IMG/VR virus record: IMGVR_UViG_3300036770_003900
Span: 1-41,089 of that record
DNA from: a virus
Direction: 5' to 3' (one strand)
Length of the DNA stretch: 41,089 nucleotides
The position numbers were made by a program, and so were the translations under genes. The notes under the pieces are model-generated. The model was not told the DNA's origin. It saw nothing but the letters and a program-made list of their open reading frames with translations, and searched no databases. Position 1 is the first letter of the stretch; every line of letters begins with the position of its first letter. This document shows positions 1 through 41,089 of this stretch, piece after piece.

Positions 1-209
1 GATTCATACGTTGAATGAATGTTCATAAGAATCTCATCTTCTGACAAATAATCAACAGATCTAACATCATCTCCTAATTGAAAATGAGACATGCCCATGT
101 TAAAAGCAATTTCTAATATTCCTTCCTGAGGAATCTCTTTTTTCTCATCATCTTGAGAGTTAAACCCTTTCATATACCATTCTAGTATTTCTTCATTCGT
201 GTGTTCCAT
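1..209 (-). CDS. Small hypothetical phage protein (3' end outside window)
   Basis: This is the N-terminal 69 codons of a leftward gene cut by the window edge. The protein begins MEHTNEEILEWYMKGF and is acidic, with no membrane segment or signal peptide. It is not in a family I recognise. Its start lies inside the end of the upstream gene (17-base overlap), the usual packing of this small-gene operon, and the ATG follows an A-rich stretch rather than a Shine-Dalgarno site. Confidence 0.6.
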   Translation of the reverse strand, partial: MEHTNEEILEWYMKGFNSQDDEKKEIPQEGILEIAFNMGMSHFQLGDDVRSVDYLSEDEILMNIHSTYE

Positions 210-432
210 ATGTTTCGTTGTAATATTTAATACAATTCTCGATCATTTCATCACGTTTAACAATATACTCCATTCCGTAGGGCAATGTATTTTGTTGATA
301 AAATGTATACATCATTGCATCTATCATTTTTTGCCTCTCTATTGCTTTGGCTTGTGCATATATTCCTCCTGGAATGAAAAATCCTTCTTTAATTAGTTCA
401 TCTTTAAAATAATCTACTGCTGTATGTTCCAT
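193..432 (-). CDS. Small phage protein of the AV-WL / QAK-MEKEQ paralogue family
   Basis: A 79-residue protein starting MEHTAVDYFKDELI. I chose this start rather than the upstream in-frame ATG because the leader AACAAATAAT in front of it is the same one seen before the neighbouring genes. It shares the pattern of the genes at 434-664 and 880-1089: an N-terminal TAV-(W/Y)-(L/F) helix, a central QAKAIERQK helix and a C-terminal YYNETYG. Three such paralogues in a row suggest tandem duplication. From memory, similar short proteins are common in phages of Bacteroidota; their function is unknown. Confidence 0.7.
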   Translation of the reverse strand: MEHTAVDYFKDELIKEGFFIPGGIYAQAKAIERQKMIDAMMYTFYQQNTLPYGMEYIVKRDEMIENCIKYYNETYGTHE

Positions 433-433
433 A

Positions 434-664
434 TTATTTGTTATAGGTTTCGTTGTAATAATAATCAAAATCCACTATTGAACGTGCAATTACATGACCC
501 CTTCTTTCATGTGTATATATCGCTTCATCCCAAGTACTACCATGCTGCTCCTTCTCCATTGCTTTGGCTTTTTCGATAAATTCAGTATAATAAGAAGTAA
601 ACTCTTTACCATTCTTATTTTCAATTTGTTCTAATAACCAATTTACTGCCGTTGTCTGTGCCAT
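434..664 (-). CDS. Small phage protein of the AV-WL / QAK-MEKEQ paralogue family
   Basis: A 76-residue protein starting MAQTTAVNWLLEQIE, with a central EKAKAMEKEQ helix and the C-terminus YYYNETYNK. The reading frame stays open upstream to 871, but that extension crosses the tRNA-like gene at 686-817 and is not protein-like, so the start at 664, preceded by AAAACAAATAAC, is the real one. It is a paralogue of the genes on both sides (193-432 and 880-1089). It is probably soluble and helical; function unknown. Confidence 0.75.
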   Translation of the reverse strand: MAQTTAVNWLLEQIENKNGKEFTSYYTEFIEKAKAMEKEQHGSTWDEAIYTHERRGHVIARSIVDFDYYYNETYNK

Positions 665-685
665 GTTATTTGTTTTTAAAGTGAG

Positions 686-817
686 TAGCCAGGACAGGAT
701 TCGAACCTGTATTGAGGGTATTCTCTGAATACATTTAAACTCTACAACAATCGCTTTTAATGAGGTCGCATCTCGTGTTAAGTATGTTGTTGCGTCTACC
801 AATTTCGCCACCTGACT
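686..817 (-). tRNA. tRNA-like gene 1, Leu-type body with an abnormal anticodon region
   Basis: Read leftward, it has a 7-bp acceptor stem (AGTCAGG with CCTGGCT, one G-T pair), a D arm typical of tRNA-Leu (GCG-AAATTGGTAGA-CGC) and a perfect T arm (ACAGG-TTCGAAT-CCTGT). No CCA is encoded. At 132 nt it is about 45 nt longer than a class II tRNA. Between the D and T arms there is no simple anticodon arm. Instead ACAACA pairs with TGTTGT around 35 nt, inside which a loop ATGCGAC sits on a short GAG/CTC stem, and a separate GTATTC/GAATAC hairpin precedes the T arm. The decoded amino acid cannot be assigned. The RNA ends about 20 bases before the next start codon. Confidence 0.7.
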
Positions 818-879
818 GTTTTTAATTGTTCGGAATTCCCGAATAGTTGACCATTTCGTTGACGTTAACAATATGGTAT

Positions 880-1089
880 TTATTTGTTGTAGTTTTGGTT
901 GTAATATTGTTCTGCTGTCATATATGTTTCCAATTTTCCACGTATATCGCCATACATAACAGCCTCAGTTATCTGCTCCTTCTCCATTTCTTTGGCTTGT
1001 TCGTATGATTCATTATATAGTATGCCATACGCATTTTTATCAATGAATTTTAATTTTTCCATTAACCAACTTACTGCTGTCTGTGTCAT
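880..1089 (-). CDS. Small phage protein of the AV-WL / QAK-MEKEQ paralogue family
   Basis: A 69-residue protein, MTQTAVSWLMEKL at the N-terminus, YEQAKEMEKEQI in the middle and EQYYNQNYNK at the C-terminus. It is the clearest member of the paralogue set with 434-664 and 193-432. The ATG follows AAAACAAAACA on the - strand, the A-rich leader used throughout this operon. Charged and probably all-helical; function unknown. Confidence 0.75.
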   Translation of the reverse strand: MTQTAVSWLMEKLKFIDKNAYGILYNESYEQAKEMEKEQITEAVMYGDIRGKLETYMTAEQYYNQNYNK

Positions 1090-1092
1090 GTT

Positions 1093-1290
1093 TTATTTGT
1101 TTTGAATTACATTAAATTTTTTAAGGATGTATTTCAATTTAGACATTGAAGTTGACATTCCTTCTTCTTTTGTTATTTGGTCACCCCACATGTCCATATT
1201 TTCATATATTACTGATTCAGCATTAGCGCAGTCAAAACAGAATCCAAGTCTTAACTCCATTTCCCTTTCGCAACATTTACATTGTGCCAT
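1093..1290 (-). CDS. Small zinc-ribbon-like protein
   Basis: A 65-residue protein with an N-terminal CxxC (CKCC, residues 4-7) and a second pair in GFCFDCANAE (residues 16-22). This spacing fits a small treble-clef or zinc-ribbon knuckle. The rest is a charged helix ending KKFNVIQNK. It lies between two small genes with 3-base gaps, so it is translated as part of the same operon. A nucleic-acid or protein-binding role is plausible from the zinc knuckle only. Confidence 0.7.
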   Translation of the reverse strand: MAQCKCCEREMELRLGFCFDCANAESVIYENMDMWGDQITKEEGMSTSMSKLKYILKKFNVIQNK

Positions 1291-1293
1291 AGT

Positions 1294-1494
1294 TTATTTG
1301 TTTTTATCTTTTCTTTCTACCCAGTTATCAATACCATTCTCTGTAAGAAACTGTGAGAATACATCTGCCAACTTTAGTACATCTTCTCCATTTAATAAAT
1401 GTACAATTACGCTATCTCCCTTGTGAGAGAACGTAATATTAAAGGGCTTATCATTGATGTATTGTGGAAATTCGCTACCAAAATCTTTCTTCAT
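1294..1494 (-). CDS. Hypothetical small phage protein
   Basis: A 66-residue protein starting MKKDFGSEFPQYIND and ending NWVERKDKNK. The predicted pattern is beta-rich in the first half (ITFSHKGDSVIVHLL) and helical in the second (EDVLKLADVFSQFLTE). No motif I recognise. It follows the gene at 1505-1684 after a leader ACAAATAAC and is followed by 1093-1290 after 3 bases. Confidence 0.65.
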   Translation of the reverse strand: MKKDFGSEFPQYINDKPFNITFSHKGDSVIVHLLNGEDVLKLADVFSQFLTENGIDNWVERKDKNK

Positions 1495-1504
1495 GTTATT
1501 TGTT

Positions 1505-1684
1505 TTAGTTTAGATACTTACATCTGTTTAATAAGTCTTTGTAACTATCATGACTACCTATGAAATAATACTTTTCTACTTTTCTGTCTACTCTAGAAAA
1601 AAGTTGTTTGCTACCACAGTTTCCTAGAACTGGTAATAAGTAGTCGTATTGCTTCTTTGTTATTTGATATGAAGAGTCTCTCAT
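1505..1684 (-). CDS. Hypothetical small phage protein
   Basis: A 59-residue basic protein, MRDSSYQITKKQYDYLLPVL at the N-terminus. I took the internal ATG at 1684 because an ATG seven codons upstream overlaps the preceding gene and the sequence just before 1684 (AAATTAAATAAT) is the usual A/T-rich leader. No known domain. It continues the leftward operon. Confidence 0.6.
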   Translation of the reverse strand: MRDSSYQITKKQYDYLLPVLGNCGSKQLFSRVDRKVEKYYFIGSHDSYKDLLNRCKYLN

Positions 1685-1685
1685 A

Positions 1686-2069
1686 TTATTTAATTTTAAT
1701 TTCACCTTTGAACAACCAGATAAATGGAGCAGATATCAAGAACCATAATCTCCATAAGAAGCCACCTTGTGTTTTTATTATTAACATCCACTTGATAGGA
1801 TTAATGTCAATTGTTTTGCTTGGTGAAAAATCCTTAATACCAAGATTTGAGTTCTTGTAATCAATGTCATACAATAAATCCTTAGCATCTTCTTCCATAA
1901 TTTCTGTTATTAGTTTCTTTTGTTGTTCTTTGCTATTAAAAAACTCACCACACTCATTACACAATACATCTATGATAGGCATGTGCTTTTGAGTATAGTC
2001 ATAGTTGAAATGAAAGTTCTCTTTCTCCCCACAATGAGGGCAAAGAATTATCTTTGGTTGTTCTTTCAT
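1686..2069 (-). CDS. Zinc-ribbon protein with a C-terminal membrane anchor
   Basis: A 127-residue protein. The N-terminal third is a four-cysteine zinc ribbon: CPHCG near residue 10 and CNECG near residue 37. A charged middle follows. Near the C-terminus is a hydrophobic stretch (FLWRLWFLISAPFIWLF) of membrane-spanning length, followed by a basic tail (KGEIKIK). The architecture is that of a membrane-tethered zinc-ribbon protein with the ribbon probably in the cytoplasm. The start at 2069 is preferred over an upstream in-frame ATG because of the leader AAATGAC. Function unknown. Confidence 0.65.
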   Translation of the reverse strand: MKEQPKIILCPHCGEKENFHFNYDYTQKHMPIIDVLCNECGEFFNSKEQQKKLITEIMEEDAKDLLYDIDYKNSNLGIKDFSPSKTIDINPIKWMLIIKTQGGFLWRLWFLISAPFIWLFKGEIKIK

Positions 2070-2070
2070 G

Positions 2071-2595
2071 TCATTTGTATTTACCAACCCATTGTACTCC
2101 TTGGGCGGTGGTGATTGTTTTGGGTGAAGAATATGGTACATCATTTGGGTAAAATATCTGAGACGGTGTTAATACATCCTCTGTCTCAAACTCTGTTGGG
2201 TATTGTGAGGACAACATAAGATACTCAGCAGTAAGTCCTGTTTCTCTACTCTTCTCTACTATTCTAATAACATCCTCCTCTGTGTACTTATACTTCTCAC
2301 GGGCTTTGTTGTATCCTTTCTTGTATGCAGAACGTTCTGAATAGTTTAAATCAATATTATAAATTCCACCTGCTAAAGTTCTACCGTTAGGTGACATTAT
2401 AACAGGATAATTGATTTCAGCCAACTCCTCAACATCATCCTTAATAGGTGGCAGGAGAGGTACACCTTCAAGGATTGGTGAACCGTTGAGTGGCAGGTGG
2501 GCAAGTGGGTTACCTACTTTAGAAGAATCATAGGGATGAACTGAATCATCTACTACAAGTAAATAGCCTTGTACTTTGTGTATTTTATACGTCAT
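2071..2595 (-). CDS. Hypothetical phage protein with a YTEEDV-type helical domain
   Basis: A 174-residue protein. Residues 1-75 form a beta-rich region beginning MTYKIHKVQGYLLVVDDS. The middle contains AYKKGYNKAREKYKYTEEDV, a helical segment that recurs in many small proteins of Bacteroidota phages (from memory, not by search); a similar segment occurs at the C-terminus of the 4504-4956 product. The start codon overlaps the stop of the upstream gene in a TCAT/ATGA arrangement (2592-2595), so translation is probably coupled. Function unknown. Confidence 0.65.
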   Translation of the reverse strand: MTYKIHKVQGYLLVVDDSVHPYDSSKVGNPLAHLPLNGSPILEGVPLLPPIKDDVEELAEINYPVIMSPNGRTLAGGIYNIDLNYSERSAYKKGYNKAREKYKYTEEDVIRIVEKSRETGLTAEYLMLSSQYPTEFETEDVLTPSQIFYPNDVPYSSPKTITTAQGVQWVGKYK

Positions 2596-2993
2596 GGTTT
2601 CTGTTTTACTAGTTCTATAAGTTTCTTCAGACAAGCAAGTTCTGCTTCTTCGTATGTCTCCCATGTTTCACCATCATCCCATTCCTCTTCTCCTTCATTT
2701 GATAATATTGTATAGTCGTACCTTTTACCTCCTGATGATAGTGTATAGGCTTCTACATAACAATGTTTATCATACTTGTTCCTAAACCATCTAAATGCTT
2801 GTTGGTAAAGTGGTGCTTTAATTCCATCTTTATACTTCCAAACTTCATTTGAATATAACTTACCATCACTTGAATAACAGGCAATATAGTTCTCATCAAA
2901 ACCTAACTCTTTAAGTTCTAATGCTTGTTCGTAAGGAATGAACTCAGATGTAAGAGAATGACTTTTTGCTTCTTGTTTGTTTTGCTTTTCCAT
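2592..2993 (-). CDS. Conserved small phage protein (FIPYEQALELKELGF family)
   Basis: A 133-residue acidic protein. Residues 18-35 (FIPYEQALELKELGFDEN) and LYQQAFRWFRNKY near residue 62 are sequence landmarks I know from many hypothetical proteins of Bacteroidota phages and mobile elements; no function has been assigned to them as far as I know. The last third is rich in E and W (EEEWDDGETWETYEEAE). Its first 50 bases overlap the end of the homing endonuclease gene at 2944-3648, an unusually deep overlap. Confidence 0.75.
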   Translation of the reverse strand: MEKQNKQEAKSHSLTSEFIPYEQALELKELGFDENYIACYSSDGKLYSNEVWKYKDGIKAPLYQQAFRWFRNKYDKHCYVEAYTLSSGGKRYDYTILSNEGEEEWDDGETWETYEEAELACLKKLIELVKQKP

Positions 2994-3648
2994 TTAATAT
3001 ATTATTTATTGATGTTTTTAGTATTCCGTAATATTCAGCTGCCTCAGTAATAGAGTTAAATTCTATGTTATCTTCATTGCATTTTACAGGCTTTGACATC
3101 CAATGAACTTCAGGTTTATTTTTCCATTCATATTTCTTGTAACTTGGAGCAGGTAGTATATCAGTGATATCTTTACCCAACCTTATCTGATATTTCTTAA
3201 GAAGCAGAATGTTTTTGCCATTGATGCACATCTTTACATTACCTTGACTTGTTTTAAAGTGTTCAGCACATTGCTTTTGTGACTCAAACGACTTAATAAA
3301 CCTACCCTCTTTTGTATAAGCAGATACAGGTTTGTTATTCCACTGTCCTGCTCCGTAAGCACCTTCTCCTCCATTTGTACAATTAGTAAGATTAAACCCC
3401 CATGCTTTAAACTGTTCAATCCAATACATTTCAAGTAGCCTCCAATCTTTATCTGTTTCATCTATAACAGTCATTATTGGAATCAAACCTTTTAGTTTTA
3501 ATGATTTTATCCAATTATTAGAGTGGGAGTTGTTTTTATCCTTGTTGCTTAAATGGTGCTGAAGTCTTCTTTTTGGGTTATTAGACTTACCTACATACCT
3601 AACCAAAAGTGTATCAGGTTCTTGTAAGATGTATATATAAGTTTTCAT
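2944..3648 (-). CDS. GIY-YIG homing endonuclease with NUMOD-type DNA-binding repeats
   Basis: A 234-residue protein. The GIY-YIG nuclease fold occupies about residues 1-95: YIYIL (4-8) and VRYVG (16-20) are the signature strands, followed by R27/R28, EMYWIEQF (73-80) with the probable metal-binding glutamate, and NCTNGGEG (89-96). The C-terminal half has two copies of a NUMOD1-like DNA-binding unit, KPVSAYTKEGRFIKSF plus helix (107-145) and KPVKCNEDNIEFNSI plus helix (about 188-225). This is the layout of free-standing, seg-like phage homing endonucleases. It is a selfish gene inserted into the operon. It carries its own host-type promoter just upstream and overlaps the following gene by 50 bases. 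Confidence 0.93.
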   Translation of the reverse strand: MKTYIYILQEPDTLLVRYVGKSNNPKRRLQHHLSNKDKNNSHSNNWIKSLKLKGLIPIMTVIDETDKDWRLLEMYWIEQFKAWGFNLTNCTNGGEGAYGAGQWNNKPVSAYTKEGRFIKSFESQKQCAEHFKTSQGNVKMCINGKNILLLKKYQIRLGKDITDILPAPSYKKYEWKNKPEVHWMSKPVKCNEDNIEFNSITEAAEYYGILKTSINNILNGKAKQTRSKKSFSYI

Positions 3649-3652
3649 ACTA

Positions 3653-3684
3653 CAAATCTAATACTAACAATTGAAACTACCAAA
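3653..3684 (-). promoter_or_regulatory. Bacteroidota-type promoter for the homing endonuclease gene
   Basis: On the - strand the sequence reads TTTG (3684-3681), 20 bases, then TAGATTTG (3660-3653), a full match to the primary sigma consensus of Bacteroidota (TTTG / TANNTTTG). The ATG at 3648 begins only 4 bases after the -7 box, so the transcript would be leaderless or nearly so. Confidence 0.6.
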
Positions 3685-3713
3685 TTTATGGAATAAATTC
3701 TTTGTCCATGTTG

Positions 3714-3890
3714 TCAATCTTTTAAATTAGTGTAAATAATCATGTAAATACAATACACCGTAGTCACCATACAAGCACCAAGCAGTATTCTTATTGATAT
3801 CTGTGGATAATAGAATGCTAGAGATAGCATGGCTGTAATGATGGTTACAAATACGAAGGTGTATAGCGCTGCTCTTGTTTTCCTTGTCAT
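3714..3890 (-). CDS. Small membrane protein, two helices
   Basis: A 58-residue protein, MTRKTRAALYTFVFVTIITA at the N-terminus. There are two hydrophobic segments (about residues 9-27 and 33-53) around a short turn (YYPQISIRI). The basic N-terminus predicts both ends in the cytoplasm. Its ATG overlaps the stop of the upstream membrane protein gene (3887-3890, ATGA), so the two are probably co-translated. Two tiny membrane proteins in tandem recall holin/antiholin pairs, but nothing else supports a lysis role. Confidence 0.65.
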   Translation of the reverse strand: MTRKTRAALYTFVFVTIITAMLSLAFYYPQISIRILLGACMVTTVYCIYMIIYTNLKD

Positions 3891-4048
3891 GATTTATCCT
3901 CCTCTTTAATTAGCTTGTACATAATGTAAGCAATCTGATAGGCAAATATGTACTTAAGAATGTCTTCTGTTTTTGCGTCTTTAAGAGTGAGGGTTATTAT
4001 TGCCATACAAAAAAACTGTACTAATATAAACAATCCAAATGTTTTCAT
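3887..4048 (-). CDS. Small membrane protein, one helix
   Basis: A 53-residue protein starting MKTFGLFILVQFFCMAIITL, an N-terminal membrane helix or signal anchor, followed by a charged, amphipathic C-terminal half (KDAKTEDILKYIF...KLIKEEDKS). It overlaps the genes on both sides by ATGA junctions (4045-4048 and 3887-3890), which supports it as a real, translated gene. Function unknown. Confidence 0.65.
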   Translation of the reverse strand: MKTFGLFILVQFFCMAIITLTLKDAKTEDILKYIFAYQIAYIMYKLIKEEDKS

Positions 4049-4284
4049 AACTTTTCTATTTCATTTTTAACATCACTCCAATATTTTAATCTTCTTAGAT
4101 TATACTCACCGTAAGCTTCATCTATAAGAGCATCAACTGCAACCAATGCACACTGCTTGGCTTGGGAAAAATTTATTTCACTACAATCGCAATAATGCTT
4201 ACTTGGAAAATGCTCAATACTACAATGTGGTGTGTTTTCCATTTTACCTACTAACTCTTTTGCTTTGTCTTTTGGACTACTCAT
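4045..4284 (-). CDS. Small phage protein of the KQCAL-VD family
   Basis: A 79-residue protein. It shares its plan with the adjacent 4281-4514 product: an N-terminal DKAKELV helix, a Cys/His-containing middle (TPHCSIEHFPSKHYCDC) unique to this copy, the segment AKQCALVAVDALID and the C-terminus YWSDVKNEIEKL. Small proteins of this family are frequent in Bacteroidota phages (from memory). The extra Cys/His residues could bind a metal. ATGA overlaps on both sides show tight coupling. Confidence 0.75.
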   Translation of the reverse strand: MSSPKDKAKELVGKMENTPHCSIEHFPSKHYCDCSEINFSQAKQCALVAVDALIDEAYGEYNLRRLKYWSDVKNEIEKL

Positions 4285-4514
4285 AGTTTATTTATTTCCT
4301 GTTTTACTTGTTCCCAATATAAATTAGTAACTATTGGATAGTATTTAGGTATGTTTGGCATACTTAAAATATTTAATATCTCATCCACTACTATCAATGC
4401 ACATTGCTTAGAGCAATACTTCTTATCAAATCCTCTTCCGTCGTCTGAGATTCTTGATTCTGCATACTCATCGAATGCATCTATTAGCTGGAGAGCTTTG
4501 TCTTTAGTTGTCAT
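4281..4514 (-). CDS. Small phage protein of the KQCAL-VD family
   Basis: A 77-residue paralogue of the gene that follows it: MTTKDKALQLIDAFDEY, then SKQCALIVVDEILNIL, then YWEQVKQEINKL at the C-terminus. It lacks the Cys/His insertion of its neighbour. The start overlaps the upstream gene by 11 bases and its end overlaps the next gene by 4. Probably helical and soluble; function unknown. Confidence 0.75.
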   Translation of the reverse strand: MTTKDKALQLIDAFDEYAESRISDDGRGFDKKYCSKQCALIVVDEILNILSMPNIPKYYPIVTNLYWEQVKQEINKL

Positions 4515-4956
4515 AATTTATTTTTTTTGGTAGGCTTTCTTTAAGTATTTCCCTGTCCCATATATTGGTGTTGCCAATAGCGTATTGACCAATCATTCTC
4601 ATCGTCCACTCAATCATTTCCTCTTGAGTGAATAGATTCTTCTTTGCTGTGTTATAGCCAAGCTTATAATAGTCCACCTTCTCTAAAGTCTTTTTGAGTT
4701 CATCGATATCCTTATCTATCATTTTGTTGTGGTCAACAACATGATCTACTAGTTTTGCATATGTGCTACCAGAGTTGCTTTCTAATACAAACTCCACCTC
4801 TCTGTCTACCCAATCTTCAGAGTAGTCGGCATATTTAGTTATTTCCGCAACATCCGAAGGGTGCAACGGGTTAACTATACTGCCAATATAAAATGGAGTT
4901 GATTCTGTAAATCTTACAGACCATCCTGACTTTAATTTAACCAATGTACCTTTCAT
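4504..4956 (-). CDS. Two-part hypothetical phage protein
   Basis: A 150-residue protein that looks like two units. Residues 1-60 (MKGTLVKLKSGWSVRF ... LHPSDV ... DREVEFVLE) form a small beta-rich unit. Residues 90-130 (YYKLGYNTAKKNLFTQEEMI) form a helical segment resembling the one in the 2071-2595 product (AYKKGYNKAREKYKYTEEDV), so the helical unit seems to be shuffled between proteins of this operon. Its ATG overlaps the stop of the upstream gene (4953-4956). Function unknown. Confidence 0.7.
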   Translation of the reverse strand: MKGTLVKLKSGWSVRFTESTPFYIGSIVNPLHPSDVAEITKYADYSEDWVDREVEFVLESNSGSTYAKLVDHVVDHNKMIDKDIDELKKTLEKVDYYKLGYNTAKKNLFTQEEMIEWTMRMIGQYAIGNTNIWDREILKESLPKKINYDN

Positions 4957-5285
4957 GCGTCTAGTTTATTTATGTCCTCATTTAATCTTTCAAGGAACGT
5001 TTCTTCACCATCATCTGATGACAGAAGCCAGTCTACCCTGTGTGCGTATATCTGTGCCTTCCTAAGGAAGTATACAGCTTTTTTGAACTCCTCTATAACC
5101 TCATCAGAATACTTGTAGTGGTATAGCTCTTCTGGATATTTCCTGTACCATTCATCATCTCTCCAACGCTCTTCCTTAAGCTCTTCTCTAGTCTTAGGCT
5201 TACCGCTGTTGCGTATCTCTTGCTCGATCTCATCGGCTATGTAGCCAATCTTGTACTGGTCGTAATTAAAGGCGCCTCCACTCAT
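4953..5285 (-). CDS. Conserved phage protein (MSGGAFNY family)
   Basis: A 110-residue protein. The N-terminus MSGGAFNYDQYKIGYIADEI and the C-terminal YSDEVIEEFKKAVYFLRKAQ ... DWLLSSDDGEETFLERL are signatures of a small protein widely found in phages and bacteria, which I recognise from memory; its biochemical role is not known to me. It is highly charged and helical. ATGA-type overlaps at both ends place it firmly in the leftward operon. Confidence 0.8.
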   Translation of the reverse strand: MSGGAFNYDQYKIGYIADEIEQEIRNSGKPKTREELKEERWRDDEWYRKYPEELYHYKYSDEVIEEFKKAVYFLRKAQIYAHRVDWLLSSDDGEETFLERLNEDINKLDA

Positions 5286-5563
5286 TTGTTTTCAATTTTA
5301 AGTCCACAATATAAATCAAGCCAAGCCATTTGACGTTCAGCTATTTTTGAATAATGGCGATTTTTCTTTTTAATGTGTTTAGCACCCCATTCTCTCCATT
5401 CTTTATTCTGCTCTTCTGTCATGGTGTATTGTGTAAACCATTCATCTGTTCTACCTTCTACATCTTCAAACTTAACGTCATGTCCTGCTATTTCAAACAT
5501 CTTATCGATGAGTTCTTTTAGCAGTTGTTTTTCCTTGTTTACTTTTTGTTCTGCTCGTGTCAT
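5282..5563 (-). CDS. Hypothetical small phage protein
   Basis: A 93-residue charged protein, MTRAEQKVNKEKQLLKELID at the N-terminus and ERQMAWLDLYCGLKIENK at the C-terminus, predicted to be all helices. Its start codon shares a base with the stop of the phosphoesterase gene (5563) and its stop overlaps the next gene, so it is translated together with both. No domain recognised. Confidence 0.7.
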   Translation of the reverse strand: MTRAEQKVNKEKQLLKELIDKMFEIAGHDVKFEDVEGRTDEWFTQYTMTEEQNKEWREWGAKHIKKKNRHYSKIAERQMAWLDLYCGLKIENK

Positions 5564-6300
5564 TATCTTACTGAATTTACTTTGAGTTTATTATCTTGGT
5601 GAACTAAATATTCACCTCTAGTTTCCATTGTATCAATGAAATAGTATTTACCACCAGTGAATTGTTTAGACAGTTCTATACTTAACCTTTTCATCTGTGT
5701 GTGTCCTACAATTTGTATGTAGTCGTTCTTTAATCCTTTAGAATGTCTCTTATTTACACCGATTAGTGATCTGGGTCTAATCCAAATTGGTGTTTGACAT
5801 GCATTATCACCTGTAGGTTCTAATCCATTGAAGTCAAATGCTTTTGGTTTGTGTTTAAATAATTCGTTCAAATCTTCAACAATTGTTTCTTTTGACCAAC
5901 CGTTCTCACCAAACACCTCATCCATAAACACAGGACTTACACCTGCATGTGTAAATAGGTATTTATCAAAGCTATACGCCATTTGTAGATGGTGTCTGTT
6001 CTCATCTATCACTTGGCTTATATTTGGAGCTATTCCAGATTGGTAACCACTGGTTCCTGTATATCCCACTTCTGGGAAGTAGTGATGGTCATGATTACCT
6101 ATGAGCATCACCACTTCCACTTGTGGGTTATCTTCCTTATACTTGATGATTTCTTTGAAATTATGAATTTGTTCTATTCCAGGGATTTCAAATGAGTCAA
6201 AATAGTCTCCTATGAAAATCACCCTATCAGGTTTGTCCTGATGAACAGCTAATTTCCAGAATGACCTACCATGTGTATCTCCAAGGACTATCGTTTTCAT
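5563..6300 (-). CDS. Calcineurin-type metallophosphoesterase
   Basis: A 245-residue two-metal phosphoesterase. All signature blocks of the family are present in order: GDTHGR (7-12), GDYFDS (31-36), GNHDHH (68-73), a histidine in FTHAG (118) and VGHTQ (198-202). These residues ligate two metal ions and the phosphate. This set is typical of PPP-like and symmetrical Ap4A hydrolase-like phosphatases, and the length fits a stand-alone domain. Possible substrates are phosphoproteins, nucleotides or RNA ends; the sequence does not decide. A second, different phosphoesterase is encoded at 30401-31621. Confidence 0.9.
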   Translation of the reverse strand: MKTIVLGDTHGRSFWKLAVHQDKPDRVIFIGDYFDSFEIPGIEQIHNFKEIIKYKEDNPQVEVVMLIGNHDHHYFPEVGYTGTSGYQSGIAPNISQVIDENRHHLQMAYSFDKYLFTHAGVSPVFMDEVFGENGWSKETIVEDLNELFKHKPKAFDFNGLEPTGDNACQTPIWIRPRSLIGVNKRHSKGLKNDYIQIVGHTQMKRLSIELSKQFTGGKYYFIDTMETRGEYLVHQDNKLKVNSVR

Positions 6301-6301
6301 G

Positions 6302-6454
6302 TTAATTTACAATTTTTACAAAGTTATGAATATAATCATCTTTAAACGTATTACATCTCTGACATTTACAATTCATTCTTAATCCATAAGAATAAATCAT
6401 AAACCATTTATGACCAAATATTTTACATCTGAAGGAATTAATAAATTGTTTCAT
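6302..6454 (-). CDS. Small Cys-rich protein, probable zinc knuckle
   Basis: A 50-residue basic protein, MKQFINSFRCKIFGHKWFMI at the N-terminus, with C10, H15, and CKCQRC near residues 30-35. The GHKW ... CKCQRC arrangement resembles short zinc-binding phage proteins. The start overlaps the preceding gene by 17 bases and the stop precedes the phosphoesterase start by one base, so it sits in the operon. Confidence 0.65.
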   Translation of the reverse strand: MKQFINSFRCKIFGHKWFMIYSYGLRMNCKCQRCNTFKDDYIHNFVKIVN

Positions 6455-6848
6455 TTGAGTGAGTTTTGGTTAATTTTTTCTCATCTATTCCAAGAATGTT
6501 TAATATTTTTATAACTTTATGCCTAAATGTGTAGTTAAATTTAAAAAGGTCATCAAATGTTTCTCTTGAATAAATGACAACAGAATGATCATAGCTAACT
6601 ATTCCAGAAGCTATTTCTATATTTGTCATGTTCAAGAAATCTACACACAATTTACAATATATTTTCTTAGGTTCTACATACTTTCTTTTTCTTGATTTTA
6701 TAAAAAGGAAGTTTTCAGAATCTTGATATTGTGTAAGGATTGCATCAATGACATCTTTTGAGGTGAGCATTCTATCATTTTTTACATATTCCTTAGGAAG
6801 CAAATAATGTTTTAGTAGAGGGTAGATGTATGGTGATATTTTTTTCAT
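6438..6848 (-). CDS. Protein with a DnaA domain IV-like helix-turn-helix
   Basis: A 136-residue protein. Residues about 50-120 follow the pattern of the DNA-binding domain of DnaA (Bac_DnaA_C): KSRKRKYVEPKKIYCKLC (51-68) matches the basic loop and first helix, IEIASGIVSYDHSVVIYS (77-94) matches the helix-turn-helix with the DnaA signature D-H-S/T-V, and a final helix follows (FRHKVIKILNIL). There is no ATPase domain, so this is not an initiator by itself; it would be a stand-alone DNA-binding protein, for replication or repression. It has its own start after a terminated small gene. The family assignment is from motif pattern, without a profile search. Confidence 0.65.
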   Translation of the reverse strand: MKKISPYIYPLLKHYLLPKEYVKNDRMLTSKDVIDAILTQYQDSENFLFIKSRKRKYVEPKKIYCKLCVDFLNMTNIEIASGIVSYDHSVVIYSRETFDDLFKFNYTFRHKVIKILNILGIDEKKLTKTHSNETIY

Positions 6849-6851
6849 TTG

Positions 6852-6962
6852 CTATTTTTTATAGAATCTTCCCGTTTCTTCGTCATACACAGGAGCTGTA
6901 TGAAAGCTCCAAGCCATGAAAATAAAAGACAAAATCGTTAAAATAATAAAGATTTTCAACAT
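6852..6962 (-). CDS. Tiny single-helix membrane protein
   Basis: A 36-residue protein, MLKIFIILTILSFIFMAWSF at the N-terminus, one membrane helix, then a short polar tail ending GRFYKK. The ATG is preceded by the leader TTTAAAATCAATCAATT, the same element seen before other genes in this half, and by a strong terminator hairpin at 6992-7019. These two signals support it despite its size. It ends 4 bases before the DnaA-like gene. Confidence 0.55.
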   Translation of the reverse strand: MLKIFIILTILSFIFMAWSFHTAPVYDEETGRFYKK

Positions 6963-6982
6963 AATTGATTGATTTTAAATTA

Positions 6983-7019
6983 ATTATAAAAGTGCGTAGA
7001 GGATTTCTCCCCTACGCAC
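6983..7019 (-). terminator. Rho-independent terminator
   Basis: Read leftward: a 12-bp stem (GTGCGTAGGGGA with TCCTCTACGCAC, one G-T pair) closed by a GAAA tetraloop, followed by TTTTAT. It ends the transcript of the 72-residue protein gene at 7027-7245. Confidence 0.85.
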
Positions 7020-7026
7020 ATTTGCA

Positions 7027-7245
7027 CTAAAAGGAATGATGTAGTCTAATGACCATCTTTCTATTTCCATTAGATGGAATATAGGAGAATCTTTTCCTTT
7101 TTACCACTAGCACTCCTTTTCTTGCCTTGTTGGCAGAAATGATAGAATCTATTAACTTACTGGCTAGGAAGTAGTCTGACATATCCTTGGTGTAGGACAA
7201 TGGTTGCAAACTTACTTTTTTTGATGAATAGACTAGTGTAGGCAT
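7027..7245 (-). CDS. Hypothetical small basic protein
   Basis: A 72-residue strongly basic protein, MPTLVYSSKKVSLQPLSYTK at the N-terminus and RKRFSYIPSNGNRKMVIRLH near the C-terminus. The charge and size would suit nucleic-acid binding, but no motif identifies it. It is closed by the terminator at 6983-7019. Confidence 0.6.
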   Translation of the reverse strand: MPTLVYSSKKVSLQPLSYTKDMSDYFLASKLIDSIISANKARKGVLVVKRKRFSYIPSNGNRKMVIRLHHSF

Positions 7246-7291
7246 ATTTATGGATTTTGGTTACTATTGATTAGCTTGATGCTTGTAGTAG

Positions 7292-7591
7292 TTAGAATGT
7301 AATAATTAGCTTATTACCTTCTATTACAAACTCCTTAACCTTTACAACTGTGTTAGGCTTAATTGTCTTATCAGCCTTTGCAATCCTTTTGGCAATATTA
7401 ACCTTTCTTAAAGAAGGATGTTTCTTTGCTAATGTGCAAAGCTTCACCTTAATAGAAGCAATTGACCTGTCTAGTTTCTCAGAAAGAACCATAGCAGCCT
7501 TTGTCTGATCGCCTTTGGCAAGCTTTAATGTTAACTTGGCTAAGTTCACTTCCTGATACGTCCATCTGTTGCGTGTAATTAATGTGTTCAT
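7292..7591 (-). CDS. Small DNA-binding protein, possibly Myb/SANT-like
   Basis: A 99-residue basic protein. Residues 8-50 (NRWTYQEVNLAKLTLKLAKG ... KLDRSIASIKVKL) resemble a Myb/SANT-like three-helix unit: a tryptophan opening helix 1, an acidic cap and a basic recognition helix with RSIASIKVKL. The remainder is Lys-rich (KHPSLRKVNIAKRIAKADK) and ends in a beta strand (EFVIEGNKLIITF). The leader is ATTAAAACCAATAATC before the ATG. A role as a phage regulator or DNA-packing protein is an inference from charge and fold pattern. Confidence 0.55.
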   Translation of the reverse strand: MNTLITRNRWTYQEVNLAKLTLKLAKGDQTKAAMVLSEKLDRSIASIKVKLCTLAKKHPSLRKVNIAKRIAKADKTIKPNTVVKVKEFVIEGNKLIITF

Positions 7592-7609
7592 GATTATTGG
7601 TTTTAATTG

Positions 7610-7816
7610 TTAACTTATTTTGTGTTTAGATTGATGTCTGATAGCTTGCATTGATAGTCTGTATGTTGCAACAGCATCTCTTAACGAGCCTCTATTGTTG
7701 GTTTCCATAAAACTTTGATGACAAGTTTTTCCCATACCAAAACAATCATTTTCTATTTGTTTCAGTTTTTCAGCTTGTGATACATCTTCTGGTTTAATTG
7801 CTTGTTTCTTTTTCAT
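7610..7816 (-). CDS. Hypothetical small phage protein
   Basis: A 68-residue basic protein, MKKKQAIKPEDVSQAEKLKQ at the N-terminus and RLSMQAIRHQSKHKIS at the C-terminus, probably helical. The ATG follows AATTAAAACAAATAG, the A-rich leader of this region. The end of the preceding gene overlaps it by 23 bases. No domain recognised. Confidence 0.6.
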   Translation of the reverse strand: MKKKQAIKPEDVSQAEKLKQIENDCFGMGKTCHQSFMETNNRGSLRDAVATYRLSMQAIRHQSKHKIS

Positions 7817-8324
7817 TTTTTTCTATTTGTTTTAATTGTCTTAATGCTGTTATATATGTTTTATATTTAGTTATTATATCATCATTCAAATCTTCTTTTT
7901 TTATACCTAACTGAATCAATAAACCACGCAAATAAGTATTTGAAAGATTATCAGAACCATTTTTAGCAGATTTTCTACCATATGCTCTTTCTTTTTCTAT
8001 GTTACGAGCTATCCATTCTTTTTTATAATTATCAATACGTTCTTTGTTTTCTTGATAATACTCCTTTTTTCTTTCTAAATCCTTAACTCTCCATATTTCG
8101 TTAGTCTTTCTTTTAATTTTTGAATATTGTCTTGCTGTCTTTCTGTGATGTTCTATATGAGTTTTTCTCCATCTTTTTCCATTTTCATATCCTTTTTTTG
8201 AACAACTGTAGAAAGTGTATGTCTTTTTATCTCCTGACGCTAATGTTTTTGTTCTTTGATATGTAACCCATCTAGTACCACCACAATGAGGACATATTTT
8301 ATCTGGAATATCTATTGTAGGCAT
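7794..8324 (-). CDS. Probable HNH-type homing endonuclease-like protein
   Basis: A 176-residue very basic protein. It opens with a zinc knuckle, CPHCGGTRW (residues 10-18), followed by a strand-turn (TYTFYSCSKKG) and a long lysine/arginine-rich helix (KKEYYQENKERIDNYKKEWI), then a helical C-terminal domain (TYLRGLLIQLGI). Repeats of the YYxxNKxxI type are common in the linker of phage HNH endonucleases. I do not see a complete HNH metal triad, so the call rests on layout. The frame is open upstream to 8459, but the terminator at 8352-8379 lies in that part, and TTTAAAATTCAAATTT directly precedes the ATG at 8324. Confidence 0.5.
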   Translation of the reverse strand: MPTIDIPDKICPHCGGTRWVTYQRTKTLASGDKKTYTFYSCSKKGYENGKRWRKTHIEHHRKTARQYSKIKRKTNEIWRVKDLERKKEYYQENKERIDNYKKEWIARNIEKERAYGRKSAKNGSDNLSNTYLRGLLIQLGIKKEDLNDDIITKYKTYITALRQLKQIEKNEKETSN

Positions 8325-8343
8325 AAATTTGAATTTTAAATAA

Positions 8344-8379
8344 ATAAAAAAAGCCCCCAACAAATTAATGTTGAGGGCT
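8344..8379 (-). terminator. Rho-independent terminator
   Basis: Read leftward: AGCCCTCAAC, loop ATTAATTT, GTTGGGGGCT (10-bp stem, one G-T pair), then seven T. The stem itself would also form on the other strand. It ends the transcript of 8401-9629 and lies just before the leader of the gene starting at 8324. Confidence 0.85.
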
Positions 8380-8400
8380 CTATTCACCATATAAAAAACC

Positions 8401-8562
8401 CTAACCAAAATGTCTATTGGTGTAAGCAGCAGAAACTCTGAATTGTAAACACCACTCATTGAATGGTGGTTGTTTTACAACTTTTACAGTTCTTGTTCCT
8501 GGTTTAAAAGGTTCACCTTTTCTATCAGTTGTGAACCCAAGTAGTTTTTTAATCTTTTTCAT
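8401..8562 (-). CDS. Hypothetical small basic protein
   Basis: A 53-residue protein, MKKIKKLLGFTTDRKGEPFK at the N-terminus and QFRVSAAYTNRHFG at the C-terminus. It starts 3 bases after the stop of the 164-residue gene and ends 22 bases before the terminator, so its limits fit the operon. Basic and without hydrophobic stretches; function unknown. Confidence 0.6.
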   Translation of the reverse strand: MKKIKKLLGFTTDRKGEPFKPGTRTVKVVKQPPFNEWCLQFRVSAAYTNRHFG

Positions 8563-8565
8563 TGT

Positions 8566-9060
8566 TTAGTAATTTTCATCATTACGAGATTCATCTATTA
8601 TCCATCTTTCTTCATCACTCTCAGTGTATTCGTCTTCAACAAATTCTTCCTCTTGAGGATATCTAATTGTGATTTTTCCTTCGTAGAGCAAAGGAGAGAT
8701 GGAATCTTCATCATTTGGGTCTATTTCTAGTTCTATTTCACTTTCATAATCCTGTATGATGGTGTTGTAATGTTTCACTTCTATGTCAATAATGTAATCA
8801 GAACTTTCTCCTTCATCAAACCATGCTATTTCTTCTGGTCCTGCTAGAATGTATTCCTCATTCAAATTAGGATTGCCGTAATAGATGATGTATGGTTCAA
8901 CAGGATAGCCATTTTGAAAAATGTATTCATCTTCATCAAAAGGAACATTCTCAAGACTTCTAATATAAGGAACATCTCTTATCCATCCTAGAAATAACAT
9001 ACCTTTCTCTAATTGCATAGGCATGTAACTTTTGAAAACTAATGATGCTTTCTCGTACAT
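8566..9060 (-). CDS. Hypothetical acidic protein
   Basis: A 164-residue protein, strongly acidic in its second half (EEEFVEDEYTESDEERWIID at the end). The first half is mixed beta and aromatic (MYEKASLVFKSYMPMQLEKG ... DVPYIRSLENVPFDEDEYIF). It starts 2 bases downstream of the stop of the secreted protein gene. No family recognised. Strongly acidic small phage proteins include DNA mimics, but nothing here shows that role. Confidence 0.6.
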   Translation of the reverse strand: MYEKASLVFKSYMPMQLEKGMLFLGWIRDVPYIRSLENVPFDEDEYIFQNGYPVEPYIIYYGNPNLNEEYILAGPEEIAWFDEGESSDYIIDIEVKHYNTIIQDYESEIELEIDPNDEDSISPLLYEGKITIRYPQEEEFVEDEYTESDEERWIIDESRNDENY

Positions 9061-9062
9061 AA

Positions 9063-9629
9063 TTAAAATGAGTTTAATGTTATTGCGTCTAATTCTTCTT
9101 TTAGCTTCTCTACTAATTGGTTGTTCTCATAGCTAATCTCAACAAACTTACCTTTGTTAATAGCTACAGATAGATTAAGATTGTTCTTTTCAAACCAAAA
9201 CTTATTGTATAGACATTTTTCAAGGGAAATAGCACTAAGCTCATACCCATCTCCATTCTCATAAGGAGATATGAAAAACTCATAAGAATCATCAGGTTCT
9301 CCAAGTTTCTCCTCCATAAGAGATGTGAATTTGTTATACATAGTTTTTAAAGACAACCAACTGTCTTGTTTTGGTAGTTGAACAACAGCTTTACAGAAAA
9401 GCTTTGTAGTTGGTGTGCTAACTAATAACAGCTTTACAGCATTACCAGCTACAGTTCCTTTCATTTGTACAACATTAGCCTCAGTTTTTACAAACACATA
9501 GCCTTTCTGCCTATATCTCATAATGGCACTATTAATAGTGCCACTAATAGAAACACCATCAAAGCTCTGTGCATTTGTCAAATTAGAATAAATAAACAAC
9601 ATCAAAGCAATAAATAAACATTTTTTCAT
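9063..9629 (-). CDS. Secreted or periplasmic protein with signal peptide
   Basis: A 188-residue protein with a clear signal peptide (MKKCLFIALMLFIYSNLTNA, cleavage probably before Q21). The mature part begins QSFDGVSISGTINSAIMRYR and contains VVQMKGTVAGNAVKLLL and YNKFTSLMEEKLGEPDDSYE. From memory, exported proteins with this layout are found in Bacteroidota genomes as well as their phages. An exported phage protein could act at the host surface, for example in superinfection control; this is inference. It follows tRNA-like gene 2 after the leader TTTAAAACCAAAAAAACC. Confidence 0.75.
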   Translation of the reverse strand: MKKCLFIALMLFIYSNLTNAQSFDGVSISGTINSAIMRYRQKGYVFVKTEANVVQMKGTVAGNAVKLLLVSTPTTKLFCKAVVQLPKQDSWLSLKTMYNKFTSLMEEKLGEPDDSYEFFISPYENGDGYELSAISLEKCLYNKFWFEKNNLNLSVAINKGKFVEISYENNQLVEKLKEELDAITLNSF

Positions 9630-9658
9630 GATCTGGTTTTTTTGGTTTTAAATATGAG

Positions 9659-9752
9659 CAGTCAGGACTCGATTCGAACGAGTATGTTACGTCTTACTCA
9701 TAACTGAGATGATGCGTTTCTGTTCAGCGTCTACCAATTCCGCCACCTGACT
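9659..9752 (-). tRNA. tRNA-like gene 2, Leu-type body with an abnormal anticodon region
   Basis: Read leftward: acceptor AGTCAGG with CCTGACT (7 bp, one T-G pair), D arm GCG-GAATTGGTAGA-CGC and T arm ACTCG-TTCGAAT-CGAGT. After the D arm there are 43 nt instead of the 30-35 of a class II tRNA, and the five bases that should start the anticodon stem have no partner. The best hairpin, GTTATG-AGTAAGA-CGTAAC, has a 7-nt loop holding TAA (Leu) but with G instead of the universal U33, and it lies directly before the T arm with about 23 extra nt between it and the D arm. No CCA is encoded. Confidence 0.7.
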
Positions 9753-9848
9753 ATTTGCTTGTCTCTCCAAGCTGTCATACCACTTTGTATTCTGTTCTGG
9801 GGTATACCCGTTCCTAACGGTAAAGCGGTATCGAAAACCAGTATGAGT
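9753..9848 (-). other. Gene-free interval with possible RNA structure
   Basis: Between the tRNA-like gene and the next stop codon. CATAC (9776-9780) pairs with GTATG (9841-9845), and ACCGTT / AACGGGT fold around AGG inside it, suggesting a branched RNA. The six bases before the tRNA-like 5' end, GCAAAT, are identical in front of tRNA-like gene 3. Evidence for function is modest. Confidence 0.35.
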
Positions 9849-10088
9849 TTAATCTGCTAATATCCGTCTCCACCTTTGCTGCTCATTATAAGGGTCAGCT
9901 ACATAAGCATTGATTTCTTTCATAGCATCATCTATACTAGTGAACGGAATTGATTTACACCCTACTTCAACAACACATCCTATGGAAAGGAATCTAATGT
10001 TAATTGGATATTCTCTAAGGTAGTAATTTCGGCTCATTCGTTCTTGAGTTTTTACTGCTAATTCTTCTTGCATTACTTGTGGTTCCAT
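9849..10088 (-). CDS. Conserved small phage protein
   Basis: A 79-residue protein, MEPQVMQEELAVKTQERMSR at the N-terminus. The core YPINIRFLSIGCVVEVGCKS followed by IPFTSIDDAMKEINAYVADP is, from memory, a recurring small beta-beta-alpha protein in Bacteroidota phages, of unknown function. It follows tRNA-like gene 3 after the leader TTTTAAAAACAACAATC. Confidence 0.7.
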   Translation of the reverse strand: MEPQVMQEELAVKTQERMSRNYYLREYPINIRFLSIGCVVEVGCKSIPFTSIDDAMKEINAYVADPYNEQQRWRRILAD

Positions 10089-10111
10089 GATTGTTGTTTT
10101 TAAAATGTGAG

Positions 10112-10208
10112 CGTTGGGAGCAGGATTCGAACCTGCATACTATGAGGATTACCCCATTTTACGTTCCTTGTACCTCGGAACAACGTCTACCAATTGCGCC
10201 ATCCCAAC
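10112..10208 (-). tRNA. tRNA-like gene 3, Leu-type body with an abnormal anticodon region
   Basis: Read leftward: acceptor GTTGGGA with TCCCAAC (perfect 7 bp), D arm GCG-CAATTGGTAGA-CGT and T arm GCAGG-TTCGAAT-CCTGC. A 5-bp stem (GTTCC/GGAAC) sits in the anticodon position but encloses a 9-nt loop, GAGGTACAA, which gives no normal anticodon register. A second hairpin, ATGGG-GTAATCC-CTCAT with overlapping pairings, takes the place of a variable arm and is larger than usual. Total 97 nt; no CCA. The specificity cannot be assigned. Confidence 0.7.
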
Positions 10209-10366
10209 ATTTGCAACTTCTGGATAGTTGCCACCCACCTGCAAACTTTTTCAATTTGAATATAGGCACCATTATGCCTTAGTAGGAATTGAGTCATCAA
10301 GTTTGCTATGTCTATCCCAACCCAAGTGCGTGGGTTCAAGGGTCAAACTCCTACTTTGTGATTATT
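10209..10366. other. Gene-free structured RNA interval
   Basis: About 160 bases with no gene. Perfect complementary arms nest here: AGTAGGA (10281-10287) with TCCTACT (10349-10355), GTTTG (10301-10305) with CAAAC (10344-10348), and AACCCA with TGGGTT (10319-10336). Separate hairpins are AGGCA/TGCCT (10264-10279) and GCAACT/AGTTGC with a 7-nt loop (10213-10231). Several stable stems in so short a stretch suggest a structured transcript, presumably leftward and cotranscribed with tRNA-like gene 3. Confidence 0.45.
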
Positions 10367-10963
10367 TCAATACTTCCTGATTTCATCAATTCCAAAATCA
10401 AGTTTTGGAGCTTGAGATGCCTCAAGAAGAGATTTTGAGAAAGCGTCTACATCCTCAAGAGCCAATTCAAGCTCATATTTGAGCTTTTTAAGGGCTTTTG
10501 TGGCACCATCCTTCACTCTTGCAATAGCTTTTTGCTCAAGCTGTTCAAATGGGAGCAATTCTGCACCCCATCTTGCAATAAGATGAATATCAGCTCTCCA
10601 TTCAGATTCTGCTTTTGTAAAGCCAATAACAAATGGGTCTGGACTTTTGTCATCGTAGCAGATGTGAATCTTACTATACCAACCATTATCTTCAGCTTTC
10701 TGAATTTCCTTCAGAACATCTAAAGGAATTGTAGAAGCTCTATATTCCTTATATTTAACTTGAACAGGACACAATGTTTTAATTATCCTGTTTGTCTTTG
10801 GATCTACATACATATAAGGAGGAGCTTTCTTCTCTGCACTCTTATCTGCATGTTTCAACTGTGCATCCAATCCAAGTTTGGATGCAATTTCAAACCATTC
10901 TTGAGCGTGTTCTGCTTGCTCTAAGTCTTGGAGTTCTGGTTCAATGAAGATTTCTGTAGCCAT
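10367..10963 (-). CDS. Hypothetical phage protein
   Basis: A 198-residue protein, acidic at the start (MATEIFIEPELQDLEQAEHA) and helical at the end (LEQKAIARVKDGATKALKKL ... LALEDVDAFSKSLLEA). The middle is beta-rich and contains ICYDDKSPDPFVIGF. There is no signal peptide, membrane helix or motif I recognise. The leader is ATTAAACCAAAAAACCCCC. Codon use and length suggest a well-kept gene rather than filler. Confidence 0.65.
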   Translation of the reverse strand: MATEIFIEPELQDLEQAEHAQEWFEIASKLGLDAQLKHADKSAEKKAPPYMYVDPKTNRIIKTLCPVQVKYKEYRASTIPLDVLKEIQKAEDNGWYSKIHICYDDKSPDPFVIGFTKAESEWRADIHLIARWGAELLPFEQLEQKAIARVKDGATKALKKLKYELELALEDVDAFSKSLLEASQAPKLDFGIDEIRKY

Positions 10964-10981
10964 ATTTGGGGGTTTTTTGGT

Positions 10982-11119
10982 TTAATAGCCTAATTTATCA
11001 AGGTCATCAATATTAGCAGTTATATGTACAAATCCTCCTTTTACATAAAGATCAAAGAAGAATGTAGCAAGCTGTCTAAAGCTATGAAATTCTGTTGGGG
11101 TTAAACTGACGGTTTTCAT
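10982..11119 (-). CDS. Hypothetical small protein
   Basis: A 45-residue protein, MKTVSLTPTEFHSFRQLATF at the N-terminus, ending DDLDKLGY. It is preceded by the leader TTTAAATCAATAAAC, the shared element of this region, and its stop lies 18 bases before the next gene. No motif recognised. Confidence 0.55.
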   Translation of the reverse strand: MKTVSLTPTEFHSFRQLATFFFDLYVKGGFVHITANIDDLDKLGY

Positions 11120-11147
11120 GTTTATTGATTTAAAATAATTTAAATGG

Positions 11148-11246
11148 TTAAAATTCTTTTGAAACGAGAATTAATTGGATGATAAGAGCCAGAAACGTCC
11201 AAATGAGAATTAAAATGGCTGCAATAATTTTTATCTTTTCTTTCAT
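11148..11246 (-). CDS. Tiny single-helix membrane protein
   Basis: A 32-residue protein: KEKIK, then a membrane helix (IIAAILILIWTFLALIIQLI), then VSKEF. The ATG overlaps the stop of the upstream gene (11243-11246, ATGA), the coupling used elsewhere in this phage, which is the main support for it. Confidence 0.5.
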   Translation of the reverse strand: MKEKIKIIAAILILIWTFLALIIQLILVSKEF

Positions 11247-11584
11247 CTTTTCTTCTTTTTATAAGGACGAATTGATGTTAATGCTATATTATTGCCGAGC
11301 CTATTAATAGGAGACATCTTGTATTTTATATTATTCCTGTCAAGAATATCCTTTACTAAAGGAAGTTCTTTATCAGTGTGTAATATAGCTTCAGATATCT
11401 TTGAATGTCTTAAAATCTCATAATCCTTCATAAGGGGTGAGAGAATTCCCACATAATGACGTATAACTTTCACTACAGAGATTTTAACACAAAGTCCTTT
11501 GTCATCCTTAACAAATTTACCCTTTTCATCTCTCATTCTTTCTTCTACCATTTTTTCTTCTTCTACAATAAATGTATAAGTCAT
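11243..11584 (-). CDS. Hypothetical basic protein
   Basis: A 113-residue protein from the ATG at 11584 (MTYTFIVEEEKMVEERMRDE). The upstream in-frame extension to 11647 lies inside the previous gene and is not credible. The ATG overlaps the previous stop (11581-11584). Residues 10-45 are highly charged, the C-terminus is LTSIRPYKKKKR, and a beta-hairpin-like GKFVKDDKGLCVKISVVKVI lies between. No family recognised. Confidence 0.6.
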   Translation of the reverse strand: MTYTFIVEEEKMVEERMRDEKGKFVKDDKGLCVKISVVKVIRHYVGILSPLMKDYEILRHSKISEAILHTDKELPLVKDILDRNNIKYKMSPINRLGNNIALTSIRPYKKKKR

Positions 11585-11757
11585 ATTTTCTCTTTGTATG
11601 TGATGTAATAAAGTGCACTTGTTCCATACCCAGCAGCAGATATGCAAGATATAAAGAATAAATTAAGCAAACTAGGCTCAAGATAACAAAATGCAAGAAA
11701 AATAATAATGGATGTCAATATCACCATTAAAATGCTGATAATCAATAACTTGTTCAT
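11581..11757 (-). CDS. Small membrane protein, two helices
   Basis: A 58-residue protein, MNKLLIISILMVILTSIIIF as the first membrane helix, then LEPSLLNLFFISCISAAGY as the second, then a basic tail ALYYITYKEKI. The leader TTTAAAACCAAAACC directly precedes the ATG, and a terminator lies just upstream, so this gene opens a transcript or processed message. Confidence 0.6.
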   Translation of the reverse strand: MNKLLIISILMVILTSIIIFLAFCYLEPSLLNLFFISCISAAGYGTSALYYITYKEKI

Positions 11758-11764
11758 GGTTTTG

Positions 11765-11802
11765 GTTTTAAATAGCCCCTACATATTATTATGTAGAGGC
11801 TA
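11765..11802 (-). terminator. Rho-independent terminator
   Basis: Read leftward: TAGCCTCTACATA, loop ATAA, TATGTAGGGGCTA (13 bp with one T-G pair), then TTTAAAACC. It ends the 82-residue gene at 11809-12057. The T-run is short and merges into the leader of the next gene. Confidence 0.75.
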
Positions 11803-11808
11803 TAATGA

Positions 11809-12057
11809 TTAATTTTTGTTGGCTTCAAATAGCTTAGACCTAGAATCAATAATGTCAAGATCTTTTATCATTTCTGTTGCCTTGTTAGGATCGTTCTCTG
11901 TTTTGGCTTTAATAACAACCATCATACAAAGTGTCCTAATCCTATTAATTGTTTCTTGTGAAGGAACAATAGAATGCATTTCAATAGCTTCTTTAAGGTC
12001 ACTAAGAATAACATCCTCTGACATAGCTGCTGACAATAAAATCATTAATTCTCTCAT
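11809..12057 (-). CDS. Hypothetical small helical protein
   Basis: An 82-residue protein, MRELMILLSAAMSEDVILSD at the N-terminus, predicted to be helical throughout (LKEAIEMHSI, ETINRIRTLCMMVVIKAK, KATEMIKDLDIID). No motif recognised. It is a single-gene unit between two terminators (12097-12129 and 11773-11802), with the leader ATATAAACCAATCAAA before the ATG. Confidence 0.65.
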   Translation of the reverse strand: MRELMILLSAAMSEDVILSDLKEAIEMHSIVPSQETINRIRTLCMMVVIKAKTENDPNKATEMIKDLDIIDSRSKLFEANKN

Positions 12058-12096
12058 TTTGATTGGTTTATATGTGTGAAATATTAAATAAATTCT

Positions 12097-12129
12097 AAAA
12101 AAGAGGCTCTAATGTAGACACATTGAGCC
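12097..12129 (-). terminator. Rho-independent terminator
   Basis: Read leftward: GGCTCAATGT, loop GTCT, ACATT-A-GAGCC (10 bp with a one-base bulge), then TCTTTTTTAG. It ends the 103-residue gene at 12157-12468. Confidence 0.75.
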
Positions 12130-12156
12130 GTATCAACCTTTGAAAAAACACCTATT

Positions 12157-12468
12157 TTAGCTTGGATAGCAATCTGTTACAACTTGAGGACACTCATTGT
12201 AAATCCACCACTCTGAGCCGTCATATTCTCCTCTTGTAGCCCATGTATTATTATTAAACCATATAGTTCCATATAAATACTGAAGCCCATATCCATCGTC
12301 ATAATCAAAATCAAGACTATTTAGGAAGTCTTGATATTGTTCCTCTGTATATCCAATACGAAGGACTGTCTGTTTAGCTTTAAGATCATCATCCATAACA
12401 GTGATGATGGCACAAATAACGTTTGGACGGCTAGTTACAAAGTCTTCAAATTCTTCTTTTGCGTTCAT
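12157..12468 (-). CDS. Conserved small phage protein (GEYDGSEWW family)
   Basis: A 103-residue acidic protein. Residues about 44-95 (FLNSLDFDYDDGYGLQYLYG, then IWFNNNTWATRGEYDGSEWW) carry a pattern I know from many small phage proteins of Bacteroidota, of unknown function; the last residues are CPQVVTDCYPS. It shares one base with the stop of the lipoprotein gene (12468), and a terminator follows, so the two form a two-gene unit. Confidence 0.75.
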   Translation of the reverse strand: MNAKEEFEDFVTSRPNVICAIITVMDDDLKAKQTVLRIGYTEEQYQDFLNSLDFDYDDGYGLQYLYGTIWFNNNTWATRGEYDGSEWWIYNECPQVVTDCYPS

Positions 12469-12812
12469 TATTCTTGATTTAATATGTCATCTAATTTATT
12501 ACATTCACCATTAGCTATTGTTCCCAATTTACGACCAAAATCATATATTACAACACTATCTTCCTCCATAAACAGTTGAAATTCACTTGATTCTGTAATA
12601 ACTAAGTCTTGATTACGGTTCCATTGTCCTGTAATAAGACCATTAGCTATCTCTTCAGCATAAAAATGTTCATATAAAACACCATTAGCTTGTACATTAA
12701 ATATAGGACGACCCTCATCATCATCCCACAATTCTGTTACAATAACATCATTTTCCTTCAGAGAACATGAAAATGAGGCAAAAACAAACATAATAGCAAA
12801 TAAATACTTCAT
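12468..12812 (-). CDS. Small lipoprotein
   Basis: A 114-residue protein from the ATG at 12812. The N-terminus MKYLFAIMFVFASFSCSLKE is a lipoprotein signal with a lipobox (A-S-F-S-C), so the mature protein begins at C16 and is attached to a host membrane. The mature part is acidic (WDDDEGRPIFNVQANGVLYE). Phage lipoproteins often act in superinfection exclusion; nothing specific shows it here. The upstream in-frame extension to 12962 crosses structured RNA and is not used. The leader is TTTAAAACCAAGTAT. Confidence 0.7.
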   Translation of the reverse strand: MKYLFAIMFVFASFSCSLKENDVIVTELWDDDEGRPIFNVQANGVLYEHFYAEEIANGLITGQWNRNQDLVITESSEFQLFMEEDSVVIYDFGRKLGTIANGECNKLDDILNQE

Positions 12813-12825
12813 ATACTTGGTTTTA

Positions 12826-12888
12826 AATTGGTGACAAAAGAAAAATGCAGGCCTTGCACCTGCTCGGGAGCATATGTAACCTCCAATT
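12826..12888 (-). ncRNA. Structured leader with a T-arm-like hairpin
   Basis: AATTGG (12826-12831) can pair with CCAATT (12883-12888) around a perfect GCAGG/CCTGC hairpin with a 7-nt loop (leftward TGCAAGG) and a GGAG/CTCC hairpin that competes for two bases. Read leftward, the 7-nt loop keeps T, C and A at the positions conserved in tRNA T loops (54, 56, 58), and GTCACCA follows. It could be a decayed tRNA or a tRNA-like element. It lies just upstream of the lipoprotein leader. Confidence 0.4.
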
Positions 12889-12892
12889 GTAT

Positions 12893-13018
12893 AATTCCCC
12901 TCTGCACTCAAAATGTAATACGTGTACGAACACTTTTTCTGAATACTCATGTACGAGAACACGTTATTTTACATATTACATTCTGTCAGCCCTTGGGAAA
13001 GCTGTTTGTGGTGCATTA
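12893..13018 (-). ncRNA. Structured RNA, copy A of a two-member family
   Basis: Stems, in + coordinates: outer TGCAC (12903-12907) with GTGCA (13011-13015); long arm AATGTAATA (12912-12920) with TATTACATT (12974-12982), continued inward by CGTGT/ACACG (12921-12925, 12959-12963); and hairpin CAGC/GCTG (12987-13004) with the 10-nt loop CCTTGGGAAA. Copy B at 13240-13403 has the same order of stems, the same loop and the same flank CCCCTCTGC, but different stem bases that still pair. On the leftward strand the loop TTTCCC could pair with the flank GGGGAA, forming a pseudoknot. Leftward transcription is assumed from the genes on both sides. Confidence 0.65.
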
Positions 13019-13044
13019 AAAGAAAGAGCCCTATAACAGGCTCT
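13017..13044 (-). terminator. Terminator overlapping the stop codon of the preceding gene
   Basis: Read leftward: AGAGCCTGTTATAGGGCTCT then TTCTTTTAAT. The stop codon of the 60-residue gene (13031) is inside the stem. A nearly identical hairpin occurs at 13580-13603, so this terminator is duplicated along with the RNA elements. Confidence 0.7.
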
Positions 13045-13213
13045 CTAAATCAGCTTTTGGAAAATACTTAAGTACATGCTCTTTACTATCAAACGCATCT
13101 CCCGATAACGTATTATCATTAGCAATTAATACATAATATCCATCTTCCCTAAGGAACAAATAAGGATATTGTCTATCATTAGTAATAAATAATACTTTAC
13201 GATACTTTCCCAT
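13031..13213 (-). CDS. Hypothetical small protein between two homologous RNAs
   Basis: A 60-residue protein, MGKYRKVLFITNDRQYPYLF at the N-terminus and EHVLKYFPKADLESLL at the end, probably a small alpha-beta fold. The ATG follows TTTAAATCAATAATT, the shared leader. It is the only sizeable gene within 12.83-13.71 kb and lies exactly between RNA copies A and B. Function unknown. Confidence 0.65.
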   Translation of the reverse strand: MGKYRKVLFITNDRQYPYLFLREDGYYVLIANDNTLSGDAFDSKEHVLKYFPKADLESLL

Positions 13214-13239
13214 AATTATTGATTTAAATGATGAATGAA

Positions 13240-13403
13240 TAATACCCCTCTGCGTTCAGTTGTACACGTAGACGCTCAGCTGCCTGATTGTCTCATGAGA
13301 TACCTGTTATGGTGTGGTTACCAGCCTATCACTATCTGATAACTGTATCTCGTATAAATGTGTGTACAACTGCCTGTCCTTGGGAAACAGGAATGACGCA
13401 TTA
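13240..13403 (-). ncRNA. Structured RNA, copy B of a two-member family
   Basis: Stems, in + coordinates: outer TGCGT (13251-13255) with ACGCA (13396-13400); long arm CAGTTGTACAC (13257-13267) with GTGTACAACTG (13362-13372), a perfect 11 bp, extended inward by GAGATAC/GTATCTC (13297-13303, 13345-13351) and GTTAT/ATAAC (13306-13310, 13339-13343); and hairpin CCTGT/ACAGG (13373-13391) with loop CCTTGGGAA. Compared with copy A, both the outer stem and the hairpin stem have changed on both sides while still pairing. The 5' flank ACCCCTCTGC and the loop are kept. It sits directly upstream of the leader of the 60-residue gene. Confidence 0.65.
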
Positions 13404-13575
13404 CTCCTTTCTGATAACCCTCAGAAAGTCCAAAGAAGGGATTTCTAACAACCGCTAGAAACAAACTCTTAATGTAACACTTATTTGGACCTATGTGGAA
13501 TACCACGCCAAAGCTTCTCTTTATACAGAAGCCCATCATCCAAAGATGTGTTAGTTTGTGTTACATAAGAGCTAT
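13404..13575 (-). ncRNA. Four-way-junction structured RNA
   Basis: In + coordinates: CTCTTAATGTAACAC (13466-13480) pairs with GTGTTACATAAGAG (13558-13571), 14 bp with one bulged base. Inside are three arms: TTTGG/CCAAA with an inner GTGG-AATA-CCAC, GCTTCT/AGAAGC and CATC-ATCCAAA-GATG. Before it lie two perfect hairpins, CTTTCTGA/TCAGAAAG (13407-13428) and TTTCTA/TAGAAA (13442-13461). GTCCAAA (13429-13435) can also pair with TTTGGAC (13484-13490), giving an alternative fold. No credible gene is present. It abuts copy B and may be part of the same transcript. Confidence 0.55.
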
Positions 13576-13578
13576 ATA

Positions 13579-13603
13579 TTAAAAGAGCCCTGTTACAGGC
13601 TCT
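13579..13603 (-). terminator. Terminator hairpin, near copy of the one at 13017-13044
   Basis: AGAG-C-CCTG-TTA-CAGG-CTCT in + orientation (8 bp with a bulged C). Read leftward it is followed by TTTTAAT. It shares its core (AGAGCCTG then GGGCTCT, leftward) with the hairpin at the end of the 60-residue gene. It would end the short transcript of the 17-codon gene and the interlocking helices. Confidence 0.6.
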
Positions 13604-13613
13604 TATATAGACT

Positions 13614-13671
13614 GTATTATCCAATTATCTTCACATTAGCCGTGATTAAGTAACTTGTATAATACTAATGT
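13614..13671 (-). ncRNA. Interlocking helices, pseudoknot or switch
   Basis: GTATTAT (13614-13620) is complementary to ATAATAC (13659-13665), and ACATTA (13633-13638) to TAATGT (13666-13671). The two helices interlock, and their 3' halves are directly adjacent. They could form a pseudoknot or two exclusive states. A further hairpin AAAGC-GCT-GCTTT follows. No gene overlaps it. Confidence 0.4.
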
Positions 13672-13715
13672 TAAAGCGCTGCTTTCAGCCTCGAACATAT
13701 TTTAGGTCTATAATA

Positions 13716-13769
13716 TCATTTATCATCATCATCCCAACCTGTGAGATAATATTGTTCATTTGAGTTCAT
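13716..13769 (-). CDS. Possible 17-residue peptide
   Basis: An open frame of 17 codons, MNSNEQYYLTGWDDDDK. Its only support is the leader TTTAAATCAATAGTT immediately before the ATG, which matches that of proven neighbours. It could be a leader peptide or the remnant of a longer gene. The interval 13770-13970 upstream holds no gene and nothing else that I could identify. Confidence 0.35.
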   Translation of the reverse strand: MNSNEQYYLTGWDDDDK

Positions 13770-13970
13770 AACTATTGATTTAAATAATGAATTAATGCTA
13801 TGTATATCTACGAATTTGACTGATTTTAAGGAATTTGAAATGGGTTGTGAAGGGTTTTAATGACTATACACCATCTATTTAACACCTATTAATAAATATA
13901 TAAATCATTGATTATTAATGGTTTATATTGCCCACCCTATACATGAAAGGCATTACCCTCCCTTATACAC

Positions 13971-13997
13971 AAAGAAAAAAGGGGAATTTCACCCCTT
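13971..13997 (-). terminator. Rho-independent terminator
   Basis: Read leftward: AAGGGG, loop TGAAATT, CCCCTT, then TTTTCTTTG. It lies 4 bases after the stop of the 123-residue gene at 14002-14373, which is therefore a single-gene unit. Confidence 0.8.
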
Positions 13998-14001
13998 CCA
14001 A

Positions 14002-14373
14002 TCAAATGTAATCCTCAAAGGCAACAGCTTTAACCTTCAATTCCTTAGCTTTAATGTCTTTAACATTAATGCTAATCAAACCACCACCAGGCATGGTAAT
14101 GTAAGGAACTCCAGATTCTCCTTCACGAATCTCAAAGTTCAGCAAATGACCAAGCTCAATGGTTTTGTTTCTAATACCATCACTAACTGGTAATGAGCAA
14201 GTTACCATTTTACTTGTACCATCAGCACGCTGCAAGATGACAACCACACGCTTATTGGGGTCAGCCAAATTGCTTTTGAGAAAATCAATTTTACCATTTT
14301 CTCCAACAATCTCAATTATTGTACCATGAGATGTCATTAATTCTTTCCTTTCGTAAACTTCGAACTGTAACAT
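14002..14373 (-). CDS. Hypothetical phage protein, first gene of the leftward arm
   Basis: A 123-residue protein, MLQFEVYERKELMTSHGTII at the N-terminus. It is rich in short beta strands (KRVVVILQRADGTSKMVTCS, VPYITMPGGGLISINVKDI) and ends LKVKAVAFEDYI. No domain recognised. It is the first leftward gene beside the divergent control region, has its own terminator and a pseudoknotted leader (14403-14442), and is therefore probably separately controlled and well expressed early. The leader element TTTAAATCGAAAATT precedes the ATG. Confidence 0.7.
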   Translation of the reverse strand: MLQFEVYERKELMTSHGTIIEIVGENGKIDFLKSNLADPNKRVVVILQRADGTSKMVTCSLPVSDGIRNKTIELGHLLNFEIREGESGVPYITMPGGGLISINVKDIKAKELKVKAVAFEDYI

Positions 14374-14402
14374 AATTTTCGATTTAAATTGTTATGGGGG
14401 GT

Positions 14403-14442
14403 CACCTCGACTCCCCAATTGCAGGTGGGGTAGCGAATTGGG
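14403..14442 (-). promoter_or_regulatory. H-type pseudoknot in the leader of the first leftward gene
   Basis: Two perfect interlocking stems: CCCAATT (14414-14420) with AATTGGG (14436-14442), and CACCT (14403-14407) with AGGTG (14423-14427). Connecting loops are 6, 2 and 8 nt, a geometry that suits an H-type pseudoknot. Read leftward it ends about 30 bases before the ATG at 14373. It may control translation or message stability, like a small riboswitch, but no ligand class is recognised. Confidence 0.55.
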
Positions 14443-14600
14443 ATTAGCCTCCTGTCCCGTGAACATAAAACATTTCCTAATTTCCATGTAATGTCCATGT
14501 AAGATTCTTCTTATGAAGGAATACTGGGGGGCATACCCAGATTTATATTTCTATATAGGGGGGCTTTTATATACCCTTCCATCCCAGAAAAAAAAATTAT

Positions 14601-14633
14601 TTTGTTGTGTATTGTTATTTAGCATTACCTTTG
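14601..14633 (+). promoter_or_regulatory. Bacteroidota-type promoter for the rightward virion operon
   Basis: TTTG (14601-14604), 21 bases, TACCTTTG (14626-14633): a full match to TTTG / TANNTTTG. The first rightward ATG is 44 bases downstream. The remaining divergent region (14443-14600) holds CTGGG/CCCAG inverted repeats and G runs but no gene. The host polymerase would thus start the structural module. Confidence 0.65.
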
Positions 14634-14676
14634 AGGGCGGAGGGTGGGTTTGGAATTACATTAAAAAGGGTTTTAT

Positions 14677-14910
14677 ATGATTTGGGTTATATTATTGGTG
14701 CTTTTTAGTATTTCCTTTGTATATGGATGTATTAGGATGTATTTAGCTTCTGTGTCTTTTGAAATTATCAATCTTTCATATGGGTATTATAATATAGGTG
14801 TACATTATAATAGGGTGTATGAAGATGAAGATGTTTGTTATGATGAGCTTTTAATTGGATTATTTCTTATAAATATTGTGTTTGTATTTGTAGGAGATAG
14901 TAATGGGTGA
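14677..14910 (+). CDS. Small membrane protein, first gene of the rightward arm
   Basis: A 77-residue protein with two membrane helices (MIWVILLVLFSISFVYGCIR and LLIGLFLINIVFVFVG) around a polar loop with Tyr and acidic residues (YNRVYEDEDVCYDE). It is the first gene after the rightward promoter. Its position is not typical for a holin and its function is unknown. Confidence 0.65.
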   Translation: MIWVILLVLFSISFVYGCIRMYLASVSFEIINLSYGYYNIGVHYNRVYEDEDVCYDELLIGLFLINIVFVFVGDSNG

Positions 14911-15001
14911 GTAATTTTTGGACATAATATGGCATTTAGATGTAATGTATTGTTCATCAAGTGTTTGTGGATTGTATGTAATTTTATATTTTTGTATTGT
15001 A

Positions 15002-15382
15002 ATGTCAACAAAAGAATTAAATAAGGAAGCTGTAGGTGTTTTACAAAGGATTAAAAGGCCTGAGGAGAATGCTTATGATTTGGCAGAGAAGTATTATAAG
15101 ATTATTTCTGTTGTTAATAATTTGAAGTTGACAGAGAGGGAAGTGCAATTAGTGGCATATACGGCTATTAAGGGGAATATTTCCTACGCTAGTAATAGGA
15201 ATGAGTTTTGTGAGAAATATGAGAGCTCTGAGGCAACGGTTAATAATATTATTTCCAAGCTTAAGAGAATAGGGGTGTTGGTGAAGGATGGGAATAAGAC
15301 GAAGGTGAATCCTGTTATATTGTTGGATTTTAATAAACAGTTGACGTTAGAAATAAAGCTTTTACATGGAGATGGACGTTAA
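15002..15382 (+). CDS. Winged-helix-like protein
   Basis: A 126-residue protein from the ATG at 15002 (MSTKELNKEAVGVLQRIKRP); the open frame upstream encodes an unlikely hydrophobic extension. Residues 47-100 look like a winged helix-turn-helix: LTEREVQLVAYTAIKGN, then FCEKYESSEATVNNIISKLK as turn and recognition helix, then RIGVLVKDGNKTKVNPVIL as the wing. This resembles the replication-terminator or MarR-like fold by pattern only. Its position ahead of the packaging genes suggests a regulator or a packaging accessory protein. It overlaps the IHF-like gene by 17 bases. Confidence 0.6.
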   Translation: MSTKELNKEAVGVLQRIKRPEENAYDLAEKYYKIISVVNNLKLTEREVQLVAYTAIKGNISYASNRNEFCEKYESSEATVNNIISKLKRIGVLVKDGNKTKVNPVILLDFNKQLTLEIKLLHGDGR

Positions 15383-15728
15383 ACCACGATCGATGTCCAT
15401 GAAGGACTATCTCGTGAGGGTGCTTGCTGTAAAGATGATGATGGCTGAGAAGACGATAGAAACTGTTATAAATCATCAGTTCCAAAGTTCTTCTGAGGCA
15501 ATGTTGAATAATGGTAGTGTGGAGATAAGTGGGTTTGGGAAGTTTTATTTTAATAAGAAGAAGGCACAGAATAAGCTGGAAGCTCTTGTTTGTATAAAGG
15601 GTAAGCTGGAGGATGAGCTTAAAAAAGACACTCTTTCTGATAGGCAGAGAGATAAACATGAAACTAGATTACAGGGTGTTTGTTCAGAAATTGATTATTT
15701 GATACAGAAAACCAATACAAATGATTAA
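15366..15728 (+). CDS. HU/IHF-like DNA-bending protein
   Basis: A 120-residue protein. After an N-terminal helical part (residues 12-45), residues 51-67 read SVEISGFGKFYFNKKKA, the characteristic strand of HU/IHF proteins (I-x-G-F-G-x-F followed by a basic segment). The C-terminal 50 residues form a charged helical extension not found in HU. Known crAss-like genomes carry two IHF-related proteins next to their virion genes; this and 32346-32819 match that. It probably bends or compacts DNA during packaging. The exact start is uncertain (ATG at 15366, 15372, 15393 or 15399). Confidence 0.65.
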   Translation: MEMDVKPRSMSMKDYLVRVLAVKMMMAEKTIETVINHQFQSSSEAMLNNGSVEISGFGKFYFNKKKAQNKLEALVCIKGKLEDELKKDTLSDRQRDKHETRLQGVCSEIDYLIQKTNTND

Positions 15729-16032
15729 TTTTCATCAAGTGTTCGAAGGATGGAGGAATAATATTCTTCCTCCAGAGGAGATGAAAGAAGCTATTGCGTC
15801 TGTGAGTGTTGAGAGGATGGAGGTTTGTAAGGGATGTAGCTTCTACTCTGAGAACAAGAAAAAAGAAGGATGGGCTATTTTACGTCCAGATATACATTGT
15901 ACAAAATGTGGATGTACGCTTTCTGCTAAAACTAAGTGTATGTCTTGCAGTTGTCCAATAGGGTTTTGGAAGGAAGTTATTTCTCAAAAAGATGAAGAAT
16001 TGATTGAAAATGAACAACAACTTAAGGATTAA
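15721..16032 (+). CDS. Zinc-binding protein conserved in crAss-like phages
   Basis: A 103-residue protein with many cysteines: VCKGCSFYS (37-45), then HCTKCGCTL (59-67), then KCMSCSCPIGFW (72-83). The pattern predicts two zinc sites. The N-terminal FHQVFEGWRNNILPPEE and the zinc segment resemble a small protein found upstream of the terminase in Bacteroidota phages (from memory). It overlaps the IHF-like gene by 8 bases and the next gene by 23. DNA binding or a packaging role is inferred from position. Confidence 0.65.
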   Translation: MINFHQVFEGWRNNILPPEEMKEAIASVSVERMEVCKGCSFYSENKKKEGWAILRPDIHCTKCGCTLSAKTKCMSCSCPIGFWKEVISQKDEELIENEQQLKD

Positions 16033-16276
16033 AAAGGTGCCTCTGGAAACTTTCCTTGAAATTCTTTCAGATTTGTTTGACAAGGGGGTTGATTATGTTG
16101 ATATAGCAGGAACAGACGAAGAAAATGGCATCACCATATCTTTCTGTAAGGAGTATATGTCTGAGGAATTCGTTGAGAACTTTGACGCAATTCCTACAAC
16201 AACAAAGTCCTCAGAAGAGATTAATATCAATCTTCCAAGTGATAGCGACGTAGATGATTTAAATGATTTAATATGA
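16010..16276 (+). CDS. Hypothetical acidic protein
   Basis: An 88-residue protein from the ATG at 16010 (MNNNLRIKKVPLETFLEILS). It has a short alpha-beta start, VDYVDIAGTDEENGITISF in the middle, then an acidic C-terminus (NLPSDSDVDDLNDLI). It overlaps the previous gene by 23 bases and the next by ATGA (16273-16276), which supports both limits. Unknown function within the packaging operon. Confidence 0.65.
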   Translation: MNNNLRIKKVPLETFLEILSDLFDKGVDYVDIAGTDEENGITISFCKEYMSEEFVENFDAIPTTTKSSEEININLPSDSDVDDLNDLI

Positions 16277-16455
16277 GTAGTATATTTGAAGTTTGGGTGA
16301 TGATAGAGAAACTGGCAGCACTTGCTGCTACAGAAGGAGTTTCTGAAGAGATTAAGAAGTTGGCAAATGCTGAAATTGAAAAGCTTTTGCACAATGTAAT
16401 ATTGCCAGAAGCAAAGGAGCTTTCAGCCAATTATTCTGGTATAATAACAAAATAG
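16273..16455 (+). CDS. Hypothetical small helical protein
   Basis: A 60-residue protein, MSSIFEVWVMIEKLAALAAT at the start and HNVILPEAKELSANYSGIIT at the end; helical and amphipathic. ATGA coupling to the previous gene makes it credible. Unknown function. Confidence 0.65.
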   Translation: MSSIFEVWVMIEKLAALAATEGVSEEIKKLANAEIEKLLHNVILPEAKELSANYSGIITK

Positions 16456-16463
16456 AAAGGGAA

Positions 16464-16757
16464 ATGAGCAGAAAAGCCAGTTATTACAACCAGGTTATCA
16501 ATGCTCTTCAGGAACTACATACTCACTACCCATCTTATAATTTGGGTAGACATTTGGCGACAGCTTTTTCAGACTATGGAGATTTGTGGGGAGTGACAGA
16601 TAAAGAGATGGTTTTTGCATTAGATAGGTATAGGGCACAGCTTGACATGGATTATTCTCATAAGGATGAGGATTATGTTGACAAGATTGTGAAGGATGGA
16701 ATGGATTTAGATAAATTATTTAAAGAAGACGAAGACGATTATGGCGACAGCTATTAA
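16464..16757 (+). CDS. Conserved hypothetical protein near the terminase
   Basis: A 97-residue protein, MSRKASYYNQVINALQELHT at the start, then YPSYNLGRHLATAFSDYGDL, then an acidic tail (DLDKLFKEDEDDYGDSY). Helical and conserved-looking; proteins of this type occur at the same place in crAss-like genomes (from memory). It overlaps the next gene by 17 bases. Confidence 0.65.
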   Translation: MSRKASYYNQVINALQELHTHYPSYNLGRHLATAFSDYGDLWGVTDKEMVFALDRYRAQLDMDYSHKDEDYVDKIVKDGMDLDKLFKEDEDDYGDSY

Positions 16758-17076
16758 GAAAACTACATATATTAATGCAGAGCTTGAATGGGCTGAAGAA
16801 CAGCTCAAGAGCTGGAAGGCTTATGTTGATGCCAATCCTCTGCATGAGCTGAAGGATAGGATTGAATGGAAGCCTACAGCTAAGGGTGGAATGCTGCCTA
16901 TGGTGATTGCTTCTATTGAAGCACAGGGTAAGTTTGTTCAGGAAACAATGAAGAACTACCTTGCATTGGTTGAGGTGGTGGATAAGCTGAGAAGTATTGA
17001 AGAAGCTAAGGTGGAAGTGAGAGGAAAGGGTGAACTTAGTGCACAGGCAGAGGAGTTTTTGAAAAATAGAAAATGA
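16741..17076 (+). CDS. Helical protein directly upstream of TerL, candidate small terminase
   Basis: A 111-residue helical protein, MATAIKKTTYINAELEWAEE at the start, with a long coiled-coil-like middle (MVIASIEAQGKFVQETMKNY ... LVEVVDKLRSIEEA). It ends at an ATGA overlap with the large terminase gene. Size, helicity and position fit a small terminase subunit, but no helix-turn-helix is evident and the small subunit of crAss-like phages is not well defined, so this stays tentative. Confidence 0.5.
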   Translation: MATAIKKTTYINAELEWAEEQLKSWKAYVDANPLHELKDRIEWKPTAKGGMLPMVIASIEAQGKFVQETMKNYLALVEVVDKLRSIEEAKVEVRGKGELSAQAEEFLKNRK

Positions 17077-19103
17077 ACAACCTAGAATCAATAGATTATA
17101 AGGACTGGTTCATGAATCAAAAACGAATCCCTGATAGGGATAGTGATGAGTATGTTCCGTTCTTTAATTTTCATAAAAATCTTTGTTTAAACGGTGCTAT
17201 GATGAATGGGGTGTATATCAACCCCTTTTTATATTGGCACCTAAACATATGGCATACGGAGGTGGATGTTATTGATGAAAGAGGTAGAATCTCTCAGAAA
17301 TACTCCAATCCACTTCTGAGGGACAACGAATGGATTGTAACAAACGAGATTGACAGGGCACAGCAGGAAAAGAAAGGACTTGTCATTCTTGGTATACGAA
17401 GGTTTGCTAAGTCTGTTCTTGAGGCAAGTTATATAGCATGGGGAGCTACATTTGATGAAAACTCCCAAAACATTATTGCTGGACTGAATGCTCCAGATAT
17501 TAAGCTTATTACAGATAAGATTGATAAGGGACTAAACTTCCTTCCAGAAGCTTGGAGATGGCAGAGAATTGAGGATAATTGGAAGAATCAAGTGACACTG
17601 GGTATTAAAACCAAGGGAGGTGAAAGGATTCCCTTCTCTCAAATCCTCATAAGGAACCTAGACGAGGGTAATAATGAGGAAGCTATTGCTGGTACTAAGC
17701 CACGTAAGTTGATTATTGACGAGATTGGTAAGGGATCTTTTCTCAGAGGATTTCAGGCAGCTGTACCTGGTTTCACTACACCTTTTGGATGGGGTTGTTC
17801 CCCTATTCTTACAGGCACTGGTGGTGATATGAAGAAGTTTATGGATGCAAAGAGTTTGATGTTTGACGTAGACAACTTTAACTTTCTTACATATAATAAT
17901 GACAAAGATACAGCAAGAGTGCACGGCTTATTCATCTCGTACAAATATAGGATGGAGGCAAAAGAGGAGTCTAGCCTTGGTGAATTCCTTAAGGAACCTA
18001 CTGGTAGCGATTTACACAACATTAAGATGTTGGTTAGCAATGAGGAAAAGGCAGTCAATATAACTACAGCCAACTTAGAGCGTCTAAAGAAAGCAGGGGA
18101 CAGGATAGCATATCTGAAGGAAAAGATGTACTATCCTATGGAAGTGGATGATATATTCCTTAATGAGGATACAAATATATTTGACATTGAGGCTGCTAAA
18201 AGACAGAAAACCAGACTTTTATACCAAGAGCGTACAGGCACCCCAGTGATATTGTTCTCTGATGGAGAAAAGATTGGTCATGATTTTACAGATAAGCTAC
18301 CAATTACAAACTTCCCATTAAAGAACTCAGACGCAAAGGATGCCCCCATTGTAATATATGAGTTTCCTGTAAACAACCCTCCTTATGGATTGTACGTAGC
18401 AGGAGTTGACCCGTATAGACAAGGACAATCAGCATACAGTTCCTCTTTAGGAGCTGTGTACGTATATAAAAGAATGCATGATATTACAGGGGAGAAATAT
18501 CAGGATATGTTTGTTGCTTCCTACGTAGCAAGACCTGATAAGAAGGAAAAGTGGGAAGAGCAGGCTAGATTGCTTATAAAATATTATAACGCAAGAACTC
18601 TGTGTGAGAACGATGATATTTCCTTCATAGAATACATGAAAGCTAAGGGAGATGCTCATTATTTAGAGAAACAACCTCAATGGTTGATGGAAGTTGTGCC
18701 AAACACAACAGTGAAACGTGAATACGGCATACACAGGAGCTCCCAGAAAATAATAGACTATCTTCACAACTGTCTTAAGAAGTATTTGGAAGATGTTATA
18801 CATTCAGAAAAAGACGAGCAAGGTAACCTTATAAGAGAGGTTACAGGGGTGAGTAAGATATTTGACCCAGTGCTGCTTGAAGAGATAATACAGTATAACG
18901 ACCAGGGAAACTTCGATAGATTGGTTGCTGCAGAACTTGCTATAGCACAAGCCCTTAAAATGGACCCCATCATGGGAAGAGTTGGAGGTTCAGGAGACGA
19001 AAGAATAGCAGCTCTCTTTTCTAAGAACAAAAAGAAAAGATCCGTTATAGAGTCTTCAGGAGGAGGATTGTTTAACCATAGAAAAAATAAACTCTTTACA
19101 TAA
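17073..19103 (+). CDS. terL: Terminase large subunit
   Basis: A 676-residue packaging ATPase and nuclease. The N-terminal ATPase has an arginine-rich Walker A, GIRRFAKS (107-114), and a Walker B, KLIIDE (212-217). The C-terminal RNase H-like nuclease begins at VAGVDPYRQG with catalytic D446; E512 or D514 in LCENDD and an aspartate near 598-615 are candidates for the other metal ligands. TerL assembles on the portal, pumps DNA into the prohead and cuts it. The length fits the terminases of crAss-like phages. Its start overlaps the preceding gene by ATGA and its stop shares one base with the portal start. Confidence 0.95.
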   Translation: MNNLESIDYKDWFMNQKRIPDRDSDEYVPFFNFHKNLCLNGAMMNGVYINPFLYWHLNIWHTEVDVIDERGRISQKYSNPLLRDNEWIVTNEIDRAQQEKKGLVILGIRRFAKSVLEASYIAWGATFDENSQNIIAGLNAPDIKLITDKIDKGLNFLPEAWRWQRIEDNWKNQVTLGIKTKGGERIPFSQILIRNLDEGNNEEAIAGTKPRKLIIDEIGKGSFLRGFQAAVPGFTTPFGWGCSPILTGTGGDMKKFMDAKSLMFDVDNFNFLTYNNDKDTARVHGLFISYKYRMEAKEESSLGEFLKEPTGSDLHNIKMLVSNEEKAVNITTANLERLKKAGDRIAYLKEKMYYPMEVDDIFLNEDTNIFDIEAAKRQKTRLLYQERTGTPVILFSDGEKIGHDFTDKLPITNFPLKNSDAKDAPIVIYEFPVNNPPYGLYVAGVDPYRQGQSAYSSSLGAVYVYKRMHDITGEKYQDMFVASYVARPDKKEKWEEQARLLIKYYNARTLCENDDISFIEYMKAKGDAHYLEKQPQWLMEVVPNTTVKREYGIHRSSQKIIDYLHNCLKKYLEDVIHSEKDEQGNLIREVTGVSKIFDPVLLEEIIQYNDQGNFDRLVAAELAIAQALKMDPIMGRVGGSGDERIAALFSKNKKKRSVIESSGGGLFNHRKNKLFT

Positions 19104-21688
19104 TGGCAATAATTAGATATACAAAAGATGCTACAATACGTTATGCGTATTTAAATATATTCCCTGACCAGTTTAAAACTGAAAAGGAAAAGAAAGATGA
19201 GAGCTGGATAAAGAACACAATGGACTATTTTGCAAATAAGGCTTACGCTGAATATGTTAAAAATAGGGACACATTTGTTAAAAACTACGATCTTGTAAAA
19301 GGAATCCTTCGTATGGAGGATTTTTACCAAGAGCCTGAGGTTAAGAGTTTTACAGAAATGCTCACAGCAGATTTGCAGCTTCCTGCTTATGTAAAGCACT
19401 ATTCAATAATAACAACACCCATTAACGAGCTTGTTGGAGAGATATCCAAGCGTCCAGATGCATTTAGAGTGAAAGCTTTTGATGATGACAGCCAGTCAGA
19501 GGAATTGAAGTTTAAAACAGAGATTCTCCAAAACTATGTAATGTCTCAAGTAAAGCAGAAGATTGCTGAGAAAATGGCTATGGAAGGAGCTGAGATTGAT
19601 GAGGAGCAGCTTCAGCAAATGACAATTGAGCAAGTTAAAGATGAGCTGGATACATACACATCTGTTGCTGAAAAGTGGGCAAACCACGTATTGACAGCCC
19701 AAAAAGCTGAGTTTATTCTGAAGGAAAAGAGTGAAGATGCTTTTAGAGATATGCTTATTTCTGCCAGAGAGTTCTTCCATATTTATGAGGACAACTCCAA
19801 AACTGGCTATAATGTAGAGGTGGCTAATCCAAAGAATACATGGTTTCTCACCACTCCAGATAGGAAATATATTTCTGATCCTACAGGAAGAGCTCAAGGT
19901 GCCTACGCTGCTGGTACAGTGCAGGTGATGGAGCTTTCGGAAATAATCGAATCCATACCAGATCTTACAAAGGATGAAATAGATCACCTAAGAAGTTCTC
20001 TGCAAGACTACGGACTTATTAATGTACGTGAGTCTAACCTTGGTAATCCAGATGTAACTCCTGGTACAGATTCTGTTACATATGACACTTATGACCCATT
20101 GGTTCTTCAGACAAGGATGATGATTGAGTCTGAGATGAAAGAGAATAACGATGGTTTGAAAGATTTTCTAGGACTCACATCAAACGTTTCCTCTTTTGGT
20201 TACAAGTATGTGGTTGTTAGGGCTTATTGGTTGAGTAAGAGGAAAATAGGTAAGCTTATTTACATAGATGAGCTGGGAAATGAACAGTCTATTCTTGTAG
20301 ATGAAAATTATAAGTCGGGAACAATCCCTACACAACAATCTCTTGAATGGGGCTGGGTTAATCAGTGGTATCAAGGAACTAAGATTGGTCCTGACATCTA
20401 TCACATTAAGCCTTACAAACTCTTGAACTATTGCCCTATAATAGGACTTGTTCATGAAGTTAAAAACACTGAAGCAAAAAGCCTTGTAGACCTTATGAAA
20501 CCCTTCCAGGTGTTGTATAACGTCTGTATGAACCAGCTTTACAAACTCCTTGAGAAAGAAGTGGGTAAGGTGTATTTGACATCTATTAGGCACGTTCCTG
20601 TTCCAAAAGATGGTGATGCTCAAGATGCTCTTGATGTTTGGGAAATGGAAGCTAGAAATAGAGGCGTAGTGTTTATCGATGACTCTCCAGAGAACCTCAA
20701 GAGCCCATCTAGTTTCAACCAATTTAGAGACATTGACCTCACACGTACGCAGGAGATTCAATCTAGATATCAACTTGCTCAACAGCTTAAGTCTGAGTGT
20801 TGGGAGCTTATAGGTATGACTAGGCAGCGTATGGGTTCTATTTCAGCAAGTGAGTCTGCTACAGGTGTAAATGCAGCTGTTCAACAGTCGTATTCTCAAA
20901 CAGAGCCTCTGTTTGTAGCACATGAGTATGTAATGGGTCAATTGTATCAAGCAATTATTGATGCATCTCAATATATTGAAAGCAAAAAACCACAATCCAC
21001 GCTTTCATACATCACATCTGAAGGAGAATCTGCATTCATTCAAGTTAATGGTACAGATTTGAAATTTCGTGATTTGAAAGTCTATCTTACAAATCGTCCT
21101 GAAGACAAGAAGATGTTTGATGAGATTAGGGGTCTTTCTCAGGCAGTTCTTCAAAATGGTGGCTCTCTGCATGACATTATTGAGCTTTATTCAACAAATT
21201 CTGTTAGGCAAATGAAGAGAGTGTTTAAAACTCTCAAAGAAAGGCAAGAACAACTGCAAGATCAGCAGATGCAAATGCAACAGCAGCAGATGGAGCAGCA
21301 GCAACAAATTGCTCAAGCTCAGATGGAACAAGCTCAAATGCAGAACGAGCAGAAGGTTGCGAATGAAAACTACCAAAAAGAACTTGATAGGATCAATAAA
21401 AAGGAAATTGCAATCATCCAAGCAACAGGGTTTGGTAAGGTGGAGAGTGAGGATTTGAATAGCAATGCTGTTCCAGATGTCCTTGAGATGAGCAGATTTG
21501 CTAGCGAAGAGGCTAGAGCTGCCAAAGATTACCAAATGAAAATGTCTGATATACAAAATAAGAACAGGCTTGCTGCAGAGAAAATGCAAATAGAAAGAGA
21601 GAAAATTCAATTAGCTAGAGAGAATCAAGCAAACGATTTAGCAGTAGCTAAAGAGAATGCAAAGGGTAGAAATAAAAAGAAATCGTAA
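19103..21688 (+). CDS. Portal protein
   Basis: An 861-residue protein placed directly after TerL, the usual position for the portal. It contains long regions typical of large portals: an N-terminal clip and stem part, a central FQVLYNVCMNQLYKLLEKEV helix, RTQEIQSRYQLAQQLKSECW, RQRMGSISASESATGVNAAV, and an extended glutamine-rich coiled coil near residues 705-760 (QMQMQQQQMEQQQQIAQAQM). The C-terminus is very basic (KENAKGRNKKKS). The dodecameric portal forms the DNA channel at one capsid vertex. The assignment rests on position, size and overall resemblance to crAss-like portals. Confidence 0.9.
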   Translation: MAIIRYTKDATIRYAYLNIFPDQFKTEKEKKDESWIKNTMDYFANKAYAEYVKNRDTFVKNYDLVKGILRMEDFYQEPEVKSFTEMLTADLQLPAYVKHYSIITTPINELVGEISKRPDAFRVKAFDDDSQSEELKFKTEILQNYVMSQVKQKIAEKMAMEGAEIDEEQLQQMTIEQVKDELDTYTSVAEKWANHVLTAQKAEFILKEKSEDAFRDMLISAREFFHIYEDNSKTGYNVEVANPKNTWFLTTPDRKYISDPTGRAQGAYAAGTVQVMELSEIIESIPDLTKDEIDHLRSSLQDYGLINVRESNLGNPDVTPGTDSVTYDTYDPLVLQTRMMIESEMKENNDGLKDFLGLTSNVSSFGYKYVVVRAYWLSKRKIGKLIYIDELGNEQSILVDENYKSGTIPTQQSLEWGWVNQWYQGTKIGPDIYHIKPYKLLNYCPIIGLVHEVKNTEAKSLVDLMKPFQVLYNVCMNQLYKLLEKEVGKVYLTSIRHVPVPKDGDAQDALDVWEMEARNRGVVFIDDSPENLKSPSSFNQFRDIDLTRTQEIQSRYQLAQQLKSECWELIGMTRQRMGSISASESATGVNAAVQQSYSQTEPLFVAHEYVMGQLYQAIIDASQYIESKKPQSTLSYITSEGESAFIQVNGTDLKFRDLKVYLTNRPEDKKMFDEIRGLSQAVLQNGGSLHDIIELYSTNSVRQMKRVFKTLKERQEQLQDQQMQMQQQQMEQQQQIAQAQMEQAQMQNEQKVANENYQKELDRINKKEIAIIQATGFGKVESEDLNSNAVPDVLEMSRFASEEARAAKDYQMKMSDIQNKNRLAAEKMQIEREKIQLARENQANDLAVAKENAKGRNKKKS

Positions 21689-21822
21689 TCATTTACGTTA
21701 TAGTAAAAATCACTAATGCTATATTATCGCAAAAATTGAATTCTATAATGTATCACGTCTTTGTAATTAATGCATGTTAATATATTTTTACACAGTAAAC
21801 CAATAATTTAAATAAACTACAT

Positions 21823-23073
21823 ATGGCCGATAATCTAAACACTCCATCTTTTGGAAACTTTAGTATTGAAAACACTATGGAAATGGGAATGGGAAGTGCA
21901 GATCTTATTAATGATTTGCTAGGTCCTGAATCAGTTTCAGCAGCCCCTTCTGACGTTAAAGAACTTGAACCAGAAGCTCCTGCAGAAGCTCCTAAAAAAG
22001 CACCTCAACAAGCTCCTAAAGAGGAGAAAAAAGCTGAGCCTGAAGATTCAAAAAAATCTATACAAGATTTTTTATATGGTTCTGAACAAGAAACTGATGA
22101 GGACGATGAAGAAACTTCATCAAAACCTGAAACAAAACCTGAACCAACTACCACTGACAGTGATGATTCCTCAGATTCTGAAGAGGTTAACCAATTTGAA
22201 GCTCTTTCTCGTGACCTTTTCAAACTAGGTGTATTCAATAAAGATGATGAAGATGAAGAATCCCCATCAATAACCACTCCTGAGGAATTTCTAGAGAGGT
22301 TTAATTTAGAGAAGAAGAAAGGAGCAATTGACATAGTGAATAATTTCATAGGTCAATTTGGCGAAGACTACCAACAAGCTTTCCAAGCTATTTTTGTAAA
22401 AGGTGTCGATCCAAAAGATTATTTCGGTACATATAATAATATTCAAAGTTTTTCAGACTTGGATCTTTCACAAGAAAGCAATCAAGTTTCTGTAATTAAA
22501 CAAGCTCTGGCTGATCAAGGATTTGAACCAGAAGATATTGATACAGAAGTTGAAAGACTTAAAAACTATGGAGATCTTGAAACTGTTTCAGCAAAACACC
22601 ACAAAGTGTTAGTTAAGAAAGAAGCAGCAAAGCTTGCTCAAATGGAGCAGCAAAAAGAACAAGAACTTCAAAAACAACAAGCCCTTAAACAACAGTATGT
22701 ACAGAACGTACAAACTGTTCTACAGGATAAATTAAAAGCTAAAGAATTTGACGGAATCCCCATCAATCCAAAATTAGCTAACGAACTACAAGATTTTCTT
22801 TTGGTTGACAAATATCAAACTCCTTCTGGCGAAAAGCTGACAGAGTTTGACAGGCAAATTTTGGAATTGAAAAGACCTGAAAACCATTCTACTAAAGTTA
22901 AAGTGGGACTAATTCTTAAAATTCTAGAAACCGATCCTACGTTGTCAACAATACAAAAAAGAGGAATCAGTAAAAAATCAGATGATTTATTTAGTGAAGT
23001 TGCAAGGCAGAGTACAAAAACTGCAGCAAAATCTTCAAAAGAATCTTCTAGGACAACATCATGGTTTCAATAA
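21823..23073 (+). CDS. Acidic assembly protein, probable scaffold
   Basis: A 416-residue protein between portal and major capsid protein. Residues 40-130 are low-complexity and rich in E, P, A, K, D and S (EPEAPAEAPKKAPQQAPKEE; DSDDSSDSEEVNQFEALSRD). The second half is helical with a Gln/Lys coiled coil near 270-300 (EKQ-rich). The basic C-terminus is SSKESSRTTSWFQ. Position and composition match capsid scaffolding or assembly chaperones. The 134 bases before the gene are AT-rich, with no recognisable promoter, and end in the leader TTTAAATAAACTACAT. Confidence 0.65.
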   Translation: MADNLNTPSFGNFSIENTMEMGMGSADLINDLLGPESVSAAPSDVKELEPEAPAEAPKKAPQQAPKEEKKAEPEDSKKSIQDFLYGSEQETDEDDEETSSKPETKPEPTTTDSDDSSDSEEVNQFEALSRDLFKLGVFNKDDEDEESPSITTPEEFLERFNLEKKKGAIDIVNNFIGQFGEDYQQAFQAIFVKGVDPKDYFGTYNNIQSFSDLDLSQESNQVSVIKQALADQGFEPEDIDTEVERLKNYGDLETVSAKHHKVLVKKEAAKLAQMEQQKEQELQKQQALKQQYVQNVQTVLQDKLKAKEFDGIPINPKLANELQDFLLVDKYQTPSGEKLTEFDRQILELKRPENHSTKVKVGLILKILETDPTLSTIQKRGISKKSDDLFSEVARQSTKTAAKSSKESSRTTSWFQ

Positions 23074-23102
23074 ACATTTATAATAATTAAAAAGATAACA
23101 AA

Positions 23103-24656
23103 ATGCCAATTCAAACTATCCCAGGTTTAACTGGGTTTACGTATGCTAGAGTGGCTTCTATGGACAAACGTGCTGTAGGCAAGCTTACGGACGCTAATCA
23201 CCTAGAAAGTTTCCACTCCACCGAACCTGCTGATTATGATAAGAAAATCATCAGCTTGTACACTCAAAGTTCTTTGTACAGCAACGATTTTCTGGACATG
23301 ATCAACAAGTCCACTCCTTATTACATTGATAATAACAGTGATGCTTGGAAATGGCAAATACAAGTGCCTTACAAGTTTCCAAAAATTATCGATGTTCCTG
23401 CAACAACAGAAGCATTACCAAAACCTGGTATTGATGGACAAGAGTTTACTCTCGTACTTGACACCAATGAGTTTTCTAAAAATGCAATTGTTTCTGTAGG
23501 TTCTCGTCAATACGGTCCTAGGTTTTATGTTGTTAAAGATCCAGTTCCTTGGAACATGGGCTTTCTTTACAGCTTCACTCTTGTAAGTGATAACCCAATA
23601 GTTGATTTTGTAAGCCCTACCTTCTTGCAAGTTGGTATTGAGCTGGAACTGGTTGATGCTGCAATTGGTGAGTTTGATCAGGATCTGTTGGGTCTTCCTC
23701 GTCTTGGTGAGCAAATTACCATGTTTGAATCTCTTGGTTCAGCTTATGGTTATGAGCACAAAATCACTGAGTGGGCTGATGACAAAATGATGCGTGATGC
23801 TTCTGGTAAGCCTCTTGACATCCTTGTATATGCTCCTCAACGTAGGAATCAGCTTCCCCTCACTAGGAACGATGTTAAATGGGAACCATTTATCGAGTTC
23901 TGGATGCGTAAGTCTATGCTTGAATTGAAAGTTAAGCGTATGATTTGGAGCAAGCCTGGCACTGTTAAAACAAACGGTTCTAAGCAAGAATTGAAGCGTA
24001 CTTCTGCTGGTGTTTATCACAGAATGCGTAACAATGGTAACTTAGTTCAATATAATCGTGGTGAATTCACTGCAAATCTGATTCGTTCCGTATTTGGTGA
24101 TTTGTTCTATCGCAGGGTGGACGTTAAAGACCGTAGGGTTAAAATGTACACCAACGAAGCAGGTTTCGATGTATTCCAACAAGCTCTTAAGAACGATGCT
24201 CTGAATTCTGGTCTCACCTTTATGGCTGATTCTGGAAACAGGTATTTGCAAGGAGAAGGTCAACACATCACTTATAACTTTGCTTTTGATAGCATGGTTA
24301 CTCGTGAGACAGGTCGTGTTGAACTGATCCATCTGAAGGAACTTGATCTTCCACAATCTAATCTGGAATTCGGTCAGAATAAAAAATCCACTCCTGTGTT
24401 CATGGTATTTGATGTTTCTCCAATGAGCGATGGTTCAATGGTTAATAACATCCGTGAAGTGAGGATGAAAGGTGCTCCTTCCATGACTTGGGGTTATATT
24501 GACGGAACTCGTCACCACTTAGGCTTTGCTAAGTCTCAGGGTATGAGCTCTGCTAACAAATTCCCTGGTTATGAGATTTGGATGAAAGATCGTTGCGATG
24601 TGTTCATTGAGGATCTCTCTCGCACAGTTTTGATCGAAGAGATTCCACAGTTCTAA
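23103..24656 (+). CDS. Major capsid protein
   Basis: A 517-residue protein starting MPIQTIPGLTGFTYARVASM. It has the size and place of the crAss-like major capsid protein (HK97 fold) after portal and acidic assembly protein. Landmarks are YKFPKIIDVPATTEALPKPG, GQEFTLVLDTNEFSKNAIVS, the LTRNDVKWEPFIEFWMRKSM helix and the C-terminal MKDRCDVFIEDLSRTVLIEE. Its codons look less AT-rich than those of its neighbours (many CGT, CTG and GGT), as expected for a highly expressed protein. It would form the icosahedral shell. Confidence 0.9.
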   Translation: MPIQTIPGLTGFTYARVASMDKRAVGKLTDANHLESFHSTEPADYDKKIISLYTQSSLYSNDFLDMINKSTPYYIDNNSDAWKWQIQVPYKFPKIIDVPATTEALPKPGIDGQEFTLVLDTNEFSKNAIVSVGSRQYGPRFYVVKDPVPWNMGFLYSFTLVSDNPIVDFVSPTFLQVGIELELVDAAIGEFDQDLLGLPRLGEQITMFESLGSAYGYEHKITEWADDKMMRDASGKPLDILVYAPQRRNQLPLTRNDVKWEPFIEFWMRKSMLELKVKRMIWSKPGTVKTNGSKQELKRTSAGVYHRMRNNGNLVQYNRGEFTANLIRSVFGDLFYRRVDVKDRRVKMYTNEAGFDVFQQALKNDALNSGLTFMADSGNRYLQGEGQHITYNFAFDSMVTRETGRVELIHLKELDLPQSNLEFGQNKKSTPVFMVFDVSPMSDGSMVNNIREVRMKGAPSMTWGYIDGTRHHLGFAKSQGMSSANKFPGYEIWMKDRCDVFIEDLSRTVLIEEIPQF

Positions 24657-24827
24657 TCCCACTCTAGGAATAGTATTCCTAGACCAATCCTACCGAGAAG
24701 AGCTCTCCTCTAACTCCCTCCTTTGGAGGGCTCTTCTCAACCTACAGATGGATGGACTGGGGTGTCTCCTGGTTGCATTCCCTTCGATGGGAACCATCTG
24801 CTACAAACCAAATAAAATAAACTAAAT
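24657..24827 (+). other. Three RNA hairpins after the capsid gene
   Basis: A 171-base gap in an otherwise packed operon. It holds CTAGGAATA/TATTCCTAG (24664-24682), GAGAAGAGC/GCTCTTCTC with inner CTCC/GGAG (24695-24738), and CAGATGG/CCATCTG (24745-24800) with inner TTCCC/GGGAA. There is no T-run, so these are not ordinary terminators; they may protect the 3' end of the capsid message or reduce readthrough. The leader AAATAAACTAAAT precedes the next gene. Confidence 0.55.
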
Positions 24828-25793
24828 ATGGGCAAAGTTGGTAAAATTTCCACAATTAAGAAAGAGTATAGTAATTCTCAGTTGCAAACAATGCAAGGTG
24901 GTCTTTCACAAAAGGGTATGACAAGAGTTCCTGGAACAGGTGTTTTTAAATATCCTTACAAGGAACTTGATGGTCAGTATAGGACAGGTTTAGATCCAAA
25001 CGCATCTTATATAAGAAGAATTCAAGATCCTACAGAAAGAGAACTGGAAAGAGAGCGTGTTGAAAATCTTAAAATCAAGCTGGAACAAGCACTTAATATT
25101 GAGCTTGGTCCTCGTTCTGCTTTTTGGAATAGTGGATTAAGCACGTCATCAAATGACACTCTACATGTTCAACCTGTAAAACTGATGGATGGTGACAATT
25201 TCTACGATCTTGATCAACCTCTTCAGGAGTTAGCATTTTCTTGGTTGCGTGTACATCCTACAATTGCAAGTTCTTATCAAGCTTGGGAGCGTGGTGAATT
25301 TCCTGCAGACACACAGTTTTATGTAGTGGATGATGAAATTGAAAACGCAGTTATGTTTAAAAAGAAACAGCTTGTAAATAAAGCAATTTCGAAGTTTGAC
25401 AATATGACTCCTGAGAAGAAGAAGAAAGTTGCAAGATTACTAGGACTTCCTGTCACAGATAATACAAAAGAAGAAGTTGTTTACAATCTTGTAGATAATG
25501 TGTTAAAAGAGACAGAATTCAAAACTGGAAGTTACCAAGGTCTTTCTACAGTGGAAGTGTTTAACAGATTCGCTGACATGAGAGAAAATTTGCTCCATAT
25601 TAAAGACCTCGTCAAACAAGCAACTGCTCATTCTATATATAGAATAAAACCTAACGGAAGGATTTATGAAGGAGAATTTGAAGTTGCAACAGATGAAGAA
25701 GAACTCGTAAAATTCCTTGCAGACGAAGATCATCAAGATGAACTTCTCACTCTAGAAGGAAAATTAAAAACTAAAAAACTAGCAGCTCTATGA
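24828..25793 (+). CDS. Head or neck protein
   Basis: A 321-residue protein, MGKVGKISTIKKEYSNSQLQ at the start. It is mostly helical, with ERELERERVENLKIKLEQAL near residue 65, PTIASSYQAWERGEFPADTQ in the middle and a charged C-terminus. It ends at an ATGA overlap with the next gene, so the two are co-translated. No enzyme motif. Its place after the capsid gene suggests a capsid-associated or ring protein as in other crAss-like phages; this is inferred from synteny. Confidence 0.6.
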   Translation: MGKVGKISTIKKEYSNSQLQTMQGGLSQKGMTRVPGTGVFKYPYKELDGQYRTGLDPNASYIRRIQDPTERELERERVENLKIKLEQALNIELGPRSAFWNSGLSTSSNDTLHVQPVKLMDGDNFYDLDQPLQELAFSWLRVHPTIASSYQAWERGEFPADTQFYVVDDEIENAVMFKKKQLVNKAISKFDNMTPEKKKKVARLLGLPVTDNTKEEVVYNLVDNVLKETEFKTGSYQGLSTVEVFNRFADMRENLLHIKDLVKQATAHSIYRIKPNGRIYEGEFEVATDEEELVKFLADEDHQDELLTLEGKLKTKKLAAL

Positions 25794-26521
25794 TATTAGT
25801 AGATAGTTTATTATATAAGATTGATCAAAAACTAAATAAACTATCTACCAATGAGCATCAACAGATTAATCTTGAGGACAAAATTTTAGTTCTCAATGAA
25901 AGTCAAATAAAGTTGATTAAACAAAAGGTTGATGGTTTTAGTGTAGTTAGCGGTATGGGTCTTGATTCTTTTAAGAAACGTTATGAAGATCTCCAAAGAT
26001 TGGTGGTACACTACAATCATCAGCCTTTAAATCTAGAAATCAAGAATCCGAGGATAAACCAATGGTATACAAAACTTGACCAGCTTTTCCCAAAATACAT
26101 GTTTTACATTGACAGCTATATGTTAGCTGACAAAGATAAGTGTAAAGACAGGGTGATATGGATAAACAAGGATTTGTCAAAACATGGTGACACTTCTCTA
26201 CTCCTAAATAACGATAACTACAAGCCCTCTTTCGAATACCAAGAAACTTTCAATTACATATCGTCTGATGAAATAAGTGTGTTTACAGATGGTACATTTA
26301 CACCGAAACAAATCTACGTATCTTACATGAGATATCCAGAATATATAGATAAAGCTGGATATGTAAAGTTTGATGGAACAGATTCTACAGATGTTAATTG
26401 TGAACTTGAAGAGTATTTAGAGGACGAACTTGTAGATCTCACTGTTCAAAATCTTGCAATGTATACAGAAAACCAAGCAGCAGTACAGAACAGTGTATAT
26501 AGAATACAAACAAATGAATAG
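25790..26521 (+). CDS. Head or neck (ring-type) protein
   Basis: A 243-residue protein, MILVDSLLYKIDQKLNKLST at the start. It contains beta-rich central parts (YKPSFEYQETFNYISSDEIS; PKQIYVSYMRYPEYIDKAGY) and an acidic C-terminal helix (CELEEYLEDELVDLTVQNLA ... YRIQTNE). The pattern (helical N-part, YMRYP strand, terminal LxDLTVxxL helix) recalls head-completion and ring proteins, including the 309-residue protein at 32845. Role inferred from position and pattern. Confidence 0.55.
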   Translation: MILVDSLLYKIDQKLNKLSTNEHQQINLEDKILVLNESQIKLIKQKVDGFSVVSGMGLDSFKKRYEDLQRLVVHYNHQPLNLEIKNPRINQWYTKLDQLFPKYMFYIDSYMLADKDKCKDRVIWINKDLSKHGDTSLLLNNDNYKPSFEYQETFNYISSDEISVFTDGTFTPKQIYVSYMRYPEYIDKAGYVKFDGTDSTDVNCELEEYLEDELVDLTVQNLAMYTENQAAVQNSVYRIQTNE

Positions 26522-26548
26522 GCTTTTTAATATCTAAAATAAACAAAA

Positions 26549-27715
26549 ATGGCAGATTTTTCTTTAACTACGCTCTTCGTGGTTCCTGTTGGCAGCACAA
26601 TTGCCAGTAGCGGTTCTACGCAAGATCTTGCAGCTGGAACAGTCGGTTTCTACAAGAACGACTACACAGTTGCTACAGCAGGTAACATCGCTGCTGCTCC
26701 TTATTTCTATGTTGCTCAAGGTAGGTCAAACACCTATCTCCAAGGAAGCAAACGTTCTGACAAGATTTCTGGTTGCACAACTGGTAACTGTAAATCAAAT
26801 GTAACTGAGTGGTACAAAGTTAGCGGTTGTGCTACCCCAATTACACAAATCACTGACATTTCTAACTGGACTGTTCAGTGCGGTGAGACTGTAACTGTTA
26901 CCCTCCGTGCACATTCTTCTTACCTGGACACATTGTACTTCAATGGTTTCACTCGTAGTGTAACTGTTCAAGCTCCTTGTTGTGATTGTGGTGCTAATCC
27001 TTGTACAGATGTTAATGTTCCAGCTTTGATTGATGAAATCATTCTGGCTTTCCAACAAGCTGCTCCTGGTAACAATCCTGACAACATCAATTTTTCTGAT
27101 TTCTATCAGTTTCAGCGTCTTGGTAACGATGCCACTGCAAAACTGCGTATCACTGGTAAGCCTCTTACCAAATATGGTCAGCCTTGTGATGTAGCTGCTT
27201 TCCCTTACGAATATGACAGGATGTGGTTCCGTGCATTCGTATACGAAGGTCCAGCCACCACTGCAGACTTCATTGTTTCTGATGCTTGTAACCTTGTTGC
27301 AAACGCTGTTGTTGTTCAACGTGCATCTTATGCAATTGGAACTTCTGACGAGATTGCACAACTTGAGAAGAACTTCTACAGCTATCAAGCTGGTTACCTC
27401 AAGCATCTCTACAGGATGGCTGGTTACAATGGTAACTTCGAATCTTGGGTTTCTGCAGGTACTACTTATGACACTTATTACATTAAGTTTAATGAGTATG
27501 ACAAAGCTGCTTACTCTTGGGGAGATTACATCAAAGAAGATAGCTCAGTGATTATAGCAGTACCTGCTGGATCAGCTGCCGCAACTTCTGTAAGTGCAAT
27601 CCTCACTGCAGCTTTGGGTACCCCAGTTGACAATGGTTCTGTATGTTTGACCACTACATCAACTAGTACAACTGTATGGCCAACCACTTCAACAACCACT
27701 ACACTGATTCCTTAA
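26549..27715 (+). CDS. Abundant virion protein with a threonine-rich tail
   Basis: A 388-residue protein, MADFSLTTLFVVPVGSTIAS at the start. It is Cys-rich in the middle (SGCTTGNC near 74-80, VSGC, VQCGE, APCCDCGANPC near 142-152), which suggests metal sites or a cysteine cluster. Like the capsid gene it is rich in codons such as GGT, GCT and CGT, suggesting high expression. The last 20 residues are a Thr/Ser tract (TTSTSTTVWPTTSTTTTLIP) related to tracts in three other virion proteins here. It is probably an auxiliary capsid or head-decoration protein; a hairpin terminator follows. Confidence 0.55.
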   Translation: MADFSLTTLFVVPVGSTIASSGSTQDLAAGTVGFYKNDYTVATAGNIAAAPYFYVAQGRSNTYLQGSKRSDKISGCTTGNCKSNVTEWYKVSGCATPITQITDISNWTVQCGETVTVTLRAHSSYLDTLYFNGFTRSVTVQAPCCDCGANPCTDVNVPALIDEIILAFQQAAPGNNPDNINFSDFYQFQRLGNDATAKLRITGKPLTKYGQPCDVAAFPYEYDRMWFRAFVYEGPATTADFIVSDACNLVANAVVVQRASYAIGTSDEIAQLEKNFYSYQAGYLKHLYRMAGYNGNFESWVSAGTTYDTYYIKFNEYDKAAYSWGDYIKEDSSVIIAVPAGSAAATSVSAILTAALGTPVDNGSVCLTTTSTSTTVWPTTSTTTTLIP

Positions 27716-27737
27716 TAAAATAAGGATCATATAAACC

Positions 27738-27787
27738 TATGCCTGAGGGTGAGAGAGGATTCTCAAGTCCTCAGGCATAATTATTTT
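27738..27787 (+). terminator. Rho-independent terminator after the abundant virion protein gene
   Basis: TATGCCTGAGG (27738-27748) pairs perfectly with CCTCAGGCATA (27769-27779), with an inner TGAGA/TCTCA, then TTATTTT. The next gene starts 16 bases after the stem, so readthrough or a downstream start must supply the following genes. Confidence 0.75.
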
Positions 27788-27794
27788 AAAAGAT

Positions 27795-28349
27795 ATGGCA
27801 AACGTACTGGATATATTAGTTATCGACACTCATAATATCAACACATTAGGAATAGCTGATAATTCTACATATGATGCCACTCCTGTAAGTCCAACAATAA
27901 GCATCACTGTTCCTGGATTTGCAGCAGTGCTTTTACCGTTTGTTCCAAACGATTTCAACGTTTTCAATTCTGCTTCTTTAGGATTATCAGTGGTGGGAGA
28001 CCCTTTACTACCTCTTCCTGATGGAGTGTATTATTTGACATACACTATTGATCCAGCCTTAACAAACTTTGTCAACAAGACAATAATGAGAGTTGATAAG
28101 ATACAGGAGAAGTTTGATGAAGCTTTTATGAAGCTTGATATGATGCAGTGTGATTTGTCTATAAAACAACAACAGAAAGTTGAACTGAACAGTATATACT
28201 ATTTCATACAAGGATCTATTGCAGCAGCCAATAACTGTGCTGTAGACACTGCTAACAAATTGTATATTCAAGCAGATAAGATGTTGTCAAACTTCATAAA
28301 GAACAATTGTGGTTGTTCTGGAACAAATTACTTCAACAGTTTTGTATAA
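27795..28349 (+). CDS. Virion-associated protein
   Basis: A 184-residue protein. The first half is beta-rich (MANVLDILVIDTHNINTLGI ... PTISITVPGFAAVLLPFVPN); the second half is a long helix (VDKIQEKFDEAFMKLDMMQC ... KQQQKVELNSIYYFIQGSIA) ending in CAVDTANKLY ... NNCGCSGTNYFNSF. Its position between head and collar genes indicates a structural role; no closer match. Confidence 0.55.
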   Translation: MANVLDILVIDTHNINTLGIADNSTYDATPVSPTISITVPGFAAVLLPFVPNDFNVFNSASLGLSVVGDPLLPLPDGVYYLTYTIDPALTNFVNKTIMRVDKIQEKFDEAFMKLDMMQCDLSIKQQQKVELNSIYYFIQGSIAAANNCAVDTANKLYIQADKMLSNFIKNNCGCSGTNYFNSFV

Positions 28350-28367
28350 CATACAAACATTATAATT

Positions 28368-28505
28368 ATGGGAGCACAATGTAGAAATTGCGGAATAAAG
28401 GTTGGTTGTGGATGTCAATTAATAAATGGATTATGTTCAGCTTGCAACAGTGCTATTCAGAACATAACACAAAAGATAAAAAATGTTATCACCAAGATTA
28501 GTTAA
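28368..28505 (+). CDS. Small Cys-rich zinc-knuckle protein
   Basis: A 45-residue protein with eight or nearly as many cysteines in the first 26 residues: CRNCGIKVGCGCQLINGLCS followed by AC. The paired CxxC ... CxC ... CxxC pattern predicts a compact zinc fold; the C-terminal half is a basic helix (IQNITQKIKNVITKIS). It overlaps the next gene by 23 bases. It belongs with the N-terminal cysteine motifs of the following virion proteins. Confidence 0.65.
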   Translation: MGAQCRNCGIKVGCGCQLINGLCSACNSAIQNITQKIKNVITKIS

Positions 28506-28749
28506 TTGCGTAGACTGCACCACTCCTGCAAACTTGATACTTGATATTGATTGCAAGCTTACAGATCTTGCAAATAATCAATACAATAACATAGTGTATA
28601 TGTTAGGACTTCCTTTTAACCAAACGGTTATTGGAGACCTTCTTAACTACAAAAGGATATTGGTAAATAAGATTTGTAACCCAGACTATGCCCAATGCTA
28701 CACTGTTGAAATGATAGCTAGCAGGGTAAAGATTTTAATACATAAATAA
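28483..28749 (+). CDS. Hypothetical virion-operon protein
   Basis: An 88-residue protein, MLSPRLVNCVDCTTPANLIL at the start with a CxxC at 9-12, then LTDLANNQYNNIVYMLGLPF and a helical basic end (MIASRVKILIHK). It overlaps the previous small gene by 23 bases, and 8 bases separate it from the collar gene. Unknown structural role. Confidence 0.6.
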   Translation: MLSPRLVNCVDCTTPANLILDIDCKLTDLANNQYNNIVYMLGLPFNQTVIGDLLNYKRILVNKICNPDYAQCYTVEMIASRVKILIHK

Positions 28750-28757
28750 TTAATAAA

Positions 28758-29897
28758 ATGGCTTGTAATAACTGCTACAACGGTTGTGTAGAAACAACTT
28801 CAGATAAATGTGTAAGATATACAGGTGAGAATGTTACCAGCTTGGCTATTGAAAATGGGGATAATCTATTTACAGTGGAGCAAGCTCTTATAAATAAAAT
28901 TGTTTCTTTTCTTGACGGAACAGGAATAAAGATAAATATTCCAATTGAAGACTACTGTACGCTTGTAACACAATATCTTCCTCCATGCTTTCCTGCATGT
29001 GGGGACCCTTCTGCAAAAGAACTTTTTACAGCTTTAGTAAAAGCTGCTTGTAACTTACAAACTCAAGTTACATCAATCAACGGAACTCTTAATACACTCA
29101 ACGCTGACTACACTATTGGATGTCTTACAGGAGTTACAGCGTCATCTGATACGCATGATATTGTACAAGCTGTAATTACAAAACTTTGTCAGCTGGGAGT
29201 TGATCTAGCAGCACTTGCTCTTGACGTAGATACAAACTATGTAAAGCTTGCTGACCTTAATGGTTTAATCAACGCCTACCTTGCTTCCGTAGCACCAGCA
29301 ATCACTCCTTACTATACAAGAATGATTCCTTACACTGTAATGGAATATTATGGAGGACTTTCTGGTAACTTTGATGTCAATGGTGTAGGCGTAGGTTCTT
29401 GGGAACAAATTTATCTTTGTAATGGTCTCAATGGAACTCCTGACAAGAGAGGTAGAGTTGGTGTAGGTGCAATTGTAGGTGTAGGTGGTGGAGCTCTTAA
29501 TCCAGCCGTAGACCCTTCTAATCCAAGCAATCCAAACTATGCTCTAAATCTTGCTACAGGTGCAAACACTGTAACATTGTCTGCTACACAGATTCCTGCT
29601 CACACACACAGTGTAACTTTGACAGATCCTGGGCATCATCACTTTGTTGCTGGATCAGATTCAACAGCGTCTGCTTCTCCTATAAACTCAACAACTCCTA
29701 TTGCTTCTGGAGGATCTGCTGGAACAAATACAGCATACGAACTTCATCCTAGTGTTTTGAGTGCAACTGTAGGAAAGTCAAGCACTGGTTTTACTGGAAT
29801 CAATGCCACTATAGGCTCTACAGGAGGCGGACTTGCACACAACAATATACAGCCTTCACTTGCTTGTTATTATATTATGTACATTCCAAATCCTTAA
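28758..29897 (+). CDS. Tail collar domain fibre protein
   Basis: A 379-residue protein. The N-terminus carries CNNCYNGC (3-10) plus C18; residues 30-180 are helical. From about residue 190 it has a phage tail-collar domain: YTVMEYYGGL (193-201), SWEQIYLCNGLNGTPDKRGR (214-232), then VGVGAIVGVG, and the His-rich metal-binding part QIPAHTHSVTLTDPGHHH (278-295). It ends NNIQPSLACYYIMYIP, the usual collar-domain end. Such domains trimerise and occur in receptor-binding fibres and microcystin-dependent-like proteins. It is probably a head or tail fibre that touches the host surface. Confidence 0.85.
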   Translation: MACNNCYNGCVETTSDKCVRYTGENVTSLAIENGDNLFTVEQALINKIVSFLDGTGIKINIPIEDYCTLVTQYLPPCFPACGDPSAKELFTALVKAACNLQTQVTSINGTLNTLNADYTIGCLTGVTASSDTHDIVQAVITKLCQLGVDLAALALDVDTNYVKLADLNGLINAYLASVAPAITPYYTRMIPYTVMEYYGGLSGNFDVNGVGVGSWEQIYLCNGLNGTPDKRGRVGVGAIVGVGGGALNPAVDPSNPSNPNYALNLATGANTVTLSATQIPAHTHSVTLTDPGHHHFVAGSDSTASASPINSTTPIASGGSAGTNTAYELHPSVLSATVGKSSTGFTGINATIGSTGGGLAHNNIQPSLACYYIMYIPNP

Positions 29898-29900
29898 ACT

Positions 29901-30233
29901 ATGGCTTGCGTACCTGGTATGCCTTGTTACAACGCTGATATTGTCTACACTTATTACCCCTCTGGATGTGTATATGATGGGTTCTTAGGCTATCCTATAA
30001 ACTCAGATTACATCTATTATTCTGGATCAAACCTTCCAGGATCAGGAGTACAGTTTAAAGATAGTCTCACTTCAGCACTTCAGAAGATAGATTCTAAAAT
30101 TACACCAGTTGCTATTGTACAATCAATGATAGCCATCCTAAGTACCAATCCTGGATACTTGGCAGCATTATGTTTATTGTTAACACAGTGTGCAAGTGTC
30201 ACAACAAGCACAACAACTACAATAGCTCCTTAA
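29901..30233 (+). CDS. Fibre-associated small protein with a threonine tail
   Basis: A 110-residue protein, MACVPGMPCYNADIVYTYYP at the start, a helical middle (LTSALQKIDSKITPVAIVQS) and the end CASVTTSTTTTIAP. It starts 3 bases after the collar gene. The terminal TTTTIAP is the same as in the muzzle-type protein (TTTTIAPQC). It is the last gene before a strong terminator and may be a fibre partner or adaptor; inferred from position. Confidence 0.6.
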   Translation: MACVPGMPCYNADIVYTYYPSGCVYDGFLGYPINSDYIYYSGSNLPGSGVQFKDSLTSALQKIDSKITPVAIVQSMIAILSTNPGYLAALCLLLTQCASVTTSTTTTIAP

Positions 30234-30271
30234 ATTTATAAAAACTCTGTTTTGTTGGTTTTACAGGGTTT

Positions 30272-30304
30272 ACCCCTGGCGTGTCTACGTTGGGGGTTTT
30301 TAAT
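30272..30304 (+). terminator. Strong Rho-independent terminator
   Basis: ACCCC (30272-30276) pairs with GGGGT (30293-30297), inner CGT-GTCT-ACG, followed by a T-run (30297-30302). It ends the first virion transcript after the fibre genes. Confidence 0.8.
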
Positions 30305-30343
30305 TAATCATGTTAATGTAATAATTGATAAAATTAAAATTAT

Positions 30344-30374
30344 TTTGTATATTCAATAATATTTCCTATCTTTA
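30344..30374 (+). promoter_or_regulatory. Bacteroidota-type promoter for the neck and tail unit
   Basis: TTTG (30344-30347), exactly 19 bases, TATCTTTA (30367-30374): one base from the TANNTTTG consensus, with ideal spacing. The ATG of the phosphoesterase gene is 27 bases downstream. Together with the terminator just before, it makes 30401 onward a separate transcription unit. Confidence 0.65.
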
Positions 30375-30400
30375 TGTCAATTTAACTAAACATTTCATAA

Positions 30401-31621
30401 ATGTCTGAAAATCAATCACTTCTAATCCAACTTCAAAATTTATTGACGTGGAAGAAAAGCAAGAAGTTTTATGCAGATAAGCTTGGTGTGACAGAAGAAT
30501 GTGTAGATGATCTTTTGAAAGAGTTAAGAGATGCAAAACCTGTTCAAGTTTTTGAAAACAATACAGCAATATTCAAAGAAGATATTGTAAACGGAACTGG
30601 AGAAATAGTTTTAAACGTTAAAGAAGAAATAAAGTCTTTAGAAGAGCTGATTGAAAAGTCTAAAATAGATGTTTCTGTTTGGGAAATAACTAAATACGTA
30701 CAAAACTATTGGGGAAATTCAACCACGCCTAACTGGCAAGTTAAAGCATGGTTGAGTAAAAAGAGTGAAAAAATAGTTTTCCAAAACGAATTTATTTCCT
30801 TTCTAAAGGAATATAAACCCACTCTTCCTTCTATAGACTCTCCTAAAGTGAAAAAAGATGTGCCAGAAGCATCTTTGATAATAAACAAACAAGATTCACA
30901 TTTTAACAAACTTGATGTAGATGGTTCAAATAACATCAATGACAGGTTTGCAAAGATAAGAGAAAAGGTAGAAGTGATTATTAATCAAGCTCTTGTATCA
31001 AATCTTGTTGATACAATTTATTATGTAATAGGTTCTGATGAATTCAATAGTGAGTTTAACGGAACTACAACTAAAGGAACACCTCAGCAAAATATATTGT
31101 CATATCATAAATCTTTTGAAAAAATATGTAATCATGAGGTTGATATGATAAACTTTTTGGCATCTAATTGTTTTTTCCTGAACATTATTTACGTTCCTGG
31201 AAATCACGATGAATATGTAGGATGGCATTTGGTCAAATGGTTAGAAACGTATTACAAGTCAGAAGAGCACATATTTTTTGAAACTTCTCCTAAGTATAGA
31301 AAATATGTGAGTTATGGAAAGACAGCAATAATGTTCAACCATGGAGATGCAATGAAACCTGCTAAGCTTGCTGGTATATTTCCAATAGAATATAAGGACA
31401 AATGGTCAAGCCATGAGAACTTTTACATATTCACAGGAGATAAACATCATGAGGTGAGTCATGACTTTGGAGGAATTAAATTTTATCAAATTCCAGCATT
31501 TTCAAATGCTAAGAGTTCATGGGACGATAAGAACGGATATACAGGAGTAAGAGGAGAAGTGACAGGATTTCTAATAGACCATCTCTATGGAATGACGAAT
31601 ATATATAAACAGTATCTATAA
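30401..31621 (+). CDS. Metallophosphoesterase inside the virion operon
   Basis: A 406-residue protein. Residues 10-45 look like a small helix-turn-helix (LLTWKKSKKFYADKLGVTEE); a second helical unit covers about 80-140. The phosphoesterase domain spans 158-400: QDSHFN (164-169, giving D165 and H167), GSDEFNS (211-217), GNHDE (267-271), NHGD (313-316) and GDKHHE (346-351). The metal and phosphate ligands of the calcineurin-like fold are present. It lies between fibre and neck genes; nuclease or phosphatase activity is possible. It is distinct from the 245-residue enzyme at 5563-6300. Confidence 0.8.
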   Translation: MSENQSLLIQLQNLLTWKKSKKFYADKLGVTEECVDDLLKELRDAKPVQVFENNTAIFKEDIVNGTGEIVLNVKEEIKSLEELIEKSKIDVSVWEITKYVQNYWGNSTTPNWQVKAWLSKKSEKIVFQNEFISFLKEYKPTLPSIDSPKVKKDVPEASLIINKQDSHFNKLDVDGSNNINDRFAKIREKVEVIINQALVSNLVDTIYYVIGSDEFNSEFNGTTTKGTPQQNILSYHKSFEKICNHEVDMINFLASNCFFLNIIYVPGNHDEYVGWHLVKWLETYYKSEEHIFFETSPKYRKYVSYGKTAIMFNHGDAMKPAKLAGIFPIEYKDKWSSHENFYIFTGDKHHEVSHDFGGIKFYQIPAFSNAKSSWDDKNGYTGVRGEVTGFLIDHLYGMTNIYKQYL

Positions 31622-32346
31622 TGGCCACTCTAAGAAAATTAGTATCTGACGTAAGAAGCATGCACAAACTTTTATCAACTGATAGTTTGATAACTGATCG
31701 TGCTATTGCGTCTGAAATTAAAAACAATTCTCTTTTGTTGATAAAGAGGGAAACAAATCTTAGAAAACTTTGGGCAACAGACACGCTGTTTACAACAATA
31801 CCCTGCCTTGAAATGGTGGAAGTTCCCATCTCAGAATGCTGTGAGTACGTAGACCCATGTACTATAGCAAGGAGTAAAGAAAAGCTTCCAAGAATAGCAG
31901 AGGGAAACTACCAATACATCATCCAAGGTGTCTACTCAATAAATGCAATGAGTGGTCAGGGAAAGAAACTTAAAGAAATTACAGTAAATAGATATATAAA
32001 TCTTTTGAAACTTCCTATAATAAAGAAAGAAGCTTATTATTGGATAATGAACAATTATTTATATGTAAGTAATCCTCTTCTGAAAGCAATAAGAATGACT
32101 GCTTTATTTGAAGAAGATGTTCCCAATAGCATAATGTTCTCAGAATGCTGTTGCGGAGAAAGTATAAACATTGACGAGTTTTGCAAAAATCCTTTGGACA
32201 AACCTTATTCTCTCCCAGGATATTTGCAAAGTCAGGTGCTTGAACTTACTACTAAAAAGCTACTACAAACTTACTTTAGTATTAAAACTGACATATCTGA
32301 CGATGGTATAGATGGTCAGGCTCCCAATGCACCAAATCTTAAATAA
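31621..32346 (+). CDS. Neck-region protein, unknown
   Basis: A 241-residue protein, MATLRKLVSDVRSMHKLLST at the start. There are Cys-rich parts (SECCEYVDPC near 72-81; SECCCGESINIDEFC near 178-192) that may bind metal. The start shares one base with the phosphoesterase stop and the stop shares one with the next ATG, so translation is coupled. Position before the HU/IHF-like and neck genes suggests a ring or connector protein as in other crAss-like phages; no motif confirms it. Confidence 0.6.
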   Translation: MATLRKLVSDVRSMHKLLSTDSLITDRAIASEIKNNSLLLIKRETNLRKLWATDTLFTTIPCLEMVEVPISECCEYVDPCTIARSKEKLPRIAEGNYQYIIQGVYSINAMSGQGKKLKEITVNRYINLLKLPIIKKEAYYWIMNNYLYVSNPLLKAIRMTALFEEDVPNSIMFSECCCGESINIDEFCKNPLDKPYSLPGYLQSQVLELTTKKLLQTYFSIKTDISDDGIDGQAPNAPNLK

Positions 32347-32819
32347 TGAGAACCAAGATCGATTGGAGATCGGCAAGTAGAGAGAACTATATAAATTTTT
32401 GCAAGAAACATCCAGATGTAAATCTATCATTTGATGCTTGGAGGGATGTTATCTATAGATTTAACGAAGCTTTCAGAAATTACATTTTAGAAACTGGAAA
32501 CAGGGAAAAGCTTCCTTTTGGATTTGGAGAGTTTTCAATAAACAAAAAGAAAAGGAAGAAACATAAAGGTGCAGAAAGTGAGTTTGTAAATCTTGCTATA
32601 GACTGGAAGAAAACCAAAGAGAAAGGGAAAGTTATTTACAATTTCAACTATCACACAGAAGGATATTTCTTTGGATGGATTTGGTTTAAAGAAACAGCAA
32701 GATTAAAAAACTGTAACTTTTGGTATTTCAAACCTTCAAGAGTTACATCAAGAATGATAGCACATTACATTAATGCTGACGAAAAATATCAACACATCTA
32801 CAAGGAATGGAAGAAATAG
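32346..32819 (+). CDS. Second HU/IHF-related protein
   Basis: A 157-residue protein. Residues 35-72 (VIYRFNEAFRNYILETGNRE, then KLPFGFGEFSINKKKRKK) repeat the HU/IHF core seen in the 15366-15728 product: a helix followed by F-G-F-G-x-F and a basic segment. The C-terminal half is aromatic and basic (YFFGWIWFKETARLKNCNFW). In crAss-like genomes an IHF-like gene stands next to the neck protein gene, as here. It may bind the DNA end at the neck or inside the head. The relation to IHF is by motif only. Confidence 0.6.
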   Translation: MRTKIDWRSASRENYINFCKKHPDVNLSFDAWRDVIYRFNEAFRNYILETGNREKLPFGFGEFSINKKKRKKHKGAESEFVNLAIDWKKTKEKGKVIYNFNYHTEGYFFGWIWFKETARLKNCNFWYFKPSRVTSRMIAHYINADEKYQHIYKEWKK

Positions 32820-32844
32820 TTTTTACAAATAGAAACATACAAAA

Positions 32845-33774
32845 ATGAGCTACTACTATAAATATAATTTTGTAAGCCCAGAACCAGTTTATTCCGTTAT
32901 AAAGGAAGAACTGAAAAGCTATTTTGATACAGGCGCTGTTGATGATCTTTTGTTTCCTACATACTTAGATAAGTGTCTTAGAAAACTTGGAAGAGCTACA
33001 TATGAAATCCAAGAAACTTATTTGACAATAGAAGACTTTGAGACAAGACTTCCTGACAACTTCTTTGCTGTAAGAGAAGCTTGGATGTGTACATATGTTG
33101 ATGGTTATCCTTACAGATCAGCAAACTCATTCTATTCACAAGCTGCTTCTCAAACAACAATTCAAGTTTCTCCTATAATTGTAGGTGGTGGTGAAGTTTG
33201 TAGCAATCCTAGTTGTACAAACCCTTCGTGCTCAGGCACTTGTATGCCTGAGATACAGGCTGTGTATAAGACAAATAATGAACTGAACATAGCTTATCAA
33301 AAATCATACCTGCTTAAACCAGGAAACATTTCTGTAAAAGCTCATTGCTCATTAGATTGTGCAAATATTGGAGCTTCTTCTGCAGACAGTTTTGATATAA
33401 GAGACAATAAGTTTGTAACAAACTTCAGACAAGGTATTGTCCATCTTGTATTTTATGCATATGATTATGATCAATCAGGAAACCAAATGATTCCTGATAA
33501 CTACCGTATAAGAGAATATGTAGAAGCGTTCATCAAATATAAAATGTTTGAAACTCTTTCTAATCAGATAAATGACGAGACATTTAATCAAGTTCAGCAA
33601 AAACTTGTTTACTATAAACAATTGTCAGATGAAGCATTTATAATGGCTGACATAGAAATAAAGAAACAAGATCCTTACGCAAAGCAAAGAAGAATAAAGC
33701 AAGATTTGAACAGGTTCAACATGTACGAACTGCCTAATAGGACAAATAGATATGGCTGGAGAAGAAACGGGTAA
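32845..33774 (+). CDS. Neck/ring protein (tail stabilisation type, P22 gp4-like position)
   Basis: A 309-residue protein, MSYYYKYNFVSPEPVYSVIK at the start. The N-terminal 60 residues are helical (EELKSYFDTGAVDDLLFPTY, LDKCLRKLGRA), as in P22 gp4-like head-completion proteins. A Cys-rich insertion follows (CSNPSCTNPSCSGTCM, near 127-142). It ends with basic helices (KKQDPYAKQRRIKQDLNRFN). In crAss-like phages a protein of this size directly precedes the large muzzle-type protein and forms a ring below the portal. It overlaps that gene by 23 bases. Confidence 0.75.
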   Translation: MSYYYKYNFVSPEPVYSVIKEELKSYFDTGAVDDLLFPTYLDKCLRKLGRATYEIQETYLTIEDFETRLPDNFFAVREAWMCTYVDGYPYRSANSFYSQAASQTTIQVSPIIVGGGEVCSNPSCTNPSCSGTCMPEIQAVYKTNNELNIAYQKSYLLKPGNISVKAHCSLDCANIGASSADSFDIRDNKFVTNFRQGIVHLVFYAYDYDQSGNQMIPDNYRIREYVEAFIKYKMFETLSNQINDETFNQVQQKLVYYKQLSDEAFIMADIEIKKQDPYAKQRRIKQDLNRFNMYELPNRTNRYGWRRNG

Positions 33775-36700
33775 TATTAAACTGCAACAAGCTGTTGGTA
33801 GGGTAGGGCTTGACATGGATTCATCTGCAAATCAGGTGGCTCCAGGCAAGCTTTCTTATGCTCTAAACGCAGCATTAGAGAACTACGACGCTAACTCAGT
33901 GAACTATCAGAATGAACCAGGAAATGAACTTTGTATTTCATTTCCTGAAGGATATTCATTGATAGGTTCACATTTTATAAACGAATCTGGAAAACATATA
34001 TTCTTTTTAACAAACGATACAACAGGCGATTGTGAGATTGGATATATGGATAATAACGATTGTGTTTATAAAACTTACATAAATGCACCTTGTTTGAATT
34101 TTAAAGTGAGCAGCCCTATTCATAAGGTTGTTCATAAAATTACAAACTGTACCACTGAAATCTATTGGACAGATGGTTTGAACCCTAGAAGGTTTCTAGA
34201 TTTAAATAATCCTCCCTATGTTACATCTACAGGAGTAAATGTTTGTGATAGTATTAATACAACTGCAATTGACTGTAATAAATTAAAGATACAGCCTAAT
34301 TTTTCAATTCCTGAAATAGATGTAACAGATGTAGTTAATGGAGGAAACTTAACTGCAGGTGTATATCAATTTGCAATACAATATTGCGACTCTGCTGGAG
34401 ACCCTTATACATCATACTACTCTGTAACAAACCCCACTCCAATATCCAACGAAGACATCACCACTCTTGATTTCAACTACTCTGTAGGAAAGTCAATAGA
34501 GCTGAATATAAAGAACCTCGATCTTACAAGATATTTTGAATATTACAATATTGCTGTAATTAAAACAATTAATGCAATAACTTCTGTTGAATTAATTGGT
34601 ACTTATTTTATTGATGGTTCTTCAAAAACAATCACTTATACTGGTCAGAATCAAACACAAATAAGACTTACGTTAGACGATGTGTTTGAAAAGTTCCCAT
34701 ATTACGATATTGCAAGTGATGTAACTGCTGTACAAGATGTCATAGTTTGGCAAGGTCTTACATCTATAGATCAAGTTAACTATCAGAAGATTGCCAATCA
34801 AATAACTCTTCAGTGGGAAACTTGGAGAATACCCTCTACAGAAAACTATTCAAACCCAGTAAATGCCACAAATCTTCGTGGTTATTTGAGAGATGAAGTT
34901 TATGCATTTGAAATAGTTTTTCTATTAAAGAATGGTCAACAGACAGATGGTTTCCATATTCCTGGAAGAGCATTGTCAGTTAATGACACATTGTATCCAG
35001 ATGTACCTGATACAAATCCTGATTTCATAGGAGAACCTACATATTCCTCTGGAGGAATTGGATATAGCCCTTATTGGAAAATATACAACACTGCCACAGA
35101 AACAGGTTTCTCAGAAGGATATAGTTCAAACGTAGATTACAAAGGTGCATACAAATATGGTGATTTTGCATATTGGGAATCAACAGATGTATATCCTTGT
35201 AATACAGATGTTTGGGGAGATTTAGCAAATCAACCAATCAGACATCATAAGTTTCCTGATACACTTGTAAGCCCTATATTTGAAAGTGCAGTTTATGCAT
35301 CAGGATCTCCTTTAACTCCTGTTGAGACAAAGAATGCAGTGTTTCCAATAGGTGTAAAGATTAATGTACAACAGATTAATCAACTTGTACAAACATCAGA
35401 CCTAACTGCTGATCAGAAACAAAACATAGTTGGTTTTAAGATTGTACGTGGTAACAGAAACACAAATAAGTCTGTTATTGCAAAAGGTATTTTAAGAAAC
35501 GTAGGAAAGTACAATAGAGAAGGAACAGATTATTATTTTCCAAACTATCCTTATAACGACCTTAAGAAAGATCCTTTCATTACAACTAAAAGCAATGCTT
35601 TCCTTGGTCAGTGTGAAAGTTATAGAATAACTGTACTCACTTCAGGTGAATACCAGTATACAGATTGTTACACTGCTGAAGTTGTAGAAGCACCAATGAA
35701 TGCTGGTGACGTTATTACACAGTGTACAATTGGAACTATTACAATTATAAGTGGAACCGCAACAATACTAAAAACTTCATGGTATACATACAAAATCTCT
35801 TCAGTATCAGTTTCAAATACATGGTTTTGGGTTGATCCTGTTTCACTTCTTACAAAAAGCTGGATAGTTGGACCTGGTCAAACTATTACAGTGGATTCAA
35901 GCATCTTGCCAAATCCTGTACCAGGATTACCAGGAACATTTACGAGATACGCAATCAGTAATATAAACAATCCTTCTTGTCAAGGAACAGACCTAGATGG
36001 ATTCTCAACAGACGATTCTAAATTCAGACATGTATTCAACTCTCCAGAAACATCCTTTGGAAGTCCTTTCTTAGGAAGTGTTTTGAAGTTGGAAAATGTA
36101 ATGTTTGGTGCTGGTAGGGCTCACTTTGTAGAAGTGAAGAAGAATGCAATGTATAAGCTTGTTACAAAAGAAGCACAAGAAGATGCTTTGGAAGCAAGTG
36201 AAGACGTTTCTAGAATTGCAGGAACTTTTGATGCCACTGCAATGTTTACTGCTTACCAATCCTACTTACAGATATATATAAATGGTATTACAAGAAAGAA
36301 TTATGGATATTCTTTCAACTCTATAGCTGAGTATAACTATTCAGCTAATATAGATAATAATCTGGGAATTAAACAAAGAGAACTTGATCTCTATCAATAT
36401 CTTATTCCTGGTGTACAGAATGTAGGAGATAATTATAATATAAACAATTTTCAAAGAGAGTCTTCTGTTTATTTGAAAACAGCAGGAGCCACACCTCTAC
36501 CATTCCCAGATAAAACAAACAGCCTCATTCTCTCTTCTGGAGGAAGCTTGATAAGTGATGATTCAAGATTTATAATATCACAAAAAGACAGCTGCCTCAC
36601 TCCAGAAAAAGAACAACCTATAAGTGTAGTTAGTTATTACGCAGCAATTAAGAACATCATCCCTAACCAATGGGGTCAGATGTATTCTTATGAAACAATA

Positions 36701-38407
36701 GACACAGGTGCACAAGTAATATTCGACCTATCTAACTCTTATACAGGAACAACTGTTTTTGGTGGAGACACATTTATAAATAAATTCTCATTCAAAACAA
36801 AGGTGCCCTTCTTTATTGATAATAGGGTGGGTGCTCCTGATGATAGTGATATATTTTATGATGAGCTTGGAAACATTGGCTATCCAAAGTATTGGCACTC
36901 TGCAAGATCTATTCTTAGCAATTACACTGTAGGAGGTAGCACAGGTCCTCTCAAAAATATCATTTCCTATAAAGCACATAATTTTGATTGTCCAAATAGT
37001 CAATCAGATACATCTGGTAATCCTGGAAGAACATTCTATGATGGAAAGATGTACATGTTTACATATGGTATTCCTACATTCTATTGTGAATCTAGTGTAA
37101 ACGTAGACCTCAGGCAAGCATTTAATAATAAAGATGGAGATTTCTATCCTCACGTTAGTACAGGTATTCCTGATGAATGGGTGCAGGAAAGCAATGTAAG
37201 TATTGCATTTGACAACACTTATTATTACAATCCATCTTTCTCAAAACAGAACACTGAAAATTCTTTCTCACATCTTCCAGTTGATTGGACTGGTGATCAA
37301 TGTTATACAAACTTTCCATTCAGAGCAATATATTCTGACAGACAACAAAGTTATACAGACAATCGTATAAACAGTTGGTTGATATACAGACCAATTAGCT
37401 TCTTTGATTTTCCACAGAATTATGGAAAACTTACAAGCTTGGATGGTATTCAGAATAGAGCTGTCCTTGCAAGGTTTGAAAACAAATCATTGCTTTACAA
37501 CACCTTGCTAACAATTGATACAAGCAATCCTCAAGCTGCTTACGTAGGAAACGACACATTGTTCAGAAGCTCTCCTCCAATAGATTTTGCAGAAACAGAT
37601 CTTGGTTATGTAGGAAGCCAGAATAAAATGTTGTTAAAGATTCCTCAAGGACAGATAACAATTGATGCAAAAAGAGGACAGGTGTTTCTTATTTCAGGAA
37701 ACAGCGCACAAGACTTGTCAGCATTTGGCTCAGGATTGAACAGGTTCTTTACAGACCATCTCGCTTTTGAAATACTTAGGTATTTCCCAAATGTTCCTAC
37801 AGACAACCATTTCAATGGTGTAGGATTGCACGGTGTGTTTGATAGTAAGTTTGATAGAATTATAATAAGCAAGCTTGACTACATTCCTTTAAGAAACGAT
37901 ATTAAATACGACGCTGTTAAAGATGAGTTTTATATTGAAACTAAATATAGAATGCCTGATGAGGAACTATTTTACAGCGTGGTTCGTGAAGTTGTTTATT
38001 TAACAGATCCTACGTATTTTTGTAATAAGTCTTGGACACTCTCTTTTAACTTCAATACAAAGAGCTGGGTGAGTTTTCATAGCTATATTCCTAACTGGTA
38101 TATTGCAGAAAACAATTTCTTCTATTCTGGAATAAACACAGGTTGTGATTTACATGCAATTGCTGTAGAGGAAATACCAACACCAACCACCACTACAACA
38201 AGTACAACAAGTACAAGCTCTACAACAACAACCACAACTACAACAATTGCACCTCAATGTAATCTTGAAGGAACTGCTAGAGTTGGTGTTTGTACACTTG
38301 AAGGAACTGCAGTGTATATACCCCCAGTAACTACAACTACAACTACAACAGTGATAACAGCAAATTGTACATTGGAAGGAACAGCAGAATATATTCCACC
38401 AGCTTAA
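33752..38407 (+). CDS. Large tail (muzzle-type) protein
   Basis: A 1551-residue protein, by far the largest product here, starting MAGEETGNIKLQQAVGRVGL then DMDSSANQVAPGKLSYALNA. The start region and size match the large tail-stabilisation or muzzle protein of crAss-like phages. It is beta-rich throughout, with Thr/Ser/Asn-rich repeats typical of beta-propeller or beta-helix tail proteins. The end differs: after residue ~1475 there is a Thr/Ser tract, then CNLEGTARVGVCTLEGTAVY, a second Thr tract and CTLEGTAEYIPPA, so a short Cys-x-LEGTA unit is repeated three times. It would close the tail channel and release the DNA on contact. Homology by memory and gene order. Confidence 0.8.
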   Translation: MAGEETGNIKLQQAVGRVGLDMDSSANQVAPGKLSYALNAALENYDANSVNYQNEPGNELCISFPEGYSLIGSHFINESGKHIFFLTNDTTGDCEIGYMDNNDCVYKTYINAPCLNFKVSSPIHKVVHKITNCTTEIYWTDGLNPRRFLDLNNPPYVTSTGVNVCDSINTTAIDCNKLKIQPNFSIPEIDVTDVVNGGNLTAGVYQFAIQYCDSAGDPYTSYYSVTNPTPISNEDITTLDFNYSVGKSIELNIKNLDLTRYFEYYNIAVIKTINAITSVELIGTYFIDGSSKTITYTGQNQTQIRLTLDDVFEKFPYYDIASDVTAVQDVIVWQGLTSIDQVNYQKIANQITLQWETWRIPSTENYSNPVNATNLRGYLRDEVYAFEIVFLLKNGQQTDGFHIPGRALSVNDTLYPDVPDTNPDFIGEPTYSSGGIGYSPYWKIYNTATETGFSEGYSSNVDYKGAYKYGDFAYWESTDVYPCNTDVWGDLANQPIRHHKFPDTLVSPIFESAVYASGSPLTPVETKNAVFPIGVKINVQQINQLVQTSDLTADQKQNIVGFKIVRGNRNTNKSVIAKGILRNVGKYNREGTDYYFPNYPYNDLKKDPFITTKSNAFLGQCESYRITVLTSGEYQYTDCYTAEVVEAPMNAGDVITQCTIGTITIISGTATILKTSWYTYKISSVSVSNTWFWVDPVSLLTKSWIVGPGQTITVDSSILPNPVPGLPGTFTRYAISNINNPSCQGTDLDGFSTDDSKFRHVFNSPETSFGSPFLGSVLKLENVMFGAGRAHFVEVKKNAMYKLVTKEAQEDALEASEDVSRIAGTFDATAMFTAYQSYLQIYINGITRKNYGYSFNSIAEYNYSANIDNNLGIKQRELDLYQYLIPGVQNVGDNYNINNFQRESSVYLKTAGATPLPFPDKTNSLILSSGGSLISDDSRFIISQKDSCLTPEKEQPISVVSYYAAIKNIIPNQWGQMYSYETIDTGAQVIFDLSNSYTGTTVFGGDTFINKFSFKTKVPFFIDNRVGAPDDSDIFYDELGNIGYPKYWHSARSILSNYTVGGSTGPLKNIISYKAHNFDCPNSQSDTSGNPGRTFYDGKMYMFTYGIPTFYCESSVNVDLRQAFNNKDGDFYPHVSTGIPDEWVQESNVSIAFDNTYYYNPSFSKQNTENSFSHLPVDWTGDQCYTNFPFRAIYSDRQQSYTDNRINSWLIYRPISFFDFPQNYGKLTSLDGIQNRAVLARFENKSLLYNTLLTIDTSNPQAAYVGNDTLFRSSPPIDFAETDLGYVGSQNKMLLKIPQGQITIDAKRGQVFLISGNSAQDLSAFGSGLNRFFTDHLAFEILRYFPNVPTDNHFNGVGLHGVFDSKFDRIIISKLDYIPLRNDIKYDAVKDEFYIETKYRMPDEELFYSVVREVVYLTDPTYFCNKSWTLSFNFNTKSWVSFHSYIPNWYIAENNFFYSGINTGCDLHAIAVEEIPTPTTTTTSTTSTSSTTTTTTTTIAPQCNLEGTARVGVCTLEGTAVYIPPVTTTTTTTVITANCTLEGTAEYIPPA
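38178..38404 (+). repeat. Threonine-codon tracts and LEGTA repeats at the end of the large tail gene
   Basis: ACA, ACT and ACC codons run through 38180-38250 and again 38331-38349, coding for Thr/Ser linkers. Between and after them, three copies of a C-x-LEGTA unit occur at about 38259, 38292 and 38367. Similar tracts occur at 27650-27712, 30200-30230 and 38655-38681. Near-repeats of this kind could act as recombination points between tail genes. Confidence 0.65.
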
Positions 38408-38426
38408 AACCTTAAAATATTATAAA

Positions 38427-39032
38427 ATGGCACAAACAGTACTAATAACATTGACTACAGCAGGAGCTGATACAGGACCTTTCAATCTATATTCAAATGT
38501 AGATGGGTATGTTTCTGCTTTTGAAACATCCGTAGCAAAAGCATCTCTTGTTTCAGGATATACATCTATAGTTGTTCCTGATGGAACATCTATAATAAGG
38601 GTGAAATCAACAAGCGCTCTTTGTACAAATTATATAGACTTAGCAGTTTCTGGTGTCACTACCACTACAACTACAACTACACAAGATATTGTTCAAGTGA
38701 TTCTTTATGGTAGACATGATCCAGCTGCCTCTACTTTCCCACTTTTGGCATTTGCATATTCGCAAAACGGAGGAGTTTCATGGACTCAAGCAGGTGCATC
38801 TTTTGATGATACAACCTGTACCCAAAGAGCTGTTATCAGTGTACAAAGAAACTCATCTCTTTCAATAAAAGTTGTTCAAGACGGAAACGTTGGAAACGTA
38901 TGGCAATCAAGTAGAAGTGGTACAAGCTGTCCTGCTTTCACAACAGTGAATTGTATTTGGCCAGCAGCAACTTCAGCAAATTCAACCACATACTACTTTA
39001 CAGTGAATGGTGATAATCAAGGAACTTGTTAA
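38427..39032 (+). CDS. TGPF-domain protein with a threonine linker
   Basis: A 201-residue protein. Residues 1-75 form a small beta domain: MAQTVLITLTTAGADTGPFN, LYSNVDGYVSAFE, SLVSGYTSIVVPDGTSIIRV, then CTNYIDLAVSG. After a Thr linker (VTTTTTTTQDI, 76-86) comes a second beta domain of about 115 residues with two late cysteines. The TGPF domain is repeated at the start of the next protein (39042). Domain plus Thr linker plus variable domain is the layout of adhesin-like tail attachments. It is probably a host-contact protein; inferred from layout and position after the tail gene. Confidence 0.65.
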   Translation: MAQTVLITLTTAGADTGPFNLYSNVDGYVSAFETSVAKASLVSGYTSIVVPDGTSIIRVKSTSALCTNYIDLAVSGVTTTTTTTTQDIVQVILYGRHDPAASTFPLLAFAYSQNGGVSWTQAGASFDDTTCTQRAVISVQRNSSLSIKVVQDGNVGNVWQSSRSGTSCPAFTTVNCIWPAATSANSTTYYFTVNGDNQGTC

Positions 39033-39041
39033 GAATAACAA

Positions 39042-39911
39042 ATGGCTAAGACAATAATCATAAAGTTAACTAGTGCAGGCAGAAGAACAGGCCCCTTTCA
39101 GATATTAGATGATAGGGGCAATGTTCTTGCCAACGATGTTTCTAAACAAAACATCATTGATGGCTTTACAGTTAGTGTTGCTGATGAAACAAAGGTTATT
39201 GTAATAAAATCTCTATACACATGCTGTAACACCTCAATCAATGTCTCAATAGGAACAGCTACAAAGGAGGAACTAGCAGCTCAACAATTTAAAGACACAA
39301 ACACTGCATCTCTTTGGAGGCATTTGACAAACACCACCATTTATAACAAATATTACGGTTGTACAAATCCTTATATTATAGAATATTCATTTGCATTTAG
39401 ATATCAAGATGAGATTCTTCAAAATATAAAAGACTATACAAAGGTGTATCAATATCTTCCTTCAGAATATGGTGTGTTTGATGACAATCGTAAGGTTGAA
39501 ATAGACAATCAGTATTTTGATAAATCAATTCTTTATAATGGTCAGCAGTCTTCTGGTGTGTTGAAACTTGTTCCAAAACCAATCAACAACCTGAGTGACT
39601 ATATGAAATATCCTGTTTACAGCGTAGACAGTAAAACAATAACATTTACAAAAAGCGATAACTTCTACCAGTATAATACATTTTGGTCTTTGGTAAGAGA
39701 TAAGTCTAAACCACTGTTCCTATCAACATGTGAATCTCTTTCAATTGACAAAGTTGTAAACCAATCTAACATGGACTACTCTAAAAGATCCTTTAAGAAG
39801 GAACCTTTGAGAGCTAAAGAACTTAAAGTTAGACATATTCTTGATTCAAGAAGTGACGTGCATTTAGTTTCACAATTTTTTGTAACAGCAAACCAAATCT
39901 CTTACAAATAA
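39042..39911 (+). CDS. TGPF-domain protein fused to a tail C-terminal domain
   Basis: A 289-residue protein. Residues 1-75 repeat the domain of the previous gene (MAKTIIIKLTSAGRRTGPFQ ... VADETKVIVIKSLYTCCNTS). Residues about 105-289 (YIIEYSFAFRYQDEILQNIK; DKSILYNGQQSSGVLKLVPK; KPLFLSTCESLSIDKVVNQS; LKVRHILDSRSDVHLVSQFF) form a separate domain. From memory, such a segment ends the large tail protein itself in other crAss-like phages, so here it may have been split off and joined to a TGPF domain. It begins 9 bases after the previous stop and ends 1 base before the last gene. Confidence 0.65.
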   Translation: MAKTIIIKLTSAGRRTGPFQILDDRGNVLANDVSKQNIIDGFTVSVADETKVIVIKSLYTCCNTSINVSIGTATKEELAAQQFKDTNTASLWRHLTNTTIYNKYYGCTNPYIIEYSFAFRYQDEILQNIKDYTKVYQYLPSEYGVFDDNRKVEIDNQYFDKSILYNGQQSSGVLKLVPKPINNLSDYMKYPVYSVDSKTITFTKSDNFYQYNTFWSLVRDKSKPLFLSTCESLSIDKVVNQSNMDYSKRSFKKEPLRAKELKVRHILDSRSDVHLVSQFFVTANQISYK

Positions 39912-39912
39912 C

Positions 39913-41089
39913 ATGAAGAAGTGGTTAGATAAATATGAAGCTCCAAAAGCCCAGAATGGTATAGAAGGAACCATGGGAGGTCTCACTGACAAGGGATTTG
40001 ATTATAATGGTGCATGGGGTGGAACAATGATGACAGGAGGCTCTCTTCCTGGTTCTGTAGGCTTCATGTACGCACGCACAGGAGACATTCCTTCCAATGG
40101 TCCTTATGCAAAGAAGACAAAGGCTAGTGCACAAGATGGTACAAATGTAAAAAAACCATCGGTTAACCTTTCTCCTGATGAACTAAAAATGGAGCGTTTA
40201 AAACAGTATGCACAACAAGCTTCTAGAAAAGAAAACCCCAAGTTACAGTCTAGAGGATCTACACCTGACGCTGTAAGAAAAATGTTATATGAAGATTCCC
40301 AACGTGGAGAACTGAAAAACCAAATACTAAAAGGTGCTGACATTGCTACAGATATAATGCAGGTTGGAAACTTTGTTCCTCATCCAATAGGTCAAGCTAT
40401 TGGTAAAGCTGGTAATGCAGCTGGTGCTTGGGTAGATGCTGCACAAGCAGCTGGTGATCTTTATAATGGAAATTATGTATCTGCTGCAATAAATGCAGCA
40501 AGTGTTGCACTACCTAATGTACTTGCAAATAATGAGTTTAGAAGAAATAGTAAATATTTAAAACCAGGACAACCTTTATATCCACTTAGTCCACAAGCTG
40601 GGATACTTCCAGGGGGATATAGTAGAACACAATATATAGAACCTTTTACAAAGGTGAGAGGTATGACAGATAAATCTCTATTAGCAAATCGTGCATTGCT
40701 TGGAGTACTTGGTGCTGAAACAGCTTATGATTCTTATCAGAATGGTGGTGAAATGAAATACTACCAAGAAGGCTTGGATTTCAAACCTAAGACAATCAGT
40801 GAAGATGGTTCCATTATAACACCTTATGGACAATGGGAATATCCTGGTGAGGTGACAACAATTCCATCTAACCAAATAACAATGGAAGGTGTACCTTATC
40901 CTGTCCTTGGAATATCAGACACTGGTGATACACAAATGATGTATCCTGAGGAAGACTATGAGTTTGATGGAGAATCAGTTACAGAATACCCAATAGCAAA
41001 AGGTGGTATTAGTGTTAACAGTGCTGATGCTCAACCTATTAAGAAGTTAGATCAATTGCTTAACTTTACAAACTATAATAAACCATCCA
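39913..41089 (+). CDS. Probable internal (cargo) virion protein, 3' end outside window
   Basis: The first 392 codons of a gene that runs off the window. It starts MKKWLDKYEAPKAQNGIEGT and contains glycine-rich parts (GGLTDKGFDYNGAWGGTMMT), a segment of small residues and amphipathic helices (IGQAIGKAGNAAGAWVDAAQ, AASVALPNVLANN) and QNGGEMKYYQEGLDFKPKTI. The KKWLDKYE start and the NGGEM-YYQEGLDFKPKTISEDG pattern are, from memory, typical of the large internal proteins encoded after the muzzle gene in crAss-like phages. Those are packaged in the capsid and released with the DNA. Its start is one base after the previous stop. Confidence 0.7.
   Translation, partial: MKKWLDKYEAPKAQNGIEGTMGGLTDKGFDYNGAWGGTMMTGGSLPGSVGFMYARTGDIPSNGPYAKKTKASAQDGTNVKKPSVNLSPDELKMERLKQYAQQASRKENPKLQSRGSTPDAVRKMLYEDSQRGELKNQILKGADIATDIMQVGNFVPHPIGQAIGKAGNAAGAWVDAAQAAGDLYNGNYVSAAINAASVALPNVLANNEFRRNSKYLKPGQPLYPLSPQAGILPGGYSRTQYIEPFTKVRGMTDKSLLANRALLGVLGAETAYDSYQNGGEMKYYQEGLDFKPKTISEDGSIITPYGQWEYPGEVTTIPSNQITMEGVPYPVLGISDTGDTQMMYPEEDYEFDGESVTEYPIAKGGISVNSADAQPIKKLDQLLNFTNYNKPS

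Follow-up and report, generated by a model that had tools for sequence, protein, structure and literature searches.

Divergent twister-like elements in the leaders of phage genes: candidate ribozymes for the processing of polycistronic messages

Introduction

Two short stretches of common design lie on either side of a 60-residue gene in a viral sequence of 41,089 nucleotides (IMG/VR record IMGVR_UViG_3300036770_003900, positions 1 to 41,089; hereafter the window). An initial annotation, made from the letters alone, described two like RNAs with compensated stems and a shared loop and flank; on re-examination, both coordinates and sequences are as described. What kind of RNA these two copies represent, and what they may do for the virus that carries them, is the question addressed here. 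Matches of the window terminase, at 40.6% to Leptolyngbya phage Lbo-JY46 and at 33.5% to Cellulophaga phage phi17:2, lead us to assign the window to a crass-like phage. Neither the 60-residue gene nor the 114-residue gene on the far side of copy 1 matched a family.

Results

Two folded RNAs on the minus strand

The shared loop, CCTTGGGAA, stands at 12991-12999 and 13378-13386, and the shared flank, CCCCTCTGC, at 12897-12905 and 13245-13253. A window-wide word search returned exact copies of both words from these two sites only; one-mismatch versions of either are not rare in the window. Comparison to shuffled sequences gave z = -3.34 for the minus strand of copy 1 and z = -4.24 for that of copy 2, where none of 200 shuffles was equally stable, as against z = 0.10, and thus no unusual fold, for the plus strand of copy 1. 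Together with the covarying homologues described below, these values bear out the earlier proposal of a selected fold on the leftward strand. The features of both copies are listed in Table 1. The 5-bp stem first described as the outer stem is real and corresponds to P2; it is, however, not the outermost, as a further stem, P1, lies beyond it in the family and is weak or nearly absent in both window copies.

Table 1. Positions of the two elements, their predicted parts and their neighbours in the window.
Feature	Position	Strand	Basis
Copy 1, divergent twister-like ribozyme (predicted)	12893..13020	-	fold z; fold and conserved nucleotides as in homologues
Copy 1 predicted cleavage site U(13018)^A(13017)	13017..13018	-	register with twister U-A site (PMC6154101) and RF03160 consensus
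Copy 1 P2 5' strand UGCAC, pairs with 12903-12907	13011..13015	-	sequence; P2 covariation C-G/U-A
Copy 1 P2 3' strand GUGCA	12903..12907	-	sequence; covariation
Copy 1 P4 hairpin CAGC-UUUCCCAAGG-GCUG, T1 CCC at 12995-12997	12987..13004	-	sequence, fold
Copy 1 P5 arm, variable	12909..12985	-	fold; P5 pairs covary family-wide
Copy 1 L1 3' strand GAGGG	12898..12902	-	word search, family descriptor, PMC6154101, RF03160 consensus
Copy 1 L1: putative catalytic G (O. sativa G45); A; T1 GGG	12902; 12901; 12898-12900	-	
Copy 2, divergent twister-like ribozyme (predicted)	13238..13405	-	fold z; picked up by descriptor
Copy 2 predicted cleavage site U(13403)^A(13402)	13402..13403	-	register with twister
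Copy 2 P2 5' strand UGCGU, pairs with 13251-13255 ACGCA	13396..13400	-	sequence, descriptor, covariation
Copy 2 P2 3' strand ACGCA	13251..13255	-	sequence, descriptor, covariation
Copy 2 P4 hairpin CCUGU-UUCCCAAGG-ACAGG, T1 CCC at 13382-13384	13373..13391	-	sequence, fold
Copy 2 P5 arm, variable	13257..13372	-	folds
Copy 2 L1 3' strand GAGGG, G13250 putative catalytic G	13246..13250	-	word search, descriptor
60-residue gene, ATG 32 nt past copy 2, stop just ahead of copy 1	13031..13213	-	ORF
114-residue lipoprotein-like gene, downstream of copy 1	12468..12812	-	ORF
Terminator-like hairpin GAGCC..GGCUC and U-rich tract, directly 5' of copy 1 predicted cleavage site	13022..13047	-	sequence
Hairpin CUUUCUGA..UCAGAAAG, directly 5' of copy 2 predicted cleavage site	13407..13428	-	sequence, folds

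The elements belong to a large family

The pattern TTCCCAAGG-N72-102-GCAGAGGGG, run on IMG/VR, returned 92 stretches, and the majority of them show the complete fold. A shorter 5' pattern and loop-variant patterns yielded more homologues; all counts that derive from them refer to the matches listed and are lower bounds. In further searches the three loop letters that take part in the pseudoknot T1 (below) were varied deliberately. A descriptor with no requirement for UAA or L2 gave 74 placements, and a descriptor blind to the 3' flank gave 237 placements among the 531 loci listed, into which 64 scattered matches from a pattern scan of bacterial genomes had been put. Among these 531 loci there are at least 219 members with a well-paired T1. 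The fold, with covariation in stems and pseudoknot, recurs in at least 187 fetched contigs besides the window, far more than chance would give, so that the covarying homologues sought since the initial annotation are present in number.

Some contigs carry several copies, and 37 of the 187 encode a related terminase. Searching GenBank phages by nucleotide sequence, first with a 1.7 kb query and also with a 44-nt consensus, gave no significant relatives and so no cultured example of the family; in the parts searched of the genomes of two cultured relatives, Cellulophaga phi17:2 and Leptolyngbya Lbo-JY46, there are three short matches to the core pattern.

Covariation defines the fold and a loop-flank pseudoknot

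Members share the order P1, U^AA (the caret marks the predicted cut), P2, a P4 hairpin with loop UUCCCAAGG, a long variable P5, P2', GAGGG and P1', which can be read as P1-TAATGC(A/G)(C/T)CA..P4-TTCCCAAGG-P4'-P5-A-(P2')-GAGGG-P1'. UAA precedes P2 in 71 of 74 placements although the descriptor did not require it; likewise GA directly follows P2' in 220 of the 237 placements among the matches listed, with no requirement on the 3' flank.

A pairing of loop with flank had been predicted at the outset, and natural double changes back it. The pseudoknot T1 joins the P4-loop triplet that precedes AAG to the triplet that follows GA; among the matches listed it occurs as CCC:GGG (146), CAC:GTG (41), CCA:TGG (29) and TCC:GGA (1). 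Where a loop other than CCC is followed by GA, T1 pairs in 71 of 72 cases among the matches listed, with pairing not required. The main combinations co-occur with differing P1, P4 and P5 letters. In order to quantify covariation we used 103 sequences of less than 88% identity: a 4-bp T1 (U-R plus three) is paired in 403 of 412 cells (shuffle maximum 374) and P1, which was not required, in 283 of 412 (shuffle maximum 209), the sequences being related, so that these counts are not independent events. When the partners of T1 or P1 are shifted by 1-3 positions, pairing falls in both. P2 and P4, required by the descriptor, show many pair types.

P1 measures 0 bp in 27 of 219 members among the matches listed. 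The P5 arm is found in every member, ranges from 17 to more than 160 nt, and its pairs covary. For a second tertiary contact, T2, the invariant C after P2 can pair with an invariant loop G; there is no covariation at this pair, and the second canonical pair is replaced. Some elements that differ in their P1 or P4 letters (L023 and L080; L013 and L093) nonetheless carry near-identical P5 inserts, which looks as though P5 were a module passed between them.

The conserved core matches that of twister

Twister ribozymes cleave at a U-A site, the role of general base falling to a conserved G at the foot of P2; in the env22 twister the contacts are U33-A50 and A34-A49, and the optional stems P0, P3 and P5 occur in 21, 78 and ~1% of examples (PMC6154101). 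Twister remains active when P1 is deleted (PMC5408937). The window family has in common with type P1 twister (RF03160; O. sativa 4OJI, env22 4RGE) the stems P1, P2 and P4 in that order, the UAA and GA of L1, with UAA opposite GAGGG, the loop UCCCAAG and the T1 pseudoknot between L4 and L1. The register is also the same, placing a predicted U-A cleavage site and a G after P2'. The initial view, that no known RNA family has this loop and flank, is therefore not supported: UCCCAAG, GAGGG, the opposing UAA and the stem order are all those of the RF03160 consensus, ccuuUAAcgCcGCC...GcCGGUCCCAAGCCCGggUAAAgGcgGAGGGaagg.

As a positive control a canonical-twister pattern was run on IMG/VR and found about 40 in other phage contigs, for example CCGCTC-TAATGCAGCCTATGCCGGTCCCAAGCCCGGAACAATGCAGAGGG-GAGCAA. 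The window family repeats their letters in P2 (TGCA/TGCA), in UAA/GAGGG and in UCCCAAG. Differences lie elsewhere. The GCC that follows P2 in twister is (C/U)CA in the window family, and the loop GUCCCAAGC is UUCCCAAGG, its outer letters changed from G..C to U..G while the UCCCAAG core is kept; P2 is one pair longer, P5 is always there and P3 is missing.

These differences are reflected in the comparison to Rfam. At E<=10, RF03160 matches neither the window copies nor any of the relatives that were tested, and no family member tested against RF03160 exceeds its gathering score. We attribute the failure of the model to the differing conserved positions and the constant presence of P5. The model is most fairly tried on natural copies with a very short P5. 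For one of these (L060:6361-6426) the top Rfam hit is RF03160, over the full length, with 20.2 bits and E 0.023; three further compact copies (L179, L105 and L430) have no RF03160 match. For canonical phage twisters in the eight contigs tested the model gives 48-68 bits, and most of them also fall under its 67.2-bit cut-off. The link that Rfam provides is thus no more than suggestive, and the case for twister rests on the shared core and T1. Judged from its sequences, the family is best filed as a divergent variant of twister that Rfam does not cover; under the definition that Rfam uses it is not a confirmed twister. Neither the family nor any other twister variant of crass-like phages came up in the literature searched, mainly that openly readable.

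Searched against Rfam at gathering and loose thresholds, the window gave tRNA and chance matches only. The window carries two tRNA-like genes on the minus strand (9658-9752 and 10112-10208) that are unusually long, at 95 and 97 nt. The theta ribozymes of gut phages (PMC10879173) are likewise small, self-cleaving and proposed to process phage transcripts; however, they have an HDV-like fold and cleave beside tRNAs, whereas the window family has another stem order and a same-strand tRNA within 400 nt in just 4 of 219 members among the matches listed. Both membership of the HDV-like theta class and a theta-like role in tRNA processing were rejected on these grounds. The pistol ribozyme (RF02679) is phage-associated and pseudoknotted, as is the window family, but differs in fold and core and does not match the window copies. 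One contig with a twister-like element also holds a pistol ribozyme above the Rfam cut-off (L035:2731-2790, minus strand).

The elements precede unrelated genes at a preferred distance

Gene context was taken from simple ORF calls. The copies stand in intergenic leaders, ahead of unrelated genes and often 30-36 nt from an ATG. Among the matches listed, the next gene shares the strand of the element in 183 cases and has the opposite one in 21, and in 133 of 219 the genes on both sides are co-directional with the element. The distance to the start codon has a preferred range: in 39 of 181 distinct downstream stretches among the matches listed the ATG falls 30-39 nt after GAGGG, the next largest bin holding 11. 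Placement of canonical phage twisters is similar (ATG at 20-39 nt in 16 of 38). In the window the distance is 32 nt for copy 2 and 85 nt for copy 1. The downstream proteins among the matches listed, 124 in all, form 73 clusters, which shows that the family is specific to no gene and does not mark a single regulated one; for the same reason a gene-specific riboswitch is not favoured.

Sequence just ahead of the predicted cut (50 nt) is more strongly folded (median -9.0 kcal/mol) than random stretches (-5.8 kcal/mol), and in both window copies a hairpin stands at this place. A motif CCT(A/G)A(A/G)CA..AAACTG(C/T)T, which resembles an H-type pseudoknot and has apparently compensated stems, stands directly 5' of the element in L013, L023, L028, L033, L043 and others (also L094:6505-6545); of its 63 occurrences in the loci listed, 18 are just before an element and 10 before poly-T.

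Proposed function and alternative explanations

Both window copies are probably divergent type-P1(+P5) twister ribozymes that would cut polycistronic phage mRNA at U^A. Against this reading stand the weak P1 of the window copies, the differing conserved letters, a T2 that does not covary, the missing RF03160 matches and the rarity of P5 among twisters (PMC6154101). The leader of a phage gene, once transcribed, would fold as P1-U^AA-P2-P4-P5-P2'-GA(T1)-P1', with the P4 loop paired to the strand after P2' (T1), and would be cleaved at the U^A step (13018^13017 and 13403^13402). The upstream message would then carry a 2',3'-cyclic-phosphate end just past a hairpin; the downstream message would start with a 5'-OH and the folded ribozyme, in copy 2 some 30 nt ahead of the start codon. 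In this way a polycistronic transcript from one promoter could become separate messages, each with defined ends.

Of the alternatives, the one that fares best is that the twister fold is kept without cleavage, as a stable 5' leader that protects the message or controls its translation, or as a ligand-sensing aptamer; we nevertheless consider it improbable. It would accommodate an ATG some 30 nt downstream, copies in which P1 is weak or absent, and strict conservation at positions foreign to twister (L2 CA, loop UU..GG, a single A before P2'), the last partly imposed by the search patterns. A non-catalytic leader, however, need not keep the A after the predicted cleavage site or the G-A after P2', both of which are practically invariant, and most members show covariation of P1 on either side of the scissile site; for an aptamer, the downstream genes have no common pathway.

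Alternatively, an unrelated ribozyme class may have converged on the twister core, as the obligatory long P5, the different T2 letters and the lack of an Rfam match for most copies might imply. Such an origin is very unlikely, given that canonical phage twisters have identical nucleotides at nine or more core positions, with identical spacing, T1 topology and TGCA P2, all of which would have had to arise by convergence.

That the copies encode a trans-acting phage small RNA is scarcely credible: a strong fold, several copies in some contigs and a terminator-like hairpin after copy 1 would suit it, but the preferred start-codon distance, the strand coupling to the downstream gene and a variable P5 with no conserved seed outside the catalytic core speak against it. 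The initial annotation had left cis control and trans action both open. Given the location just ahead of the start codons of many unrelated genes we favour the former, as processing of mRNA in cis, and set the latter aside.

To our knowledge, what twisters do in bacteria and phages has been unsettled ever since their discovery. A large family of twister variants at a preferred distance from start codons makes one role testable, namely the splitting of phage transcripts into messages, and the natural CAC:GTG and CCA:TGG forms of T1 are ready compensatory mutants. The changed T2 letters and the obligatory P5 indicate how far a twister core can drift. A broader reading is that crass-like phages use dedicated, multicopy, altered twisters as general operon cutters, that P5 is an exchangeable module which tunes or regulates cutting, and that the 5'-OH, ribozyme-capped mRNA resists host decay that starts at 5' phosphates; taken as a whole we regard this as speculative and rather unlikely.

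Further structures in the window

Between a terminator-like hairpin and copy 2 lies another strongly folded stretch (13404-13565, minus strand) with the closing stem CTCTTATGTAACAC..GTGTTACATTAAGAG; the interval 13230-13600 has a fold z of -5.45. The stretch could be an RNA in its own right, with a 3' end generated by copy 2. Directly after copy 1 (12840-12885, minus strand) is an element GGAGG..TGCTCCCnAGCAGGTGCAAnGCCTGCATTT, with no Rfam match above chance, that is kept right after the ribozyme-like elements of L176 and L185. A calcineurin-like phosphoesterase at 5563-6300 (minus strand), which weakly matches a phage RNA ligase family, is a possible handler of RNA ends. Finally, G-rich inverted repeats (TGGGGGGTCACCTCGACTCCCCAATTGCAGGTGGGG..) at 14394-14456 occupy the gap between divergent gene blocks and are possibly a further leader or promoter structure.
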